Shown here piece after piece: positions 1 to 64,000 of a stretch of DNA of 64,000 nucleotides; positions within the stretch are counted from its first letter, which is position 1, and each line of letters opens with the position of its first letter. This DNA is from Kineothrix alysoides (lineage in GTDB: Bacteria; Bacillota; Clostridia; Lachnospirales; Lachnospiraceae), in contig NZ_JPNB01000002.1 in the NCBI RefSeq assembly GCF_000732725.1, forward strand, positions 992,001-1,056,000, in the 5' to 3' direction. A model generated the notes under the pieces. The model was not told the DNA's origin, made no database searches, and saw only the letters and a program-made list of their open reading frames with translations. Made by a program: the position numbers and the translations under genes.

Positions 1-144
1 GTCTCCCGCATAATAACCGATAGGATTCAGATATTCCTCCTTCGGAATTTCCTTTATCGAGAGGTGCTGCACGAGCAATATTCTTTTTACCTGTTCCCTA
101 TAAAGTTTATCCTGAAAATTATATAATAAAACTGTTGCTTTCAT
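1..144 (-). CDS. DUF3783 family protein, N-terminal part only
   Basis: The first 48 codons of a gene that runs off the left edge. The start is ATG at 144, preceded by a TCAGGAGG-type ribosome binding site. The peptide begins MKATVLLYNFQDKL and continues with a run of basic and hydrophobic residues, which matches the beginning of small DUF3783 proteins of Lachnospiraceae as I remember them. Function of this family is unknown. No catalytic motif is visible in the part present. Confidence 0.6.
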   Translation of the reverse strand, partial: MKATVLLYNFQDKLYREQVKRILLVQHLSIKEIPKEEYLNPIGYYAGD

Positions 145-259
145 AGCCCCTGCCTCCTGATGTTTTACGTATTATTAAATCGGATAAGTATTTGATTGGA
201 GCACTATCTGGTTGATAAACGTACCCTAAAATAAATATCTGATTAGACAAATATATAAT

Positions 260-961
260 TTATATGCCATAAATAAATTTTTCTATCTTCTTTTCTTCAA
301 TATTAGGATTCAGCGTGTATAAGTGGCTTTCTATTTCTCTATAAGCGTTTCCCGGGGTAAGCCGAGCCGTGTTTCCCGTGATTTCCCCGTCAAAATATTC
401 CTCAGTAGTACAAAACACGGTAGATGACCATCCATATTCCTGTCCTTCGAACGATATTTTCCTCGCTCTGCCGCATACCGTGATGAACATTCCCATTTGC
501 AGCTCCGTAATAGCGCGGTCAAACTTGGACTTGTCCTCTTTTTTCACTTCGCCTATTTTTTTGATTGCATGAAGAGGAATCGCCCCCTTGTCGGAAACGA
601 TTTTATATATCTTTTTTGCATAGGTGCTTATCTTTCCTTCCTCGTAGATTTCCTCAAAGCTCCTTCCCTTCCTTCTCGCTGCATAGAAGTAAGGGTACCA
701 TTCCTTCGTAATGTATCCGCTCTTTTTAAAAAACAGTTTTCCATATGCAATATCGTCGAATTCATCCAATACCCGGATTCTCCATTCCCATGGGTCGGTA
801 TCCGGCTTTTCCGTATGCCACTCGATTTCCTCTCCGAACAGACTGCATAGGGAAAAAATTCCTTCGTCGTTTTCTCCGCCCATACTCATTCCTGCCAGGC
901 GCAGGGCCGAAACAAAATCTTCATAGCAGTGTATTGATGGTATTTTTTTCATTTTATCCAT
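260..961 (-). CDS. AlkZ-related protein
   Basis: A 233-residue soluble protein. It carries the pattern W-H-T (about residue 48), D-P-W-E-W-R, then E-W-Y-P-Y-F-Y-A-A-R-R-K-G-R-S and T-E-L-Q-M-G-M-F-I-T-V-C-G. I associate this pattern with proteins annotated as AlkZ-related, which are distant and shorter relatives of the AlkZ/YcaQ winged-helix DNA glycosylases. That relation suggests DNA repair, but the specific activity is not established. The start at 961 has AAGGAG eight bases upstream. The gene stands alone, divergent from the VanZ-family gene. Another alkylation-repair gene (4074-4793) lies nearby, though not in the same operon. Confidence 0.6.
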   Translation of the reverse strand: MDKMKKIPSIHCYEDFVSALRLAGMSMGGENDEGIFSLCSLFGEEIEWHTEKPDTDPWEWRIRVLDEFDDIAYGKLFFKKSGYITKEWYPYFYAARRKGRSFEEIYEEGKISTYAKKIYKIVSDKGAIPLHAIKKIGEVKKEDKSKFDRAITELQMGMFITVCGRARKISFEGQEYGWSSTVFCTTEEYFDGEITGNTARLTPGNAYREIESHLYTLNPNIEEKKIEKFIYGI

Positions 962-1148
962 GAATCAGGCTCCTTATTAAAATTTATAAATTATTAAATA
1001 TTATTTGAAATATACAAATTGTGCTTTGCGAAAAAAAGCGTATAATGGTAGCAAGCATCGTAACTTTTAAAAAACAGTAAAATTTTTAATGAAAAATTTA
1101 CACTTATGTATTATACTATTCTTTGACGCTACGGTCAGGAGGAGATTT

Positions 1149-1811
1149 ATGTCGGATTTTACGGTTTTAGTTGTTAATACTTTTTCTGCATATATAGGGG
1201 TTATTCCCTTTCTTATTATATTGCAAATATTTTTCTGGAAGTATAAGCTCCCGAAGCGCCATCAGTTCGGGCTTTATATTTATTCCTTAGCTATCTGCAC
1301 CATTTTAATGGCCTCGGATACCCCTTCCTTATATCAGGTGGATTTCTATCCGACCTTTAATTTCATACCCTTTTACGGCTTTGGGGACAATTTAGAGCAT
1401 TACATTCAATGCTTTTTGATATTTTTACCCTTCGGTTTGCTGCTCCCGACCTTATGGAAGCAGTTTCAGCCTGCAAAGGAAACGCTCATCTCCGGCATTT
1501 TGTTTTCCTTATTAATAGAAATATCACAGATATATTGTCTTGCTACTACCGCGACCACGGATATCACCGACGTCATTATGAATACCCTCGGAACCTTGTC
1601 CGGTTATTTCATCTTCCTTCAGGTGAAGGATATGCGTTTTATGGGCCGGATGTGTCTGGATTCCGAAGATACCTCTCTTAAGAACCTTTCCAGATTTGAG
1701 GTCTATATTTACCTCTTTACCCCCTGGCTCATTACCTTCTTGCTGACACCCTTTATATCCAACGCAATTTGGGATTTTCTCTGGGATACGGTCATCGGTA
1801 TTCCTCTCTAA
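1149..1811 (+). CDS. VanZ-like family membrane protein
   Basis: A protein of 220 residues when started at ATG 1149, which has a GGAGG site six bases upstream. An in-frame ATG at 1089 lacks such a site. Five or six hydrophobic segments are visible. The central motif F-N-F-I-P-F-Y-G-F-G-D-N followed by a hydrophobic stretch with F-L-P-F-G-L-L-L-P is the hallmark of the VanZ-like family, originally linked to teicoplanin resistance but mostly of unknown function. Its last 20 bp overlap the tail of the convergent glycogen debranching gene, so the two transcripts are antisense at their ends. Confidence 0.75.
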   Translation: MSDFTVLVVNTFSAYIGVIPFLIILQIFFWKYKLPKRHQFGLYIYSLAICTILMASDTPSLYQVDFYPTFNFIPFYGFGDNLEHYIQCFLIFLPFGLLLPTLWKQFQPAKETLISGILFSLLIEISQIYCLATTATTDITDVIMNTLGTLSGYFIFLQVKDMRFMGRMCLDSEDTSLKNLSRFEVYIYLFTPWLITFLLTPFISNAIWDFLWDTVIGIPL

Positions 1812-3882
1812 GAATGTCCTCCGTATACGCTCTCAGTATCTCGCCTACACTCCATGCTTGTGCGTAGCATCCTCTGGAAATATGGGGGGAGTCCCCATCG
1901 AAAATCTCTGCAATGGAACCGATGCACCCATCCCACATATGATCTTCTGCCGGCTCTAACAGCTTTCTTGCAAACAGCTTGCTCTCTTTACTGTACCCGT
2001 TTACCTTCACATACGCGCTGATAAAACCTCCCAGCGGAAACGCCCAAGCAGTTCCCTGATGATATGCCGCGTCTCTGTCATGCAACTTCCCAAAGTAAAT
2101 ACCTTTATATTCTTCGTCCTCAGGGGATAGAGAACGAAGTCCACAGCCCGCATAAAGATGGGACCAGACAGTTTCCACTACCCTTCTCTCCTTCTCCGGC
2201 GAAAGCATAGTGAACGGAAGAGATACCGCCCATATTTGATTGGGTCTGATTTGCCCGTTATTCCGGATCTCCTCATTTCTTTCTTCCTCAACTACATCGT
2301 ATAAGCACTGCTTTTCCTCGTTCCAAAACTTCTGACAGAAAGATTCCTTTACAACATTCGCAAGCTCCCTGTATTCTTTCGCATCCTCCAGATAACGCTC
2401 CGCCAAAAGCTCCATTACTTTTAGCGAATTATACCAGAGCGCATTGATTTCTACAGGCTTGCCGTGTCTTGGTGTGACTACCCAATCATCCACGCGGACA
2501 TCCATCCACGTCACTTGGTCCAAATCGCCGCCTGCATGAATCAAGCTGTCCTTATCCATGTAAATGTGAAACAGCGTTCCTTTCTTATAATAAGATATGA
2601 TTTCTTTCAATTTCGGATAGATTTCCTCTTTCACAAAGAGATAATCCTCTTCCCCTCCCGTGTATTTCAAGTACATATATACTGAATAAAAATACCATAG
2701 GGATGCATCCACCGTATTGTAAAAAGGCGCCATCCCTTGGTCGGGAAACATATTCGGCACCAGCCCGTCCTTTACATACTTTGCGAAGGTACGCAGAATC
2801 CCTCTGGCATCTTCATACCTCTTCGTCGCAAGCGTCAGTCCTTGAAGAGCTATCATCGTATCCCTGCCCCAATCAGTAAACCATGGCATGCCTGCCAGAA
2901 CGGTCTTACTACCGGTAGATACTCTGTCCACGATAAAAGCGTCCGCCGCCTGAACAAGCGCATCCGCGAATTCATCCTTATAACCCGCCTTATGTATTAA
3001 AGCCTCCATGCGTTTCTTGCCAGCTCCAATAATGGAATCTGCGGACTGTATTTCCTCCTCTTCATCCTCTTTCTGCAAATAGCATATAATAGACACGCTC
3101 TTTTTCTCATAGGGTTTCAGCGATATCCGTATATCATAGGGCGTAAAATTATTGTCAATGGAGCTCATTCCCGTATCGATCTCCGTTTGCAGCTCCATAT
3201 CGGTATCATACCTCTCGTTTCTCTCTGAAATATCTCCTTCCGATACGCTGAACTTAATTTTATAATTCTCATGAGCAACACTGTCAGGGCCTTCCGGAAT
3301 CAAAGTAATAATCTGTCCATCATAGCTGGTTTCAAAACAAAGCTGTTCCGGAAGGGAAAAGCCGCCGTGATCTCTGAAATTGAACAACGGGGTTAAACAG
3401 ATTTCTGAATGCCTGCTGCCATTTTCTACTTCATATAGGATAGCTATCTTATTTTTTCCATGCTCCATGGCTATTGTCTTCGTAAGAAATACATCCTGCA
3501 CCCGATAGGTGTAGGAAGGAACCGTATCCAAGACGAAACGCTGCAAGTATTTTTGCCCCTCCTCCAGGACATTTCCCTTTCTCTGTACAGCCGCCAGAGA
3601 ATATTCCTTATCCTCTATGCGAACGGTTTCATTTATGCGGGATAATACCAGATGCCGCTCTATCGGCGCATGAAGACTGGCTATCAAAAGTCCATGGTGC
3701 TTACGAGTATTAGCACCTATGAGGGAGCTTCCCGCATACCCTCCGATTCCGTTAGTAATCACCCATTCCCTCTCTATGCCCGCTTTAAAACTCTTAAAAC
3801 TTCCTTGTCCGTATTTTCTTGTTATCATAATAAAGGTCTTATCCTTTCCATTTTTTTGATATCTTATTTCTATATTGTTCAT
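1792..3882 (-). CDS. Glycogen debranching enzyme (amylo-alpha-1,6-glucosidase family)
   Basis: A protein of 696 residues. The N-terminal half (about 25-270) is the beta-rich substrate-binding domain of the archaeal/bacterial-type debranching enzyme (E-W-V-I-T-N-G-I-G-G-Y-A, N-T-R-K-H-H-G-L-L). The C-terminal half is the (alpha/alpha)6 barrel with the signature M-P-W-F-T-D-W-G-R-D-T at 332-342, plus T-W-M-D and P-V-E-I-N-A-L-W-Y-N. The family hydrolyses alpha-1,6 branches in glycogen or related glucans in the cytoplasm. The start at 3882 lies at the edge of a tandem repeat whose last unit supplies the only upstream purine-rich stretch. A second ATG at 3828 is possible but has its purine stretch too far away. 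Confidence 0.92.
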   Translation of the reverse strand: MNNIEIRYQKNGKDKTFIMITRKYGQGSFKSFKAGIEREWVITNGIGGYAGSSLIGANTRKHHGLLIASLHAPIERHLVLSRINETVRIEDKEYSLAAVQRKGNVLEEGQKYLQRFVLDTVPSYTYRVQDVFLTKTIAMEHGKNKIAILYEVENGSRHSEICLTPLFNFRDHGGFSLPEQLCFETSYDGQIITLIPEGPDSVAHENYKIKFSVSEGDISERNERYDTDMELQTEIDTGMSSIDNNFTPYDIRISLKPYEKKSVSIICYLQKEDEEEEIQSADSIIGAGKKRMEALIHKAGYKDEFADALVQAADAFIVDRVSTGSKTVLAGMPWFTDWGRDTMIALQGLTLATKRYEDARGILRTFAKYVKDGLVPNMFPDQGMAPFYNTVDASLWYFYSVYMYLKYTGGEEDYLFVKEEIYPKLKEIISYYKKGTLFHIYMDKDSLIHAGGDLDQVTWMDVRVDDWVVTPRHGKPVEINALWYNSLKVMELLAERYLEDAKEYRELANVVKESFCQKFWNEEKQCLYDVVEEERNEEIRNNGQIRPNQIWAVSLPFTMLSPEKERRVVETVWSHLYAGCGLRSLSPEDEEYKGIYFGKLHDRDAAYHQGTAWAFPLGGFISAYVKVNGYSKESKLFARKLLEPAEDHMWDGCIGSIAEIFDGDSPHISRGCYAQAWSVGEILRAYTEDILREEYR

Positions 3883-4073
3883 TCTTTCCGTGGAATCATT
3901 CTTTTTACAGAATCTCTTTTTTCGCGAATTTATTCTTTTTACAGAATCACTCTTTTCACAGGCTTATCCTTTCACAAAATCGGCCTTTTCGCAGACTTAT
4001 TGCTTTCACAGAATCACTTTTTTCGTAGTCCTATCCTTTTCACAGAATCACCCTTTTCACAGACTTGTTCTTC
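3883..4073 (-). repeat. Degenerate ~17-bp tandem repeat (about 11 units)
   Basis: Read on the minus strand, units such as ATTCTGTGAAAAGGATA, AGTCTGTGAAAAGGGTG and ATTCTGTAAAAAGAATG follow one another about every 16-18 bases across the whole gap between the alkylation-repair gene and the debranching-enzyme start. The last unit ends in the ATG of the debranching gene, so the repeat provides the immediate leader. Units share an (A/G)TTCTGTGAAAAG core and differ at several positions, which indicates an old, drifting minisatellite rather than a recent expansion. Confidence 0.85.
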
Positions 4074-4793
4074 TCACCGTTTCATTCTTTTCATCATTTC
4101 CTTTTCTTCTTTTCCAACGCTTCGAAGCTCTGTTATCTTTTGCAGCGCTTTATGATAAGTGAAATCATCCAGGCGGTTATTTTTCAGATATTCCATCGTC
4201 TCCTTGGGATGTTTCCCATAACAGAGAGAAATGGCCCATGCCACCGCCATCTTCACGTAATACCCTTCATGATGAATCTCATCGAATATGAGGAATAAAT
4301 CATTGATATAATTGTCACATATGTAATAGTTTAAAAGCATGACCACGCCGAAGCGTATGGCAAATTCCTCGTCCGAATGCAAATATTTTTGCAGCCATTC
4401 CCACGTCTGCAAGGGGTACTGCGCTGTAAGTTTAAGTCCACCGCAAAAGCTGTCACAGACCGACCAATTATCTATCTTCGGAATAAACCTTTCCGCATAA
4501 GAAAAAATATCGGATATATCTGACTTCATATATCCGATAATCATTCCCTGCAGCATAATTTCCTCGAACAGTTCCTCTTCCGTATTTCTGCAAAGAGCAA
4601 AGCTTACATATTCTTCACCTTCACACTTTACTATCCTCTTTGCCATTTCCCGAAGCTTGGGGAGACGCACTCCCACAAAATTCTCTGTTCCGGGCAAAAG
4701 CCGGATTTGGAACTCCCGATATTTTTCATCTGACAGACCATATATTTCTTTTCTTATTTCTTCTAATCTTACATTCATCCCCACAATAAACAT
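4074..4793 (-). CDS. DNA alkylation repair protein (AlkD-like HEAT-repeat family)
   Basis: A protein of 239 residues, all-helical in appearance. Recognisable family segments are F-V-G-V-R-L-P-K-L-R-E-M-A-K (about 40-53), E-E-I-M-L-Q-G-M-I-I-G-Y, I-D-N-W-S-V-C-D-S-F and V-K-M-A-V-A-W-A-I-S. These match the DNA_alkylation (AlkC/AlkD) fold, in which HEAT-like repeats hold DNA and release alkylated bases. The start is uncertain: ATG 4793 or ATG 4778, each with only a GGGG stretch almost touching the codon. It sits seven bases downstream of the unknown 453-residue gene and is likely cotranscribed with it. Confidence 0.85.
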   Translation of the reverse strand: MFIVGMNVRLEEIRKEIYGLSDEKYREFQIRLLPGTENFVGVRLPKLREMAKRIVKCEGEEYVSFALCRNTEEELFEEIMLQGMIIGYMKSDISDIFSYAERFIPKIDNWSVCDSFCGGLKLTAQYPLQTWEWLQKYLHSDEEFAIRFGVVMLLNYYICDNYINDLFLIFDEIHHEGYYVKMAVAWAISLCYGKHPKETMEYLKNNRLDDFTYHKALQKITELRSVGKEEKEMMKRMKR

Positions 4794-4799
4794 TCCCCA

Positions 4800-6161
4800 T
4801 CAGCGGTCTATGATTTCATTAATATAGCTTGCCGCCTTCACGGCTCCTACATTGTTCACATTGGCATAATCGCTGAAGCAGCAGTCGGGAAGAACGACAT
4901 CCATCATATCAACAAACTCTGCCCCATACTTTTGGCAAAGCTCTCTCACAAAAGCCGCCAGCTCTTCATAATAAGACCTCTGCATGTGCTCCATGTACCA
5001 CTTGGTATAAGGAGGGAGGAAGAAAATCGCCTGGATTTCCTTTCCCTTGCAGAACCGGGCATAGCCTTCTAACAACACCTTGTTTTCCAATAAAATATCC
5101 ATAAAGGGCCTGTTGTATAGCTCGCTGATCTCTCTCCGGTTCAACTCCACAGTTTCCTTGGAGCACGCATTTTCATCGAAGACATCCATAACGTCTTCCG
5201 TCTCGTTCTTCATACTCTTCTCGAAAACCTCATACCACATGTCCATATCCGCTTCATCGAAATATTGTCTTATCTTCTTATCCTCGGATTCATAAAGATT
5301 CGCAAAAAGTTCGGCATCCTCGCAGTTGTGCATTGTCTTCACAATGGGATAATAAGCCAGACAGCGTCTCCACTCCACCCTGGACTTGGAGGCATCGTAT
5401 CGCAAGGAATACGGGGCTAATCCGATAATCGCATATTTTATGCCGGGCATGGATTCGTGGGCATGACAAAACATTCTAAAATCATAGAAAATATCCTGAC
5501 CGGTATTTGTCAAAGAAACTGCTCTCGTATGCAACAGTTTGCTTTGGACGGCGCTCTTCACGTTGGCTCCCCCGGTCACAATACATTTTACTTTAGGATC
5601 GCATTTTCTCTTGTACTTCATATAGACTTCGTAAAATGATGGAAACACTACGTACTTATATTTGAGGTAATCCCATATCTTCAGGATTTTTTCCTTATGT
5701 TCTATATCTGGAAGGTCATAAATCTTTAAGGGTTCGTCGCAAAGTATGTACAAATCATATTCATCAATATAGGCCGGATTCAGCGAACGCCAGTCGAAAA
5801 CGCAATAGTTGCTCCTGCGCATCTTATCCTTCACTTCTCCGGTCAGCCAGTTGTCTCCGTAAACGACACATTTGGGGCCTTTCAGGCTATGGTTAATGCT
5901 CAATATGTCCTTCAAAAGCTTATGATAACCGCTGATGCATTCCTCATTGATTGTATCTCTTTCCAATTCATAATAAAAGGCTTCTATCACTGCTATAAGT
6001 TGTTTCTTCTGATTATCCGGCAGATAAACGAGGCCTTTGGCATATTCTTCTACTTTTTTCAGTTCCTTCTTCCGAAAGTCTTTTCCCAAATTAATATTTA
6101 AAACCATGTTAAATGCCGATTCTAACAACAAAAATTTACTTTCCATACCGATGCCTTCCAT
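4800..6161 (-). CDS. Unknown protein with SGNH/DltD-like C-terminal architecture
   Basis: A protein of 453 residues. I do not recognise a named family. The N-terminal 90 residues look helical. There follows a Rossmann-like stretch (C-V-V-Y-G-D-N-W-L-T-G), then C-I-V-T-G-G-A-N-V-K-S and later Y-A-I-I-G-L-A-P-Y-S-L-R. The C-terminus (A-I-F-F-L-P-P-Y-T-K-W ... D-Y-A-N-V-N-N-V-G-A) resembles the end of DltD/SGNH-type esterases, where D-x-x-H-x-N-x-x-G is usual. Here His is replaced by Asn and no clear GxS nucleophile is seen, so a catalytic role is doubtful. There is no signal peptide or membrane segment. ATG 6161 has AGGA upstream; ATG 6146 with GGAAGG is an alternative. Confidence 0.55.
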   Translation of the reverse strand: MEGIGMESKFLLLESAFNMVLNINLGKDFRKKELKKVEEYAKGLVYLPDNQKKQLIAVIEAFYYELERDTINEECISGYHKLLKDILSINHSLKGPKCVVYGDNWLTGEVKDKMRRSNYCVFDWRSLNPAYIDEYDLYILCDEPLKIYDLPDIEHKEKILKIWDYLKYKYVVFPSFYEVYMKYKRKCDPKVKCIVTGGANVKSAVQSKLLHTRAVSLTNTGQDIFYDFRMFCHAHESMPGIKYAIIGLAPYSLRYDASKSRVEWRRCLAYYPIVKTMHNCEDAELFANLYESEDKKIRQYFDEADMDMWYEVFEKSMKNETEDVMDVFDENACSKETVELNRREISELYNRPFMDILLENKVLLEGYARFCKGKEIQAIFFLPPYTKWYMEHMQRSYYEELAAFVRELCQKYGAEFVDMMDVVLPDCCFSDYANVNNVGAVKAASYINEIIDR

Positions 6162-6318
6162 TTCTTTTTTCCTGCTGAGTGTTTTCTACTCATTTATAAT
6201 ATAGTCTAACATAGTCCTTATCGGCTTTCAATGTTAAACGACAGCCTTTGCCCTTCAAATGTCATAAATTGGAATAAAAAGCTGATTTAAAAATATTTAA
6301 AAATGTATAGCACAATCA

Positions 6319-6348
6319 TTGACAAACGGGTATAAAATATTGTATTAT
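6319..6348 (+). promoter_or_regulatory. Promoter of the tRNA-Pro gene
   Basis: Consensus -35 TTGACA at 6319-6324 and -10 TATTAT at 6343-6348, with an 18-bp spacer. The expected start site is roughly 20 bases before the tRNA. Confidence 0.7.
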
Positions 6349-6375
6349 TTTATGTGTTGCATTGAAAATTTTTAT

Positions 6376-6449
6376 CGAAGCGTGGCTCAGCTTGGTAGAG
6401 CGCTGCGTTCGGGACGCAGAGGTCGTGGGTTCGAATCCCGTCGCTTCGA
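6376..6449 (+). tRNA. tRNA-Pro (anticodon CGG)
   Basis: The acceptor arms CGAAGCG (6376-6382) and CGCTTCG (6442-6448) pair, followed by discriminator A. The anticodon stem-loop is CTGCG-TTCGGGA-CGCAG (6403-6419), which puts CGG at 6410-6412 and reads CCG (proline). The T-loop TTCGAAT is intact. The T-stem GTGGG/CCCGT contains two wobble pairs, whereas the duplicate 3' half at 11397-11433 has a better-paired T-stem. No CCA is encoded. Confidence 0.95.
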
Positions 6450-6452
6450 CTA
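6416..6452 (+). repeat. Putative attachment-site repeat, left copy (3' half of tRNA-Pro)
   Basis: These 37 bases run from the 3' strand of the anticodon stem to just past the tRNA end. They recur at 11397-11433 with 34 of 37 identical, in the same orientation, and the similarity stops right after the tRNA end (tta versus gaa). This is the classical arrangement of attL/attR when an element integrates into a tRNA 3' end. Confidence 0.7.
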
Positions 6453-6457
6453 TTATG

Positions 6458-6503
6458 AAAATCCATGAAAGTCAGTATGTATACTGATATCATGGATTTT
6501 TTA
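6458..6503 (+). terminator. Rho-independent terminator of tRNA-Pro
   Basis: AAAATCCATGA pairs with TCATGGATTTT across a loop that itself contains TCAGTA/TACTGA, followed by a T-rich run. It lies directly behind the tRNA. The rest of the gap up to 6759 is AT-rich and shows only a possible -10 box (TATAAT near 6654) for the next gene. Confidence 0.85.
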
Positions 6504-6759
6504 TATTCTTTAAATTGAGTAGGTAAATTTTAGGAAGTTCACAGTAATCTTTCGGGAGCGCTTTGACACGAACCATCTTTGTCCATTAGGGCTGAATAGA
6601 AACTATTTTACAGCTTAAGGTGTAAATTTTTATATAATTTTTATAATTCGTGGTATAATAAAACATAAGTATATTTAAGATTAATATCATATAAAATGAC
6701 GGTATCTATACACATAATACAAATTCAATTAATAATAGTATCAATGTTGGAGGATAAAC

Positions 6760-8340
6760 ATGGAACTGGAAAATAATGATTATTTTATATTATATGAATC
6801 AAAAAAGTGTATCTATATAAAAGTGAAAAAATTAGGCTTTGATATTAAATCCTTTAATGATATTTTTGCAAGGCAAAGTCAAATTACAATTACCAATTTC
6901 TTAGATTTAAAAAATGCTTTGGATTTCGGTACCAGAGAACCAGTACAAGTAGGCGTTTTTATGCCACTAATTGAAGTTTGGACTTCTTCTGATGATTTGA
7001 AAGTTTATATAACATTAAATATAACCAAAGAAGAGATTGAAAATGACAAGAATAATATCTTATCAAAAATTATATTAGAATTAAAAGATAAAGGCATAAC
7101 TCATGGGATCAAAACAGAGGTTTTAAATACGCAATTAGAGCCAAAAAAGAAAATTCTTATCTGTGAGGCCGAATTGCCCCAACACGGTATTGATGCAGTA
7201 ATACGATATATAGACTTACCAAAATTTCAACCTAAAATAAATGATAATGGATCTGCTGATCACTATGATATGGATTTTATTAAAGAGGTTAAACAAGGAG
7301 ACTGGTTAGGCGAAAAGGTTGTTGCTATGGAAGGGAGTCCTGGTACTAATGTAAAAGGAGTTACTCTTGGTAGCAAACATGGGAAGGACAAGCTTTTAAG
7401 ATATGATTCCCGTTCTGTTGAAGCGGTAGCAGAGGGGAACAAAATAATTCTCCGTGCAAAAAAAGATGGTGCGGTCACTTTTAAAGATGGGAAAATATGT
7501 GTTTTAGATCATTTAGTTATTCCAGGAGATGTGGACTATAGTACAGGGAACATTGAATTCAGTGGTAATGTTACCGTTAAAGGTACTGTTCAGGATGGCT
7601 TTAAAGTAGTTGCAGATAAGGATATTTCCATATTAGATGAAATGGGAATTGGAGCTGTCGAAAAGATTCACTCCACAAACGGAAAAATTTATGTTAAAGG
7701 TGGTGTTTCGGGTAAAGGGAAAGCAATTATTGAAGCTAAAAATGGTGTTTATATAAAATATGCCAACGAATGTACCGTAATTTGTGATAGAGATATACAT
7801 ATTGGTTATTATTGTATAAATAGTAATATAAAAGCTAATAACATTATAGTGGATTCAGTCAGAGGACGTATTATTGGTGGCACATTAAGTGCGAAGGCGA
7901 AAATATCCTCCTATACTATAGGTAATGCGATGGAGAAAAAAACATTTGTCAATGTTGAAGGCTTTGATCGGAAAACTATAAAAATAGAACTGGATGGCTT
8001 ATTATTAAAGTATAAAGAGTATTTAGAAATCTTAGATAAAAATCATAGAACTATGGTCGTCTTTGAAAATTGCTTAAAGGACCGTATAGATTTGACAAAT
8101 ACAAAAGATTATATGCAGTATGTTGATGCAAATGAAGAAATACTTGCAAAAATAGGTGCATTAGAGGAGCGACGATTAGAGTTAATGAAAATATTAGAGT
8201 CAAGAGGTGAAGGTGAAGTAGCTGTTTTTAAAAAAGCCTATCCCAAAACCTTTATTGAGATTAAAAAAATTCAAAAAGTTATAGAAGAAGCTACTTGCGG
8301 CACATTCTACAGCCAAAACAACAAACTACATTTAAGTTAG
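6760..8340 (+). CDS. FapA family (DUF342) protein
   Basis: A protein of 526 residues, started at an ATG with GGAGG eight bases upstream. After a poorly conserved N-terminal domain (1-160) comes the typical FapA core: E-V-K-Q-G-D-W-L-G-E (about 175), then a long right-handed beta-helix-like stretch rich in G/V/I repeats (L-V-I-P-G-D-V-D-Y-S-T-G-N-I-E-F-S-G-N-V about 250-270, then I-Y-V-K-G-G-V-S-G-K-G). A helical C-terminal coiled coil follows (about 405-515). FapA proteins are cytoplasmic; one was linked to flagellar assembly and PTS signalling in Vibrio, but in Firmicutes their role is unknown. Thirteen bases separate it from the GAF-protein gene, so they form an operon. Codon use is strongly AT-biased compared with the flanks. 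Confidence 0.9.
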   Translation: MELENNDYFILYESKKCIYIKVKKLGFDIKSFNDIFARQSQITITNFLDLKNALDFGTREPVQVGVFMPLIEVWTSSDDLKVYITLNITKEEIENDKNNILSKIILELKDKGITHGIKTEVLNTQLEPKKKILICEAELPQHGIDAVIRYIDLPKFQPKINDNGSADHYDMDFIKEVKQGDWLGEKVVAMEGSPGTNVKGVTLGSKHGKDKLLRYDSRSVEAVAEGNKIILRAKKDGAVTFKDGKICVLDHLVIPGDVDYSTGNIEFSGNVTVKGTVQDGFKVVADKDISILDEMGIGAVEKIHSTNGKIYVKGGVSGKGKAIIEAKNGVYIKYANECTVICDRDIHIGYYCINSNIKANNIIVDSVRGRIIGGTLSAKAKISSYTIGNAMEKKTFVNVEGFDRKTIKIELDGLLLKYKEYLEILDKNHRTMVVFENCLKDRIDLTNTKDYMQYVDANEEILAKIGALEERRLELMKILESRGEGEVAVFKKAYPKTFIEIKKIQKVIEEATCGTFYSQNNKLHLS

Positions 8341-8352
8341 AAGGAAAAAATC

Positions 8353-10167
8353 TTGATTAATGAAAAAGATATTACAAGTACAATTTATAGGTATGAGGCT
8401 TTATTACAAGCTATTGATTTTTTTACTCAAAGGTTTAATTTAGACTATTTAAGTGAATTTGCATTTGAGTTTACCAATGAGATTTTAACCCTAAACTCTT
8501 CGGCTTTATTTCTTAGAGAAGGTAATGATTATATTTTAAAAAAGAAGCGTTACTATACATATGATGATTATACCATCAATGGAAACTTGAATATTCATGA
8601 CATAGCATCCTTACATGGTAATGTCATCACTTCAGATTGCCATAATTTCTTTAATAATGAGGATATTAATGCTTTTAATATAGAATTAGTCATACCATTG
8701 ATTATTGATGACTATTTGTTTGGATTTATTATATCAGATGGGAAGTCCATCGGGAGCATCAATAGTTCAGATATTACTATAGCCCAGTCACTTATGAGCT
8801 TATTCAATAACTCTTTAGAAAATAGTAAGATCTTTGCAGATTTAAAAAGTAAGAACAAAGTACTTGATGAAAAAATATTTAATCTGTTTGCCATTAACCA
8901 GAGTGTAAGAATATTGTTATCTCAAATTGATTTACAATCCTTATATACTATGTCTATAGATATATTTAGCGAAATGACTGGTAGCCGTGTTACTTCCATT
9001 GGTATTTATGATGAAAAATCACATTGTATTAAAATACAAGGTTACAGAAATATTTCTACCTATATTACATATTATACAGAGTTCCAACTGTATTCAAGAA
9101 AATGCTGTCAAAATAAAATTGTATTTAATGTAGAAGAAGACCAAGAAATCCTTAAGGAAATCTTTGTAAATTATGAAGAATTTAAAATGTTGGATACTAA
9201 ATATGTTGTCTTAATTATTAAAGATGAGTTATTAGGTATGATTACTTTAAGTGACTCGGTTTTACCAGATGCATATAACTGTTCTGTATTTGAATTATTA
9301 GAAACGTTAACAAATTTTACCTATATCGCCTTGTCTAATGCTATCTTATTTCAAAAACTTAACGAGCAAAAAGAGCTGGTAGAGAAAAAGTTTATAACAT
9401 TATCTAATTTAAATAAACTTGTTAAGAATATTAACGGATGCGAAACATTAGATGAATTATGTCACTTAACTTTACATACCCTTAGATTATCCTTTTTTGT
9501 TAAAAAATCCTTTATCATATTAAAAAAAGATGCTAACTATGAGGTACAGAACTCTATTGGTTTGGGTTCTTTTGACCATGATATCATTATAAATAATTGC
9601 TGGAAGGATGCTTTAATGGGTGATTGTATCTATGATTTTCAAGCTAGTAGTCCACAACTCTTTTTTAATGATCAGGTTGTTGAATGGCTTGGAGAAACTA
9701 ATTGTATCGTAATAGCACCTATTCATATGGTCAAATCCAGCTTAGGATCGGAGTCATATCCAATGGGATTTTTAGTTGTTGTAGAAACGAATGAAGGTCT
9801 TCAAGACGAGGAAGTACTTCTGATTGATACTATTTCTAAGAACATATCCCCTATTATATATCATATGAAAGCAATGTTGGAACTTAAAAAAGACTATATA
9901 GAAGACCCTAAGGTGATTTTTCTTTCGGCATTGAAAGAGAAAATCATCGATTTTCAAACTTATGAAGTGGAATTTGAATTATACTACAAAAAAATAGAAC
10001 AACATCCATTTGAATCAACAATAATTCCAGAACTTGAAGGGGCTGACTATTATAAAATAGATAATTATGTTTTTGTCATAACCTATGATAATCTGGATAA
10101 TTATGATTTTGATAAACTACCTATGCCTAAAAGTATAGAGGAATTTCTAGACTATGATTATGTATAA
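8353..10167 (+). CDS. Multi-GAF-domain protein (sensor-like)
   Basis: A protein of 604 residues with a TTG start at 8353 and the purine-rich AAGGAAAAAA just upstream. Three successive segments look like GAF domains: about 20-160 (L-E-F-A-F-E-F-T-N-E-I ... L-V-I-P-L-I-I-D-D-Y-L-F-G-F-I-I), 190-340 and 365-500 (C-I-V-I-A-P-I-H-M-V ... M-G-F-L-V-V-V-E). They are linked by coiled-coil helices such as N-S-L-E-N-S-K-I-F-A-D-L-K-S-K-N-K-V-L. No kinase, GGDEF, HD or DNA-binding output domain is seen, so it may sense a small ligand and act through a partner. The obvious candidate is the FapA-type protein encoded just upstream. No membrane segments. Confidence 0.75.
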   Translation: MINEKDITSTIYRYEALLQAIDFFTQRFNLDYLSEFAFEFTNEILTLNSSALFLREGNDYILKKKRYYTYDDYTINGNLNIHDIASLHGNVITSDCHNFFNNEDINAFNIELVIPLIIDDYLFGFIISDGKSIGSINSSDITIAQSLMSLFNNSLENSKIFADLKSKNKVLDEKIFNLFAINQSVRILLSQIDLQSLYTMSIDIFSEMTGSRVTSIGIYDEKSHCIKIQGYRNISTYITYYTEFQLYSRKCCQNKIVFNVEEDQEILKEIFVNYEEFKMLDTKYVVLIIKDELLGMITLSDSVLPDAYNCSVFELLETLTNFTYIALSNAILFQKLNEQKELVEKKFITLSNLNKLVKNINGCETLDELCHLTLHTLRLSFFVKKSFIILKKDANYEVQNSIGLGSFDHDIIINNCWKDALMGDCIYDFQASSPQLFFNDQVVEWLGETNCIVIAPIHMVKSSLGSESYPMGFLVVVETNEGLQDEEVLLIDTISKNISPIIYHMKAMLELKKDYIEDPKVIFLSALKEKIIDFQTYEVEFELYYKKIEQHPFESTIIPELEGADYYKIDNYVFVITYDNLDNYDFDKLPMPKSIEEFLDYDYV

Positions 10168-10411
10168 CTTTAAATCTTAATGTTGTAATTTGTTCTTAAT
10201 ATATAAAACTTCTGTTTCCTGCCTATGTTCAATGCGGCAAACCACAGACAATAAAAAGACCACTCATTTTCTTCCTAAAAGGTTGAATACAAGTGGTCTT
10301 TCGTGCTATTGATTTGTATCATAGTCGTTGGAGCAGTGTCAAGCATTCCACATGTAGGCCGTTGAGGGACAAATCACCCTAACAGCCTTTTCACTTCTCA
10401 TTCTTAACATT
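10168..10411. other. Non-coding stretch of the island
   Basis: About 240 bases without a supportable gene, holding the terminator at 10254-10303. The segment around 10320-10390 could be the eroded end of another gene, but I cannot name it. Confidence 0.4.
10254..10303. terminator. Terminator-like hairpin after the GAF gene
   Basis: AAAGACCACT (10256-10265) pairs with AGTGGTCTTT (10292-10301) across a 26-base loop. A-rich and T-rich flanks could let it work in both directions. It lies about 90 bases after the GAF-protein stop codon. Confidence 0.6.
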
Positions 10412-10579
10412 TTAAATATTTAGATAGTATTGCAGTGCATTTTCCATACAAATCACTATATCTGGAAAAAGCTGTGCTATAACGGTTGCTTCATCAAAAG
10501 CACGTTCATCCTGCCATTGGTAATAACCAAACTTAATTTTCCCCACATACCCTTCATCAATCAGTCTTTTAGGAACCGG
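10412..10579 (-). pseudogene. Remnant of an AbiEi-family antitoxin gene
   Basis: The minus strand reads an open stretch of about 55 codons (P-K-R-L-I-D-E-G-Y-V-G-K-I-K-F-G-Y-Y-Q-W, then F-D-E-A-T-V-I-A-Q-L-F-P-D, then V-I-C-M-E-N-A-L-Q-Y-Y) ending in TAA at 10412. A stop codon closes the frame immediately upstream of 10579. The pattern is that of the N-terminal winged-helix part of AbiEi, the antitoxin of the type IV toxin-antitoxin system AbiE, where helix-turn-helix is followed by G-Y-Y-Q-W and V-I-C. Both the true N-terminus and the C-terminal domain are missing, and no AbiEii toxin gene is present. Confidence 0.6.
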
Positions 10580-10612
10580 TTATAAATTTTATTTCCTATA
10601 ATAAATTCAAAT

Positions 10613-11396
10613 TCATAATATTTCCCAGTATCCATTTCTATTAGTTCCATGCCGTGTAACTTTATTATCATCTTTCAGCTTCTTCATATAATATTTAACC
10701 TGACTAGATGACCATCCCAATAACTCTGTAATCTCTTTTGTTTTAATATCAGGCTTTTCTGCTAACAATTTTATTAATCTTTCTTCAAGATTCTCTACAA
10801 TTTGGTTTGATTGGTCTGATTGGTCTGACTTATATTGACTATTCGAACCATTCATTTTTTCATTTAGCAAATCATATGAATATTTCTCATTCAAAGGAAC
10901 AATTATTCTAAAAACATCTCCTTCAATAAACTCCGGTTCTTGTCCCGAATAATACTTCGAATACTTAAACAAATTTCTAACTCCTGATCCTAGTCGATCT
11001 AACCAGCCAATACTTCTAAAGAAGGAAGCAATAATTGGATTCTTTGGATTTGGCTCTATATTTTCAGGAGTAATCATTCCGTAGATTTTTACGTTCTGTA
11101 CCTTCCAAGAAAAATTTATCTGGCAAATGCTTTCTCGCGCAAGATTATATCCCTTTTCTCCGGTAGCCCGGTCTGTTCCGTAAAGCCCTGCATTTCTTAA
11201 AAGTCCCTCATCAGTCATTGATTCCCATCCATGTATACCTTCAATATTATTTGTAGCCATTTTTCGGATACGTGGTAATAAATCAATCCTTAAATCATTT
11301 AACGACATATATGGGAAAATTCTTTTTTCTGTAAATATGTTTTGTTTACTAATGTACATATATGCAAGCTGTGATGTCGCGGTTACTTTTACATCA
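10613..11396 (-). pseudogene. Truncated AlbA_2/ATP-binding (divergent AAA-4) regulator gene
   Basis: The C-terminal part of a protein normally about 450-500 residues long. Family segments are L-A-Y-M-Y-I-S-K-Q, L-R-I-D-L-L-P-R-I-R-K-M-A, I-H-G-W-E-S-M-T-D-E-G-L-L-R and I-T-P-E-N-I-E-P-N-P-K-N-P-I-I-A-S-F-F-R, then a C-terminal winged-helix (E-L-L-G-W-S-S-S-Q-V-K-Y-Y). The AlbA_2 N-terminal domain is absent: homology starts exactly where the tRNA 3'-half copy ends at 11397. The segment usually lying between K-G-Y-N-L-A and I-T-P-E-N-I also appears largely deleted. The frame reads on into the tRNA copy and yields a spurious peptide (E-A-T-G-F-E-P-A-T), so the 5' end is an artefact of recombination. 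Confidence 0.75.
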
Positions 11397-11433
11397 GCAG
11401 AGGTCGCAGGTTCGAATCCTGTCGCTTCGACTA
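11397..11433 (+). repeat. tRNA 3'-half fragment (right attachment-site copy)
   Basis: This matches 34 of 37 bases of the 3' half of the tRNA-Pro at 6376-6449. It keeps the T-loop TTCGAAT and the acceptor 3' strand CGCTTCG with discriminator A. The three differences lie in the T-stem and are compensatory (GCAGG/CCTGT here), so the fragment comes from a once functional tRNA gene. It is followed within five bases by a terminator hairpin, as a tRNA gene would be. Confidence 0.8.
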
Positions 11434-11437
11434 GAAA

Positions 11438-11462
11438 AGACATCATACTATGTATGGTGTCT
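11438..11462 (+). repeat. 25-bp target-site duplication, left copy
   Basis: This 25-base hairpin (arms AGACATCATAC and GTATGGTGTCT, loop TAT) is repeated exactly at 13118-13142 on the other side of the IS element. It is the stem of a transcription terminator and was duplicated by the insertion. Confidence 0.9.
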
Positions 11463-11478
11463 CAGACTGTAGACAAAG
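11463..11478 (+). repeat. IS terminal inverted repeat, left
   Basis: CAGACTGTAGACAAAG, the exact reverse complement of the right end at 13102-13117. Confidence 0.9.
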
Positions 11479-11480
11479 CG

Positions 11481-11504
11481 GAGTTAGGATGCAAATCCTA
11501 ACTC
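11481..11504 (+). terminator. Subterminal hairpin with T-run inside the IS
   Basis: GAGTTAGGAT and ATCCTAACTC form a 10-bp stem with loop GCAA. The T-rich run follows on the plus strand, so it would stop transcription entering the element from the left. The transposase stop codon (11484-11486) lies inside the stem. Confidence 0.65.
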
Positions 11505-12995
11505 TATTTTTCTTATCCATTGAGGGATTTTATATATTTGTGACCAGAAACCTGAATCAGTATCGTTTACGAGTCCTTTTCTTTCCTTCATTTTTGCCAA
11601 CTTCTTTAAATTCATACAGGCAAAGGTAAGCCCGACCTTCATTTCCATCCGGGCTTTTCCAAACATCTGTGTATAGCGAAAACCATGATTCTCCTTCGCA
11701 GTTCCAAATAATCTTTCTATGGTTTCTTTTCTCTTTGCATAGAGTTCTTTCATTCCATAAGTGTGACGGATTTCTTCGCATCGCTCCAAGTACGGTTCCC
11801 AAATATGCCGTGTTACCGTTTTTACATGATCTTTGCTACCGGTACACCGGGAAAGGGAAGGACAGCTACCACAGGTCTCCCCGCAGCTCTTATATTCCCG
11901 ATACCCATTCCGGTTTGTGGTCTTATAGGTCAGGATTTTATCACCGGGACACAGATAGCAGTCATAATACTCATCGTAAACATACTCGTACTTCTTAAAG
12001 AATCCTTCTTTGGTCATGGGAGCCTTGTAAGGCAGAAGCGGACGGATCCCGTCATCCATCAGAAGTTTTGCAATTGCTGGCGTTTTGTATCCGGCATCCG
12101 CCACTAGTGTTTTTATTCCTATGTTTTTTATCTTATCGTACAACTGCGGAAAGGTCCTGCTGTCATGTTCATTGCCCGGATGAATGGTATATCCAAGGAT
12201 CCATCCGTTTTTATCACAGGCGGTTTCCACGGCATAGGCAAATACATGCTTATGTTCCCCTTTGCGGAACCATCCGCTTTCCGGGTCTGAGGTGCTGCAC
12301 TTTATGGTCTTGGTATCCACGAAAGAAGTCTTTTGACCTTCCTCGGAAGAGCTTCCACCGGAAGGGGGACTGGGATCGTCATCCTTGTCCTTTTCGCTGT
12401 TCTCCTTCAGCGGATTCTTTCCATGGGCCTCCCGGTCCTGATTGATTTCTTTCTTTAGCAGCTCTTCGTAAAACAAAGCTTCCTCATGAGCGATCCGCTT
12501 TTGTACCCTTTTATTGTTTGCCCTTGCTTTCACATGGGTGGCATCCACGAAGACTTCTGTAGGGTCCACCAGCCGGTAACGGTAACACTCGGCCAGAATC
12601 CTTGCAAAGATCTGTTCAAAAAGATCCGTATCCTTGAACCGTCTGGTATAATTCTTTCCAAAAGTAGAAAAGTGGGGAACGGGATCGATCATATCCAGTC
12701 CAAGGAACCAGCGGTAAGCTACATTTACCTGAATCTCCTTACAGGTCTGGCGCATGCTTTTAATTCCATAGAGATACTGGATAAACGGAAGCTTGATCAA
12801 CATGACCGGATCCATACTGGGACGGCCGTTGTCCGGAGAGTAGGATTCCTCCACCAGTCCATAGATAAAGTTCCAGTCAATGGCTTGGTCAATGATCCGC
12901 AAAAGGTGATCCTTTGGGACCATGTCATCCATACATAGGAATTGAATCTGTTCTCTTTTTTTATCTGCATTCTGAGTCATCATAAGTATGCGCAC
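11484..12995 (-). CDS. IS1182-family transposase
   Basis: A full-length, uninterrupted protein of 503 residues. The N-terminal domain (1-130) holds the family segments R-P-S-M-D-P-V-M-L-I-K and Y-R-W-F-L-G-L and P-H-F-S-T-F. The DDE catalytic triad is visible as D151 (V-F-V-D-A-T-H-V-K-A), D300 (V-A-D-A-G-Y-K-T-P) and E427 (E-T-I-E-R-L-F-G-T-A-K-E). A Cys-rich insert lies at about 345-385 (C-P-G-D, C-G-E-T-C-G-S-C). The start is ATG 12995; ATG codons a few residues in are alternatives. It catalyses transposition of the surrounding element. Confidence 0.96.
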   Translation of the reverse strand: MRILMMTQNADKKREQIQFLCMDDMVPKDHLLRIIDQAIDWNFIYGLVEESYSPDNGRPSMDPVMLIKLPFIQYLYGIKSMRQTCKEIQVNVAYRWFLGLDMIDPVPHFSTFGKNYTRRFKDTDLFEQIFARILAECYRYRLVDPTEVFVDATHVKARANNKRVQKRIAHEEALFYEELLKKEINQDREAHGKNPLKENSEKDKDDDPSPPSGGSSSEEGQKTSFVDTKTIKCSTSDPESGWFRKGEHKHVFAYAVETACDKNGWILGYTIHPGNEHDSRTFPQLYDKIKNIGIKTLVADAGYKTPAIAKLLMDDGIRPLLPYKAPMTKEGFFKKYEYVYDEYYDCYLCPGDKILTYKTTNRNGYREYKSCGETCGSCPSLSRCTGSKDHVKTVTRHIWEPYLERCEEIRHTYGMKELYAKRKETIERLFGTAKENHGFRYTQMFGKARMEMKVGLTFACMNLKKLAKMKERKGLVNDTDSGFWSQIYKIPQWIRKIELGFAS

Positions 12996-13082
12996 CGCCT
13001 TATTTTGTTACTCCCATTGTACCAAAAAAGAGCCCAAAAGTCTGCATGTACACTGAACTTTTGACTCTTTTTACAGAAAAAG

Positions 13083-13100
13083 CCCACGCAAGTGCGTGGG
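13083..13100. repeat. Palindrome near the right IS end
   Basis: CCCACGCA-AG-TGCGTGGG, an 8-bp perfect stem just inside the right inverted repeat. It may block readthrough or be a transposase recognition structure. Confidence 0.6.
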
Positions 13101-13101
13101 A

Positions 13102-13117
13102 CTTTGTCTACAGTCTG
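13102..13117 (-). repeat. IS terminal inverted repeat, right
   Basis: CTTTGTCTACAGTCTG, pairing perfectly with the left end. Confidence 0.9.
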
Positions 13118-13152
13118 AGACATCATACTATGTATGGTGTCTTTTTTTCTTT
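13118..13152 (+). terminator. Terminator carrying the right copy of the target duplication
   Basis: The second 25-base hairpin (13118-13142) is followed by CTTTTTTTCTTTCT, so this copy keeps the T-run and is the original terminator. Taken with the tRNA fragment ahead of the IS, it was probably the terminator of the ancestral tRNA gene. Confidence 0.75.
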
Positions 13153-13283
13153 CTCTCTATATATTGTATCTAATTATTTCTTTTTTTGTCTTTTTATTCT
13201 TTTAGGAGCTATTCCGGAGTCATGACTTTTCCTTTATCTCTTAAATTTTTTTTAAAGGATTAATGCAGGAATAATAGTAACAA

Positions 13284-13311
13284 TGGGGAGAGATTAAATT
13301 ATCATCTCCCC
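13284..13311 (-). terminator. Terminator-like hairpin after the T-box-controlled methyltransferase
   Basis: GGGGAGA and TCTCCCC form a stem across about 13 bases, some 45 bases beyond the stop codon. The following run is only moderately T-rich, so termination is plausible but not certain. Confidence 0.5.
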
Positions 13312-13356
13312 GCTGCTTTTGTGTATGCTCGTATAATGTAGTAGTCACAATATTCT

Positions 13357-14154
13357 CTACTTCTTTCCAGCGACTATAACATGATTGCTTGCCCCAAGTA
13401 CAGATTTTTCTCTGCAAATACTATAGTGATATTCGCACCAAATATTAAATTGGTCTTGCGTCCAGGCATCTGCTTTACTGGCAAACTGTGGTGTCAATCC
13501 GTCCTGTGCAAAATGATCAACGATAATTAATCCGGAGTCTTCATATAACTTTTCCATTTCATCTGCTGTGGAATAATATGTATCAGTCCAAAAGCATTTA
13601 TCATCATTATGATGTAATTCTCCTGTTTGGATTAATTGTTTTGCTAATTTAGTATCAAGAAAATTAGTGTCTTGCATCGCAACATATTGAAAAACATAAA
13701 ATCTTGGAATATATGCTGTCATTAATATTCCACCCTTCCTTAGCACCCTCAAAGATTCTTTTAAACACTGTAGCCGCCTTTCTTTATCAACAAGATGGTA
13801 AAAAGGGCCCATGTTCAATACAATATCAAAACTCTCATCTGCAAAACGACTCATATCAGTTGCGTCCATTACTTCTATTCTCATTTGATATCCTTCTTTT
13901 GCAGCTTGACTTTTCATGATCTCAACATGGCGAGGCGTAATATCTGTTGCTACAATCTCATGGCCTGCATTTTGTAAATAGAAAGCATATATTCCTGTTC
14001 CGGCAGCACAATCGAGAATTTTCTTTTTGCCACCATCTAATAATTCATTCATTATTCTGCTTGTTGTAATGAACTCGATTTTTCTAGCTTTATTTGTTGT
14101 TAATCTGTTTTCTTCATGATAATTTTCATAACTTTCTACAACATAATCTCTCAT
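13357..14154 (-). CDS. Class I SAM-dependent methyltransferase under T-box control
   Basis: A protein of 265 residues. SAM-binding motif I is I-L-D-C-A-A-G-T-G-I-Y-A (about 45-56), followed by I-V-A-T-D-I-T-P, then M-D-A-T-D-M-S and the post-II motif F-D-I-V-L-N-M-G-P-F-Y-H-L. These define a methyltransferase_11/25-type Rossmann enzyme acting on an unidentified small molecule. GGAAGGAG lies seven bases before the ATG. Its leader (14203-14474) is a T-box, so its expression should rise when one tRNA is uncharged. There is no adjacent amino-acid biosynthesis gene. Confidence 0.85.
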   Translation of the reverse strand: MRDYVVESYENYHEENRLTTNKARKIEFITTSRIMNELLDGGKKKILDCAAGTGIYAFYLQNAGHEIVATDITPRHVEIMKSQAAKEGYQMRIEVMDATDMSRFADESFDIVLNMGPFYHLVDKERRLQCLKESLRVLRKGGILMTAYIPRFYVFQYVAMQDTNFLDTKLAKQLIQTGELHHNDDKCFWTDTYYSTADEMEKLYEDSGLIIVDHFAQDGLTPQFASKADAWTQDQFNIWCEYHYSICREKSVLGASNHVIVAGKK

Positions 14155-14202
14155 TGATATGCTCCTTCCAAAAAATAAAAATTCTTTTCAAAAAATAGTA
14201 CT

Positions 14203-14474
14203 AAAAAAGCGCCCTCCTCCCTTATAACTTTAAGGACGAGAACGCTAAACGTTTCGTGATACCACCTTAATTTACTTGTATTTCACAATACAAGCCTCAT
14301 CGAGTACATAGTAAATCTATACTCTAGCGCTTTAACGAGCGCACACGGTGTAGCCTTAGGGATTCCCTTCGGTACACAGCTCCAAGACCGGTTCAATATT
14401 CCTTCAATAAAGTTTTACACCAACCAACCTCTCTCTGTAATCTTCAGAATATTTACTATCTCTTTTCAACACTT
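14203..14474 (-). promoter_or_regulatory. T-box leader (tRNA-sensing riboswitch)
   Basis: Read on the minus strand, the leader has an AGTA motif with a later GAA opposite it (specifier-loop S-turn), then stem-loops. The conserved T-box AAGGTGGTATCACG lies at 14255-14268 and is followed by a strong terminator (AGCGTTCTCGTCCTT pairing with AAGGGAGGAGGGCGCT, then TTTTTT, 14203-14248). The bulge TGGT would pair with ACCA, matching a tRNA with discriminator A. The specifier region is GAACCGGT; ACC (Thr), CCG (Pro) or CGG (Arg) cannot be distinguished without folding. It precedes the methyltransferase gene by about 50 bases. Confidence 0.85.
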
Positions 14475-14480
14475 TTTTTG

Positions 14481-14509
14481 ATTATAGTAAGAATAAATTT
14501 ATATGTCAA
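14481..14509 (-). promoter_or_regulatory. Consensus sigma-A promoter for the T-box transcript
   Basis: -35 TTGACA (complement of 14504-14509) and -10 TATAAT (complement of 14481-14486) with a 17-bp spacer. Both boxes match the consensus perfectly. The expected start is near 14474. Confidence 0.9.
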
Positions 14510-14726
14510 TTAGTTCCCTCAATTTTATTCAATAAACTTAGGAGTATAATAGGCAAAATTATATGAATTCTATTATAATAAAAATTTGCTGCTGAAACAT
14601 TTGTCTGCAACAGTGGACGAAGACACTATTATTCTATAACAAATCATGGTATGATGGATTCAAATTTTATTGTATTGTTAAGACAAACAAGAACTTCCGA
14701 CGGTGATTAGGCGAATAGGTGAATAT
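14510..14726. other. AT-rich spacer between the two methyltransferase genes
   Basis: About 215 bases separating divergent transcription units. I see no gene here. It presumably holds the promoter of the plus-strand methyltransferase. Confidence 0.4.
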
Positions 14727-15452
14727 ATGAACAACATTTACGATGATAAATACTTTTTTGACCAATATGCAAAGATGTCCCGAAGTCAGCATGGTTTATC
14801 CGGCGCCGGTGAATGGCATCAGTTTAAGGCTTTGTTTCCCGATTTGAAAGACAAAACCGTACTTGACCTCGGATGCGGCTACGGCTGGCACTGCAAATAC
14901 GCAGTAGAACGCGGAGCAAAACAGGTATTGGGCATAGACCTGAGCGAAAAGATGATACATGAAGCAAACGAAAAGAATGCTGATTCCAAAATTATCTATC
15001 GGGTCTGGGGTCTGGATGATTATGATTATCCTGCCGATTCATATGATTGTGTAATTTCCAATCTGGTGCTGCATTATATTGCAGACATTGACACTATTTT
15101 CAAAAAGATATTTCGAACATTAAAAACAGGTGGCATTTTTCTTCTCAACATGGAACATCCCGTCTTTACCGCAGGCGTGCAGCAGGATTGGATATATAAT
15201 CCGGATGGCGAACCGCAATATTGGCCTGTGGATAATTACTTTTATTCCGGAGAACGGATTACGCATTTTCTCGGGCAGAATGTTACGAAACAGCATCACA
15301 CTCTGACTCAGATTCTGACGGGCCTTATAAATGCCGGATTAAATCTCCAAGTTGTTGAAGAAGCGGTACCCAGTGCCGACATGATGAGTCTTCCCGGCAT
15401 GTCAGATGAAATGCGCCGCCCAATGATGTTACTTATTAAATCGCTTAAATAA
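14727..15452 (+). CDS. Class I SAM-dependent methyltransferase
   Basis: A protein of 241 residues when started at ATG 14727 (AGGTG upstream). An upstream in-frame GTG at 14703 is less likely. Motif I is V-L-D-L-G-C-G-Y-G-W-H-C (about 47-58), then L-G-I-D-L-S-E-K-M, and Y-D-C-V-I-S-N-L-V-L-H-Y-I, followed by L-K-T-G-G-I-F-L-L-N-M-E-H-P. This is the UbiE/methyltransferase_11 fold, with no visible specificity. It is not closely similar to the neighbouring methyltransferase on the other strand. A terminator follows about 110 bases downstream. Confidence 0.85.
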   Translation: MNNIYDDKYFFDQYAKMSRSQHGLSGAGEWHQFKALFPDLKDKTVLDLGCGYGWHCKYAVERGAKQVLGIDLSEKMIHEANEKNADSKIIYRVWGLDDYDYPADSYDCVISNLVLHYIADIDTIFKKIFRTLKTGGIFLLNMEHPVFTAGVQQDWIYNPDGEPQYWPVDNYFYSGERITHFLGQNVTKQHHTLTQILTGLINAGLNLQVVEEAVPSADMMSLPGMSDEMRRPMMLLIKSLK

Positions 15453-15560
15453 AGGGCTCTATAATCTCGGCTTTCTGAGGTAAGCTATGGGTAATCATCT
15501 GCTATATTAGAAAATTTTTTCCATAGTTCTTATAAAAATACTGTTATTTTTAGAGAAATT

Positions 15561-15587
15561 CGTAACAAATGTTACGGATTTTTTTAT
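15561..15587 (+). terminator. Rho-independent terminator
   Basis: CGTAAC-AAAT-GTTACG, a 6-bp stem, followed by GATTTTTTTATTTT. It ends the methyltransferase transcript. Confidence 0.75.
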
Positions 15588-15697
15588 TTTACCTTGTTAT
15601 GATAAACACACAGTGACAAAGAAAATAAATCAAACAATTCAGAGACTATAAGCGAACCTTTTACTTTCATAGCCTCTTCGACAGAAAGGATTAGACT

Positions 15698-16309
15698 ATG
15701 AGTGCTTTTTTAGGGCCGATTCACTACTGGTTATACAATAAAATCAAACTTCAGGAAGAGTGGATTCACAATATTTTAGAAATCTCCGTACAAGAGGGAT
15801 GGGAGGACATATCTGAACAAAAGCTGGATACGGTATGCGGTAAACTGGAGCTGGCCCCGCTGGAAGAAATTATCGACGGTAGCAATATCCATGGCTGGCT
15901 CCAGCAGAAAATAGGAATCAGCGAAACCCGGCTGGCGTTTCTGGTTACCGGTTTGTTGAATGTAGATGCTTCCAGACTTTCTGCCTTGAAACAAACTGCA
16001 TTCCGGTTCGGAGAAAAGCATGCCCTTCAAGACGGAATAGGTGCGGACGATGCTTTTAAGACCTTGGAAGATACCTTGTTAGATGGTATGCCATGTGACC
16101 ACGTTAACAGTGTAGCAGAACGTGACGCGGACAAAGTTATCTGGCAAAAAACGCAATGCGTGCATCACGAATATTGGGACCGGGCAGGAGGCAATATATC
16201 AGTATACAATGCTCTTCGAGGAGAAATTATCGCGGGAATGCTTTCCCACAGTGGTCTCGATTTTCACATCTTAGAGAACAATAAATATGAAATAAGCAGA
16301 AAGGAGTAA
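15698..16309 (+). CDS. Conserved hypothetical protein, partner of a hemerythrin
   Basis: A protein of 203 residues. I do not recognise a named family, but the beginning M-S-A-F-L-G-P-I-H-Y-W-L-Y-N-K-I looks conserved in anaerobic Firmicutes. It is soluble and helical. Conserved-looking His and Cys residues occur in C-D-H-V-N-S (about 132) and K-T-Q-C-V-H-H-E-Y-W (about 150), which could bind metal or heme; this is speculation. AGAAAGGA lies upstream of the ATG. The hemerythrin gene starts six bases after its stop codon, so the two are translationally close and probably share a job in oxygen, NO or iron handling. Confidence 0.6.
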   Translation: MSAFLGPIHYWLYNKIKLQEEWIHNILEISVQEGWEDISEQKLDTVCGKLELAPLEEIIDGSNIHGWLQQKIGISETRLAFLVTGLLNVDASRLSALKQTAFRFGEKHALQDGIGADDAFKTLEDTLLDGMPCDHVNSVAERDADKVIWQKTQCVHHEYWDRAGGNISVYNALRGEIIAGMLSHSGLDFHILENNKYEISRKE

Positions 16310-16314
16310 TTACT

Positions 16315-16875
16315 ATGTACAGCGTAGAATTAATGGTAGAGGAACACAAGAATATTTTGAAACTTCTCACGGTTATACAAAAAGCCTGCTGCGGCATTCT
16401 GAACGGGCAGGAGGTAGACGATGGTGATTTTCGCAAGGTAATCGAATTTGCCCGCAATTATGCCGACAAGCATCACCACGGCAAAGAAGAGCAAATTCTG
16501 TTTCAGGAAATGACCGATCGCTTGGGGCAAATCGGGATTAAGTTAATTCAGCAAGGTATGCTGGTAGAGCATGATCTGGGGCGACTGCATATTTCAGAAC
16601 TGGAAAAAGCCCTCGATCAGTATAAGGACGATCCGCAGACCGCATTCAAACTCGGCATTCTGACTGAGGCCATGGGGTATGTAAATTTGCTTCGGCGGCA
16701 TATCGATAAAGAAGATCAGGTTGTCTATACCTATGCAGAAAAAAATTTGCCACCGGACATTTTAGAGTCGGTAGACCAGCGGGTAAAAGTATTTGAGGCA
16801 GAAGCAGATCAGAATCAGGTGCAAGAAATATATTTAAAAACCTTGCAAGAGCTTGAAGCGAAATATCTTGATTGA
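16315..16875 (+). CDS. Hemerythrin domain protein
   Basis: A protein of 186 residues forming a four-helix bundle with the di-iron ligand pattern of HHE/hemerythrin-like proteins: E-E-H at H11, H-H-H-G-K-E-E at 53-59, E-H at H86 with H92 nearby, and R-R-H-I-D-K-E-D at H129-E133. Such proteins bind O2 or react with NO or peroxide, or serve in iron-sulfur repair (the RIC/YtfE type). It lacks the Cys-containing N-terminal ScdA domain, which favours the simple sensor or scavenger form. GGAG lies six bases before the ATG. It is the second gene of a two-gene unit and is followed by a terminator. Confidence 0.88.
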   Translation: MYSVELMVEEHKNILKLLTVIQKACCGILNGQEVDDGDFRKVIEFARNYADKHHHGKEEQILFQEMTDRLGQIGIKLIQQGMLVEHDLGRLHISELEKALDQYKDDPQTAFKLGILTEAMGYVNLLRRHIDKEDQVVYTYAEKNLPPDILESVDQRVKVFEAEADQNQVQEIYLKTLQELEAKYLD

Positions 16876-17012
16876 TATCTATAACTTCGATTGAAAAAAG
16901 CACCGATTGTGAAAGGGATTATTATTATAATCCATGTTCCGAAAAATCCTAGGTACCGACAGTCTGTTATTACAGAATAAAAGAAATAAACAGATAGAAT
17001 AGAGAATAACGT

Positions 17013-17056
17013 AAGCGGCAGACTTCCCCTATACATCGAAGAACTGCCGCTTTTCC
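17013..17056 (+). terminator. Terminator after the hemerythrin gene
   Basis: AAGCGGCAG (17013-17021) pairs with CTGCCGCTT (17044-17052), followed by TTCC. The T-run is short but the stem is strong. Confidence 0.65.
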
Positions 17057-17276
17057 TATAGTTTTACCTTTTCATATATCATATGCACAGAACGTTTATC
17101 ATCTGCGCAGAATGCTCTATTTTGTTACGATCGTATGCCCGCTGCTTTTATTTTATCCTAAGACCTTGATTGGGTAAGCAGTCCAAAGTCCCGATAACAG
17201 TATCCGTTATTCTTATTTTATCGTTACCGTCAAATCGGTAATCGTTGTTCTGTATGCTTGTTATTTGTGGACCAGA
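17057..17276. other. Gene-free stretch between convergent units
   Basis: About 220 bases between the hemerythrin terminator and the end of the TetR gene. I see no open frame with a ribosome binding site and no repeat. Confidence 0.4.
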
Positions 17277-17837
17277 TTACCTGTTCAGGTAAGCCATACG
17301 GTAAATGGTTTCAGCCATTTCCTTGGCTGATTTCATCACATCATCCTTCAGCCAGTGCTGGAGCAGTCCAACGCTTCCCGACACCGCATAGATAAAATAA
17401 TATTCTTTCGTTCCTATATCGGCATTTTTATCGGGGAAAAGCGATATACCGCATGACTCGTATATCATCGCAAATAGTTGCTTTTGAAAATTGATATCAC
17501 CCTGTTCGCTCATAAGTATTTGGATATGATTCCTGTTATCGATAATATATTGAAAAATCTCTTCCAGAAGTTTCATCATCTCATGTTGGTCTTCTTCCCC
17601 GATAAGATTAGAAATAGCCCCCTTTGCATAAGAAAGGCATTCTTCCTCCATTTTTTGAAGAAGGTCATACTGGTCGGTATAATGCGCATAAAAGGTAGTA
17701 CGGTTGATATCCGCATTTTCACAAAGCTCTTTTATCGTTATCTTGGCAATTGGCTTTTGCTTCATAAGCTCCACCAGGCTATCCTGTAAAACCATTTGTG
17801 TATAACGCGTCTTCCTGCCTTGTTTCATATCTTTCAT
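17277..17837 (-). CDS. TetR/AcrR family transcriptional regulator
   Basis: A protein of 186 residues. The N-terminal helix-turn-helix is typical of TetR (I-T-I-K-E-L-C-E-N-A-D-I-N-R-T-T-F-Y-A-H-Y, about 34-54). The C-terminal part matches the TetR_C type common next to YhgE/Pip or ABC exporters. It is divergent from the ABC exporter at 18195-22737, with 357 bp between them containing repeated GTTGTAAAA and GAAACCAAC elements. It is therefore probably a local repressor of the exporter and of itself. Confidence 0.88.
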   Translation of the reverse strand: MKDMKQGRKTRYTQMVLQDSLVELMKQKPIAKITIKELCENADINRTTFYAHYTDQYDLLQKMEEECLSYAKGAISNLIGEEDQHEMMKLLEEIFQYIIDNRNHIQILMSEQGDINFQKQLFAMIYESCGISLFPDKNADIGTKEYYFIYAVSGSVGLLQHWLKDDVMKSAKEMAETIYRMAYLNR

Positions 17838-17998
17838 AAGTACATCCCTTCCCTATATCCAATTCCATAGATATCAAAAACTCTTTTACAACCTACAATT
17901 TCACACTCATTCAAATATAATATTTACGCCATATGTCCTGAAACCAACATTTGTGTATATTTTTGTTGCAAAATCATCGTCTCGAAACCAACTGTCGG

Positions 17999-18027
17999 TT
18001 GTAAAATCAACACTGTGTTTATATAAT
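17999..18027 (+). promoter_or_regulatory. Promoter and putative TetR operator region of the ABC exporter
   Basis: -35 TTGTAA (17999-18004), 17-bp spacer, -10 TATAAT (18022-18027). Around it the intergenic region repeats GAAACCAAC (near 17940 and 17983) and GTTGTAAAA or GTTGCAAAA (near 17963, 17998 and, inverted, near 17885), which are candidates for regulator half-sites. The 18028-18194 leader holds no other gene. Confidence 0.6.
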
Positions 18028-18194
18028 ATCTCTATCATAAATAATCTCAGGGGAAAAAGCAAGGGCTACTTTCGGCAGTCTTTACCACTCTCGAAAAATT
18101 GCATAGAGACGCATTTTTGGCTTCGCGGTATGGAAGGCCGAACTATAGCTATGATACAATACAGCAGATACGCAAAAATAGAAATGGAGGACAC

Positions 18195-18896
18195 ATGGCA
18201 TATATAGAATTTAATCATGTTATGAAAGAGTACGCGGCTGACGGCGTAAAGATACGCGCATTGAACGACGCGAGCTTTTCTGTGAATAAAGGGGAATTGG
18301 CCGTCATTTTAGGTGCTTCTGGCGCCGGGAAAACGACGGCTCTTAATATCTTGGGAGGTATGGATACCACCTCCTCCGGTGACGTTATCGTGGATGGAGA
18401 AAATGTTGCCGCCTATACTAAAAAGCAATTGGTGGGCTATAGGCGCACGGACATCGGCTTTGTATTTCAATTTTATAACCTGATGCCGAACCTGACGGCA
18501 CTGGAAAACGTGGAGCTGGCCTCACAGATTTGCCCGAATTCCCTGGACGCCTCTGAGACCCTGGATAAGGTAGGTCTTACGGATCGTAAGAACAATTTTC
18601 CCGCGCAGCTTTCGGGCGGTGAACAGCAGCGTGTATCCATCGCTCGTGCAATTGCCAAAAACCCAAAGCTGCTTTTATGCGACGAACCTACGGGCGCGTT
18701 GGATTACAATACCGGAAAGCAAATTTTACAACTGCTTCAGGATACCTGCCGGAAAGAAAAAATCACAGTTCTTCTTATTACGCACAATTCTTCTCTAGCC
18801 CCTATGGCAGACCGGGTAATCCACTTTAAAAATGGTACGGTGGTAAACACGTTGCAAAATGAGTATCCTACGCCCATCGAGCAGATTGAGTGGTGA
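18195..18896 (+). CDS. ABC transporter ATP-binding protein (MacB/LolD type)
   Basis: A protein of 233 residues started at ATG 18195 behind GGAGG. Walker A is G-A-S-G-A-G-K-T-T, the Q-loop is [12 protein letters not shown], the ABC signature is L-S-G-G-E-Q-Q-R-V, Walker B is [12 protein letters not shown], and the switch His is in L-I-T-H-N. The F-Q-F-Y-N-L and G-A-L-D-Y-N-T-G-K features mark the MacB/LolD/FtsE class that powers FtsX-like permeases. The permease gene starts five bases after its stop codon. Likely cargo is a peptide, lipid or toxic compound. Confidence 0.93.
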
Positions 18897-18900
18897 AATC

Positions 18901-21900
18901 ATGAATCGTTCTTACAAAAAAGACACTTGGCGTTCCATGAAAAAGAATTGGAAACGCTTTTTATCTATCCTTATTATTACCATGCTGGGAGTAACAATGC
19001 TGACAGGTATTTATGCGGCCTGTCAGGATATGTATTATTCTGCAGATAAATTTTTTGACAGACAAAACCTGTTCGATATCCGCATCGTATCCACTCTGGG
19101 ACTTTCTCAGGAAGACATAGATGCACTGGAGAAGGTAGAGGGCGTTGAGCTTGCCGAAGGCGGATACAGCAAAACCGTCAACACTTATGTGGACGGGATA
19201 TCGAGAAGTGGCGAGATGACCGTTCTTAGCGAAAACGGAATGAATATTCCCTATTTGCTGGAAGGAAAGCTTCCCATGAATCCCGGTGAAATCGCCGTTA
19301 CGCAGAAATATATAGATGCCTCCGGGAAGTCTGTTGGGGATACCATTACTATCGAGGAAGAATCCCTCAAGAAAGATAGCGATAAAATCTCTGAAAATAG
19401 CAAGGCTTCTGATGATAGCAGCGATTCTGCAAACGCAGATTCCATTTCTGACATCGATCTCGATATGGATGAAGACATGGATATGAATTTAGAAGAAGAG
19501 GAAGACACACCTGTCTTCGCCCATACCACCTATACAATCACCGGTATAGTCATAGACCCTATGAATATCCAGAGTGAGGGTTTTGGAACCGTGTACCGTT
19601 CTGCTATGTCCGCAGACTATACCTTTTTCATAATTCCGGCAGATGCAGACAGCGATATTTTCACTGTTGTTTATCTTACCCTCTCCGGAACGATCGGGAT
19701 GGACGGTAATTCTGACGAATATGAAAGTGCTGTCCGGTCGGTTATCGACGATATTGAAAACCGCATCAAGGAACATCGCGAGCGGGCACGCTACTATTCC
19801 GTTATATCGGAAGCCCGCGGCAAAATCGAGGATGCCGAAGATACGATGAATGAAAAATTTGCAGAGGCAGATGAGCAATTCTCAGATGCCTGGAGCGATA
19901 TCGATGATGGAAAGCAAGAGCTGGCTGACGGGGAAGACACTCTTTCCCGGGAAGAAGCGGATGCTCTAAAGAAAATTGCAGAGGCAAGAGCAGAGCTTTC
20001 AGATGGAAAGCAGAAACTGGCTGATTCTGAAGCAGAGCTTCTGGACGGCGAGACACAGTTAGCTCAGGGCGAAGCACAGCTAAATGCCAACGCCAGACAA
20101 ATCGAAGACGGACTGCAGGAACTGGCCGACGGGCGAAGACAGGCAGAGGATAAATTCGCAGAAGCAAACGAGCAGCTTAGCAGTGCACAAAATCAATTGG
20201 ACGAATCCCGTACACAATTGGAAGCCGGTCTGGAACAAATAAAAGCTCCCTTCGGAGCTGCCTGGCCTGAAAACGAATGGAATGCCCTTGTCAATGCCGC
20301 GGCTGCCTTAGCTGCCGGCGGCGCACAGGATGCTGACATTGTACAGAACACTGCTGCCGAAAGTGCCGCTCTTTCCAGTGCGCTGCAATTCCAGACGGGC
20401 GCCATTACTGCGGGGCTGAGCGCACAGATTGCACAGATGCAGGAATCGGTAAACGGTATCAACGTATATGTTGAAAACTTAAACCAGAGGATTGCAGATG
20501 CCGCGGGTCAAAACCTGGACGAACAGACTATTGCTGACTTAACAGCCGAAAGAGATCAGAAAGCAGCCGAGGCGCAGCAGCTTATTGCCGCAATCGGGCA
20601 GATACAAGCGCAGGCGCAGCAGTTAAATGCACTGCCCGCTTCCGGAGTTCAGGCTGCTTTCGGTATGGCCAAAATTAACGGCGGACAGCAGGTCTTGGAC
20701 ACTCAAAAAGCCGCCTTCGAGCAGGCGCTGGAAAGCACCAGACAACATTTGAACGGAATTGCAGCCCAATTGGCCGGAGCAGAAGCTCAGATAGCAGAAG
20801 GTCGTAAGACCATCGAAGAGAAAAAAGCAGAACTTCAGGACGGCAGGGATAAAATAGAATCTGCAAAGGCGGAATTGGTCGACGGTGAGACAACGCTGAA
20901 TACAGAAGTGGCTGATGCGAAAAAGAAGATTGCAGATGCCAAGGAAGAGCTGGAAGAAGGAAAACAGGATCTTGCCGAGGGTGAAACGAAGCTTCTTGAA
21001 AAAGAACAGGAATATACCGACAAAAAAGAGGAAGCCAGCGGAAAAATCGCCGATGCATATGCCGAGCTTGACGATATCGATATGACCCAGTGGTATGTTC
21101 AGGACCGTATCTCTCTTGACAGTTATTCCAGTCTTCATAATGATATGTCCTCCATCGAAGCTGTCGGAAACGTATTCCCGATTATCTTTTTAGTTGTTGC
21201 CGCTCTCATGAGCCTTACTACCATGACGCGCATGGTGGAGGAAGAGCGGGGGCTGGTTGGAACCTATCAGGCACTGGGCTTTAAGAACGCCGCTGTTTAT
21301 TGGAAATATCTCCTTTTCGCCCTGCTCGCCTGCTTGTTCGGCGGAATTTTAGGAGATTTGGCCGGCTTTATTCTGTTTCCGAAGTTTTTATTATTTATTT
21401 TGGAGACGCTTTATAACCTTCCCGAATATTATCTGCGTTTCGACATGCTTTACGGCATAGGCGGCGTGCTTTTATTTTTAATCGGAATTGCCATAGCGAC
21501 TGTGCTCGCCTGCCATAGTGAACTTAACCAGACACCAGCAACGCTTATGAGACCTAAGGCTCCAAGAGCAGGCTCCCGCGTTTTTCTGGAGCGGCTGCCC
21601 TTTATCTGGAACCGTTTCAAGTTCCTGAATAAAGTAACTGTCCGCAACCTGTTCCGTTTTAAAAAGCGCTTGTTTATGACGGTAGGAGGAATTATGGGCT
21701 GCACTGCTCTCGTTCTTTGCGGCTTCGCGCTTAAGGATACCATCGTGAATCTGGCGCCGGAGCAGTATGAAGAAATTTATTGCTACGATTTGATGGCGGT
21801 AGTTAATTCTGAAGATAACGATTTCCTCATGCAAAAACTGTCGGAAGATGGGAATACCACCGATTACCTGAACCTGCAAATCGACAGTATTAAGTTGCTC

Positions 21901-22737
21901 AATTCGGAAAAGGAATCGGAAAAGGTCCAATTAATGGTAATCCCTGAAGGAGCCTCCATCGAAAATTACATTCACGTGCAAAGCCCCGGCGGTTCTCCTG
22001 TTTCCATAGACGGCGACGGTATATATGTTACTCAGAATGCTGCACAGATTTTAAACCTAAGTAAAGGAGATACCGTTTCTCTACAGAATCTTGAATTAGA
22101 AGAAAAGGAAGCTGTTGTCGCCGGTACGGTAAAGAATTACTTAGGCAACAACATTTATATGACCCAATCCTATTATGAGACACTCTTCGAAGAGTATACG
22201 CCTAACGGTGTGCTCGTCCACCTTTCCGAGGCGTGCACTGACCATGAGGAATATGCCCGGTCTCTTAAAAGCAACGATGAAGTACTTACCGCGGCAAGCA
22301 CCGCCGGCCTAAAAGAGGATTTTGGCTTCGATCTGATCAACGCGGTAGTACTGCTGCTCATTGTCATGGCAGGCGGCCTTGCCTTTGTCGTATTATTTAC
22401 TTTGTCTAATACTAACATTTCCGAACGTGTGAGAGAGCTTGCTACTATTAAAGTATTGGGATTTTATGACAATGAGGTGCACCAGTATGTGCATAAAGAA
22501 ACTTTGATACTGACTTTCATAGGAATTTTGGCCGGCTTGCCGTTAGGCAGGTTTCTGAGCGGACTTCTTACCAGCGTACTGCAACTGCCCTCGGTATACT
22601 TTGCCGTACACGTAGAGTTAACGAGCTATCTGATATCCTCTGCCATCACATTGTGCTTTGCCTTGGCCGTGAATCTGATGACTAACCGTGCTCTCAATCG
22701 GATCAATATGGTAGAAGCGTTGAAGAGTATGGAATAA
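18901..22737 (+). CDS. FtsX-like ABC permease with large coiled-coil ectodomain
   Basis: A protein of 1278 residues from ATG 18901; an in-frame ATG at 18859 inside the ATPase gene is less likely. The N-terminal membrane segment (about 18-38) is followed by an MacB-like periplasmic portion with a very acidic insert (D-L-D-M-D-E-D-M-D-M near 200). A long Ala/Glu/Lys/Gln-rich coiled coil (about 310-720) follows, with repeats of the type A-E-L-x-D-G-(K/E)-x-x-L. Then come four-helix FtsX domains at about 760-900 and 1150-1270, separated by a second ectodomain. This is the architecture of Firmicute permeases with two FtsX units. The coiled coil would stand outside the membrane and could span the wall or contact a partner. 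Confidence 0.9.
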   Translation: MNRSYKKDTWRSMKKNWKRFLSILIITMLGVTMLTGIYAACQDMYYSADKFFDRQNLFDIRIVSTLGLSQEDIDALEKVEGVELAEGGYSKTVNTYVDGISRSGEMTVLSENGMNIPYLLEGKLPMNPGEIAVTQKYIDASGKSVGDTITIEEESLKKDSDKISENSKASDDSSDSANADSISDIDLDMDEDMDMNLEEEEDTPVFAHTTYTITGIVIDPMNIQSEGFGTVYRSAMSADYTFFIIPADADSDIFTVVYLTLSGTIGMDGNSDEYESAVRSVIDDIENRIKEHRERARYYSVISEARGKIEDAEDTMNEKFAEADEQFSDAWSDIDDGKQELADGEDTLSREEADALKKIAEARAELSDGKQKLADSEAELLDGETQLAQGEAQLNANARQIEDGLQELADGRRQAEDKFAEANEQLSSAQNQLDESRTQLEAGLEQIKAPFGAAWPENEWNALVNAAAALAAGGAQDADIVQNTAAESAALSSALQFQTGAITAGLSAQIAQMQESVNGINVYVENLNQRIADAAGQNLDEQTIADLTAERDQKAAEAQQLIAAIGQIQAQAQQLNALPASGVQAAFGMAKINGGQQVLDTQKAAFEQALESTRQHLNGIAAQLAGAEAQIAEGRKTIEEKKAELQDGRDKIESAKAELVDGETTLNTEVADAKKKIADAKEELEEGKQDLAEGETKLLEKEQEYTDKKEEASGKIADAYAELDDIDMTQWYVQDRISLDSYSSLHNDMSSIEAVGNVFPIIFLVVAALMSLTTMTRMVEEERGLVGTYQALGFKNAAVYWKYLLFALLACLFGGILGDLAGFILFPKFLLFILETLYNLPEYYLRFDMLYGIGGVLLFLIGIAIATVLACHSELNQTPATLMRPKAPRAGSRVFLERLPFIWNRFKFLNKVTVRNLFRFKKRLFMTVGGIMGCTALVLCGFALKDTIVNLAPEQYEEIYCYDLMAVVNSEDNDFLMQKLSEDGNTTDYLNLQIDSIKLLNSEKESEKVQLMVIPEGASIENYIHVQSPGGSPVSIDGDGIYVTQNAAQILNLSKGDTVSLQNLELEEKEAVVAGTVKNYLGNNIYMTQSYYETLFEEYTPNGVLVHLSEACTDHEEYARSLKSNDEVLTAASTAGLKEDFGFDLINAVVLLLIVMAGGLAFVVLFTLSNTNISERVRELATIKVLGFYDNEVHQYVHKETLILTFIGILAGLPLGRFLSGLLTSVLQLPSVYFAVHVELTSYLISSAITLCFALAVNLMTNRALNRINMVEALKSME

Positions 22738-22767
22738 TAAAAGTCCAAAAATAAAATATTGTTCAGC

Positions 22768-22805
22768 AAAAAAGAGGGGCTGCCATTTCGCCGCCCCTCT
22801 TTTTC
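22768..22805. terminator. Bidirectional terminator between exporter and chemoreceptor
   Basis: AGAGGGGC (22773-22780) pairs with GCCCCTCT (22793-22800), with an A-run before and a T-run after. It can therefore end both the exporter transcript and the convergent chemoreceptor transcript. Confidence 0.9.
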
Positions 22806-22811
22806 TATTCT

Positions 22812-24860
22812 CTACAATTTAAACTTATTTACCACATCATATAACTGCTTCGACATCTCGCTCTGTTCCTTGGACATATCCCCTACCTCATTCACTGTCT
22901 TTTCCATGACAAGGATGGATTCTATAATCCTGCTGCTGTTATCAGAGGTGTTTTGTGTGGAGTAAGCTATGCTTTGCACCGCCTGGCTCACTTCGTTTAT
23001 AATATGTTCTATTCCCCTGGACATCTCCGATATTTTTTCTGAGAAATCCTTGATCGTCTCCGCATCCGATTCATATTGTGTTGCCGTATGGACGAAGGCC
23101 TTATAGTCCGGAGATACCGTTTGCGTAATGAATCCAAGGAGTTCCTTCGCCGTTTGTATCAATAACTCAAATGCATCCTCAATTTTTTCGGTGGTTTCCT
23201 TAATCTCATTGACCGCAGAAGCAGTCTGCCCCGCCAGCTTTCCTATTTCTCCTGCCACAACCGCGAATCCTCTTCCCTGTTCTCCTGCCCGCGCCGCTTC
23301 TATGGACGCATTAAGGGATAATAAGTTAATCTGATCAGCAATTTCCGAAATTACATCGGCAAGTAAGCTTACAGATTCTACGATCTTCGCATTGTCCATG
23401 CTTTGTGCAAGCTCGCTTTCGTAAGCTTTTGTCAGATCCGCCGCTTTTTCATATGAATTCCTGCTGTTCACTTTGACCTTGGCCGCACGTTTACCAATTT
23501 CAGCGGCCAGCTCATTACTTCTTCCCGTCTCCTCAAGCAGCACATTTGCAGAAGAATTTACTTCCTCTACCGATGCATTCACTTCTTGTGTGGCTGCACT
23601 GGATGACATCATATCTTCATTAACCTTATTCATAATATCGGCTATATTGTTAAATTGCACCGTGAGCTCTCCGGCTGCCTGTGTCAAGTTTCCGCTGGAC
23701 TCATTGAGCGTTTCGGAGTTCTCCGCAATATGCTTAATAATCGATCTGTTATTTACAAACATATTATTTAAGGAGTCGCTCATTTGCTTCAGTTCATCTT
23801 TTCCCTTTAATTTCAGTTCCTTCGAACGAAGATCACCTTCTGATAAAACTCCTGTAAAATGATTTACCTTCTTTAAGTTAGAGCTAAGGCTTCCAACCAT
23901 ATATAAAACAACGGCAAAACATAGAACGATAGCTCCTATACTGATCCCTGCCATCCGTACCGTCAGCGCCTGAACCGGAGCATTCAGCTCACTCTCAGGA
24001 ATCTCAATGACCAGTATCCAATTCAATTCGGGTAACGTCTTAAAATATACCCGATATGTTTCATTACCATCGGTATAAGAACCGCTTCCTTCCTTCTTCT
24101 GCAAAATCTGACTGCCGAGTTCCGCAAGAGACGTATTTTCTTCCTCTTGAATTTTTTGCTTCATTATCTTCTCACTGTCAAGGCAGGAAAGATAGCTGCC
24201 ATCCGCCCCGAGCAAAAGGGCTTTTCCGCCTTCTCCTACCTGAATGCTGTTTACCAGGTTTTGAATTGTCGTGAGTTCAATATCTACCGTAACAGCTCCG
24301 ATAAAGCTGCCGCCCTGGTTTATTACCGGTACGGTACAGGAAGACAAGGTCACTCCCAATGTTTCATCATAATAGGGTTCCGTAAACACCGGTTTCCCCT
24401 CGGATTTCAACGCGTTCTGGTACCACTCATAACTGAAATAATCATACTCTGCATTGCTGTAATCATAAGTTACCGCCGGCTGTTCTCCATCCTTGTAAAT
24501 ATAAGGGCCTACATACTTTTCCGCTTTATCAAATTGGTACGGCTCGAACCAGATCCCGCCTCCCATTGCCAGGTCATTGGTATAGATGATCTCCCCCAAA
24601 ACCTTTTCATATTCTTTCAGAGTCGTAGTTCCGTATGTATTGGATACCGTTGAAGAAATCATATTCGCCATCATTTCTATTTCCCCTATTTCTCTGGAAA
24701 TATTCGTGATTTCTCCATTTAATTCGGATGACATCAAATTCCCTGTTTGTTCTAAAATACTTTTTTTACTCGTATTCGCACTGTTAAAAGTAAGAAAAAT
24801 CATTGATAAAATAATAATCGGTAAAATAGTAATCAGCATCTTCGTCTTAATCGATTTCAT
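22812..24860 (-). CDS. Methyl-accepting chemotaxis protein (dCache-type)
   Basis: A protein of 682 residues with AGGAGG eight bases before the ATG. TM1 lies at about 8-25, an extracellular double-Cache domain at about 30-285 ([20 protein letters not shown]), and TM2 at about 300-322. A HAMP-like linker follows, then a signalling hairpin whose tip resembles [28 protein letters not shown]. Cache domains often bind amino acids, carboxylates or polyamines; the ligand here is unknown. It is a single gene with no flagellar or che genes in the window. Confidence 0.95.
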
Positions 24861-25011
24861 CTTTTGTCCTCCTCATAAAAAATAATTCATCTATTTTTAC
24901 CCTCTTATTTTATCATATAATTTTCGCGTTGTTTTATTTTTTTGAATATTTAGCTATCTTTTACATATGCCATTATTTGTAAAATGAAAATTTACTAAGA
25001 ACACCTTTTAT

Positions 25012-25048
25012 TATAAAATAAAATGAGAATCCCTTTACGGAATTCTCA
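25012..25048 (-). terminator. Terminator of the six-gene sugar operon
   Basis: On the minus strand TGAGAATTCC pairs with GGGATTCTCA around a GTAAA loop, then TTTTATTTTATAA. It lies 13 bases past the aldo/keto reductase stop codon. Confidence 0.85.
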
Positions 25049-25061
25049 CCTCACTTCAAAA

Positions 25062-25955
25062 TTATCTTAAAACTTGCTGGCCGCTTGCTGCATATATTTC
25101 ATACCATTCATAACGTTCAAGCTTCACACTCAGTGCTTTTATTGCAAGCTCAAGTCTATCCAGCCTATTACTTCCCAAAAGCGGTATCGCTCCAACCGGA
25201 TGATACATCAGCCATGAATAGATAATGGTATCCGGTTCTTCTCCATGCCTTGCCGCAATTTCTCTTATTTTTTCCATTGCTTTCTTGCAATGCTCGTCTC
25301 CCCCTGTAAAAAGCCTTCCGCCTGCAAGCGGTGACCAAATCATAGGATGAATCTTATGTAACGCCAAATAATCCATCATACCGCTCTCAAAATGTTCAAA
25401 GCATACAGGGTTCCATTCTATTTGATTGGTCACAAGTTCACCGTCCATCGCTTTGTTCAGGGCATCAAATTTGAAGGGATCAAAATTGGATACGCCAACT
25501 TCTTTTACCATTCCTTCTCTTTTTAAGTCTTTTAATGCCCTTGCCGTTTCCCACGGATCAAAACAGGGATCTTCTCTGTGAATTAAGTACAAATCGAGAT
25601 AATCCGTTTTAAGACGCTGGAGGCTTTCTTTGCAGGAACGGATGATTCTGTCATAAGTGGTATTATAATATCCAAAGGTGCTCCCATTAATTTCCTGCTG
25701 GAATATACCTGTTTTGGAAACAAGCTGTATCTTGTCTCTGATCGTTTTATCCTCTGCAAAAGCTTCCCCCATTGATTTTTCACACAAGGTACTCGAATAA
25801 ATTTCCGCTGTATCAAAAGTGGTTACTCCCCTTTCAATGCATGTATTCATGTAATCTGTCAATTCCTTTGCCGTCATATTCCAATTTTCCAGTCTCCAGA
25901 ATCCTTGTACAATCGGGGAAAGAGACAGCTTATCCGATAATTTTACTATTTTCAT
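25062..25955 (-). CDS. Aldo/keto reductase
   Basis: A protein of 297 residues. The AKR catalytic tetrad is visible: D and Y in F-D-T-A-E-I-Y, K in L-V-S-K-T-G-I, and H in L-Y-L-I-H-R-E-D. Later come G-V-S-N-F-D-P-F and P-L-L-G-S-N-R for nucleotide binding. It resembles the YdhF-type subgroup of NAD(P)H-dependent sugar or aldehyde reductases. The gene is last in the operon, 80 bases behind the permease, so it probably interconverts the imported sugar (or a product) and its alcohol or oxo form. AAAGGAAC lies upstream of the ATG. Confidence 0.9.
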   Translation of the reverse strand: MKIVKLSDKLSLSPIVQGFWRLENWNMTAKELTDYMNTCIERGVTTFDTAEIYSSTLCEKSMGEAFAEDKTIRDKIQLVSKTGIFQQEINGSTFGYYNTTYDRIIRSCKESLQRLKTDYLDLYLIHREDPCFDPWETARALKDLKREGMVKEVGVSNFDPFKFDALNKAMDGELVTNQIEWNPVCFEHFESGMMDYLALHKIHPMIWSPLAGGRLFTGGDEHCKKAMEKIREIAARHGEEPDTIIYSWLMYHPVGAIPLLGSNRLDRLELAIKALSVKLERYEWYEIYAASGQQVLR

Positions 25956-26035
25956 TTATATTAGTTCCTTTCTTGTCTTGCCGGAATCATAAGATTTTTT
26001 CCGTTTTTTATAACATACCTATGTTTTTGATTATA

Positions 26036-27025
26036 TTAAGCATTTTTTCTCATATCCAAGGCAACAGCACTGCATATAATAATACCCTTGATAATCAGCT
26101 GCCAGTTAGAGTTCACCCCAATAAATGCCAGACCATAACTGATAAATGTAAAAATAATTACACCGATAGCCGCCCCGGATACTTTTCCTATTCCGCCGCT
26201 TAATGATACTCCTCCTACTACACAGGATGAAATTGCATCAAATTCATACGCCATACCATAAGAACTGTTTGCACCACCGGTTCTTGCTACCTCCATGATA
26301 CCTGCAAGTCCTACAAGGCAGCTTTCAATAATAAAAACCGCCATGATTACTTTTCCTACATTTACACCTGATACCTTGGCTGCATCGGCATTACCGCCTA
26401 CAATATAAATATTTTTTCCAAATACTGTTTTATTCAGAACAAACCATACGATAACTACAGCTATAATCGCAATAACAACGAGCAAGCTCACCTGATCAAA
26501 TACTTTATAGCTGCTTAAAAATCTTAACTCTTCACGAATTCCGCCTATCGGCTGGGAATTATTAGGTTTTTTGGCAAAATAAAGACAGTTAATACCATAT
26601 ACAATAGTAGACATACCAAACGTTGCAATAAAAGGTGCCATCTTTAATCTGGAAACCATAAACCCGTTTACCGCACCGATGACTGCTACTGCCGCAATTG
26701 CCACAAGCATTGGAATAATAATGGGAAGTTCCGGAAGATTAGGCCAAAACCTGTTGGAATAGGTACTCATCTGTGACATGGATGCAACCAGCACTGCTGC
26801 AAGTCCTACCTGCCTGCCTCCCGCCAAATCTGTCCCTCCGATCAAAAGCGGAAACATAAGACCAAGTGCACAAATCATCTTTACTGCCGATTGCGTAATA
26901 ATATCAGTAAACACACGCCACTGCAAAAAAGAAGGTTCTATAATAATAATTCCAATAATCATAAATAACAGCACAATGACAAGTGCCTTATCGACCAAGA
27001 TTTTTTTGATGTTTATAGTTTTCAT
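26036..27025 (-). CDS. Sugar ABC transporter permease (RbsC/MglC family)
   Basis: A protein of 329 residues with 8-10 hydrophobic segments. The conserved cytoplasmic loop E-V-A-R-T-G-G-A-N-S-S-Y-G and G-V-S-L-S-G-G-I-G-K-V-S-G-A mark the BPD_transp_2 family (CUT2 importers). Its ATG overlaps the stop codon of the ATPase gene by four bases (ATGA), so translation is coupled. It would form the membrane channel for the sugar bound by the lipoprotein at 28704-29846. Confidence 0.93.
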   Translation of the reverse strand: MKTINIKKILVDKALVIVLLFMIIGIIIIEPSFLQWRVFTDIITQSAVKMICALGLMFPLLIGGTDLAGGRQVGLAAVLVASMSQMSTYSNRFWPNLPELPIIIPMLVAIAAVAVIGAVNGFMVSRLKMAPFIATFGMSTIVYGINCLYFAKKPNNSQPIGGIREELRFLSSYKVFDQVSLLVVIAIIAVVIVWFVLNKTVFGKNIYIVGGNADAAKVSGVNVGKVIMAVFIIESCLVGLAGIMEVARTGGANSSYGMAYEFDAISSCVVGGVSLSGGIGKVSGAAIGVIIFTFISYGLAFIGVNSNWQLIIKGIIICSAVALDMRKNA

Positions 27026-28551
27026 TCAGAAGCCTCCTCTTTTGCCTTATTCGAAAACTTTGTTGCATATTTCATTACTTCTATTTGAGTTGCCTCGCTT
27101 TGCTTTAATACTCCTGACAGTTTTCCTTCACACATAATCATGATATTATCCGACATTCCCAAAAGCTCCGGCATTTCGGAAGATACCATGATAATAGCTT
27201 TTCCTTCTTTTACAAGATCTCTCATAATTCTGTAAATTTCATATTTAGCACCTACATCCACACCTCTTGTAGGTTCGTCCAGAATAAGAATATCACAGTC
27301 TGATAGCAGCCACCTTCCGACCAGGACCTTTTGCTGATTTCCCCCGGATAAATTTTTAATCAACGTTTCCGTGCTTGTCATTCTGACATCCAAATCTTTA
27401 CATACTCTGTCAACATCTTTTTCTATTTTTCTCTTATTAATATATCCGACAATATTATTTGCCAGCTTTCTATATGCAACCACCAAAGTATTATCCCATA
27501 CGGAAAGCATGGGAATAATTCCTGTCGAACGCCTTTCTTCAGTCAGCAATGCAAATCTGTTTTTAATGGCATCTTGAGGTGTATTGTTCTGAATTATCTT
27601 ACCGTTCATGGTAAGCGTTCCGGAACTAATTTTTCTGAGTCCGAAAATTGCTTCCACCAGTTCCGTTCTCTGAGCACCTACCAAACCGCCGATTCCCAAG
27701 ATTTCTCCTTTATGAAGCTGGAAGCTGATATGTTCAAAGGAATGTTTCTCTGCGCTTGTTAAATCGTCAACTTTGAGAAGCACCTTATCCTGTATAGTAT
27801 CCTCGCCGGGAGGAAACCTTTCTTCCATATTGCGCCCTACCATCTGATGGATCAGTTCATCAATAGTAATATCCTCGATATCCCATCTTCCTACATATTG
27901 CCCGTCACGCATTACTGTTATTTCATCCGCAATTTCAAATATTTCTTCCAGCTTATGGGATATATATATGATAGAACGCCCTTCTGCCTTCAGACGGTTT
28001 ATAATGTGGAAAAGATGCTTTGTTTCCGCAACCGTCAAAGAGGAAGTAGGTTCATCCATTATAATGATTCTGGCATCATAAGATACCGCTTTGGCTATTT
28101 CTATTGCCTGCAGCTGAGAAACAGATAAATTTTTTGCCAGCGTCTGTGCCGGTATGTCAAACTCCAAATCCCGAAGCAGCTCTTCCGTCTTTGCTTTCAT
28201 CTTTTCTTCATCAACAATAGGCCCCTTTTTCTCAAATCTTCCTACCCACATATTGTCTATTACATTGCGGTAAGGAATCGGATTCAACTCCTGATGTATC
28301 ATGGAAATGCCTGATTTCAAAGCGGTATTCGGGTCCGTAATATTCACTTTTTCTCCATCCAGCTCTATCGTTCCTTCTTCCGGATGATACAATCCGAATA
28401 GACATTTCATCAATGTTGATTTACCGGCACCGTTTTCTCCAATTAATGCATGCACCGAACCTGGTCTTATTTCCAGCTGTACATTATTCAGTGCCTTTAC
28501 GCCCGGAAAAGATTTCGACATATTACTTACCTTCAATCTATATCCTTCCAA
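27022..28551 (-). CDS. Sugar ABC transporter ATP-binding protein (RbsA/MglA type)
   Basis: A protein of 509 residues with two nucleotide-binding halves. Walker A of the first half is G-E-N-G-A-G-K-S-T-L, with signature L-S-V-S-Q-L-Q and Walker B I-I-I-M-D-E-P-T-S-S-L-T. The second half has a degenerate Walker A (G-L-V-G-A-Q-R-T), as usual in CUT2 ATPases, then L-S-G-G-N-Q-Q-K-V and L-I-L-D-E-P-T-R-G-V-D-V-G. I place the start at TTG 28551 because GGGAGG lies nine bases upstream and homology begins there; the ATG at 28623 lies inside the intergenic hairpin. Confidence 0.92.
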   Translation of the reverse strand: MEGYRLKVSNMSKSFPGVKALNNVQLEIRPGSVHALIGENGAGKSTLMKCLFGLYHPEEGTIELDGEKVNITDPNTALKSGISMIHQELNPIPYRNVIDNMWVGRFEKKGPIVDEEKMKAKTEELLRDLEFDIPAQTLAKNLSVSQLQAIEIAKAVSYDARIIIMDEPTSSLTVAETKHLFHIINRLKAEGRSIIYISHKLEEIFEIADEITVMRDGQYVGRWDIEDITIDELIHQMVGRNMEERFPPGEDTIQDKVLLKVDDLTSAEKHSFEHISFQLHKGEILGIGGLVGAQRTELVEAIFGLRKISSGTLTMNGKIIQNNTPQDAIKNRFALLTEERRSTGIIPMLSVWDNTLVVAYRKLANNIVGYINKRKIEKDVDRVCKDLDVRMTSTETLIKNLSGGNQQKVLVGRWLLSDCDILILDEPTRGVDVGAKYEIYRIMRDLVKEGKAIIMVSSEMPELLGMSDNIMIMCEGKLSGVLKQSEATQIEVMKYATKFSNKAKEEASE

Positions 28552-28579
28552 AGTAATAATCCTCCCTTGCAGAATTATG

Positions 28580-28622
28580 AAAAGGGTGACCGGAAGCCTT
28601 ATGACTACCCGGCACCCTTTCA
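28580..28622 (-). other. Intercistronic stem-loop between binding-protein and ATPase genes
   Basis: GAAAGGGTG-CCGG pairs with CCGG-TCACCCTTTTC, without a long T-run. It sits between the binding-protein and ATPase genes. This is where sugar transport operons often carry a hairpin that protects or partially terminates the transcript and raises binding-protein yield over the membrane components. Confidence 0.6.
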
Positions 28623-28703
28623 AACAAATCTATAATCTAAATTGTTAGATCGGACAAATATTTAGCTTTGCCATATCTCTAGCTCTATGACTTCCGGCAC
28701 ATA

Positions 28704-29846
28704 TTACTGTGAAATAGAACTCATAAGTTCTAATGTGGCATCCAAATTGCTTGAATCTACAATTACGTAAGGAACCCATACATATTTTCCGTCAACCGTA
28801 CAATCAACTCCCACTACTTCTTCCGTAACCTCTTTGCCTTCTTTTGCAGCTTTGATCACGTTGATAATTGCATTAGACTGACTTAATCTGTCATTAAGTA
28901 CTGTTCCTAATAAAGAGCCTGCTTTCATCGCTTCCAACGCATCGATATTTGCATCGATTCCTACGATAGGAACAAATTTCTCCGCATCACCGCTATTATA
29001 TCCATTATTAATACATGCCTGCATCGCACCCATTGCCATATTATCATTATTGCAAAGAACACCTTCTATTCCGTCGATTCCATAAGCTGTAATCCATGCA
29101 TTCATCTTGTCGAGCGCCTGTGCCTGATCCCAGTTGGCTGTATCCATTGCCAAAACTTCATAATCAATACCTTGTGCTTTTAAAGTTTCTTCATAAGCCT
29201 GCGTACGAAGTACAACGTCCTGCTGACCGATTTCTCCCTGCAAAATAACGAGCTGAAGAACTCCGTCGTCATTCTTATCTGCAATCTCTTTGTTGCTGTT
29301 CCAGTAATTTATTAATGCCTGCGCACACATTTCACCTGACTCCTTGGCCTGAGCGCCTACATAATAAATGTTGTCATAAGTCTGCATAGTTGTTTCCATA
29401 GGTTCCATATTAAAGAATACTGCAGGCACCCCTTCTTCACTCGTCTTCTGTGCCATGGTCTCCGTGCTTTCACGGTCAGGTGCACAAATAGCAACAACAT
29501 CAGTACCTTTTGTCAGAGCTGCTTCAAGCTTGCTGATCGCTGTGGATACATCATTTGCCGCATCCTGCATATCAAGAGAGATTCCGCCTGCTTTCTTTTC
29601 TTCATTCTGCATGATGATTCTGAAGCCGCTTTGGAACTGGTCATCAAACGCTCTCCAAATAACAGTTGCCTTTACATCAGAAGCTGTTTCTGGCGCAGGT
29701 GCTTCTGCTTCTGCCTCACCCGCTGCTGCTTCCTCTACGGGTGTCTCTGCCGCGGGTGCTTCTTTTGCTGCTTCCTTTGCACCGCAACCCATTAAAGATA
29801 ATGTCATAACTGCTGCCAATAATACACTTACCATTCTCTTTTTCAT
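28704..29846 (-). CDS. Sugar-binding lipoprotein (periplasmic-binding-protein-like domain)
   Basis: A protein of 380 residues started at ATG 29846 behind GGAGG. The lipoprotein signal ends in L-S-L-M-G-C with the lipidated Cys at residue 21, followed by an Ala/Glu/Pro-rich linker (about 22-65). The body is a type I periplasmic-binding-protein fold (RbsB class): V-V-A-I-C-A-P-D-R-E-S-T, G-E-I-G-Q-Q-D, L-C-N-N-D-N-M-A-M-G-A and V-G-I-D-A-N-I-D-A. It captures the substrate outside the membrane and hands it to the permease. Specificity is not evident. Confidence 0.93.
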   Translation of the reverse strand: MKKRMVSVLLAAVMTLSLMGCGAKEAAKEAPAAETPVEEAAAGEAEAEAPAPETASDVKATVIWRAFDDQFQSGFRIIMQNEEKKAGGISLDMQDAANDVSTAISKLEAALTKGTDVVAICAPDRESTETMAQKTSEEGVPAVFFNMEPMETTMQTYDNIYYVGAQAKESGEMCAQALINYWNSNKEIADKNDDGVLQLVILQGEIGQQDVVLRTQAYEETLKAQGIDYEVLAMDTANWDQAQALDKMNAWITAYGIDGIEGVLCNNDNMAMGAMQACINNGYNSGDAEKFVPIVGIDANIDALEAMKAGSLLGTVLNDRLSQSNAIINVIKAAKEGKEVTEEVVGVDCTVDGKYVWVPYVIVDSSNLDATLELMSSISQ

Positions 29847-29925
29847 ATAACCTGTCCTCCATTTTAAATTAACTAGCAATTATAGTTTTATATAATACCC
29901 TTTTCAAGGTATAATATCATTTGGA

Positions 29926-30783
29926 TTACTTTTCGAATCTGAAATCCTTCATCTTTCCTTTAATAAGCTCTTTTGCCGCATTCTTTGAATTTACGAACAT
30001 TGCTGTATTATATTTAAATCCAGGTTGTTTTTTTAATTCTTCAAAAGAATCTGCTACTGCTGTAAGAACATCCGTAGCCACATTGATTTTTCGGATACCG
30101 TGACGTATGGATTCCTGTACCTGATCGATCGGTGTTCCGGAACCTCCATGCAATACAAGGGGTACTTCAACTACTTCCTGGATTGCTTTCAGCCTTTCTA
30201 TGTTCAACTGGGGCGCTGCTATGTAATGTCCATGCTGCGTTCCGATGCTGACTGCCAGACAATCAACGCCTGTCCTCTCCACGAATTCCTTTGCTTCCTG
30301 CGGATCTGTCTGTGCTCCTTCCGGACCTTTTACCACTAAATTTCCTTCTTCGCCTACAAGCTTTCCGAGTTCTCCCTCTACCGTGATTCCCAATGTGTGT
30401 GCATAATCCACCACTTTCTTGGTGAGAGCTATATTCTCTTCAAATGGAAGAGACGAGCCATCGATCATAACAGAAGAATATCCCGCATGAATAGCCTGTA
30501 CACATTCTTCATATGTACGGCAATGATCTAGATGAAGTGCAATGGGCACCTGCGCATTCGCTGCAGCTCTCTTTACGGTCTCTACCGTTCCTTCGAATCC
30601 TCCCATCAGGTCGCAGCAATCAGTTCCTGTAATAAATATTACCGGGCAATTAAGCTCGGACCCTGCTTCAATTGCTGCCAGCGCGGTTTCATAGGAAACT
30701 GTAACAAACGCACCGTATGCTACCTTTTGTTCCTCCGCTAATTTAAGAATTTCTTTCATTGGTGCAAATTTCATAACTTTCAT
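29926..30783 (-). CDS. Class II ketose-bisphosphate aldolase
   Basis: A protein of 285 residues. Family II aldolase features are the catalytic and zinc pair in L-H-L-D-H-C, S-S-V-M-I-D-G-S, E-G-E-L-G, G-T-Q-H-G-H-Y (zinc His) and V-L-H-G-G-S-G-T (zinc His and phosphate loop), then N-V-A-T-D. It resembles FbaA/GatY/KbaY-type enzymes that split a ketose 1- or 1,6-bisphosphate into glycerone phosphate and an aldehyde. It lies 80 bases ahead of the binding-protein gene and 114 bases after the kinase, consistent with kinase then aldolase order. ATG 30774 is an alternative start. Confidence 0.9.
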   Translation of the reverse strand: MKVMKFAPMKEILKLAEEQKVAYGAFVTVSYETALAAIEAGSELNCPVIFITGTDCCDLMGGFEGTVETVKRAAANAQVPIALHLDHCRTYEECVQAIHAGYSSVMIDGSSLPFEENIALTKKVVDYAHTLGITVEGELGKLVGEEGNLVVKGPEGAQTDPQEAKEFVERTGVDCLAVSIGTQHGHYIAAPQLNIERLKAIQEVVEVPLVLHGGSGTPIDQVQESIRHGIRKINVATDVLTAVADSFEELKKQPGFKYNTAMFVNSKNAAKELIKGKMKDFRFEK

Positions 30784-30897
30784 CCTTTCTTCCTACGGAC
30801 CTTATATAATGTGTATGAATCCGTAAATATGTTAGTGAGTATTTATTTTTCAGGCTTATTTTATCAGGCCTGATAATAACTGAATCATAAGGCTTCT

Positions 30898-31842
30898 TTA
30901 CTGATAAATCTTTTGATAAAAAAGGAAAGCCTCTTGAAAATTGGGGATTCCTGCCGTTCCTCCCATGGCGCCCACATTTTTAGTAGCAACGCTTACGGCA
31001 AACTGTGTGCTGGAGAAAATATCAAAGCCTCTTGCCAGGCCGCTTACCAGACCTGCCATAAAGGAGTCCCCTGCGCCGGTCGTATCCACTACCGGCATAT
31101 TCTCCGGGCATTTAATATATCTTTTATGTTTAAAATCCGTAACAAAACAACCGGATGCTCCTAATTTAATTCCAAATATTTTGATAGAAAACGGCCTGAA
31201 ATATTCTGCTATTTTTTCCGGATCCGTTTCCCCGGTTATCTTGGTCGCTTCATCAATGCTGGGAAAAAACACATCGGTCTCCATAAAGGCCGGGGCCAAA
31301 TATTTAAGCCAATCCCTGTCCGGATCCTCTCTGTTGATAGCCGCATCCATAACGGTTATTTTCCCTTGTTCATGTGCTCTGGAGAATATGCTGTATATGC
31401 CTTCCTCGTCCATTTTACGAAGAGCCATGGCCGAACCGATATAAATGATATCCGCGTCCTCAATTGCTTTATCCGGAATATCCTTACCTTGCAGTCTTCC
31501 GAAGATGGATTTTTCCGAAAGGAAATGCCTTTCCCCTTTTTCGTCGATCAGCGCGTAAGAAGCCGCAGTCGCGCACTCCTCATCATAAATTACGCCGGAA
31601 ACATCAATCTTATGGTTTTTACATTCATCCAAAATGAACTTACCGTTCGTATCATCTGAAATTCTTCCTATTATTGATACGGAATTATCTAATTTGGCAA
31701 GGCCGATTGCTACGTTTAAAGCGTCTCCTCCGCAGCATACGGACGGTTTATGGATGCTTACACTATCCAGTTCTAAAATATTGGAAGGCACAGGAGAAAG
31801 CAATGTGTCGCATACCATCATTCCTATACAAAGTATCTTCAT
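30898..31842 (-). CDS. PfkB-family carbohydrate kinase
   Basis: A protein of 314 residues. PfkB signature 1 is C-C-G-G-D-A-L-N-V-A-I-G-L-A-K-L and signature 2 is D-T-T-G-A-G-D-S-F-M-A-G-L, with the catalytic Asp in G-A-G-D. The family phosphorylates sugars (fructose, ribose, 2-keto-3-deoxygluconate, tagatose phosphate and others) with ATP. It is first in the operon and would produce the phosphosugar cut by the aldolase that follows. GGATGACA precedes the ATG. Confidence 0.9.
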   Translation of the reverse strand: MKILCIGMMVCDTLLSPVPSNILELDSVSIHKPSVCCGGDALNVAIGLAKLDNSVSIIGRISDDTNGKFILDECKNHKIDVSGVIYDEECATAASYALIDEKGERHFLSEKSIFGRLQGKDIPDKAIEDADIIYIGSAMALRKMDEEGIYSIFSRAHEQGKITVMDAAINREDPDRDWLKYLAPAFMETDVFFPSIDEATKITGETDPEKIAEYFRPFSIKIFGIKLGASGCFVTDFKHKRYIKCPENMPVVDTTGAGDSFMAGLVSGLARGFDIFSSTQFAVSVATKNVGAMGGTAGIPNFQEAFLFYQKIYQ

Positions 31843-31894
31843 GATCTGTTGTCATCCTTTTCTCGGTTCAAGACTATTTAAATTTATTATTGTA

Positions 31895-31921
31895 TTGTAC
31901 GTACATTGGTATGTTATTATA
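31895..31921 (-). promoter_or_regulatory. Operon promoter -10 with adjacent GntR-type operator
   Basis: TTGTACGTACA at 31895-31905 contains a perfect 10-bp palindrome (TGTACGTACA). It lies a few bases downstream of a -10 TATAAT (complement of 31916-31921), where a bound repressor would block RNA polymerase. The likely repressor is the divergent GntR/UTRA protein. The -35 is not clear (TTGACT about 20 bases further on). Confidence 0.6.
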
Positions 31922-32202
31922 ATTGCATATGTTATAAAAAAAGTCAATATGTTTTTTGATTTTTATATAAAGTATCTAATTTTACTCGTTTTTTTATCGC
32001 ATCAATTTGTATGAAATTTCTGAATTGCATCTTTTTTACTTGCAATTTTTATTTTTATATCATATGATTACTATAATATTTATTACTTATATGCTAATTG
32101 TTTTATTATCCGAACATAACTATATTTTTATACAGACTCTCATTCTATGATTGGCATATCGACAGGTAAATAAGTAACAAATAATTACTAAGGGGGAAGA
32201 TC
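31922..32202. other. AT-rich divergent intergenic region
   Basis: About 280 very AT-rich bases between the sugar operon promoter and the GntR gene. I see no gene. The regulator promoter is presumably here, but no convincing pair of boxes stands out. Confidence 0.4.
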
Positions 32203-32964
32203 ATGCAACTATTCCAAAAGAAGTTAGATAAAAGTACACCGATTCCGCTGTACTTTCAATTGAAAACAATTCTGTTAAATGATATTAAGGATAATTGCTT
32301 TGCCGTGGGGGATACGATTCCTACGGAAAGCGAATTGGTAGAATTTTATCATATCAGCCGTTCTACAGTGAGACAGGCCATATCGGAGCTCGTTCAGGAA
32401 GGATGGCTTATAAGGAAGGCAAGCAAGGGAACCTTTGTAACGAAGCCGGAGCAGAAATCCAGCTACATTCGTTCTTTTGAACCCTTCTATCAGCAGATTT
32501 CAAGGCTCGGGAAAACGCCCCGGACGGAATTGATCGATTTAAGTGTTGTCACTCCCACGCCGGAGATTGCCGAAAAACTGAATCTAACACCGGACCAAAA
32601 AGTCATTTCTATGTTCAGAAGGCGCTTTGCCGATGATATCCCCATGGTAACTTTTCAAAATTATATACCGTATGATCTGTGTTCTTTTATTCTGAGCTAT
32701 GACTTTAAGTCTTATTCTTTATATGAACTATTAATGACCAATCCTGAAACACAGATTGCCAATACAAAGACCATTGTGTCTGCGATGAATGCTACCTCGG
32801 AAGATATTGAACTGCTGAACGTGAAAGTAAACGCTCCCATGCTTTACTTCCACAACATATCTACCACGGCAGAGGGTATCATCGTGGATTATGCCTTTGC
32901 TCATTATCGGGGAGACCTGAACAAATTCGAATTTGATGACAGTCCGAAATATTATCCAGAATAA
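32203..32964 (+). CDS. GntR-family regulator with UTRA ligand domain
   Basis: A protein of 253 residues with AAGGGGAAG ahead of the ATG. The winged helix at about 12-80 contains T-P-I-P-L-Y-F-Q-L, then P-T-E-S-E-L-V-E-F-Y-H-I-S-R-S-T-V-R-Q-A and G-W-L-I-R-K-A-S-K-G-T-F-V. The C-terminal UTRA domain (about 95-245) has the core V-I-S-M-F-R-R-R-F-A-D-D-I-P-M. This HutC/YvoA subgroup usually represses sugar genes until a phosphosugar binds UTRA. It is divergent from the six-gene sugar operon, with a palindrome in between, so that operon is its likely target. Confidence 0.92.
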   Translation: MQLFQKKLDKSTPIPLYFQLKTILLNDIKDNCFAVGDTIPTESELVEFYHISRSTVRQAISELVQEGWLIRKASKGTFVTKPEQKSSYIRSFEPFYQQISRLGKTPRTELIDLSVVTPTPEIAEKLNLTPDQKVISMFRRRFADDIPMVTFQNYIPYDLCSFILSYDFKSYSLYELLMTNPETQIANTKTIVSAMNATSEDIELLNVKVNAPMLYFHNISTTAEGIIVDYAFAHYRGDLNKFEFDDSPKYYPE

Positions 32965-32967
32965 ACA

Positions 32968-33004
32968 ATAAGCTGTCCTCTACTGTGAATAAAGGACAGC
33001 TTAT
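32968..33004. terminator. Bidirectional terminator between GntR and GHKL genes
   Basis: ATAAGCTGTCCT pairs with AGGACAGCTTAT, a 12-bp perfect stem, between two convergent genes. T-runs are weak on both sides. Confidence 0.65.
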
Positions 33005-33010
33005 ATCATA

Positions 33011-34288
33011 TCACTCCGGCACCGGCAGTAAGATCTGCAGCATGAAGATATTCTCTTGTGCCTGTACCGTAATAATTCCATTATATTTTTCTGCCGTATA
33101 CCGGATACTCTTCATACCGTATCCGTGATGTCTCCGGCTTCCTTTTGTTGTAACAGGCAAGCCTCCCTCAAACCTAAGCTCCTTTTCATAATAATTCTGA
33201 ATCTGTATCATAATCAGCTTCTTCTGATTCACAATTTTCACACCGATTACTCGCTTTTTCGGATCCGACAGCTCTAATACGGCAGCTATGGCATTATCCA
33301 GAGCGTTGCCGAACATCGCGTAAATATCTTCCAGCTTCATGAAATCCAGCTTGGAACCATCCGCCATGCAGGACCACTGTATGTTACGGTTTTTACAAAT
33401 CAGGCCTTTTTCCATTAAGACTGTGTCCAAAGCCTTGTTTCCTGTTTTAACGGCGGTATCATAAATCATAATATCATTGACAATTTCATCGAAAAAGGCT
33501 TCCTTCTGCGCTTCGTCCGTCATATGGCGAAGTGCCCGGATCTGATGCTTTAGGTCATGACATTTTAAATTGATGCTGTTGATCGTATCCTGCGTTATTT
33601 GATACTGATTGATCTGCTGCCTCCAGGCATAATTGATTCCATCCAATTCCCGCTGCAGGCTCATATTTACCTTTTGGTTCACCTGTACCCAAAGGACATA
33701 AAAGCAGCAAAGGCCGTCGATGATCCGATAAATAATCTTTTGATTTCTGGCCGCCTCAAAGCCTGCCATGCCCGATACATCCAAAACGCTCAATACCCAT
33801 ACGAGCAAGATAATCGTTACCATCGGAAACATTGATGTTTTGCTTACAGACAGCCTGCCGCCCTGAGGAAGCTTACGGGCAAACAGGAAATAGAAAAATA
33901 CATATACGCCGGCATAGATTATAACTGACGTGACTGTGATATCTCCTATGAGCATATTTACGATCAGGTAGCTGTCAAAAGCAACGTGCTGCATCGCACA
34001 GGCGCAGATAGCGCAATATGTGGATTCCAACAGCGTGCAGTCCAGACAGAGCCAGACAAACCCGATGCAAACCGCGATATAATATCCCCAATACAGAAAG
34101 AATATGAGCCCAAAGGTTTGTTCCGTATACATACTGTTCAAATAATAAGAAAAAATAATCAAAATCGGGGCTGCAATACCGGCTTTCCATCCAAAATAAT
34201 TTCTCTTTCTTACCGGCGGCATAAAGATAAAACAGGCACCTATCAGCTGCACCATATAGGAAATCTTCAGCCATGTATCAAATATCAT
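33011..34288 (-). CDS. GHKL-domain sensor histidine kinase (AgrC/NatK-like)
   Basis: A protein of 425 residues from ATG 34288, which overlaps the response-regulator stop by four bases (ATGA). Six hydrophobic segments (about 5-190) form the membrane sensor. A coiled coil follows, then a DHp-like helix with I-N-L-K-C-H-D-L-K-H-Q (probable phospho-His), and an HATPase_c_5/GHKL domain with M-F-G-N-A-L-D-N-A-I-A-A (N-box) and H-H-G-Y-G-M-K-S-I (G-box). Such kinases sense peptides or envelope state and pair with LytTR regulators. Confidence 0.9.
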   Translation of the reverse strand: MIFDTWLKISYMVQLIGACFIFMPPVRKRNYFGWKAGIAAPILIIFSYYLNSMYTEQTFGLIFFLYWGYYIAVCIGFVWLCLDCTLLESTYCAICACAMQHVAFDSYLIVNMLIGDITVTSVIIYAGVYVFFYFLFARKLPQGGRLSVSKTSMFPMVTIILLVWVLSVLDVSGMAGFEAARNQKIIYRIIDGLCCFYVLWVQVNQKVNMSLQRELDGINYAWRQQINQYQITQDTINSINLKCHDLKHQIRALRHMTDEAQKEAFFDEIVNDIMIYDTAVKTGNKALDTVLMEKGLICKNRNIQWSCMADGSKLDFMKLEDIYAMFGNALDNAIAAVLELSDPKKRVIGVKIVNQKKLIMIQIQNYYEKELRFEGGLPVTTKGSRRHHGYGMKSIRYTAEKYNGIITVQAQENIFMLQILLPVPE

Positions 34289-34995
34289 AATCTGATTCCT
34301 CCCAAATAATTTGCTAACGACTGTAAAAATTCCTTCTTGCGGGGCCTGCTGATTTTCAGCCATTCCCCTGCGATCTGCAACTCGTCCTTATCTACCAGAT
34401 CAATGTATCTAAGATTGACCAGATAGCAATTATTGCACCTCTTGAAAGATAGCCCTGTCAGATTACCTTCCAGTTCTTTCAGCGAAGCCTTCTGACGGAA
34501 TACACCGTTCAATGTATGATAATACAGATAATGGCCTCTTACTTCCACATAATACAACTCGCTGGTAGATACTTTCTGGAATCCCCTCGGCGTGCTGATT
34601 ATAATATTCTTATGCTTTTTATTGTTGATTATATTGATTGCATTTTTCATCTTCATGGCAAAGGAATAATAATTGACCGGTTTTACAATAAAGTCCAAAG
34701 CCTGTACCTCATATCCTTTGACTGCCATTTGCGCCATATTGGTAACGAATAATAAGATAACCTGCTCATCTGTCTTGCGCAGTTCCTTTGCCATACTGAT
34801 CCCGTCTTTTCCCGGCAGGTCGATATCAAGGCATATCATATCAAAAGAATAATCATAATTATCCAAAAGGTCTTCGCCTGACGAATATAACAAGACCTCC
34901 AGCTCCTCACAAATTTCCTGCTGCAAATCCAGATAGTATCGTTTTAATGTATCTCTTTCCATTTGCTCGTCATCAACAACCGCAATTTTAATCAT
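34285..34995 (-). CDS. LytTR-family response regulator
   Basis: A protein of 236 residues. The receiver domain (1-120) has D8/D9 (V-V-D-D-E), phospho-acceptor D57 (I-C-L-D-I-D-L-P-G) and K in I-V-K-P. The C-terminal LytTR DNA-binding domain (about 135-230) has V-E-V-R-G-H-Y-L-Y-Y, F-R-Q-K-A-S-L-K-E-L-E and R-C-N-N-C-Y-L-V-N-L-R-Y-I. It pairs with the overlapping GHKL kinase gene. GAGGG precedes the ATG, nine bases after the GtrA gene. Confidence 0.93.
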   Translation of the reverse strand: MIKIAVVDDEQMERDTLKRYYLDLQQEICEELEVLLYSSGEDLLDNYDYSFDMICLDIDLPGKDGISMAKELRKTDEQVILLFVTNMAQMAVKGYEVQALDFIVKPVNYYSFAMKMKNAINIINNKKHKNIIISTPRGFQKVSTSELYYVEVRGHYLYYHTLNGVFRQKASLKELEGNLTGLSFKRCNNCYLVNLRYIDLVDKDELQIAGEWLKISRPRKKEFLQSLANYLGGIRL

Positions 34996-35003
34996 ATATC
35001 CCT

Positions 35004-35606
35004 CTAGGTCTCTCTGGCGGACTCTCTTCCAGGAAATATTATTTTAAAGACAAAAAAATAAATAACCATAGATACACCGCCTGTAATAAATGTAACAAGT
35101 AAATTATATACTGCAGGCTGAAAATAGTATTGGGCAATCGGCAGCCAAAGCCCATTGATCGCATTGCAGAATAAAGAAATCAGAACCCAGGCAATAAAAT
35201 ACCACATAATCTGCCACGATATTTTGCCCTTGCTCTTAAAGGTAATGTTCCTCTGCAAAGGGAAGTTAATGCACTGCGCCAGAAACGCCCCTGCTTCATA
35301 ACTGATAAAATACCCCAGTCCTCCGCCAATTATCACTTCTCCCGCCGCATTCCTCGCCACCTCATATCCCAGAACATTCCATGAATATTTGAATCCGGCA
35401 ATACTGATCGGAAGCTGCGGCCACATAAATTCGGCCGCCGCAAGCCTTTCCCCTAAAAGATAAGGCATAAAGGTAAAAACAAGATACTGAAAAATTGTTA
35501 CACTTATACTGAAAATATAAAAATAAAATAACTGATACAGCCACTTGGCCAGCTTCGGATGCTTTTCTTCAAATGCTTTCCACTTTTTATTCATAAGAGC
35601 TCTCAC
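35004..35606 (-). CDS. GtrA-family membrane protein
   Basis: A protein of 200 residues with four hydrophobic helices. Family features are the early helix ending in Y-L-V-F-T-F, then Y-E-A-G-A-F-L-A-Q-C-I-N-F-P-L-Q-R-N-I-T-F, matching the GtrA loop N-F-x-x-x-R-x-x-V-F. GtrA-type proteins are thought to help move lipid-linked sugars across the membrane. A GTG start at 35606 has GAGGTG seven bases upstream; ATG 35594 is an alternative. It begins one base after the GH2 stop codon, so it is in the same transcript as the GH2 enzyme and the two-component pair. Confidence 0.85.
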   Translation of the reverse strand: MRALMNKKWKAFEEKHPKLAKWLYQLFYFYIFSISVTIFQYLVFTFMPYLLGERLAAAEFMWPQLPISIAGFKYSWNVLGYEVARNAAGEVIIGGGLGYFISYEAGAFLAQCINFPLQRNITFKSKGKISWQIMWYFIAWVLISLFCNAINGLWLPIAQYYFQPAVYNLLVTFITGGVSMVIYFFVFKIIFPGRESARET

Positions 35607-35607
35607 A

Positions 35608-37977
35608 CTATTGCACCTCTACTTCAGCCATGCCTGTTATTGTCTTACCACTTGCTTTTATCACGATCTTATCCCCGATTCCGGGTTTAATCACAGCCAA
35701 AGCTTCTCCATAATATGTGTCGGAAACATCTGTTAAATAACTGTCCGGATAAAAAGGGCAGGCACTGCCGAAGGCCAATAGTTTTCCTCCTTCTACAGAA
35801 ATCTTAAGCTTTTCCCTGACCATCGGTTTGAGGATTCCGTCCTTATCGGTAAACCTGAAACGTACATAACATAAGTCCGTTTCCCGCTTTATCATATCCT
35901 GCTCCGGCTCCACTGCCAGAATGGTTTCCTTTCCTGCAGTTTTCAATACCGCTTCTGCTATCTTGTCATTTTCCTCGTTATAGGATACCGCACGTACTTC
36001 TCCATCCCGATAAGCCGTATGGAAGGTGACCAGACAATTACCGCCCGGTTTCTTTGTCCCTACACATTCCCCATTCACATACAAGGATATATGATGTGCC
36101 CTCGCATATACTTCCACCTTTGCTTTCCTTCCGTCACATCCGTGCCAGGACCAGCTTTTGATAGCATTGGTCATTTTCCAGGCTGAGGGGGAATGAGGAC
36201 CTTTTCCCTGATATACCGGAATCACACCGATTCCGATTTTCCTCTGTTCAAATGCCACCTGTGTATATGCCATTTCAGTCAACGGTTTCCCGGTCAGATC
36301 GATTCGTCCGGAACCTGCCGATACCCAACCTTTTCCATGGGTAAAATCAGGGGCATAATCCCGGTATTCTCTTGCTCCGATTCCTACTTCACCGAGGTAA
36401 TCCATCCCGGCCCATACAAAGTCTCCTATGATCTTCTTATTTTCTTTGGCTATTTCCCAGAAAGCGTAGGCATCCGAACAGAATGTTTCCGTTCCCAGAA
36501 TCAATCTTTCAGGATAATTCCGTAAATCTTTCCTGTAACGGCGGATACCATAATTATAACCGGCGATATCCATTCGCGCAAACGCATCTCTTGTCTTCAC
36601 ATCACACGGATAAAGGGTAGCTCCCCACTTCATGAAGTCGGAGCCGAGCAGACCTGCCAGATTATTATAAAATTCACTTCCCACCGATGTCTTCTTTTTT
36701 ACTTCTGCTGCCTTTTCCGCCTTCTTATCGCTATACACACCAAAGCCCATAGAACTTAAGAAATTAAAGAAAATATTAATCCCGCAGGTTACCGGCCTGC
36801 CCGGGTCTAGTTCGTGCAGATATCGCGTCATCTTTTCCGTCAGCTGGATTCCCTTTTTCTGCGCAGTCTCCGAAACTTCATTTCCTGTGGAGTACATGAT
36901 AACAGAAGGATGATTGTAATCCTTATCTACCATCCACTTCAGATCATCCCGGTAATTATTTTCTACTCTTGAAGCATAATCGTATTTCGTCTTATGAATA
37001 TACCACACGTCCGTGTATTCATCCATCACGAGCATTCCCTGTTCATCACATGCCTTTAGCATCGCTTTCGAACAAGGATTATGGGCAGAGCGAATCGCGT
37101 TATATCCATTCTCTTTTAATATCCGAATCTTTCTTGCTTCCGCATAATCGTAAGCGCAAGCGCCCAAGATCCCATTGTCATGATGAACACATGCTCCTTT
37201 TAAAATAATCCTTTTCCCATTGATACAGAAACCATTTTCACCGCTTGCTTCCACCATTCGGATACCGAAGGTTTCTTCCTGAACATCTTCTCCGTAACTG
37301 ACCTTGCAGGTGTAGAGATATGGCGTTTCCGGCGACCAAAGCTGTGCCTGGGGCAATGAAATATCTCCGGCAAACTGTCCGTCTGCTTTTCCTTCTGCCA
37401 TATGTAATACTGTATCACGGTCTAATATCTCGACCTTAACAGTCCCTTTTCCTTTTATTAAGGCTTCAACCCTTATCCGGGGCTGCCTATAATCTATTGT
37501 AGTTATCTTGATTCCCTGCAAACTAATATGCTTTTCCGGTAAAAGATATAGCCAGACCGGACGATAGATTCCGGTACCGGAATACCACCGGCAATTTGGT
37601 TGATCGCTGTTGATTACTTCCACTCTGATCGTATTTTCTTCTCCATATTTAAGAGCATTTTTTGCTTCCACAAAAAAACCGGTATATCCATAATCATGAT
37701 AAGCTACTTGTCTGTCGTTAATAAATACCGTCGCTTTCTGATAAACGCCTTCAAATTCAAAGATCACTTCTTTTTCCCGGTATGAGTCCGGCACAAAAAA
37801 TGTTTTACTGTAAACATAATCATGTACATCATACCACCCTGCATTTATTCCGGACGGGCTGGTATCTGTTCGTCTATCTAAAAGCATGGCATCATGGGGG
37901 ACATCGACCGCCACCTCCTGCTCATTCTTTCCCTTAGGATAACAAGTCCACTGTTCGTTAAAGGACACCTTTTCCAT
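35608..37977 (-). CDS. Glycoside hydrolase family 2 enzyme (beta-galactosidase-like)
   Basis: A protein of 789 residues. Sugar-binding jelly-roll domain at about 1-160 (W-Y-S-G-T-G-I-Y-R-P-V-W), immunoglobulin-like domain, then a TIM barrel with R-S-A-H-N-P-C, acid/base Glu in Y-S-T-G-N-E-V and nucleophile Glu in L-G-T-E-T-F. A C-terminal extension (about 570-789) resembles the DUF4982 and Ig-like domains of many gut GH2 enzymes. There is no signal peptide, so it acts on oligosaccharides taken into the cell. It is first in a transcript with GtrA, LytTR and GHKL genes, an uncommon pairing. Confidence 0.9.
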   Translation of the reverse strand: MEKVSFNEQWTCYPKGKNEQEVAVDVPHDAMLLDRRTDTSPSGINAGWYDVHDYVYSKTFFVPDSYREKEVIFEFEGVYQKATVFINDRQVAYHDYGYTGFFVEAKNALKYGEENTIRVEVINSDQPNCRWYSGTGIYRPVWLYLLPEKHISLQGIKITTIDYRQPRIRVEALIKGKGTVKVEILDRDTVLHMAEGKADGQFAGDISLPQAQLWSPETPYLYTCKVSYGEDVQEETFGIRMVEASGENGFCINGKRIILKGACVHHDNGILGACAYDYAEARKIRILKENGYNAIRSAHNPCSKAMLKACDEQGMLVMDEYTDVWYIHKTKYDYASRVENNYRDDLKWMVDKDYNHPSVIMYSTGNEVSETAQKKGIQLTEKMTRYLHELDPGRPVTCGINIFFNFLSSMGFGVYSDKKAEKAAEVKKKTSVGSEFYNNLAGLLGSDFMKWGATLYPCDVKTRDAFARMDIAGYNYGIRRYRKDLRNYPERLILGTETFCSDAYAFWEIAKENKKIIGDFVWAGMDYLGEVGIGAREYRDYAPDFTHGKGWVSAGSGRIDLTGKPLTEMAYTQVAFEQRKIGIGVIPVYQGKGPHSPSAWKMTNAIKSWSWHGCDGRKAKVEVYARAHHISLYVNGECVGTKKPGGNCLVTFHTAYRDGEVRAVSYNEENDKIAEAVLKTAGKETILAVEPEQDMIKRETDLCYVRFRFTDKDGILKPMVREKLKISVEGGKLLAFGSACPFYPDSYLTDVSDTYYGEALAVIKPGIGDKIVIKASGKTITGMAEVEVQ

Positions 37978-38058
37978 ATATCTATCCTCCTTTGCCTTAA
38001 TTCCCCGATCACTCTTTTAGAACAAAAGTGTGCTCTGCTCAGCTGCGCATTTCATTTT

Positions 38059-38124
38059 ATTCTATAGGAGCAATTTCCTATAGAATAAAGCAATCGGTGC
38101 TGCGGCATTTTACCGCAACACCGA
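38059..38124 (-). terminator. Two tandem hairpins ending the GH3 transcript
   Basis: TCGGTG(T/C)TGCGG arms at 38094-38124 form a strong stem directly behind the small membrane-protein gene. A second perfect stem (ATTCTATAGGA/TCCTATAGAAT) follows at 38059-38086. T-runs are modest. Together they isolate this transcript from the GH2 gene. Confidence 0.7.
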
Positions 38125-38145
38125 AAGACTTTTGTACCTCTTTTT

Positions 38146-38544
38146 CTATTCTTTTATTCTCTTGAAAAATCCTGCAAGTACAGACAATAATACGCAAACC
38201 AATATTACAACACTTATTGACACAATGCTGCCCACCTGTGATGCATCGCCGAACATATTGATTCCCTGAAGAACATCGACAAAGGAGCCTACCGAATTTG
38301 TCAGCAGCTGCATTACTGCGACGCTGTAGCAAATAGTCGCTAAAATCACGAAATAGTTATTGTCCTTAAAAATTAATAAAATATCAATTCCCAGTCCCAA
38401 GACAAGGCCTACGACGATAATACCATCCATTCCGCCGTGATTCGGCGCCCAAAGTAAAAACCTTATGACAGAAACCAGTCCCAGAATACCTGCCAGAATT
38501 ACGATATAGTATCCGATTGTTTTTTTTGCTAAAAGTTCTTTCAT
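38146..38544 (-). CDS. Small four-helix membrane protein of unknown function
   Basis: A protein of 132 residues with four hydrophobic helices (about 10-30, 42-60, 66-85 and 104-126). No family is recognised. The gene begins three bases after the GH3 stop codon and looks translationally coupled, so it may be an accessory protein for the membrane-anchored GH3 enzyme. No signal peptide cleavage site and no charged substrate-binding motif are seen. Confidence 0.7.
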   Translation of the reverse strand: MKELLAKKTIGYYIVILAGILGLVSVIRFLLWAPNHGGMDGIIVVGLVLGLGIDILLIFKDNNYFVILATICYSVAVMQLLTNSVGSFVDVLQGINMFGDASQVGSIVSISVVILVCVLLSVLAGFFKRIKE

Positions 38545-38547
38545 TTT

Positions 38548-41541
38548 CTAGTCCTCCTTTTCCGTCTTTATGATATTTTTACGTTCCGTTTGTATCAGCA
38601 TAAACAGACTAAGTAAGCTAAGTATTGCAAACACTCCTATCGCCGTATACATTGCCGGCTGCCACCAAGGTGTGACAGATACTACTTTAGAATCGGTACT
38701 GTAACCATTCATTACTGAACTGTTTGCTACCGTATAGAGATAATCATGGGTCGCCTCACGAAGTTTGCCAAGCAAATATCCGTCATTCTGTTCTTTGATC
38801 GCACCGGCGATAGCTCTTGAACTGGCTCCTGCAAAATCCAGACAGAAGGTATCCGTTCCTATCGACAAGGCCGTCAGATAATCTGCTTTATATCCGGTTC
38901 CTTTGGCTACAGCATCGGTTTCCTGCTGCCCTACGAATCCCCATTCATTTACTGTAATATCAGTAGTAAGTGCCTCACTTACCGAACACCATACCAGACC
39001 CAAACGGTTAAAGCCCTGCATTACAGTCTGCGCGCCGGCTTTTGCCAAAGCTCCCTCAAATCCGCGCAGTGCACCTTCACGGAAAGCCTGCTCTGTGAAA
39101 AAGCAGCTGATGCCTTCCCTGTTGTTTTCCTGATCATTTCCTACCAGATGTTTCGGACCGGCATGAACTCCTTTCGATTCAATTCCCACAACTTCCGGAA
39201 TCGTACATAAGTAAGTCATAATCGCATCTTCTGAATAATACTCAAAGTTACGTCCGCTAAACGGTGTTCTGTGAAGATTTGCCCCCGGCATCCAAACCTG
39301 TGCCATTCCCAGATACATAGCCTCTTCACCCATCAATTCTCCCCGGCGGAGCATTAAGTCTTTGTTGAAGGTAGAAGCCAAAATCAATTCACACGGGAAG
39401 CAGGTGTCATTTCTGTCATCTCCATACTTATCCTTATTGAAGGTACCTCCCGGGCCATCGGGTCCGTCACCGGCAATTACCGCCGGCTTTCCTGTTGATG
39501 CCACTTCTGCGGTACCGAAGTTATCTGCCGTCAGAGAAGCAAGCTCTTCAATCGTATATTGATTCAAATATGTCTCCCACTGGGGATCGTCATAATCCAG
39601 CCCATACATAGCGACCAGAGGAATCTGCTGATTATCCCCTTGTATATACGCATCAATCGACGGTGCATCCTCCGGTTTTTCATAATAAAAGCCATTGAGG
39701 AGTTCGATCATCTCAGCGTTTGCCGCCACCTGAACAGGTGTCGGATAAGTCGCTTCCCAGTCATTCCTTGACAGATAAGTTACCGCGCCATCCACCCAAT
39801 AGTTAATATCACAATCATCAAATTGATTTGTTACTTCTATTCCTGTATAGGCAGACAGTTTATATTTTGTATTATCGAACGATTCATGAAAACGATAAGC
39901 TTTGCCGGCATCGCCGTCTGCTGCCGTTCCGTCAATATCGGTCATTCCAACAGCTCCTTTGGCTGCCAGTATATGGTTAAGGGCATCATGCGCATGTTCC
40001 CCGATGGAAATATAGTAATCGCCTTCGCTTAAAATATAACCTTTTTCTTTTACATAATCATAGCTGGCAAGCAGATATTTATCACATTCGAAGGTCAAAG
40101 TTTCCGAAGCTCCCGGCTCCAGCATTCCTGTCTTGCCGAAATCAAGCAATTGAATCGATGACTTTTCCACAAGATTTTCTTTTTCATACGCTCCATAAGG
40201 AGTCTGAGCATAAACTTCAACTACTGATTTCCCCGCTTTATTTCCGGTATTGGTCACCGTGGCCGTCACAGTAATCGTATCTTCGCCTACCTCAACCGAA
40301 TCCAGCGTTTGCTCGAACGTGGTATACGATAATCCATAACCGAACGGATATCTGACTTCATCTGCATAGTTCCACACCTGCCCGGTGGAAGAACCCGGCT
40401 TGGAGGCAGCATTGCCCTGACCTAAAACTACATCCTCATATCTGGTCTCATAATATTTATAACCGATATAAATCCCTTCTGCCTGAACATTATAGTAAGA
40501 TAAATCTCCTTCCTCTACAGTCGATGCTGCCAGAACTTCATCCAGATTAGTCCATGCCTGATTATTAAAGCTTCCGTTTACTAATGCCGGAGCAGACATG
40601 GAATTAACAGCATAAGTGTCGGTAAGTCTGCCGGAAGGATTCGCTTCTCCCTTAAGAATATTCGCTACGCCTTCGAATCCCCGCTGTCCCGGTGCACCGA
40701 TCCATAAGCAGGCATCGATATCATACTTATCCAGCCATTCCATTTCCATCGCCCATCCGCTGTTTAATAACACGATAGTCTTATCAAACTTTTTGGAATC
40801 CTTGATCATCTGGAGTAAATCCTTCTCCTTTTGAGTGAGTGCCAACTGGCTGATTCCTTCGTCGGGGGTCTGCTGAGCCAACTCCATTCCCTCGCCCCCT
40901 TCTCTTGCCAGCATCACAATTGCCACATCATTGTAATTATCGCTCCAAGATGCCCGCAGGTCCTCGGTATAAAAAGAAATATCCTCTTCTCCCATGGACC
41001 ATATGCTGCTTGTTCCGCTTACAAAATCATACGCTCCCGTTCCCCTTGTCGTAGCGCTGCCCGCATATGCATCATATAATGCATCATTGATTTGAAATCC
41101 GGCATTGGCAAACGCAGAATATAAATCGATATTATGTTCGCCTTTATATCCTTTTGAACCGGCAGATGCCGCTTTATAAAGCGGTTGGGCCACCGCATGT
41201 CCAAATAATGTCACGCTGGTTTCGTCTGCCGTCAACGGCAAAGCATTGTTGTCATTTTTCAACAGAACAGCTCCCTCTTCTTCCTCCGTAACACTCTGTT
41301 TGTAAGTATCCGCAATCAACTTTTGCAGATTTTCAGCATTCAACTCACCATATTCACTTTTAAAGTACTCTGTATCCCCTGCATCAGCGTCCTTCCCGTT
41401 AACAACTTTACTGGTTGCGATGCCCAGTGCACTATTGATTGTACCCGAATAACTCATCATGCAATTCATTCCAATGATTACTACAACCAAAAAAAATGAA
41501 AACAGTGACGTAAGACCTGTCCATATCCTTGTACGTCCCAT
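38548..41541 (-). CDS. Membrane-anchored, domain-permuted glycoside hydrolase family 3 enzyme
   Basis: A protein of 997 residues. A signal anchor (about 10-32) and a C-terminal helix (about 960-985) flank the body. The domain order is permuted: the GH3_C alpha/beta domain comes first (E-G-A-V-L-L-K-N-D, N-P-S-G-R-L-T-D-T), then a fibronectin-like domain (about 410-500). The barrel domain with G-D-G-P-D-G-P-G-G, K-H-L-V-G-N-D-Q-E and N-E-W-G-F-V-G-Q-Q-E-T-D comes last; the final Asp would be the nucleophile. It probably trims beta-glucosides or related oligosaccharides at the cell surface. Confidence 0.9.
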   Translation of the reverse strand: MGRTRIWTGLTSLFSFFLVVVIIGMNCMMSYSGTINSALGIATSKVVNGKDADAGDTEYFKSEYGELNAENLQKLIADTYKQSVTEEEEGAVLLKNDNNALPLTADETSVTLFGHAVAQPLYKAASAGSKGYKGEHNIDLYSAFANAGFQINDALYDAYAGSATTRGTGAYDFVSGTSSIWSMGEEDISFYTEDLRASWSDNYNDVAIVMLAREGGEGMELAQQTPDEGISQLALTQKEKDLLQMIKDSKKFDKTIVLLNSGWAMEMEWLDKYDIDACLWIGAPGQRGFEGVANILKGEANPSGRLTDTYAVNSMSAPALVNGSFNNQAWTNLDEVLAASTVEEGDLSYYNVQAEGIYIGYKYYETRYEDVVLGQGNAASKPGSSTGQVWNYADEVRYPFGYGLSYTTFEQTLDSVEVGEDTITVTATVTNTGNKAGKSVVEVYAQTPYGAYEKENLVEKSSIQLLDFGKTGMLEPGASETLTFECDKYLLASYDYVKEKGYILSEGDYYISIGEHAHDALNHILAAKGAVGMTDIDGTAADGDAGKAYRFHESFDNTKYKLSAYTGIEVTNQFDDCDINYWVDGAVTYLSRNDWEATYPTPVQVAANAEMIELLNGFYYEKPEDAPSIDAYIQGDNQQIPLVAMYGLDYDDPQWETYLNQYTIEELASLTADNFGTAEVASTGKPAVIAGDGPDGPGGTFNKDKYGDDRNDTCFPCELILASTFNKDLMLRRGELMGEEAMYLGMAQVWMPGANLHRTPFSGRNFEYYSEDAIMTYLCTIPEVVGIESKGVHAGPKHLVGNDQENNREGISCFFTEQAFREGALRGFEGALAKAGAQTVMQGFNRLGLVWCSVSEALTTDITVNEWGFVGQQETDAVAKGTGYKADYLTALSIGTDTFCLDFAGASSRAIAGAIKEQNDGYLLGKLREATHDYLYTVANSSVMNGYSTDSKVVSVTPWWQPAMYTAIGVFAILSLLSLFMLIQTERKNIIKTEKED

Positions 41542-41764
41542 ATCCTCTTAACCTCCCATTCTCTTTCTTGAAATCTTGCGCAAAACTTATGGCTTAATTA
41601 TAATAATTTTGGTCAATATTACAATGCCTTGTTCATGGATTGTCGCTACAGAGGGCTTACTCTGTTAATAAGCTTATCTTTCCATGCGCTTACATTATAA
41701 GAGTCTTCAAACTGGGTAATTTTAGTTTATTCTGATAAAGTCCTTCTATTGCACAATAAAAAGA

Positions 41765-41807
41765 GAGCTTATTCAGGATGCTGAATCTAAAACACCTGAA
41801 CAAGCTC
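41765..41807 (-). terminator. Terminator of the alcohol dehydrogenase-HAD-transaldolase operon
   Basis: GAGCTTGTTCAGG pairs with CCTGAATAAGCTC (one wobble) and is followed on the minus strand by TCTTTTTATTG. The rest of the 41542-41878 gap, upstream of the GH3 gene, shows no gene. Confidence 0.85.
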
Positions 41808-41878
41808 AAATGAAATTTTTAAATAGCAGGAAGATTCATAAAGTCTGCTTAACTTTATGTGTAAAAATGTTAACAAGT

Positions 41879-42529
41879 CTAGGCGTATTCCTTATCTACT
41901 CTATCCCAATCCTCTTTAAATATTTTCGTTCCGCTCTCAGTCAATGAATGTTCCAGCGATCTCATGAACAAATCATATGGTATGGCTGCGTAATCGATAT
42001 CCGCCAAGGCTAGCTGCTCCAATTGACGTACATTTTTTATTGATGCCGCTACAACCTTTGTTCCTGAGTCCCTCCGATGAAGCATCTGCTGAATTTGCTC
42101 TGCAATCTTCAATCCGTCATACCCATTCTCTTCATTTCTTCCAACAAAGGGAAAAACGTAGGAAGCTCCGGCATTAGAAGCTGCAACAGCCTGTGAGATA
42201 CTAAAAATTAAAGTCATTGCAGACTTTATTCCCAAGCTGCTAAGATATCCGCATAGCCTTAGCCCTTCTTGCGAAAAGTTAATCTTGATAACGATATTTT
42301 TGTTTATGCTGATAATCTCTTCGGCCTCTTTACTCATTTCTTCAAAAGTATCTCCCATCACTTCTCCGCTTAGGAATTCAAGATCATAAATAGAATATTT
42401 TTTTAAAAACCGATAGAAATTTATATGCTTATTTTTGTACATGGTCGGATTTGCCGTAATCCCGCAGGCTCCTATTTGCAGCGCATGTTCTATCTGCTCC
42501 GGCTCTGCCGAATCAATAATATATTTCAT
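41879..42529 (-). CDS. Transaldolase / fructose-6-phosphate aldolase-like protein
   Basis: A protein of 216 residues, the length of the small FSA/TalC group. The motif G-I-T-A-N-P-T-M (family T-T-N-P-(S/T)) is at about 23-30. The Schiff-base Lys is expected in I-V-I-K-I-N-F (about 80). Then S-A-M-T-L-I-F-S (family T-(A/T)-(V/I)-(F/Y)), A-G-A-S-Y-V-F-P-F-V-G-R and K-V-V-A-A-S-I-K-N. It makes or breaks a C-C bond of a phosphorylated sugar. AAGGAG precedes the ATG. Last gene of an operon with an Fe-alcohol dehydrogenase and a HAD phosphatase. Confidence 0.85.
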   Translation of the reverse strand: MKYIIDSAEPEQIEHALQIGACGITANPTMYKNKHINFYRFLKKYSIYDLEFLSGEVMGDTFEEMSKEAEEIISINKNIVIKINFSQEGLRLCGYLSSLGIKSAMTLIFSISQAVAASNAGASYVFPFVGRNEENGYDGLKIAEQIQQMLHRRDSGTKVVAASIKNVRQLEQLALADIDYAAIPYDLFMRSLEHSLTESGTKIFKEDWDRVDKEYA

Positions 42530-42570
42530 ACATTTCTCCTTCTTCTCATTAACCTATCCGTTCTCTGCAG

Positions 42571-43413
42571 CTATTCCATTTCCATTACATCCTTCTGCAG
42601 CACAAATTTTTGGACCGCCTTTGCCACGCCGGCATTTATATTCGTATCCGTAATGTAATCTGCTGCTGCCTTAATTTCCTCTGTCCCATTCCCCATGGCG
42701 ATGCCCAGAGCACCGTACCGAATCATTGAAATATCATTTTCATTATCGCCGATACACATAATTTCGTCTCGTTTAATTCCAAGATAAGCACTTAACTCCC
42801 TCACCGCTTCTCCTTTGGAAGTGCCGCCTCTCATAACTTCAAAATTACATGGATGGGAGCTTACGACTTCCAGATCCTCATATTGCTTTAATTCCAGCTT
42901 GGCCTGTATTAAATTTTCCTCCAGCACTTTATCGGCCCGAAAGATCAGCGCTTTATAAATGTCATTGCTTTGCCCTTCCAACACCTTATTTAAATCGGCA
43001 TTTTCAATAAATTCCATTTTATCTTCTTCCTTAAGCTTTGGATTTGTCCGTTTGTAAGGGTGACTTTCTTCTATCCATTCATTGCTGATGACTTTATTGC
43101 GGCCCTTAAAATGTATTACCAGATGATGCTTTGCCGCAACCGTATAAATCCGTTCCATTTGTTCCGCGTTCAGACTCTTTTCATATACTGCTTGATTGTA
43201 TCTGAAATAAGTGCCATTTGTCGCTATAACGTGCACTTTGGGATGAATCAAATCCGCAAAATATCTTGCGATATTAAATGGTCTTCCGGAAACCAACGCA
43301 ATTTCAACTCCTGCCTCCACAGCGTGCTTAAGTACTTCCAGATTCTGTCCGGGTATCGAAAACTCATCACCCAGCAAAGTACCGTCCATATCAATGCAGA
43401 TTAGTTTTATCAT
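42571..43413 (-). CDS. Cof-type HAD-superfamily phosphatase
   Basis: A protein of 280 residues. HAD motif I is I-D-M-D-G-T-L-L (8-15), motif II is L-V-S-G-R, motif III Lys is in G-T-S-K-G-E-A-V, and motif IV is M-C-I-G-D-N-E-N-D-I-S-M. The type IIB cap lies between motifs II and III. Cof-type enzymes dephosphorylate sugar phosphates or cofactors. It lies between the dehydrogenase and transaldolase genes with gaps of 10 and 41 bases, so it probably adjusts a phosphosugar pool of the same pathway. Confidence 0.92.
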   Translation of the reverse strand: MIKLICIDMDGTLLGDEFSIPGQNLEVLKHAVEAGVEIALVSGRPFNIARYFADLIHPKVHVIATNGTYFRYNQAVYEKSLNAEQMERIYTVAAKHHLVIHFKGRNKVISNEWIEESHPYKRTNPKLKEEDKMEFIENADLNKVLEGQSNDIYKALIFRADKVLEENLIQAKLELKQYEDLEVVSSHPCNFEVMRGGTSKGEAVRELSAYLGIKRDEIMCIGDNENDISMIRYGALGIAMGNGTEEIKAAADYITDTNINAGVAKAVQKFVLQKDVMEME

Positions 43414-43423
43414 CTTTTATCTC

Positions 43424-44584
43424 CTATTTTTCTTCGAACGAATCTCTTATAATATCCTGAAGCCATTCTTTATTCCCAAACGGCAGGAACCCTAAAACCG
43501 GGTTTTCTAAGATTATACTCAGTTGTTCTTCTGTTACATCGAATTCCTTTAAGCTCTTGCATAACCCAACTTTTTTTAGAAAGGAAGCCACTTCAACATG
43601 CAGCGCTTCAGCCGCCGTTTCCTCTTCTGCCTCTTCCAATTCCTGGTTAAACAGACGGGCCACCCGGGCAAACTTTGAAGTATAATCCCTCCATGCCTTT
43701 TTAAGGAAGGCCGGAAAAACAACTGCCAGCGCTTCGCCATGAGCTATATTCGTTACACCCCCGATTATTTCACTAAGCGGATGAGGCGCAGAAGCTCCTG
43801 AATTTGCTAAACTGCATCCGGCTAATGTATCCGCAATTGCGAGCTGCTTTCTGTATTCTATATTTTTTCCCTCCTCCAATGCCTTGGGCAGGAAACGAAT
43901 AACCAGCTCCATAGCCTTTAAACTCTGTATTTCTGTAAATGCGGATGCTTTTTTATTAATATAGCTCTCAAAAGCATGTGTAAAAGCATCAAATCCGGTG
44001 GCCGCTGTCACTTTCCACGGAAGTGTCGCCATCAGCTCAGGATCTATAATACACTGTTTTGAAAAATTATCCTGATGGAATATTGTAATTTTTTCTTTTC
44101 CTCTTGTAATAACTGCTGCTTGCGTTACCTGGCTTCCTGTTCCTGAAGTTGTCGGAACAGCAATTAAAGGCAGCTTTTTATCGCTGAGTGCCTCATAATG
44201 TGCAAAAGGATTGGAGTAATTTGTCAGCAAATCATCCCAGTCAATAGAACTCAATCCATTCGTTAACGCGATGACTTTTGCCGTATCAATGCTCGAACCT
44301 CCTCCTACCGCCAGTACAAAATCAACTTTTCCCGCTCTGGCCGCCTCATGTCCCTCATTTACAATCTCTACGGTGGGATTGGGCAATACTTTATCAAAAT
44401 GAATTACCTCAATATCTGCTGAAGACAATAACTCCTTTACTCTGTTAAAAAGCTTGTCCAGAGGTTCTGCATGGGGTGTTGTAACCAACAGGCACCTGCT
44501 CCCGTATCCGGAAACAACCTCGGGCAGCTTTTCCAGCTCACCCTGTCCGAATATAATTTTTGAAGGCTGATAATATTGAAACAT
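43424..44584 (-). CDS. Iron-containing alcohol dehydrogenase
   Basis: A protein of 386 residues. The NAD-binding G-G-G-S-S-I-D-T-A-K (about 94-103), T-T-S-G-T-G-S-Q-V-T, and the metal ligands in I-I-D-P-E, F-D-A-F-T-H-A-F-E-S-Y, P-H-P-L-S-E and A-H-G-E-A-L-A-V define family III (Fe-ADH). Substrates in this family range from butanol to polyols and phosphonates. Because it is first of an operon preceded by a regulon operator shared with a PTS gene, oxidation or reduction of a sugar or polyol intermediate is more likely than alcohol fermentation. Confidence 0.92.
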   Translation of the reverse strand: MFQYYQPSKIIFGQGELEKLPEVVSGYGSRCLLVTTPHAEPLDKLFNRVKELLSSADIEVIHFDKVLPNPTVEIVNEGHEAARAGKVDFVLAVGGGSSIDTAKVIALTNGLSSIDWDDLLTNYSNPFAHYEALSDKKLPLIAVPTTSGTGSQVTQAAVITRGKEKITIFHQDNFSKQCIIDPELMATLPWKVTAATGFDAFTHAFESYINKKASAFTEIQSLKAMELVIRFLPKALEEGKNIEYRKQLAIADTLAGCSLANSGASAPHPLSEIIGGVTNIAHGEALAVVFPAFLKKAWRDYTSKFARVARLFNQELEEAEEETAAEALHVEVASFLKKVGLCKSLKEFDVTEEQLSIILENPVLGFLPFGNKEWLQDIIRDSFEEK

Positions 44585-44682
44585 AATTTCCTCTCTTTCT
44601 GCGTGTGAACGCCGCGCATGGCAAGTTCAAAAACTTCTCCTGTTCTTTAAAGCATCTTTTTGCTTATTTATCTTATGAAATA

Positions 44683-44754
44683 ATTATATCCGTCCCTGTA
44701 TCTCCTTTCAACCTCACAGCCGGTAACTAAATTTAACCAAATTATGTGGCAATA
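44683..44754 (-). promoter_or_regulatory. Promoter and activator site of the dehydrogenase operon
   Basis: On the minus strand: -35 TTGAAA (complement of 44706-44711), 17-bp spacer, -10 TATAAT (complement of 44683-44688). Upstream is the imperfect inverted repeat ATTTAAC-N10-GGCAATA (44731-44754) whose centre is 59.5 bases from the outer edge of the -10 box. The same distance holds at 47902-47973 and 51573-51644. It would place an activator near position -66. Confidence 0.7.
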
Positions 44755-44775
44755 TGTAAACAATTATGCTATAAT
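44747..44775 (+). promoter_or_regulatory. Promoter of the PRD regulator gene
   Basis: -10 TATAAT (44770-44775) with a poor -35 TGGCAA (44747-44752), 17-bp spacer. The -35 overlaps the right half of the operator of the divergent operon, so binding there could also control the regulator. A further half-site GGTAATT (44844-44850), beside the palindrome CACATTAATGTG, lies in its leader. Confidence 0.5.
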
Positions 44776-44890
44776 TGAGAATAACACCGATTATTAAGGG
44801 AATTATAGAAGATATATTTTTTGTTTATTCCTCACATTAATGTGGTAATTTTATTTTAATTCCGTATTTTGAAAGGAGCATGGCTATAAA

Positions 44891-46438
44891 ATGAATAAAA
44901 GATTATTACAGGAAGCAGAGCTGCTTTTGAGTAAAAATGCTTATATTACAGTTAGCGATATAGCCACTACCTTAAGCTGCAGTAATAAGACCGTAAGAAA
45001 TGACTTGATAATACTGGAGCCTTGGATTAAAGACTTGAATCTCTCTCTAGATAAAAAAATTGGTGTCGGCATCGCTATCCGTGGTGACGAAGAAATCAAA
45101 TTAAAGGTTCTGAACGACCTTGCCGCAAAGACCCACAATATCCAGGAATATTCTCCCGAAGACAGGATGAACTATATTCTATCCCAATTATTTTCTCGCA
45201 ATTCAAGGCTTCGCATTAAGGAACTGGCAAGCCACCTTTACGTAAGCAGAGCTACCATACACAAGGATTTACTCGCTGCGGATGAATGGCTTTGCAATTA
45301 CAATATAAAGTTGATCAGGAAGACAAATTATGGTATTGAAATCAATGGCAATGAAAATGATATTAGGAATGCGATGTCCTATTTAATCTGTTCCCACAAG
45401 CAATATTTAGAGCTTCAGGCAATCCTGAATGAAGAGACGTCACCTGCCTCCGATACTTTAAAATTATTCCGAAAATTAACTAACTTCGATATTCTGAAAC
45501 TTAAAAACACAGTTTTCGGTATACCGGAACTGATTTCCTACCACCTTACGGATGAAGCGCTTCTTACGTTTATCGTGGATATCTCTGTTGCAACTACCAG
45601 AATGTCCATAGGAAAATATATCCGCTTGTCCTCTGATACCAAACAGAAGATTGACCATACCGAGGAATTTCTTATTGCAAAGAGGATAGGTCACAGCATT
45701 GAGGAAGTATTCAGCATTACCTTTCCTCCAGATGAAATATATAATCTGGCACTTCATATCCTATGTTCAAAAACCGACTGTTCTCCCGGCCTCCACCCGG
45801 ATGTGGAGAATTTTAATTCTGAAGAATTTATGGAAGCGGAAAATCTCTCCCGGAAGCTGGCTTCTTATTGGAGCAATACTTTAAGGTTACCCTTAACCCA
45901 GGATAACGAATTATTTCATTCCCTCAGTATGCATCTGAAGCCTGTAATAAATGGTGTTCGGTACGGATTAACTGCCAAAAATCCGATCTTAGATGAAATC
46001 CTAAAATATTATCCTTATACTTTCCGCGTAGTTAAGGATTCTATTTTTATTTTGGAAGATTATTTATGCCACAAAATCAGTGATGATGAGATTGGATATA
46101 TTACACTCCATTTGGCCTCCGCCATTGAACGGTCAAAGAAAAAATTAAAAACGGTGGTAATCTGCCACGGCAGTACCGGAGAAGCAAAGCTTTTAAAAAA
46201 CAAGCTCAGTCATGAAATGAATGAGCTTGATATCGTTTATACAAAATCTTCTACCTATATCAGCAGTAATGACTTGAAAGACATCGACTTGATCATTACT
46301 ACGGTCCCGCTTAAAATAAATACTGAGATCGATGTTATCAACATTTCCTCTCTATTGAACAAGCAGGATATCGTACGGTTAAAATCTATTATTAAAATGA
46401 TTTATTCCAGGAAAAATTCACTGACAATCAATAAATAA
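44891..46438 (+). CDS. PRD-domain transcriptional regulator (MtlR/LicR-like, DNA-binding)
   Basis: A protein of 515 residues with GAAAGGAG ahead of the ATG. Two N-terminal winged-helix segments (about 5-65: I-T-V-S-D-I-A-T-T-L-S-C-S-N-K-T-V-R-N-D; about 90-150: I-K-E-L-A-S-H-L-Y-V-S-R-A-T-I-H-K-D) are followed by PRD1 (about 205-310) and PRD2 (about 320-415, with H-L-K and L-H-L). An EIIB-like domain comes last (V-V-I-C-H-G-S-T-G-E-A, about 420-505). No EIIA domain is present. Such proteins are DNA-binding activators whose PRDs are phosphorylated by PTS components. It is the obvious candidate to bind the shared inverted repeat of this locus. Confidence 0.88.
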   Translation: MNKRLLQEAELLLSKNAYITVSDIATTLSCSNKTVRNDLIILEPWIKDLNLSLDKKIGVGIAIRGDEEIKLKVLNDLAAKTHNIQEYSPEDRMNYILSQLFSRNSRLRIKELASHLYVSRATIHKDLLAADEWLCNYNIKLIRKTNYGIEINGNENDIRNAMSYLICSHKQYLELQAILNEETSPASDTLKLFRKLTNFDILKLKNTVFGIPELISYHLTDEALLTFIVDISVATTRMSIGKYIRLSSDTKQKIDHTEEFLIAKRIGHSIEEVFSITFPPDEIYNLALHILCSKTDCSPGLHPDVENFNSEEFMEAENLSRKLASYWSNTLRLPLTQDNELFHSLSMHLKPVINGVRYGLTAKNPILDEILKYYPYTFRVVKDSIFILEDYLCHKISDDEIGYITLHLASAIERSKKKLKTVVICHGSTGEAKLLKNKLSHEMNELDIVYTKSSTYISSNDLKDIDLIITTVPLKINTEIDVINISSLLNKQDIVRLKSIIKMIYSRKNSLTINK

Positions 46439-46469
46439 AAGGCAAAGCTTTTGTTATGTTTTATTTTTC

Positions 46470-47075
46470 TTATGCAGATGCAGGCTGCTGCTTCAAACCG
46501 AATTTTGATGTTATAACGTTAATCGTTTGTATGATAACGAACAAGGAAACGAGCGAAAAGATTGCCACCGTATAATCCCGGCTTATAATACCGGAAAGTA
46601 TAACAACCGTGCCATCTAACAGAAACAGAATCACCGGCAGTTTTAAGAACCTGATTATTTTATTCAGCAGCAATGCCATCAAGTCGGTTCCCCCGGTGGC
46701 ACAGCCTCTTATCAAGGCAAGTCCGATTCCGGCTCCTACCAGCAAGCCTCCGGCAATTGCCGCTGCCGGCAGGCTGTTCGTTACATGAATTTCTGGTATT
46801 ATTTTCAAAAAAACCGGAGTGGCAAAGGTAATATATAACGTTTTGATTCCAAAGCTCTTTCCCAAAAATACTACTCCCAAAATTAACAAGGGGCCGGAAA
46901 TGGCAAGAGAAGCATAGGACATCGGTATTTTTGTAACTTCAGCTATGATAATAGATATGCCGGTTATTCCGCCCGGTGCCAATGTATGCTCCGCAAAAAA
47001 GAAATTTACAGCACAGGCCATAAGCACACTGGACAGAGTAATCAGTATATAATCAATCAACCTTTCTTTTATCAT
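46470..47075 (-). CDS. YitT-family membrane protein lacking the DUF2179 domain
   Basis: A protein of 201 residues with five hydrophobic helices. Family features are N-F-F-F-A-E-H-T-L-A-P-G-G-I-T-G-I-S and G-C-A-T-G-G-T-D-L-M-A. Typical YitT proteins are about 280 residues with a cytoplasmic DUF2179 domain; here the protein ends right after the membrane part. Function of YitT proteins is not settled (membrane transport suspected). It starts two bases after the epimerase-like gene stop, so it is cotranscribed. Confidence 0.85.
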   Translation of the reverse strand: MIKERLIDYILITLSSVLMACAVNFFFAEHTLAPGGITGISIIIAEVTKIPMSYASLAISGPLLILGVVFLGKSFGIKTLYITFATPVFLKIIPEIHVTNSLPAAAIAGGLLVGAGIGLALIRGCATGGTDLMALLLNKIIRFLKLPVILFLLDGTVVILSGIISRDYTVAIFSLVSLFVIIQTINVITSKFGLKQQPASA

Positions 47076-47077
47076 AT

Positions 47078-47794
47078 TTATTCCAAACCAAATTTCTCTG
47101 CCGCTTCATCGATCGCTTTTCTGCATTTCTTAACCCCTGCGGCAATTCCTTCCTCATCCTTAAAAATAGCGGAAGAAAGAACGATAACATCCGGATTGCA
47201 CTCGATCAATTTTTCCATATTATCATGACGCAGTCCTCCATCGATCGCCAGTTCACAGCCCGGATTTTTTTCATCGATCATTTTTCTTGCTCTTTTTACC
47301 ATATCCAATGAGCTTTTTCTCCAGCCCCAGTTATCCTGTCCATCTGTCTCATCAACTCCATGAGTAACGATATGCAAACGGTCAATATCATAAATCGCTT
47401 CATCCACAAAGCATAATGGTGTGTAGCAGCCCACCGCCAGACCTATCTTCATTCCGAATTCTCTGCAGTAATTAATGATATAAGCCAAGGGAGCCCCGAG
47501 GAATTGTTCTGCGGGAAGTATCAGCATATTGCATCCTACCCTCGCTAATTTTTCTATGAATAACCTGTCACATTCTACCGTATATATATGGCATTCTATC
47601 ATTTTATCCGTTATTGGCCTGATACCGTCAATAATTTGATGCCCTCCCATAAGCTGCAGATTTCTAAGATTATACATATCGGCTGCATCAGAGTGAACAT
47701 AATCCGCTCCTGCATCCATTGCCTCCTTAACCACTCCTGCAATATTCCCATAATTAACATGTGCCAGACCTGCTGCAATTTTAATATGTTTCAT
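47078..47794 (-). CDS. Ribulose-phosphate 3-epimerase-like TIM-barrel protein
   Basis: A protein of 238 residues. The RPE fold is supported by the metal-binding-like patterns A-D-Y-V-H-S-D-A-A-D-M (family (H/D)-x-D-x-M-D), K-M-I-E-C-H-I-Y (family D-x-H-L-M) and E-L-A-I-D-G-G-L (family D-G-G). The spacing and sequence differ clearly from housekeeping Rpe, for example D-A-A-D-M-Y-N and C-H-I-Y. It is more likely an epimerase or isomerase of an unusual phosphosugar. GGAGG precedes the ATG. It has its own regulated promoter and is followed by the YitT gene. Confidence 0.82.
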   Translation of the reverse strand: MKHIKIAAGLAHVNYGNIAGVVKEAMDAGADYVHSDAADMYNLRNLQLMGGHQIIDGIRPITDKMIECHIYTVECDRLFIEKLARVGCNMLILPAEQFLGAPLAYIINYCREFGMKIGLAVGCYTPLCFVDEAIYDIDRLHIVTHGVDETDGQDNWGWRKSSLDMVKRARKMIDEKNPGCELAIDGGLRHDNMEKLIECNPDVIVLSSAIFKDEEGIAAGVKKCRKAIDEAAEKFGLE

Positions 47795-47901
47795 AATAGA
47801 TCCTCCATCTTTTGATTTTTATTTTTTATCAGTTCTATATTTCTTTAAATATCAACAAGGATATTTATCCCGGCAAGGATTGAATTAACTTTTATATATT
47901 T

Positions 47902-47973
47902 ATATTACACAAAACCATATCCTGCGTCAACGCAGCCGGTATGCTCAAAAATTACCTTTTTTCAGTGGTAATT
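47902..47973 (-). promoter_or_regulatory. Promoter and activator site of the epimerase-YitT operon
   Basis: On the minus strand: -35 TTGACG (complement of 47925-47930), 17-bp spacer, -10 TAATAT (complement of 47902-47907). Upstream lies the perfect 7-bp inverted repeat AATTACC-N10-GGTAATT (47950-47973), with its centre 59.5 bases from the outer edge of the -10 box. It is the best copy of the locus-wide operator. Confidence 0.8.
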
Positions 47974-48075
47974 TATGAACAATATGTTTAATTTATCAAT
48001 TTACCTTGATATTACAAGCACCTTAATATTTTCGCTTTATTATAGTAAATATTATACAATATCCCTTCCCGGAAC

Positions 48076-49524
48076 CTAATATAGAGATGCTGCGTCAGTC
48101 TGATCCTCATTCAATCTTATAATTGCTTCAGCGTATATATCCAGTGCCTTAAAATAACTTTCAATTTTCATGCATTCATTTTCTCCATGTGAATTGGGTG
48201 TCTCCCGGGGAAAACTCGGTCCAAATCCCACGCAATTCGGAACAGCTCTGGAATAACTGATTCCCCCTTTTGTTACCGGCAGCGGTCTTTCCCCTGTTAC
48301 CGATTCATAGGAATCCAATAAAATATGAACGAGATTATCGTCAGGAGAAACATAGAGCCTTTTCTTCTTTTGAATTACTATTGTTTGAAAGCCTTCCTTT
48401 GCTGCTTCTTCATTGAGATGCGCCAAAATGCAGTCTTCCTCGATACCCATCGGATAGCGTATATCAAAGCCCATAAGAAGCTCCTTTTCCGTATCCGTAT
48501 AAGAAAGATAACAAAGCGCCATCGTAAGGTCACCTGTTTCAGAATGATGGTGCTTTATCCCAAAACCCGCCCCATAAGGTTCCTTCTGAAACCATTGCAT
48601 AACCCGCTCCAATATGCTGTAGAAATTATAATCTATACCGGTACATGCAATAAAATCCCTGGCAAATTCATGCGCCGCATGGACTGCCCGTTGGGGATTC
48701 CTGGAAAGATTTCTTGGTGAAAGATAGGTCAAGGTTATGATATCTGCGTCGGAGGTTACTTTTACCGCATGGACAGCACAATTTTCTACGGCAGATATAT
48801 CTGCTGTGCGGATTGTCACTTTCAGCCTGTGAAGAGTATAATTATGGCTTATATTCGATTCCATCCGTATTAGTTGATGAACCTCGGCGTTTCTTTTCTG
48901 CACCCTATCAGATTTATCATAGACTTTTTTGAATTCGCCCCGAAGCACTCCTTTCTCACAGTTCACTACCGGGAAATCGCAATCGGGAGAAAAAGACATC
49001 TGAGGAGGTGCATTTCTTTTTAAATAATAATCCATACATTCCCAAGTCGTTTCCTCTGCTCCTCCTATTATCAGCCTTATTTTTTTAGAAGGCTGATAAG
49101 CTGCTTCCTTTAATAGCCGCATAATGTACAATATGCCTATTATGGCAGATTTATCATCATTAACTCCTCTGCCATACATAAAGCCGTCTCTTACGCTTAA
49201 GGTAAACGGCTCCGATAGCCACTGGGAGGAATCCTTGCATGGTACTACATCAGTATGGGTTAATATACCTAATACTTCACTGTTTTCGCCATAATCTATA
49301 TGCAATGCATATCCGTCAAAATCCTGCCATTTCAGGGAAAATTTTTCTGCCATCTCAATGATTAAGTCGAAAGCCTTTCTTATTTCTGCTCCAAAAGGTC
49401 TGCCGGAAGCTGCTGTGGCATTATCATATACAGAAGGAACAGCTACCAGCCGTCCGATATCATACAGAATTTGCTCCTTATAATCATCCAGTCCGTTTTT
49501 TAAATAGTCTTTTGTTGTTTTCAT
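48076..49524 (-). CDS. Sapep-like M20 metallopeptidase (dipeptidase)
   Basis: A protein of 482 residues from ATG 49524 (AGGAG about ten bases upstream); an in-frame ATG at 49569 is less likely. M20 motifs are G-I-L-T-H-T-D-V-V-P (metal His and catalytic Asp), G-R-G-V-N-D-D-K-S (bridging Asp) and G-G-A-E-E-T-T (catalytic Glu). The lid domain is about 190-320, and the C-terminal metal His is likely in G-E-N-E or S-H-G-E. Sapep/PepV enzymes cleave dipeptides with Mn2+ or Zn2+. It lies 135 bases after the PTS gene in the same direction, an unexpected member of a sugar locus; it might cleave an amide-linked sugar conjugate. Confidence 0.85.
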   Translation of the reverse strand: MKTTKDYLKNGLDDYKEQILYDIGRLVAVPSVYDNATAASGRPFGAEIRKAFDLIIEMAEKFSLKWQDFDGYALHIDYGENSEVLGILTHTDVVPCKDSSQWLSEPFTLSVRDGFMYGRGVNDDKSAIIGILYIMRLLKEAAYQPSKKIRLIIGGAEETTWECMDYYLKRNAPPQMSFSPDCDFPVVNCEKGVLRGEFKKVYDKSDRVQKRNAEVHQLIRMESNISHNYTLHRLKVTIRTADISAVENCAVHAVKVTSDADIITLTYLSPRNLSRNPQRAVHAAHEFARDFIACTGIDYNFYSILERVMQWFQKEPYGAGFGIKHHHSETGDLTMALCYLSYTDTEKELLMGFDIRYPMGIEEDCILAHLNEEAAKEGFQTIVIQKKKRLYVSPDDNLVHILLDSYESVTGERPLPVTKGGISYSRAVPNCVGFGPSFPRETPNSHGENECMKIESYFKALDIYAEAIIRLNEDQTDAASLY

Positions 49525-49578
49525 GGCATATTTTCTCCTATGGAAGATACTTTTCCCTTTTCTTTCCACAATGTATTA

Positions 49579-49600
49579 AGTGGCAGAAGAATCTGCCACT
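49579..49600 (-). other. Intercistronic hairpin between PTS and dipeptidase genes
   Basis: AGTGGCAGA and TCTGCCACT pair perfectly around AGAA or its complement, with no T-run. It is more likely an mRNA-stability element or partial terminator than a full stop. Confidence 0.55.
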
Positions 49601-49659
49601 CAACAAGGGGGTTTATTTCCATTCACTGATTTTCATGGATCAATGAAATCATGATGGCA

Positions 49660-51285
49660 TTAATTTTTTTCAAGGACATCCTTTACCTTAGTCGTTAATG
49701 TTGTAACGTGTGTCCCGTAAATAATCTGATAATACTTATTATTTTTTACAACGCCCAATGCTTCCAAATCGTTTTTCCAGGTTTTATCATCCGCAACAGA
49801 TTCCTGATCTTTCACGGTGACACGCAGCCGTGTCGCGCAGCAGGATACTTCCACAATATTTTGTGCGCCTCCAAATGCGTCTACTATTCTCTCCGGAAGG
49901 CTTTTACTATCGTTTGGTTCTTTATCCTCAACTGCTTTGTTTGTATTCTTTATCTCATTATATTCTTTTTTGCTCATAAACTTAATTTCCTGCTCTGCTG
50001 CTTCGCGTCCCGGTGTCTTTAAATTAAATTTTACAATTAAGAACCTAAATAAGAAGAAATAAACAGCAAATGTCAGCGGCAACAAATAAAGGAGAGACAT
50101 CGCATGAACCTTTTGAGGCTGCAGGAGATTAGGTATCATGAATAATAAAGCATTTCCATTAATAGATACCTGCGTTATTTCCGTTAAGACATAGGTCAGC
50201 CCGCAAATAGGTGCATAAACAGCAAAGTAAAGAACCGGCGCAACAAATAAGAATGTATATTCAATCGGTTCGGAGATACCGACCATCATCATTGTTACTA
50301 CCGCCGGCAAAACAATAGAAAGTACTTTCTTTTTGTTTTCTTTTCTGGCTGTAGCATAAATTGCACAGCCGACTGCAGGAAGGCCGGCAAGCTGGAATAA
50401 AACGCGGCCCGACGTAAAGTTTCTTACTATATATCCCGTTGCGTCAGCCGAACCGGACTGCCCGACAATAATATTTTTTACTCCTTCGAAAAGAGTTCCG
50501 TCAATCGTCATCGTACCCCCCACACGGGTATACTCAATCGGAAATGCAATTAAGTGATGGATACCGAAAGGCAGGAGTAATTTATCGAGTGTTCCGAATA
50601 CAAAAGTTCCGGTTAATCCGGAAGAGGTAATGAAGTTCGTTAAAAAGTGTAATCCGTCGGCAACCACAGGCCATACATAATATGCAATGATAGCCATCGG
50701 AACAGATATCAATGACAGCATCAAGATAACGAACTTGGTTCCTGAAAAGAAAGAAAACATCATAGGAAGTTCTTTTTCATTCCACTTGTTATTTGCCCAT
50801 GCCGCCACTAACCCGCAAATCAAACCGCTGAAAATACCCATATCAAAGGTAAATATGCCTGCAACCGAGGCCCACATGGAATTAAAGTTTAAAGCAGCCG
50901 TTTGCGTATATCCCAAAGCTAAAAGATTATCTACTGTTGTTGTCGTTTCATCCCAGCCCATGGAACCTGCATAAACAGATATGCATTTATTGAAAGCGAA
51001 CAGCAGGAACAAACCTGCTAACGCACCCCATCCCTTTTCTTTCTTGGAAAGGGTAAATGCAATACCGACCGCAAACCATAATGGAAGATACCTCATAATC
51101 ATAAAACCAATACCGGAAAACATATCAAAAATAGTGTATATTATATTGCCTTTTGGAATGATATAATTGGTAAATGCACTTCCTATACCGACGTAAAAAC
51201 CAACGATAACCAAAAGGATTACTGGTACCATCATCGCCCCTGAAAATGTTTGGAGCTTTCCTCTTAAATTAAGTTTATTTTTCAT
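49660..51285 (-). CDS. PTS transporter EIICB component (glucose superfamily)
   Basis: A protein of 541 residues with AAGGAG ahead of the ATG. EIIC occupies about 1-420, with ten or so hydrophobic segments and the family motif L-L-P-F-G-I-H-H-L, then G-I-S-E-P-I-E-Y-T-F-L-F. EIIB lies at about 455-540 with the phosphorylated Cys in E-V-S-C-C-A-T-R-L-R-V. It imports and phosphorylates a sugar of the glucose/maltose/N-acetylglucosamine type class. No EIIA gene is in the window, so a shared EIIA must donate phosphate. It is first in a unit with the dipeptidase. Confidence 0.93.
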   Translation of the reverse strand: MKNKLNLRGKLQTFSGAMMVPVILLVIVGFYVGIGSAFTNYIIPKGNIIYTIFDMFSGIGFMIMRYLPLWFAVGIAFTLSKKEKGWGALAGLFLLFAFNKCISVYAGSMGWDETTTTVDNLLALGYTQTAALNFNSMWASVAGIFTFDMGIFSGLICGLVAAWANNKWNEKELPMMFSFFSGTKFVILMLSLISVPMAIIAYYVWPVVADGLHFLTNFITSSGLTGTFVFGTLDKLLLPFGIHHLIAFPIEYTRVGGTMTIDGTLFEGVKNIIVGQSGSADATGYIVRNFTSGRVLFQLAGLPAVGCAIYATARKENKKKVLSIVLPAVVTMMMVGISEPIEYTFLFVAPVLYFAVYAPICGLTYVLTEITQVSINGNALLFMIPNLLQPQKVHAMSLLYLLPLTFAVYFFLFRFLIVKFNLKTPGREAAEQEIKFMSKKEYNEIKNTNKAVEDKEPNDSKSLPERIVDAFGGAQNIVEVSCCATRLRVTVKDQESVADDKTWKNDLEALGVVKNNKYYQIIYGTHVTTLTTKVKDVLEKN

Positions 51286-51572
51286 TCATTTGCTCCTTTC
51301 TATGTGTCTACCGCATATATAAAAAATAATGCGATATAGCTATACCTCCCGTATAAATTTTACGCCAATAAAATCCATAAAAATTATAAGGCCATGATGC
51401 GCTTATCGGAAAAAACAGCTTAATGCAACCCTCGCGATTTTGTTAACTAATTGCATTTATTCCATAACAATTTTCCGATACTCTTTTAATATTGCTTTCC
51501 TATCTCATCAGCCATAATTTTAATCTGAAATTTATCAGCATTTTATAAAAAATTAATTCAATGCCTAAATGA
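51286..51572. other. Long 5' leader of the PTS gene
   Basis: About 280 bases between the predicted start site (near 51566) and the PTS start codon. It is AT-rich with no gene, and I could not define a clear antiterminator or riboswitch by eye. Confidence 0.4.
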
Positions 51573-51644
51573 ATTATATTTGAAAGTAATTTACTTTGCA
51601 ATGCTGCCGGTGTTTATCAAATCTACCATTATATTGTGGTAAAT
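51573..51644 (-). promoter_or_regulatory. Promoter and activator site of the PTS gene
   Basis: On the minus strand: -35 TTGCAA (complement of 51596-51601), 17-bp spacer, -10 TATAAT (complement of 51573-51578). The inverted repeat ATCTACC-N10-GGTAAAT (51621-51644) has its centre 59.5 bases from the outer edge of the -10 box, the same geometry as the other two promoters of the locus. Confidence 0.75.
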
Positions 51645-51789
51645 TACTATATAACATTGCAAATATGGGTTTTTACTATGCAAAAATAACATGCATAAAA
51701 TGGGTCATATATCATATTTCAGAAAATTGAACAAAAAAACAGGCCGCTGTTCCATAGGTTGCCACCTACTTTCCAACGACCCGTTAAGG

Positions 51790-53583
51790 CTATTGTACCG
51801 GTGTCAGATAACTGCTCACCGCATATACTGTCTGTCCGTTATAATCGAGTCTCGACCATCCCGTATTCCCATTAATTCCCGTTCTGGTCACCACATCTCC
51901 ATTTCTTATCGTCGCCACTACCGTACCTTCATTCGCCGTACTCGGTTCCGTGCGGAGATTACATTCGATTTTTGGTGTCACCTGCTCATTAACATCCGTA
52001 TAAACCGAAGTATCGGGAGACGTTTGCACATATCCGAGGTCGGTGGTGAGATAACTGCTGATGGCATATAAGGTCTGTCCGTTATAGTCCACCTGTGACC
52101 AGCCATTGCTTCCGACTCCGGTACGCGTCACAGTCTCACCATTATGAAGCACCGCCACTATCGTATCATCGCTCGACGAGCTTGCCGCACTCCTTAAGTT
52201 GGTAACTTTCTTCGCCGTTACCGCCTCGTTTACCGGCTGATAAATGGAGGCCGGCTGTACAGCCGAAGCCGGAGCCTCATAGTCCAGTTCAGTAGTAAGG
52301 TAGTTGCTTACCGCATATACCTTCTGTCCGTTATACTCGAGTCTCGACCAGCCGCTTGAAGATATTCCTGTTCTCGTTGCCGTTTCTTTATTTTTTAATT
52401 TTCCTACAATCGTGTCTCCGCTGGCTGTACTCGGTACCGAACGAAGATTTATCTCTATTTTTGCCGTTACCTGCTCATTTACTTCCGTCATATTAAGCAG
52501 TGCTTCAGGATCTGCTTCTACCGCTTCATAGGGAGTATCATCCACCGCTTCCGCCGCCTGGCTGTAACTGAAATAAGCCACATTCATATCCACGCCTTTG
52601 GGAACACCGGGCACCGTGCCCTGGCTTGTATACTGCCACATGGCGTGCGTGCCGCTATAGCTGGAGGATACCGTCTGAGGATAAGGAACATCCGGGTATT
52701 GGGATACCCATATTTTATATCGGCTGGTAAGCCTGTCCGTATCCCATAACGTATTTCCTTGCATTTCATTTTTTGCAGCATAGAACATAGGAGTATAACC
52801 TTTGCTCTGCACATAATCCAAAAAGGCAATCGCACAATCGCTCCGCGCGCTTTTATCCAATCCATACTGCCTGCTTTCCGAAGATTGAAAGCCTTCACAG
52901 TTATAAACCACCGGATAAGTGATCGGGTATTGAGCGATGAATCCCGTTACCCATGCCGCCTCCTCTTTCGCTTCTTCCTCCGTCACTGCAGTGGAAAAGA
53001 AATAAACACCCAACTGGAGTCCTGCTTCTTTCGCCTGCTGCATATTGTACTTCGCTAACGGGTCCTCCATAATGATTCCCGTCTTCTGGGTACGGTAACC
53101 CACGCGGATAATAGCAAATTCCACGCCGGAATCTGCTGCCTGCTGCCAGTCTATGGTGCCCTGCCACTTAGCCACGTCGATTCCATAGGAAACCTCTCCT
53201 GTTTCATTGGCCCCTTTGATCACCGCACTTATATCCGACGCTGCTCCTGCCCCGTCTTCATTCATACTCTCCGCTTCCTGCGGATCCTCTTCATCGTCCA
53301 TCTCCGCTACATCGGCGGCTACATGAAAATCTTCTGTCTCCGCCGGGGTTTCCGAGTCCGCATCCTCTAAAGGCTCCCCTTCCTCCGGTTTCTGAGTCTC
53401 CTCAAGTACCTGAACGGCGGCTACCTCCGTATCCTTCTCTTCTCCGAAAAATACAGACCTTACCAAAATGACAACAAGTATCAGCACAAGCAGGATCCCG
53501 GCTCCGGCTCCGGCCACCACCGCTACATGCTTCTTGTTGTACCTCACACGTTTTTTCCTATACTCGCTCATTAAAATGTCCAT
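51790..53583 (-). CDS. Membrane-anchored GH25-like muramidase with three SH3b repeats
   Basis: A protein of 597 residues from ATG 53583 (AGGA five bases upstream). A short basic N-terminus precedes one membrane helix (about 20-42), then an acidic Glu/Ala/Pro-rich stalk (to about 135). The GH25 domain (about 140-350) starts with G-I-D-V-A-K-W-Q-G and has W-Q-Y-T-S-Q-G. The usual D-x-E active-site pair appears as Y-N-C-E-G-F, with Asn in place of the first Asp. Three bacterial SH3 repeats follow, each with N-L-R and G-W-S-(R/Q)-(L/V)-(E/D)-Y-N-G-Q. It probably binds or cuts peptidoglycan at the cell surface. Confidence 0.9.
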   Translation of the reverse strand: MDILMSEYRKKRVRYNKKHVAVVAGAGAGILLVLILVVILVRSVFFGEEKDTEVAAVQVLEETQKPEEGEPLEDADSETPAETEDFHVAADVAEMDDEEDPQEAESMNEDGAGAASDISAVIKGANETGEVSYGIDVAKWQGTIDWQQAADSGVEFAIIRVGYRTQKTGIIMEDPLAKYNMQQAKEAGLQLGVYFFSTAVTEEEAKEEAAWVTGFIAQYPITYPVVYNCEGFQSSESRQYGLDKSARSDCAIAFLDYVQSKGYTPMFYAAKNEMQGNTLWDTDRLTSRYKIWVSQYPDVPYPQTVSSSYSGTHAMWQYTSQGTVPGVPKGVDMNVAYFSYSQAAEAVDDTPYEAVEADPEALLNMTEVNEQVTAKIEINLRSVPSTASGDTIVGKLKNKETATRTGISSSGWSRLEYNGQKVYAVSNYLTTELDYEAPASAVQPASIYQPVNEAVTAKKVTNLRSAASSSSDDTIVAVLHNGETVTRTGVGSNGWSQVDYNGQTLYAISSYLTTDLGYVQTSPDTSVYTDVNEQVTPKIECNLRTEPSTANEGTVVATIRNGDVVTRTGINGNTGWSRLDYNGQTVYAVSSYLTPVQ

Positions 53584-53607
53584 GCCTTTCCTGTTGACCG
53601 AAGTATA

Positions 53608-53634
53608 AAGAAACACCCGCTGAGCGAGTGTTCT
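53608..53634 (-). terminator. Terminator after trxA
   Basis: AACACTCGCT and GCGGGTGTT pair around a short loop, then TCTTT on the minus strand. It separates trxA from the GH25 gene. Confidence 0.65.
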
Positions 53635-53653
53635 TAACCTTCTAAAACTTCAA

Positions 53654-53977
53654 TTACTTCGTCAGCGCCTCTTGCAGTTTATTCTCCAAATCCGCCTTAG
53701 ATACTCCTCCAACGGTTACGCTCACCGCTTCTCCCCCTTTAAATACGATAAACGTAGGTATGGACATCACGCGATATTTCTGCGCTATCTCCATCTCCTC
53801 ATCTATATTACACTTACCTACCTTTACCTTTCCTTCCAGCTCTCCGGCAAGCTCCTCTACCACGGGCGCCATCATCTTACACGGTCCGCACCAGTCTGCA
53901 AAAAAATCTACCAATACCGGAATATCCGATTTCAGGACCTCTTCCTCGAAATTTGCCGTTGTAAATTTGTATTCCAT
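53654..53977 (-). CDS. trxA: Thioredoxin
   Basis: A protein of 107 residues, the standard thioredoxin length. It has the redox site W-C-G-P-C-K (31-36 region), P-V-L-V-D-F-F-A-D before it, the cis-Pro in S-I-P-T-F, and the C-terminal G-G-V-S-K-A-D-L. It is a cytoplasmic disulfide reductant. GAGAGG precedes the ATG, and the gene lies 16 bases after trmB, so both are likely on one transcript. Confidence 0.97.
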   Translation of the reverse strand: MEYKFTTANFEEEVLKSDIPVLVDFFADWCGPCKMMAPVVEELAGELEGKVKVGKCNIDEEMEIAQKYRVMSIPTFIVFKGGEAVSVTVGGVSKADLENKLQEALTK

Positions 53978-53993
53978 ATTGAAACCTCTCTTT

Positions 53994-54635
53994 CTACCTC
54001 ACAATAATATATTTGTAAATAGGATTACCTAAAGAAGAAAATTTATCTTCATATTCAGTCATTATATTTCCCTGCATCATCTCCTCGTCCCGATGCAGGT
54101 CACGGGTCACCTTCTCAGCTCTCCAGCCGGCATCTTCTAACTCATCCAAAGCAAAGAGGAACAAATCCTTATTATCCGTCTTGAATTCCAGCTGTCCTTC
54201 TTTTGTCAGTATCTTATCGTAGCGGGCAAGGAATTCCCGGGACGGCAGACGCCGCTTGGCATGTCTGTCCTTGGGCCACGGATCGGAAAAATTGAGAAAA
54301 ATCCTCTCTACCTCTTCTTCTGCGAAGACCTCCGTAATGGTCTCGGCATCCATCCGTACAAAACGGACATTGGGCAGAGCTTCCTGCTGCCCCATCTTCT
54401 GTATAGCCCGCAGCAAAACACTGGAATATTTTTCAATCCCGATATAATTAATATCCGGATGAGCCTTCGCCATATCCATAATAAAACGGCCTTTTCCCAT
54501 TCCTATTTCGATGTGTATGGGCTGGCTGTTACAAAAAACATTCTGCCAGTTTCCCTTTTGCTTCTCCGGCTCCCTAACGGCAAATTCGCTTTCGCCGATG
54601 ATTTCCCTCGAGCCTGATATGTTCCGTAAACGCAT
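53994..54635 (-). CDS. trmB: tRNA (guanine-N7-)-methyltransferase
   Basis: A protein of 213 residues. SAM-binding I-E-I-G-M-G-K-G-R-F-I (about 42-52), I-G-I-E-K-Y-S-S-V-L, then the TrmB signature F-L-N-F-S-D-P-W-P-K-D-R-H-A-K-R-R-L (about 120-137) and F-K-T-D-N-K-D-L-F. The enzyme makes m7G46 in the variable loop of tRNAs. AAGGAG precedes the ATG. Confidence 0.97.
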   Translation of the reverse strand: MRLRNISGSREIIGESEFAVREPEKQKGNWQNVFCNSQPIHIEIGMGKGRFIMDMAKAHPDINYIGIEKYSSVLLRAIQKMGQQEALPNVRFVRMDAETITEVFAEEEVERIFLNFSDPWPKDRHAKRRLPSREFLARYDKILTKEGQLEFKTDNKDLFLFALDELEDAGWRAEKVTRDLHRDEEMMQGNIMTEYEDKFSSLGNPIYKYIIVR

Positions 54636-54817
54636 AAAGCCGCTCCTTAATTTTCTTATGCTTCATTTTACACCACAAAGCGATAAATGAAAAGCCCCAA
54701 CCGAACGCGATGATTTTATTTATTAAATAATATTTTTTTTGCAATTATCTTTGGTTTTTAATTAAAATAGTGTATTATTAAAAGTAACGTTTAAATTTTG
54801 AATAGGAGTGTCAGTTT

Positions 54818-56332
54818 ATGTCTTTTAATCACACCGGGCTGAAAAAGGAGCCCTTTCGTTTTCATAAATTAAAGAAAAACCTCTGTCTTTTTACTCTGTC
54901 AGCTATCATACTTTCTTCCGCCTTTGCAACGGATATCGCATATGTACAAGCCGTCAGCCTGGACGCGCTTACAGAAGCTGTGGAGAATAGAAAAACTCTC
55001 CCCATCCAATCCAACGAAATAGAGAACTGGCCCACAGGTCCCCAAATCGGTGCCGAATCAGCCATTGTCATGGAAGCCAATACAGGAGCAATTTTATACA
55101 GCAAGAATATTCATGAGCAGCTATATCCCGCCAGTACCACCAAGATTCTTACCTGCTTGATCGCAGCGGAGAATTCCTCCCTGGACGAAATGGTCACCTT
55201 CTCTCACAATGCCGTTTTCTCCATTCCCAGGGGAAGCTCGAATATGGGTATGGATGAGGGACAGTCTATTTCTATGGAGGAATGCTTATACGGAATCCTT
55301 ATCGGTTCCGCCAATGAGGTAGCTAATGCGGCAGCAGAGCATGTGGGAGGAAGCATCGAGGGCTTTGCAGAAATGATGAATGAAAAAGCCAAAGAGTTGG
55401 GCTGTACCGATTCCCATTTCGCTAATGCCAACGGCCTGCATGACGACAACCATTATACCTCTGCCTATGACCTCGCCACCATCGCCCGGGCTTTTTATAA
55501 GAATGAACTCCTGGCAAAAATATCAGGTATGCCTTCCTATCATTTCGAGCCTACCGCCACACAGCCGGACGATTTCATTCTTCGCACGCACCACAAGATC
55601 GTGAATAATGAATATCCCTGCGAAGGCATCATCGGCGGCAAGACCGGCTACACGGACAACGCCAGACAGACACTGGTAAGCTGTGCGGAGCGAAACGGTA
55701 TGAAGCTCATCTGCGTCATTATGAAGGAAGAATCCCCTCATCAGTTTACGGACACGGTGGATTTGTTTCAGTACGGCTTCAACAATTTTGAAATCGTCAA
55801 CGTATCGGAAAACGAGAAAAACTATAACATAGATAATGCCGACTTTTTCCAGACAGATAACGACATCTTCGGCAGTTCCAAGCCGGTTCTGTCCCTGAAC
55901 AAGGGCAGCTACCTCGTGCTCCCGAAGACTGCAGTTTTCCAGGATACGCAATCCTCTATCTCCTATAATGTGGATGATGACAGCCAGATTGCCAAGATCG
56001 ATTATACCTATAACGGCGTATACGTGGGAAGCGCAACTGTAGATATCGCTCTCAATACCGAATCCTCCTACGATTTCGACACCTCCATAGAAGGCACCGC
56101 TTACGACGCGCCGGAAGCACAGAACGAGGAACCTCAGGAGAATATCATATTCGTCAATGTGAAAAGGGTCCTTTCCTTTATTCTTATCGTAGCGGGCATA
56201 CTTATTTTCCTGTTTGTAGTGAAGTCCGTCATACAGAATTACAGCTTCGCCAAAAGGCGCAGAAACCGCCTGCGGAGAAAAAACAGGCGAAAAGACAGAA
56301 TGCGTTCCCAGTACAAGGATTTTGATCTTTAG
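54818..56332 (+). CDS. D-alanyl-D-alanine carboxypeptidase (penicillin-binding protein, DacF/DacA type)
   Basis: A protein of 504 residues. The signal or anchor segment is at about 23-45. The serine-peptidase S11 motifs are S106-x-x-K109 (P-A-S-T-T-K), S164-A-N166 and K275-T-G277. A C-terminal membrane helix (about 450-470) is followed by a highly basic tail, so the protein is anchored at that end. It trims pentapeptide stems of peptidoglycan. AGGAGTG lies ahead of the ATG. The gene is monocistronic and ends at a strong bidirectional terminator. Confidence 0.95.
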   Translation: MSFNHTGLKKEPFRFHKLKKNLCLFTLSAIILSSAFATDIAYVQAVSLDALTEAVENRKTLPIQSNEIENWPTGPQIGAESAIVMEANTGAILYSKNIHEQLYPASTTKILTCLIAAENSSLDEMVTFSHNAVFSIPRGSSNMGMDEGQSISMEECLYGILIGSANEVANAAAEHVGGSIEGFAEMMNEKAKELGCTDSHFANANGLHDDNHYTSAYDLATIARAFYKNELLAKISGMPSYHFEPTATQPDDFILRTHHKIVNNEYPCEGIIGGKTGYTDNARQTLVSCAERNGMKLICVIMKEESPHQFTDTVDLFQYGFNNFEIVNVSENEKNYNIDNADFFQTDNDIFGSSKPVLSLNKGSYLVLPKTAVFQDTQSSISYNVDDDSQIAKIDYTYNGVYVGSATVDIALNTESSYDFDTSIEGTAYDAPEAQNEEPQENIIFVNVKRVLSFILIVAGILIFLFVVKSVIQNYSFAKRRRNRLRRKNRRKDRMRSQYKDFDL

Positions 56333-56353
56333 ATTGAATCGGGCGATAAAATA

Positions 56354-56417
56354 AGGGCGTCCTAAAAGCCATAAAGGTGTTTCACCATTTTGCGACTTTT
56401 GGGACGCCCTCTTATTT
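56354..56417. terminator. Bidirectional terminator
   Basis: AGGGCGTCCTAAAAG (56354-56368) pairs with CTTTTGGGACGCCCT (56396-56410), with an inner GGTG/CACC stem and a T-run after it. It lies between the convergent carboxypeptidase and exonuclease genes. Confidence 0.9.
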
Positions 56418-56418
56418 T

Positions 56419-57369
56419 TTACCTGCCGTACTTATTTCTTTCTTTTTTCTGCTGCCTCGCCCGTCCCTGCCTCTCCCTGATTTCGAGCACATCCTCTTCC
56501 GATATGAATTTCGTTGTCTTTATGGCATATACTTTATCGTTCTCCGATTTCTTGATGCGCACCTTAGCCTTCATGAAACCGTGGTTATTGCAATAGCCCA
56601 CGCTGTAATAATGTTTTCCGTTAGGAGTAAACCATTTAATTTTACGCTTGATATTCTTCCTGCAAAGATAACACTTCGTACTCATGATTTCCCGGTCATC
56701 CAGCACGTCCTGTTTGCTGTCGAATTCTCTGGAAATGTACTTCGTATAATTATCGAACACTGCATATACTTCTTCTTTTTTATTTCTCGGTGCCACAAAA
56801 ACGTCAAAGGAAACATTGCCCAGCAGTTCCTTGTCGATATGGGCCAGTATTTTGGCAGTATAATATGCATCGCTGAAGGCTCTGTGAAAGGGAATATCCT
56901 TTCTTATATTCAGAAAGTCAATCGCATACTCCAAGGTTCTTCTGGACTTCTTGTCCTCAAAGCAGATGCTGAACAGCTTCTGCACATCGTAAAATTTCAG
57001 CGGCCTGTCCGAAAGCAGCGGCATATGATAATGACGCATGTTCCTCTGAAGCTCCGTTAAATCCAAAGGCCCCCACGTACAGAACATGTAATCTGTTCCG
57101 CACCACGTAAGAAAATCTTGTACTACTTCGTTAAAGAAGCGCTCGTTATCCAGCTCTTCCATCCGTAAATGTATCAATTTCTTCGTGATATGGTGCATTT
57201 CATGGTAAATCTGAGGCTTTATCAACCGGTTGAACTCCCCGGTAATTTCAAAATCGTTATTCAGCTTCAAAGCACCGATTTCTATAATTTCAAAAGGGAC
57301 AGTTTTTACTTCTTCATCTTTTCCGGTATTGCTTTGATTCCATTCTAAATCAAACACTATATAATTCAT
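56419..57369 (-). CDS. DEDDh 3'-5' exonuclease with C-terminal zinc-finger-like motif
   Basis: A protein of 316 residues. Exo I has F-D-L-E-W-N-Q (D and E ligands), Exo II is around W-G-P-L-D-L-T-E-L, and Exo III is H-R-A-F-S-D-A-Y-Y-T-A. This is the ERI1/KapD-like class acting on RNA or DNA 3' ends. The C-terminal 80 residues carry C-Y-L-C-R-K-N and Y-C-N-N-H-G, a C-x2-C/C-x3-H pattern likely to hold zinc, and end in a basic tail. AAGG precedes the ATG. Confidence 0.88.
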   Translation of the reverse strand: MNYIVFDLEWNQSNTGKDEEVKTVPFEIIEIGALKLNNDFEITGEFNRLIKPQIYHEMHHITKKLIHLRMEELDNERFFNEVVQDFLTWCGTDYMFCTWGPLDLTELQRNMRHYHMPLLSDRPLKFYDVQKLFSICFEDKKSRRTLEYAIDFLNIRKDIPFHRAFSDAYYTAKILAHIDKELLGNVSFDVFVAPRNKKEEVYAVFDNYTKYISREFDSKQDVLDDREIMSTKCYLCRKNIKRKIKWFTPNGKHYYSVGYCNNHGFMKAKVRIKKSENDKVYAIKTTKFISEEDVLEIRERQGRARQQKKERNKYGR

Positions 57370-57550
57370 GTAAAATACCTTTTCCTTTGCAAAACAGTCC
57401 TATCCCAGTATATCTATTTCTTTCATTTTGAATACTTTTCATATAAATGTCAAGAAATATACCCTTTTATTAATTAAATTGCCAAAAAATTTTATAAGCA
57501 TGCATGACTGTGATTTCTTCCCTTTGATAGACCCGAAATTCTATATAGCA

Positions 57551-57640
57551 GGCCATCATTAACAGTTCCGATATCCGATATTACAGGCCACCATTAACAG
57601 TCCCGATATCCGATATTACAGGCCACCATTGACAGTCCCG
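57551..57640. repeat. 35-bp tandem repeat, 2.6 copies
   Basis: Units begin GGCCACCATTAACAGTCCCG and continue with ATATCCGATATTACA. Copies lie at 57551-57585, 57586-57620 and a partial at 57621-57640, nearly identical. They sit in a 338-bp gene-free stretch between the exonuclease and hydrolase genes. Each unit contains the palindrome ATATCCGATAT. No gene is seen in the remaining bases, only an AT-rich segment and a GC-rich patch near 57675. Confidence 0.9.
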
Positions 57641-57707
57641 CCGTCTTCCGTTTACAGGAAATTAAGTAAGCGAAAGCTGGCGGGACGCTTTTGTCGGTTT
57701 TTTAAAT

Positions 57708-58529
57708 CTATTTCCATACTTCATCAATTATACTAATAAATATCCGGTTAAATTTATCCAATTCATCATACATAATTCCGTGACCGCTGTTTTCAAGAGT
57801 GTACAACCTGGAACCACGAATACCTCTATGCTGAATTCTCGCAAGATCGTTAGATACAACAACATCTTTGGCGCCATGTATAATTGCCGTAGGCACACAT
57901 ACCGTCGCCAGATCTTTTCTTCCGTCCTCATCCCGAAGGGAAATGATTGCTTTCAAAGTACCGATCCCCGATGCAGAAAGTGCAATATCTTCAAACCAAT
58001 TTTTAGCTGCTTCACTTTGAGGAGACGCAAATAACTGGTTATGCGCAAATTCATAAGCGAGCTTCGGCCTGTCGGTACGTACCTGCTCAATTAATCCATC
58101 CACATAACTTCTCGTAAGTCCATAGGGATAACCGGTGCGCTGCGTCCAGGAAGGTGCCGCTGCCGCTAACAAAATCAACTGCTTTACTCCGTATCCCTGA
58201 TATATGTTCATGTACCGGAGTGCAATCGCCCCACCCATGGAGAATCCCACCAAAACAATATCCGTAAGGCGCAGCGTCGTAATAATTCCATAAATATCCG
58301 CTGCCATCCGGTCATAAGAATAACCGCAGGCTGGTGCATCTGAGCTGCCGAATCCTCTTAAATCGAGCGCCACTACCCGATAACCGCAGGCAATTAACTT
58401 TTCAACCTGATATTCATAGATTTTATGAGAGAGCGGCCAGCCGTGAATAAGAAAAACCGTATGGGTACCGCCGCAATCATAATTATACACTGCTATTTTT
58501 ACATTATCTGAGGAAGTAATATAGAACAT
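57708..58529 (-). CDS. Alpha/beta-hydrolase fold protein
   Basis: A protein of 273 residues. The oxyanion-hole motif is L-I-H-G-W-P-L-S, the nucleophile elbow is G-F-S-M-G-G-A (Ser about 97), the acid is probably in I-H-G-A-K-D-V-V, and the catalytic His is in N-S-G-H-G-I. It resembles the non-heme haloperoxidase/esterase subgroup. The substrate is unknown and there is no signal peptide. AAGGAT precedes the ATG. It is a single gene, with 81 bases separating it from the ABC ATPase gene. Confidence 0.88.
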   Translation of the reverse strand: MFYITSSDNVKIAVYNYDCGGTHTVFLIHGWPLSHKIYEYQVEKLIACGYRVVALDLRGFGSSDAPACGYSYDRMAADIYGIITTLRLTDIVLVGFSMGGAIALRYMNIYQGYGVKQLILLAAAAPSWTQRTGYPYGLTRSYVDGLIEQVRTDRPKLAYEFAHNQLFASPQSEAAKNWFEDIALSASGIGTLKAIISLRDEDGRKDLATVCVPTAIIHGAKDVVVSNDLARIQHRGIRGSRLYTLENSGHGIMYDELDKFNRIFISIIDEVWK

Positions 58530-58610
58530 AACGATATCCTTAATAATAAAGTTATTTTATTATATGTACTTTTCTTCTCTTCGTTATGAAATAAGCGCTT
58601 CCAAATAATA

Positions 58611-59207
58611 CTAATTTGTCCTATAATTATTATCATTCATATATATGATTTTCCCGCCCATAAATTTCGCTTCCTTTTCATCGTGGGTCACCAATATGAC
58701 CGTTTTGCCCATACTTTTCTTCAGGGTGTAACTCATGACCTCGTTTTTTTTATGCTCATCCAGCCCTTTAAAAGGCTCGTCCAGAATCAGAATATCATAA
58801 GGAGATAGCAAAGCCCGCACCAAAGCGGTTCTTCTGCGCATGCCGCCGGACAACTCCCTGACGGGCTGCCTTTCACTTCCCTCAAGGCCTACTCTTCGCA
58901 GCTCCTTCTCGATCTGCGGCACGGTTACCCTGCTGTCGCATACGAGGCGGATATTGGCAATCGCGTTCAGATTCTCGCAAAGCCTGTCCTCTTGAAATAC
59001 CATTCCAATCCTGCTGCCTTCCATCCCTGTAACGCTTCCTTCATCCGCTTTCTCAAGCCCCGCAAGAATCTTAAGAAGCGTAGTCTTCCCTGCGCCGGAA
59101 GGCGCCATAACAGAAGTAACTGCCCCCTCACTTATTCTGATGGAGAAGTTACGAAGTACCTCTTTTTCCCCGTATTTTTTTGACAAATTAATGATATCAA
59201 TATCCAT
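58611..59207 (-). CDS. ABC transporter ATP-binding protein (SsuB/TauB/ThiZ-like)
   Basis: A protein of 198 residues, shorter than the usual 240-260. Walker A is A-P-S-G-A-G-K-T-T-L-L, the Q-loop V-F-Q-E-D-R-L, the signature L-S-G-G-M-R-R-R-T, Walker B I-L-I-L-D-E-P-F-K-G-L-D and the switch V-T-H-D. F-Q-E-D-R-L and D-E-P-F-K are typical of nitrate/sulfonate/taurine or pyrimidine-precursor importers. AAGGAG precedes the ATG; it follows the permease gene by 35 bases. Confidence 0.9.
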   Translation of the reverse strand: MDIDIINLSKKYGEKEVLRNFSIRISEGAVTSVMAPSGAGKTTLLKILAGLEKADEGSVTGMEGSRIGMVFQEDRLCENLNAIANIRLVCDSRVTVPQIEKELRRVGLEGSERQPVRELSGGMRRRTALVRALLSPYDILILDEPFKGLDEHKKNEVMSYTLKKSMGKTVILVTHDEKEAKFMGGKIIYMNDNNYRTN

Positions 59208-59242
59208 TTCTTACAGCTCTCCTTGGATTTTTCCCCGGGTTT

Positions 59243-60013
59243 TCAACCTCTCTCCACTTTTTTGACCAACTTATCCACAAAAAGAAGAAATATCTTCTCA
59301 AAACCTACACTCAAAAGAACAATAGTAAATGTCCATGCAAATAAATCCGGCGTCTGCAGATAAATCTTCGCTTCATACAGCTTCTCTCCGATAGAGCCCC
59401 TCGGAATCCCTATCACCTCCGCCGCCACCCCCGCCTTCCAGCACAATCCCAGAGACAGAGAGGCCGCCGTTTTGAAAAAGGGCATAATCTGGGAAAGGTA
59501 TATATATCTGAGGCGTTTTCCATAAGGTACCTGAAAGACCTGAGCCATTTCCAGGAGCTGTCCGTCCATCCTCTCTATACCCTCCAGAATGTTCTGATAG
59601 ACTACCGGCAGTACCATGAGAAAAGAAATAACCACCGATAAGTTACGGGAGGGCACCCATATCAATACGAGGATGATAAAGGACGCTACGGGTACCGCCT
59701 TTATTACCGCGATAAGAGGCCTCATCAGCTCCTTGATAAAAGTATTCATAGAACTGATTCCTGCCAATATCACCCCGGCACACAAAGCCAACAAGAACCC
59801 TCCTATAATGCGAAGGAGGGAAAAGGCAATGGACTGCCAGAACGAAAGGGTGAGCATCAATTGCAGGAATTTAAACAATACGACAGCAGGAGATACCAAA
59901 AGTATCTCCTGCCCAATAGAGCGCGCCGCTATCTCCCACATGAGCAGCCAAAGCAAAACAGCCCATATTTTTATTTTTGATCTATTTCCCTTGTCTTTCA
60001 TAGTAAAAGTCAT
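59243..60013 (-). CDS. ABC transporter permease (SsuC/ThiX-like)
   Basis: A protein of 256 residues from ATG 60013 (GGAGAG about ten bases upstream), overlapping the end of the binding-protein gene. ATG 60001 or 60046 are other possible starts. Six hydrophobic segments are seen, and the cytoplasmic EAA-like loop E-G-I-E-R-M-D-G-Q-L-L-E-M-A-Q-V-F and K-A-G-V-A-A-E-V-I-G-I-P are typical of the family. It forms the channel for the transporter encoded by the three adjacent genes. Confidence 0.88.
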   Translation of the reverse strand: MTFTMKDKGNRSKIKIWAVLLWLLMWEIAARSIGQEILLVSPAVVLFKFLQLMLTLSFWQSIAFSLLRIIGGFLLALCAGVILAGISSMNTFIKELMRPLIAVIKAVPVASFIILVLIWVPSRNLSVVISFLMVLPVVYQNILEGIERMDGQLLEMAQVFQVPYGKRLRYIYLSQIMPFFKTAASLSLGLCWKAGVAAEVIGIPRGSIGEKLYEAKIYLQTPDLFAWTFTIVLLSVGFEKIFLLFVDKLVKKVERG

Positions 60014-61115
60014 CAGCCGGAATCTCTCCTCCCACGGACTTCTCATTCTGTTCCAACAATACGCTCAAATATCCCGATAGTTTATCTTTCATTTCTGCGC
60101 CTTCGATAAATGTAATATTGCAGTACGGCAGCGCCTTTTGCGCTACAGCGGCAGGAACGATATCAAATTTCTCGATAAGCTTCGCCGCCTCCTCCACATT
60201 TCCGTTCACATAGTCTACGGATTTCTTATAGGAATCCATAAAGGCACTTACCGCCTCAGGATGCTCTTCTATGAAATCAGCTCTCGCCACAATGACTCCG
60301 GTAAGAAGGGCGCTGGGCGTCTCCTCATCCTTCTGCAGCTTGTCCCACTCCTGAGTCAGATCGAGCGCAATACGTATTCTGTCATTTTTTATCTGCGCTG
60401 TCGTAACGAAGGGCTGGGGAAGCAGCGCGATTCCTTCATCTTCAGAGGCCGCAAGCGCCGCTACACATTCCGCATGCTCGGATTTCCATTCAATCGTTAC
60501 ATCCTTTTCCGGGTCGATTCCATTTTTTATAAGTATATAGTTTAAGGCATATTCCGGGGTCGCACCTTTTCCGCTGGCATATATGGTTTTTCCCTTCAGA
60601 TCCGCTGCCGAATGTACTGTATCGCCCGTATCCACGATATAGATTACACCCAAGGTATTGATAGCAAGCACCCGTATCTGTCCATCGGTATTGTTATAGA
60701 GCACCGAAGCGAGATTGGCAGGAACCGCCGCGATATCCGTCTCTCCCTGAACCAGTTTGGGTGTTACCTCATCCGCGGAAGCTGCGATGGTAAACTCATA
60801 ATCGTTTCCATTCACAACACCGGTTTCACTTTCATTCATAAGCTCGACCAGGCCCATAGCCGTAGGCCCCTTCAATGCCATAACCCGAACTGTTGTATCT
60901 GCGGTATCTGTTGCATCCGCAATTTCTTCGGGAGCAGGCTCTTCCTGTGCCTTGGAAGAGTCTTCCACCTGAACTTCTTCACCAGAAGCCTGACTCTCAG
61001 CCCCTAAGGTCTCCTCCGACTGGCTCTGTGCAGAACTTCCCGCTTGGCTGCCGCAGCCGGTTATCAGCGTCAGACACAGAACCAAACTTATAGGTAACAT
61101 TAATAACTTTTTCAT
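59982..61115 (-). CDS. ABC substrate-binding lipoprotein (NMT1/SsuA-like)
   Basis: A protein of 377 residues. Lipoprotein signal with L-I-T-G-C, Cys at 21, then a Gln/Glu/Ser-rich linker to about 70. The type II binding fold has P-T-A-M-G-L-V-E-L, K-T-I-Y-A-S-G-K-G-A-T-P-E-Y and P-Q-P-F-V-T. These resemble NMT1/ThiY or nitrate/sulfonate binding proteins; the ligand is unknown. No riboswitch is seen in the short gap upstream. First gene of a three-gene transporter operon. Confidence 0.9.
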   Translation of the reverse strand: MKKLLMLPISLVLCLTLITGCGSQAGSSAQSQSEETLGAESQASGEEVQVEDSSKAQEEPAPEEIADATDTADTTVRVMALKGPTAMGLVELMNESETGVVNGNDYEFTIAASADEVTPKLVQGETDIAAVPANLASVLYNNTDGQIRVLAINTLGVIYIVDTGDTVHSAADLKGKTIYASGKGATPEYALNYILIKNGIDPEKDVTIEWKSEHAECVAALAASEDEGIALLPQPFVTTAQIKNDRIRIALDLTQEWDKLQKDEETPSALLTGVIVARADFIEEHPEAVSAFMDSYKKSVDYVNGNVEEAAKLIEKFDIVPAAVAQKALPYCNITFIEGAEMKDKLSGYLSVLLEQNEKSVGGEIPADDFYYERQGK

Positions 61116-61138
61116 ACGTCTTCCCTTCTTTACTATTA

Positions 61139-62443
61139 TTAATTTATTTCCCTGATCCTCATATGAGGCTTGGGGATGTACTGCAGTGCGATTCTATTCT
61201 CCGGCTTGCTGTCACAAAGATAAATGACCATCAGAAAAAACCATTCCGCCGGCTTCATAATATAATAAATCAAATCTGCCATAAACGGCGATTTTACATT
61301 CTTCGCAATCGGATAACCATATTTATCGTAAGCGCCCCTTACTATTCCGTGCAGACGAGGAGTCTTTTCCTCAAGAACCTGCTCAAATGCATTGGCAACG
61401 CAAAGCTGTCTGTTAACGATGACTTCATGTCCGTGCCTCACCCCAAGCCTTAAAGGCTTCACCACTCTCTTATGCCCGCCTGCTGCTACCGTGCATAAAT
61501 AGTGTTCGTCGAACATAACATTTTGTGGTGCTACCCTCCTGGACAAGCTCCAATCCGCCGTCTCCGTCCAAGCCTTTATAAAGCTGTCAGGCGCCTGCCC
61601 GAACAGTATCAGGATCACGATTAAAATTCCCAAAAGCGGAATGGTAAGTACCAGTCCCACGATAGGCCACCTGGATGAATTCATCAGCCATGACCGGATA
61701 AAAGAAAGAGATTCCTTCGTCTGGCTCACATCTGAAACCTGAAGCTCCCGCCATCTAAATACAAGCTCCTTTACCGTCTTCATTACGATAAGTATGTAAT
61801 TAAATGGAAACAAGCTAAAGAACAGGCTATCATATTCCATTTCCCATATTTGCACGACCCAGAGAATACACTGCGCTGCTCCCAGATACATGGCGGCAAT
61901 GCAGAAGGTAAGAACTAAGGGCGGCAGCTTTTCCAGTCTGCCATAGCGGGCGATGACATATCCCAACAGAGAAACCCCGGCAATAGTTATTATGGTAGGC
62001 AGAGTCTCCGTAAGAACAGGCGAATGCTTCTCGAAATTACGGGCTTCCATCCACCAATCGTTGATAGTTATATTAGAAAAACCAGAACCTGCGTAAATAA
62101 TGGAATAAGTAATTCCAAGAATAATAGTAAGCGCCTCTATTTTCCTGCTGCTGATCGAAAGCTCAGGAGAGGGGTTTTTTAAAAATAAAGCGACCATATT
62201 TATTGCGGTCAGTAACAAGGGTATTCCAACAAATATCCAAATAAGGGCAAAAACTATAAAATATATGGTTAAGCTATCCCGCTCTAGCCTATGATTCAAT
62301 AGTTCTGAAATGAACACAACGACTGCCGGGACAGCCAGAATAGCAAAACTAAGAACCATGCATAAAAGTATCGGATGCTTTTTATAATGAAAAGTAGCTT
62401 TTCCAAACACTTCTTTCATGATATTTTTTAACTTTATATCCAT
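61139..62443 (-). CDS. DUF6688-like membrane protein
   Basis: A protein of 434 residues. Seven hydrophobic segments (about 25-48, 60-85, 105-125, 145-165, 175-200, 210-225 and 265-285) are followed by a soluble C-terminal domain. That domain contains L-C-T-V-A-A-G-G-H-K and R-H-G-H-E-V-I-V-N-R-Q-L-C-V-A-N-A-F-E-Q, then Y-D-K-Y-G-Y-P. I associate this tail with the DUF6688 family, whose function is unknown. The conserved His, Arg and Cys residues look like an active or metal site. AGGGGAG precedes the ATG. Confidence 0.65.
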   Translation of the reverse strand: MDIKLKNIMKEVFGKATFHYKKHPILLCMVLSFAILAVPAVVVFISELLNHRLERDSLTIYFIVFALIWIFVGIPLLLTAINMVALFLKNPSPELSISSRKIEALTIILGITYSIIYAGSGFSNITINDWWMEARNFEKHSPVLTETLPTIITIAGVSLLGYVIARYGRLEKLPPLVLTFCIAAMYLGAAQCILWVVQIWEMEYDSLFFSLFPFNYILIVMKTVKELVFRWRELQVSDVSQTKESLSFIRSWLMNSSRWPIVGLVLTIPLLGILIVILILFGQAPDSFIKAWTETADWSLSRRVAPQNVMFDEHYLCTVAAGGHKRVVKPLRLGVRHGHEVIVNRQLCVANAFEQVLEEKTPRLHGIVRGAYDKYGYPIAKNVKSPFMADLIYYIMKPAEWFFLMVIYLCDSKPENRIALQYIPKPHMRIREIN

Positions 62444-62624
62444 TGTATTAATTCTCCCCTATTACGTTAAAAGTTCATTAAACTTTTATTACTTTTAAAT
62501 ATTACCACATAAAGCGATAAAATGAAAGAAAAGGGGAAATCTTTCGATTGTTTAAAATATGAGAATACTTTATTATAATAATTATATAGTAAGAAAATAA
62601 TAATGAAATAAATAAGTTATAAGT

Positions 62625-62647
62625 TTATTGATAAAATTTATCAATAA
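62625..62647. promoter_or_regulatory. 23-bp near-perfect palindrome, candidate operator
   Basis: TTATTGATAAA and TTTATCAATAA mirror each other around a single A. It lies 17 bases upstream of the -35 box of the DUF6219/DUF6110 transcript, a usual place for an activator or metal-responsive regulator. The rest of 62444-62664 is very AT-rich with no gene. Confidence 0.6.
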
Positions 62648-62664
62648 TAGGAAATTATTAGCAA

Positions 62665-62692
62665 TCGACAATCGGCCCAGTTATAATATAAT
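62665..62692 (+). promoter_or_regulatory. Promoter of the DUF6219/DUF6110 transcript
   Basis: -35 TCGACA (62665-62670), 16-bp spacer, -10 TATAAT (62687-62692). The small inverted repeat AATGA-N6-TCATT follows at the expected transcription start. Confidence 0.6.
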
Positions 62693-62731
62693 GACACCGA
62701 TCATTTGTTATTATACTAAGGAGGAAGAGAA

Positions 62732-62812
62732 ATGAAGCACCATAAATATTGGGCGTGGGCGATGGTATTCTGCCTCATAATGACAATATACACCGGACAT
62801 AAACACAAATAA
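62732..62812 (+). CDS. DUF6219-like micro-protein
   Basis: A protein of 26 residues (starts M-K-H-H-K-Y-W-A-W-A-M-V-F-C, ends G-H-K-H-K) behind a strong AAGGAGGAAGAG site. One hydrophobic helix (about 7-20) sits between basic His/Lys-rich ends. The K-Y-W-A ... C-x-x-M-x-x-Y-(T/S)-G-x-K pattern matches the DUF6219 family of very small membrane proteins found in Lachnospiraceae, as I recall. It is 24 bases ahead of the DUF6110 gene. The His-rich termini fit a metal link with the P-type ATPase downstream, but that is inference. Confidence 0.65.
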   Translation: MKHHKYWAWAMVFCLIMTIYTGHKHK

Positions 62813-62836
62813 TTACGAAAGAGGAGGTATTTAAAA

Positions 62837-63106
62837 ATGCTCGAATGTTTAAAAAAAATTGATGCGAAAAAAACGGGACTTTTTGCGGCGGGAGTTTTAT
62901 TCGGAACCGCCGGAATTAAAATACTCTCAAGCAAGGATGCGAAGAAAGTATATACAAACTGTACGGCTGCAGTTTTGCGGGCAAAGGAATGCGTGATGCA
63001 GACAGTCACTACTGTTCAGGAGAATGCTGAAGATATTTTAGCTGAAGCAAAACAGATAAATGAAGACAGAACGTCCGGGGAAGAAATTGCCGACGGCGAA
63101 GAATAA
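62837..63106 (+). CDS. DUF6110 family protein
   Basis: A protein of 89 residues with GAGGAGG ahead of the ATG. One hydrophobic, Gly-rich helix (about 14-31: F-A-A-G-V-L-F-G-T-A-G-I-K-I-L) is followed by a cytoplasmic helix with C-T-A-A-V and an acidic tail. This matches the DUF6110 family, usually encoded beside metal P-type ATPases in gut Firmicutes as I recall. Its role is unknown; it may chaperone the ATPase or bind metal through its two Cys residues. Confidence 0.8.
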   Translation: MLECLKKIDAKKTGLFAAGVLFGTAGIKILSSKDAKKVYTNCTAAVLRAKECVMQTVTTVQENAEDILAEAKQINEDRTSGEEIADGEE

Positions 63107-63145
63107 ACCTAAGGGCTGCGACGGAATTACAAAAGCAGATAAACG

Positions 63146-63228
63146 GTTACTATTTACAGTGTTGCTATAAACCGTAACAATGTGAATAGTAACAGAAAAC
63201 GCCTACAGAACTTCTGTAGGTGTTTTTT
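63146..63228 (+). terminator. Stem-loop followed by terminator between DUF6110 and ATPase genes
   Basis: GTTACTATTTAC (63146-63157) pairs with GTGAATAGTAAC (63182-63193), one wobble. Immediately after comes CCTACAGA/TCTGTAGG with a three-base loop and TGTTTTTT (63199-63228), a complete terminator. The layout resembles an attenuator that could set ATPase expression relative to DUF6110. Confidence 0.7.
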
Positions 63229-63242
63229 GAAAGGAGAACACA

Positions 63243-64000
63243 TTGAGGTTTATAATTGAACATGAGATAAAAGGCCGTATGCGCATCCATGCCGGCAGCA
63301 ATAAAATGACATATGAACAGGCAGATACCCTGCTATATTATCTGCATAATTTAAAAAATGTCATTTATGCCAAGGTATATGACAGAACCGGCGGCGCGGC
63401 TATTTCCTATGTAGGCTCCAGAGATGATATGATAAGGGCACTTAAGGATTTCCATTATGAAAAGGTGGTGGTTCCTCCAAGCGTTTTGGAAAATTCAGGA
63501 AGAGAGTTGAATACCAAATATCAAGAAAAACTGATAAATAAAGTACTCTTCCATTATGGAAGAAAACTGTTTCTTCCCTATCCTCTCAGGGTGTGCTATA
63601 CCGGAATAAAATCTATAAAATACATATATGAGGGCATAAAATCTCTTTCCAAAGGAAAAGTCGAGGTATCCGTTCTGGATGCTACAGCTATCGGAGTATC
63701 TGTCTTGCGCAGCGACATAGAAACCGCTGGTTCGATTATGTTTCTCTTGGGTATCGGCGAGCTTTTAGAAGAATGGACTCACAAAAAATCGGTAGGGGAC
63801 CTCGCCAGAAGTATGGCACTTAATATCGATAAGGTCTGGCTCGTTAGAAATAGCCAGGAAATATTGGTTCCATCCACAGAAATCGAAGCGGAGGATAAGG
63901 TTCTGGTCCATATGGGAAATGTGGTTCCTTTTGACGGAGAGGTGTTTGCGGGAGAAGCGATGGTAAATCAGGCTTCCCTTACCGGAGAATCCGTACCGGT
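63243..64000 (+). CDS. Heavy-metal P-type ATPase (P1B-like), N-terminal part
   Basis: The first 252 residues of a gene that leaves the window. TTG start with AAGGAG seven bases upstream. The N-terminus (R-F-I-I-E-H-E-I-K-G-R-M-R-I-H) resembles a degenerate HMA-like domain without the C-x-x-C pair. Membrane helices come at about 125-170 and the actuator domain ends with A-S-L-T-G-E-S-V-P-V (TGES). The phosphorylation (DKTGT) and CPx-type motifs that would name the metal lie beyond the edge. It is probably coexpressed with the DUF6219 and DUF6110 genes. Confidence 0.88.
   Translation, partial: MRFIIEHEIKGRMRIHAGSNKMTYEQADTLLYYLHNLKNVIYAKVYDRTGGAAISYVGSRDDMIRALKDFHYEKVVVPPSVLENSGRELNTKYQEKLINKVLFHYGRKLFLPYPLRVCYTGIKSIKYIYEGIKSLSKGKVEVSVLDATAIGVSVLRSDIETAGSIMFLLGIGELLEEWTHKKSVGDLARSMALNIDKVWLVRNSQEILVPSTEIEAEDKVLVHMGNVVPFDGEVFAGEAMVNQASLTGESVP

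Follow-up and report, generated by a model that had tools for sequence, protein, structure and literature searches.

The locus and its promoters

The window, a stretch of 64,000 nucleotides from Kineothrix alysoides, carries a cluster of genes for a PTS EIICB transporter, an M20 peptidase, an epimerase-fold enzyme (EPI), a YitT-family membrane protein, an iron-containing alcohol dehydrogenase (FeADH), a HAD phosphatase and a transaldolase-family protein (TAL), together with a PRD regulator gene on the opposite strand (Table 1). An earlier note on this DNA had described three minus-strand promoters, each with a TTG -35, a 17-bp spacer and a good -10, and all are present in the sequence. Upstream of each lies an inverted repeat (51621-51644, 47950-47973 and 44731-44754; centres at 51632.5, 47961.5 and 44742.5) whose centre is, as had been reported, 59.5 bases from the outer edge of the -10 box. 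A recount of matches to the 7+7 consensus also gave the claimed 11/14 (EIICB), 14/14 (epimerase) and 10/14 (dehydrogenase).

Table 1. Features of the cluster, with positions in the window. G309 is a genome of the same genus.
Feature	Positions	Strand	Remarks
Promoter 1 (EIICB)	51573..51601	-	-35 TTGCAA 51601-51596, 17 bp, -10 TATAAT 51578-51573
Promoter 2 (epimerase-YitT)	47902..47930	-	-35 TTGACG 47930-47925, 17 bp, -10 TAATAT 47907-47902
Promoter 3 (dehydrogenase-HAD-TAL)	44683..44711	-	-35 TTGAAA 44711-44706, 17 bp, -10 TATAAT 44688-44683
Operator 1 (candidate), upstream of EIICB	51623..51642	-	TTACCACAATATAATGGTAG; kept in G309
Operator 2 (candidate), upstream of epimerase-YitT pair	47952..47971	-	TTACCACTGAAAAAAGGTAA; kept in G309
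Operator 3 (candidate), upstream of FeADH-HAD-TAL	44733..44752	-	TTGCCACATAATTTGGTTAA; kept in G309, best in left half
Fourth operator-like site	44829..44848	.	between PRD gene and FeADH
PRD regulator	44891..46438	+	two winged HTHs, PRD1, PRD2, EIIB-like domain; predicted activator
PTS EIICB, glucose family	49660..51285	-	under curated cut-off of every listed full-length model
M20 peptidase, Sapep-like dipeptidase	48076..49569	-	332.9 bits, cut-off 207.95
EPI, ribulose-phosphate-epimerase-fold enzyme	47078..47794	-	distinct, strongly conserved family
YitT-family membrane protein	46470..47075	-
Iron-containing alcohol dehydrogenase (FeADH)	43424..44584	-
Cof-type HAD phosphatase	42571..43413	-
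TAL, small transaldolase / fructose-6-phosphate-aldolase family protein	41879..42529	-

The motif is indeed an inverted repeat, though closer to an 8-N4-8 layout than to the 7-N10-7 form first given to it; it is better described as a 20-bp imperfect palindrome, idealised TTRCCAYA-N4-TRTGGYAA, that starts 41 nt before the -35. Counted from the start of operator 1, the -35 lies at +41 and the -10 at +64. Operator 3 has a poor right half, of which G309 retains only part. All three listed sites stand, but the list was incomplete, as a fourth, weaker operator-like site had been overlooked. It scores 16.1 bits on the minus strand with a matrix for which it was itself one of the eight training sites, its left half is kept in G309, and it lies 43-62 bp ahead of the PRD start codon. 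It could possibly serve autoregulation, or be a relic of a divergent TAL operator present in other genomes. An RNA leader in the 282-nt 5' region of EIICB was considered and rejected (two Rfam matches far under gathering scores; fold z -1.1).

Recurrence of the operator

Could such repeats arise by chance? The exact 7-N10-7 repeat occurs once in the window against 0.01 expected, and at a single place in the genome of 4.68 Mb. Searched for by itself with as many as three mismatches allowed, the repeat is found seven times in the window against 5.4 expected, which is not significant, and the dehydrogenase-promoter copy, with four mismatches, is weak on its own. A composite of operator, 21 N, TTG, 20 N and TANNNT has five matches in the whole genome with at most one mismatch, three of which are the window promoters; as the pattern was composed from these same promoters, the informative part is only the two other matching places (L100 and L104). 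With up to three mismatches it has 37 matches, against 14 with a reversed control. When no mismatch is allowed, the core palindrome pattern matches at seven places elsewhere in the genome against three in the control, and at none of the three window promoters. It is phylogenetic footprinting, together with loci outside the training set, that settles the matter and confirms the predicted operators as real sequence elements.

The scan of related genomes that had been proposed as a check bears out the expectation. The repeat is found at all three promoters of G309, and sites precede orthologous genes in 19 of the 20 other loci that have both EIICB and a PRD gene. With a matrix built from eight sites of the window and the same genus and a threshold of 12 bits, there are 50 sites of at least 12 bits in these 19 loci (138 upstream regions in the 20 loci, all outside training). 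No site reaches 12 bits in the 24 upstream regions of five loci with EIICB in which a PRD-protein profile found no PRD; one there reached 10 bits. Matrix matches number 82 in 203 kb of cluster DNA from 21 loci, where palindromes may count twice, 13 in 201 kb of flanks and five in the 200 kb that surround other PRD genes. The motif recurs outside the genus, in other families.

The promoter geometry recurs as well. The best -10-like hexamer falls at +62 to +66 in 24 of 49 sites from PRD-containing loci (4.2 expected), so that only about half of the automatically found sites have a -10 in place, and TTG stands at +41 in 15 sites, the next best position having five. The EIICB site of one locus (L053) is without this geometry, and several promoters that lie downstream of sites with elements in place have poor -35 boxes. 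Column counts over 68 hand-picked sites read TTRCCAYAWTAWTRWGGHAA; these sites (statistics on 60) were selected by eye on the operator, and the automatic site count is therefore the figure to trust. A search for EPI in 398 genomes of the phylum gave one locus besides its own, on a 4.7-kb contig that holds none of the other seven cluster genes and a single 10.8-bit match, on the strand opposite EPI.

The PRD regulator and its probable mode of action

The regulator (515 aa; AF2 model pLDDT 83.8) is a PRD-containing transcriptional regulator by its HTH and two PRD domains; Pfam finds PRD in two stretches (2.4e-33), HTH_11 and Mga. Among 17 aligned PRD proteins, invariant residues are abundant in both HTHs and PRD2 His348 is nearly invariant. 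PRD1 has no invariant His in this alignment and the EIIB-like Cys is not retained throughout, so the phosphorylation logic may vary. In a tree of cluster PRDs, 23 of 24 fall in one clade (support 97/98), with 42 control PRDs outside. The best structural matches of the model are AtxA/Mga/AcpB-type regulators (4r6i, 5way, 3sqn, 9atx), which are built in the order HTH, HTH, PRD, PRD, EIIB-like and share with it the lack of an EIIA-like end. Identity in these matches is 13-21%, however, the score against the AcpB/EbpR/MafR family (NF053736) is 89.1 bits where the cut-off is 130, and the target, a catabolic cluster, is unlike theirs.

A parallel in operator design is MtlR at PmtlA of Bacillus subtilis, each regulator being a PRD activator, predicted in the window, of a PTS operon. 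In PMC3217849 the PmtlA primers read TTGTCACA-GTCA-TGTGCCAA, followed by 18 bp to the -35 TTGTAT of a sigma-A promoter. The window has, compared by eye, the same kind of 20-bp 8-N4-8 palindrome, with TTRCCAYA where mtlA has the half site TTGTCACA, and likewise a sigma-A -35 about 20 bp downstream. From operator start to -35 there are 38 nt at mtlA, our own count from mutation primers assumed to preserve length, and 41 nt in the window. In that paper the mtlA operator is taken to reach towards the -35 and class II activation is argued from the distance, whereas the window operator centre, near -66, is within the class I range quoted there. Beyond its EIIB-like Cys419, MtlR has a further regulatory His599 (PMC3217849). 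Its EIIA-like C-terminal domain with a regulatory His is absent from the window protein, which ends after the EIIB-like domain and is in this respect no MtlR orthologue; target genes and substrate also differ.

Similar sites lie before related PRD genes elsewhere. Among 391 genomes of the class, the three best-scoring PRD relatives outside the own genome (L150-L152) have an MtlR-like architecture with a Pfam EIIA domain, belong to PTS operons from which the other cluster genes are absent, and carry a similar site, with TTG at +41, immediately ahead of the PRD gene. At L151 and L152 it is chiefly the left half that matches, and no such site lies at L153, a fourth outside locus.

Very probably, then, the PRD protein is an MtlR-like, PTS-controlled activator that binds the palindrome and drives the three promoters of a cluster for the import and degradation of a carbohydrate. 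The sites, their fixed geometry, their conservation and their co-occurrence with the PRD clade are observed; activation, dimer binding and phosphorylation logic are carried over from MtlR. A regulator dimer would bind the palindrome, whose centre lies some 66-67 bp ahead of where transcription is expected to start, and would help RNA polymerase at the EIICB-M20, EPI-YitT and FeADH-HAD-TAL promoters. During uptake EIICB would hand its phosphate to the substrate, lifting an inhibitory phosphorylation of the regulator, and phosphorylation by HPr would maintain catabolite control; two papers on MtlR disagree on which PRD2 state is active. The cluster would thereby take up and degrade a carbohydrate. 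The recurrence of the sites, the PRD clade, the outside relatives and the MtlR-like layout make the activator reading well supported, in line with the earlier note, which had argued for an activator from the fixed distance and named the PRD gene as the likely regulator. That note had also called the regulon undescribed. Our literature search did not find it in print; its regulatory design is not new, since it is of the known MtlR type.

Might the palindrome be bound by a regulator encoded elsewhere, the PRD protein being incidental? No result of the analysis speaks for this, and it is unlikely, given the split between loci with and without a detected PRD, the similar, equally spaced sites of PRD relatives whose operons lack the other cluster genes, and the matching layout of the MtlR operator (PMC3217849). 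A repressor, or a regulator acting both ways, would suit the fourth site as negative autoregulation. It is very unlikely in view of the operator's fixed place upstream of the -35, in the window and at sites with promoter elements placed, the poor -35 boxes of several such promoters, and the activator role of MtlR (PMC3217849). That the three promoters are alike by coincidence or as duplicated promoters of shared ancestry, a reading favoured by the non-significant count of the repeat alone, is contradicted by conservation within the genus and recurrence in other families and is scarcely credible.

Substrate and significance

What does the proposed MtlR-like activator control? The enzymes had been said to fit no textbook sugar pathway, and the gene set matches none that we recognised. 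EPI has the fold of ribulose-phosphate 3-epimerase and D-allulose-6-phosphate 3-epimerase (7sbj, TM 0.81/0.87; 3ct7, TM 0.78/0.84), the TIM barrel of the superfamily, and retains in invariant alignment columns a His, Asp, His and Asp that we take to be its metal/catalytic residues. HGVDxTDGxxNWxW stands in place of the epimerase phosphate loop GFGGQ, and the curated score is far under the cut-off (TIGR01163, 89.6 against 212.6 bits). General models place the EPI family with ribulose-phosphate epimerase. TAL was rejected as a fructose-6-phosphate aldolase (FSA) proper: the Schiff-base Lys context is kept, but E and F replace Gln59 and Tyr131, residues with functional roles in FSA, so that a transaldolase is equally likely. 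A D-allulose/psicose pathway, which the AlsE-like EPI fold and FSA-like TAL had brought to mind, was set aside on the low curated scores and the different phosphate loop; a literature search on it gave nothing judged relevant. Amadori-product degradation was likewise rejected, a literature search finding nothing on this gene set.

A new substrate is plausible. In other bacteria, EPI has as neighbours peptide transporters, amidohydrolases, peptidases, or a tryptophanase/tyrosine-phenol-lyase-like enzyme. Such partner genes hint, weakly, at a carbohydrate with an amino acid or peptide attached. Tentatively, the cluster might encode a catabolic route so far undescribed, with the M20 peptidase first splitting such a conjugate and EPI, FeADH and TAL degrading the carbohydrate, a possibility that we hold to be rather doubtful.

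For one branch of the PRD activators of the Bacillota, the comparison yields a concrete operator rule, namely the half site and its distances to the -35 and the -10, by which targets of these activators would be predictable from sequence. By delimiting a set of genes that probably act together in one pathway, it also makes the search for the substrate, and for what the EPI family does, a narrower one.

The cluster and its operator

The eight genes of the cluster (see table) were found as open frames of the expected families. The promoter layout described in the earlier note is exact in the sequence at EIICB-M20, EPI-YitT and FeADH-HAD-TAL: 17-bp spacers, 11, 14 and 10 of 14 matches in the inverted repeat, and a constant 59.5-base offset. 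Is the repeat itself meaningful? On its own it would not convince, with 7 copies in the window at up to 3 mismatches versus 5.4 expected; the genome has only a single place with the exact form. Operator and promoter elements at fixed spacing give 5 genome matches at up to 1 mismatch, 3 of them the window promoters, which are built in as the pattern was derived from them; at up to 3 mismatches there are 37 matches versus 14 for a reversed control. The core pattern alone is not specific, because at 0 mismatches it matches at 7 other genomic places, versus 3 for the control, and at none of the window sites.

Features in the window
Feature	Position (strand)	Remarks
EIICB + M20 peptidase
EIICB 5' region	51286-51567	282 nt; short block kept in G309
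EPI (epimerase-like) + YitT	EPI, 47078-47794 (-)	EPI family strongly conserved, RPE-fold; HGVDxTDGxxNWxW in place of GFGGQ phosphate loop
PRD regulator	44891-46438 (+)	divergent to neighbours in cluster
Weaker fourth operator site	44829-44848
Iron alcohol dehydrogenase + Cof-type HAD phosphatase + small transaldolase-family protein (TAL)
T-box leader	14229-14478 (-)
tRNA gene	6376-6449 (+)

In the same-genus genome G309 all eight genes are kept (EPI 95%, EIICB 86%, PRD 82%), and each promoter keeps a conserved block from operator to -35. A close PRD orthologue is present in 2 of 16 genus genomes (own included), and the next best PRD match in a family scan of 299 genomes (own included) is 29% identical. 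The EIICB 5' region showed no Rfam match near the gathering score and no significant fold.

Operator sites in other genomes

A single EPI scan yielded 46 loci: 20 with EIICB and a PRD gene (PRD+), 5 with EIICB and no detected PRD gene (PRD-), and 21 without EIICB, one of which (L062) has a PRD gene. A profile of PRD proteins found no match among open frames of at least 90 aa in the five PRD- loci. An operator matrix built from 8 sites (window and G309) was applied to the remaining loci. In the first run, 32/109 PRD+ upstream regions had sites at p<=0.01 and 54/109 at p<=0.05, and PRD- regions 0/23 and 2/23 (first-order random background, p floor 0.01, YitT and HAD regions excluded, operon-internal genes included). 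The expectation that the repeat precedes orthologues alongside the PRD gene held in an automatic count: at 12 bits, 19 of the 20 PRD+ loci had sites, 50 in total, and the five PRD- loci had none; at 10 bits there were 76 sites in 20/20 versus a single PRD- site. Of 49 sites in the automatic count, 24 have their best -10-like hexamer at +62 to +66 from the operator start, where 4.2 would be expected, and 15 have TTG at +41. These site figures are counts and not strict probabilities, because related genomes are not independent (loci are partly kin, e.g. L050/L051, L052/L055, L068/L069/L073). Matrix matches number 82 per 203 kb of cluster DNA versus 13 per 201 kb of flanks at the same 21 loci, and 5 per 200 kb around other PRD genes.

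The consensus from counts of 68 hand-picked sites is TTRCCAYAWTAWTRWGGHAA. The mtlA operator of MtlR, a Bacillus subtilis PRD activator, is TTGTCACAGTCATGTGCCAA, then 18 bp, then -35 TTGTAT (primer sequences in PMC3217849); layout and half sites correspond, with the B. subtilis distance 3 bp shorter. The same paper describes a requirement for HPr phosphorylation, inhibition by MtlR's own PTS, a binding site that seems extended toward the -35, and a likely class II mode, judged by distance. In PMC10992428, MtlR boxes TTGTCA...TGCCAA give an EMSA shift and high affinity is attributed to dephosphorylated PRD2; since these accounts differ, the phosphorylation logic is not uniform in print. A palindrome near another PRD gene, TTGGCAC...GTGCCAA (L010, 3609; TTG +40, TATAAT +64), has an MtlR-like layout and different half sites.

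The window locus is a real, conserved, predicted PRD regulon controlling a catabolic cluster, and its regulatory kind is already known. Literature on the gene combination and on PRD regulons did not reveal the locus, a weak absence, subscription papers being mostly outside coverage.

EPI and its partner genes

In 42 of the 46 loci the EPI match is at 59-85% and covers 229 or more of the 237 residues; there was also one partial match at 70%, and three matches at 23-30% were rejected as other proteins. Hosts are mostly Bacillota, with one Spirochaetales, one Bacteroidales and one Anaerolineales bin. Occurrence is sporadic, as only 2/398 phylum genomes (own included) carry EPI at E 1e-80. The protein has the RPE fold (model poor in the loop, pLDDT <50 at 147-153) and keeps the epimerase metal residues and not the phosphate loop; its general family name may be misleading.

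Partner genes vary from locus to locus. One set is EIICB and M20, to which EIIA and YitT are often added; another comprises OppA-type binding proteins (identified by eye), peptidases of the M29-like and M3 types, and amidohydrolases; a third has EIIA and EIIC genes, fructose-type in appearance (by eye). A tryptophanase/tyrosine-phenol-lyase-like enzyme occurs in 7 loci. Because peptide- and amino-acid-handling partners recur, these gene neighbourhoods, the only source for this reading, suggest a conjugated substrate. The lyase-like enzyme adjoins or lies near EPI in L053, L057, L062, L067, L072, L075 and L083, in PTS and peptide-transporter versions alike. A second cluster type (L059, L060, L061, L064, L065, L066, L082, L086) carries the Opp-type binding protein, M29-like peptidase, M3 peptidase and amidohydrolases, not each gene in each locus.

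The predicted binder

Which protein binds the operator? One clade (97/98) takes in 23 of the 24 PRD proteins of these loci, the exception being the second PRD of L078, and 42 control PRDs fall outside it; within the tree the locus PRDs of L084 and L062 form long branches. In its AF2 model (pLDDT 83.8) the window regulator shows two winged helix domains followed by two PRDs, and it ends in an EIIB-like domain; AtxA, MgaSpn, 3sqn and AcpB are its nearest PDB structures. It has PRD2 His348 and a Cys in the EIIB-like loop; among 17 aligned PRD proteins, PRD1 is without an invariant His and the EIIB-like Cys is not in all.

The four best PRD matches beyond the own genome, from 391 class genomes, were retrieved for comparison (L150-L153). 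The regulators of L150-L152 are longer than that of the window and carry an added EIIA domain, and EIIA and EIIC genes come next; the other seven cluster genes were not found in the fetched 12-20 kb stretches (L150/L131, L151/L132, L152/L133). Directly 5' of each PRD gene is an operator-like site (21.1, 14.5 and 11.4 bits, the latter two matching mostly in the left half). In all three, TTG lies at +41 and a -10-like hexamer between +62 and +64. No such site was found at L153, the fourth-best relative. Composite matches occur in 5/19 class-level PRD loci, 3 being L150-L152, and also in 2/47 family controls and at 4 positions across 337 kb of further DNA. Operator likeness thus tracks regulator likeness within this small set, and no other argument speaks as strongly for the PRD protein, already named as the natural candidate, as the predicted binder. 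The PRD-EIIA-EIIC operons of L150-L152 share the promoter spacing and carry a similar operator, perhaps reflecting a rule that holds for operators more widely across this PRD branch.
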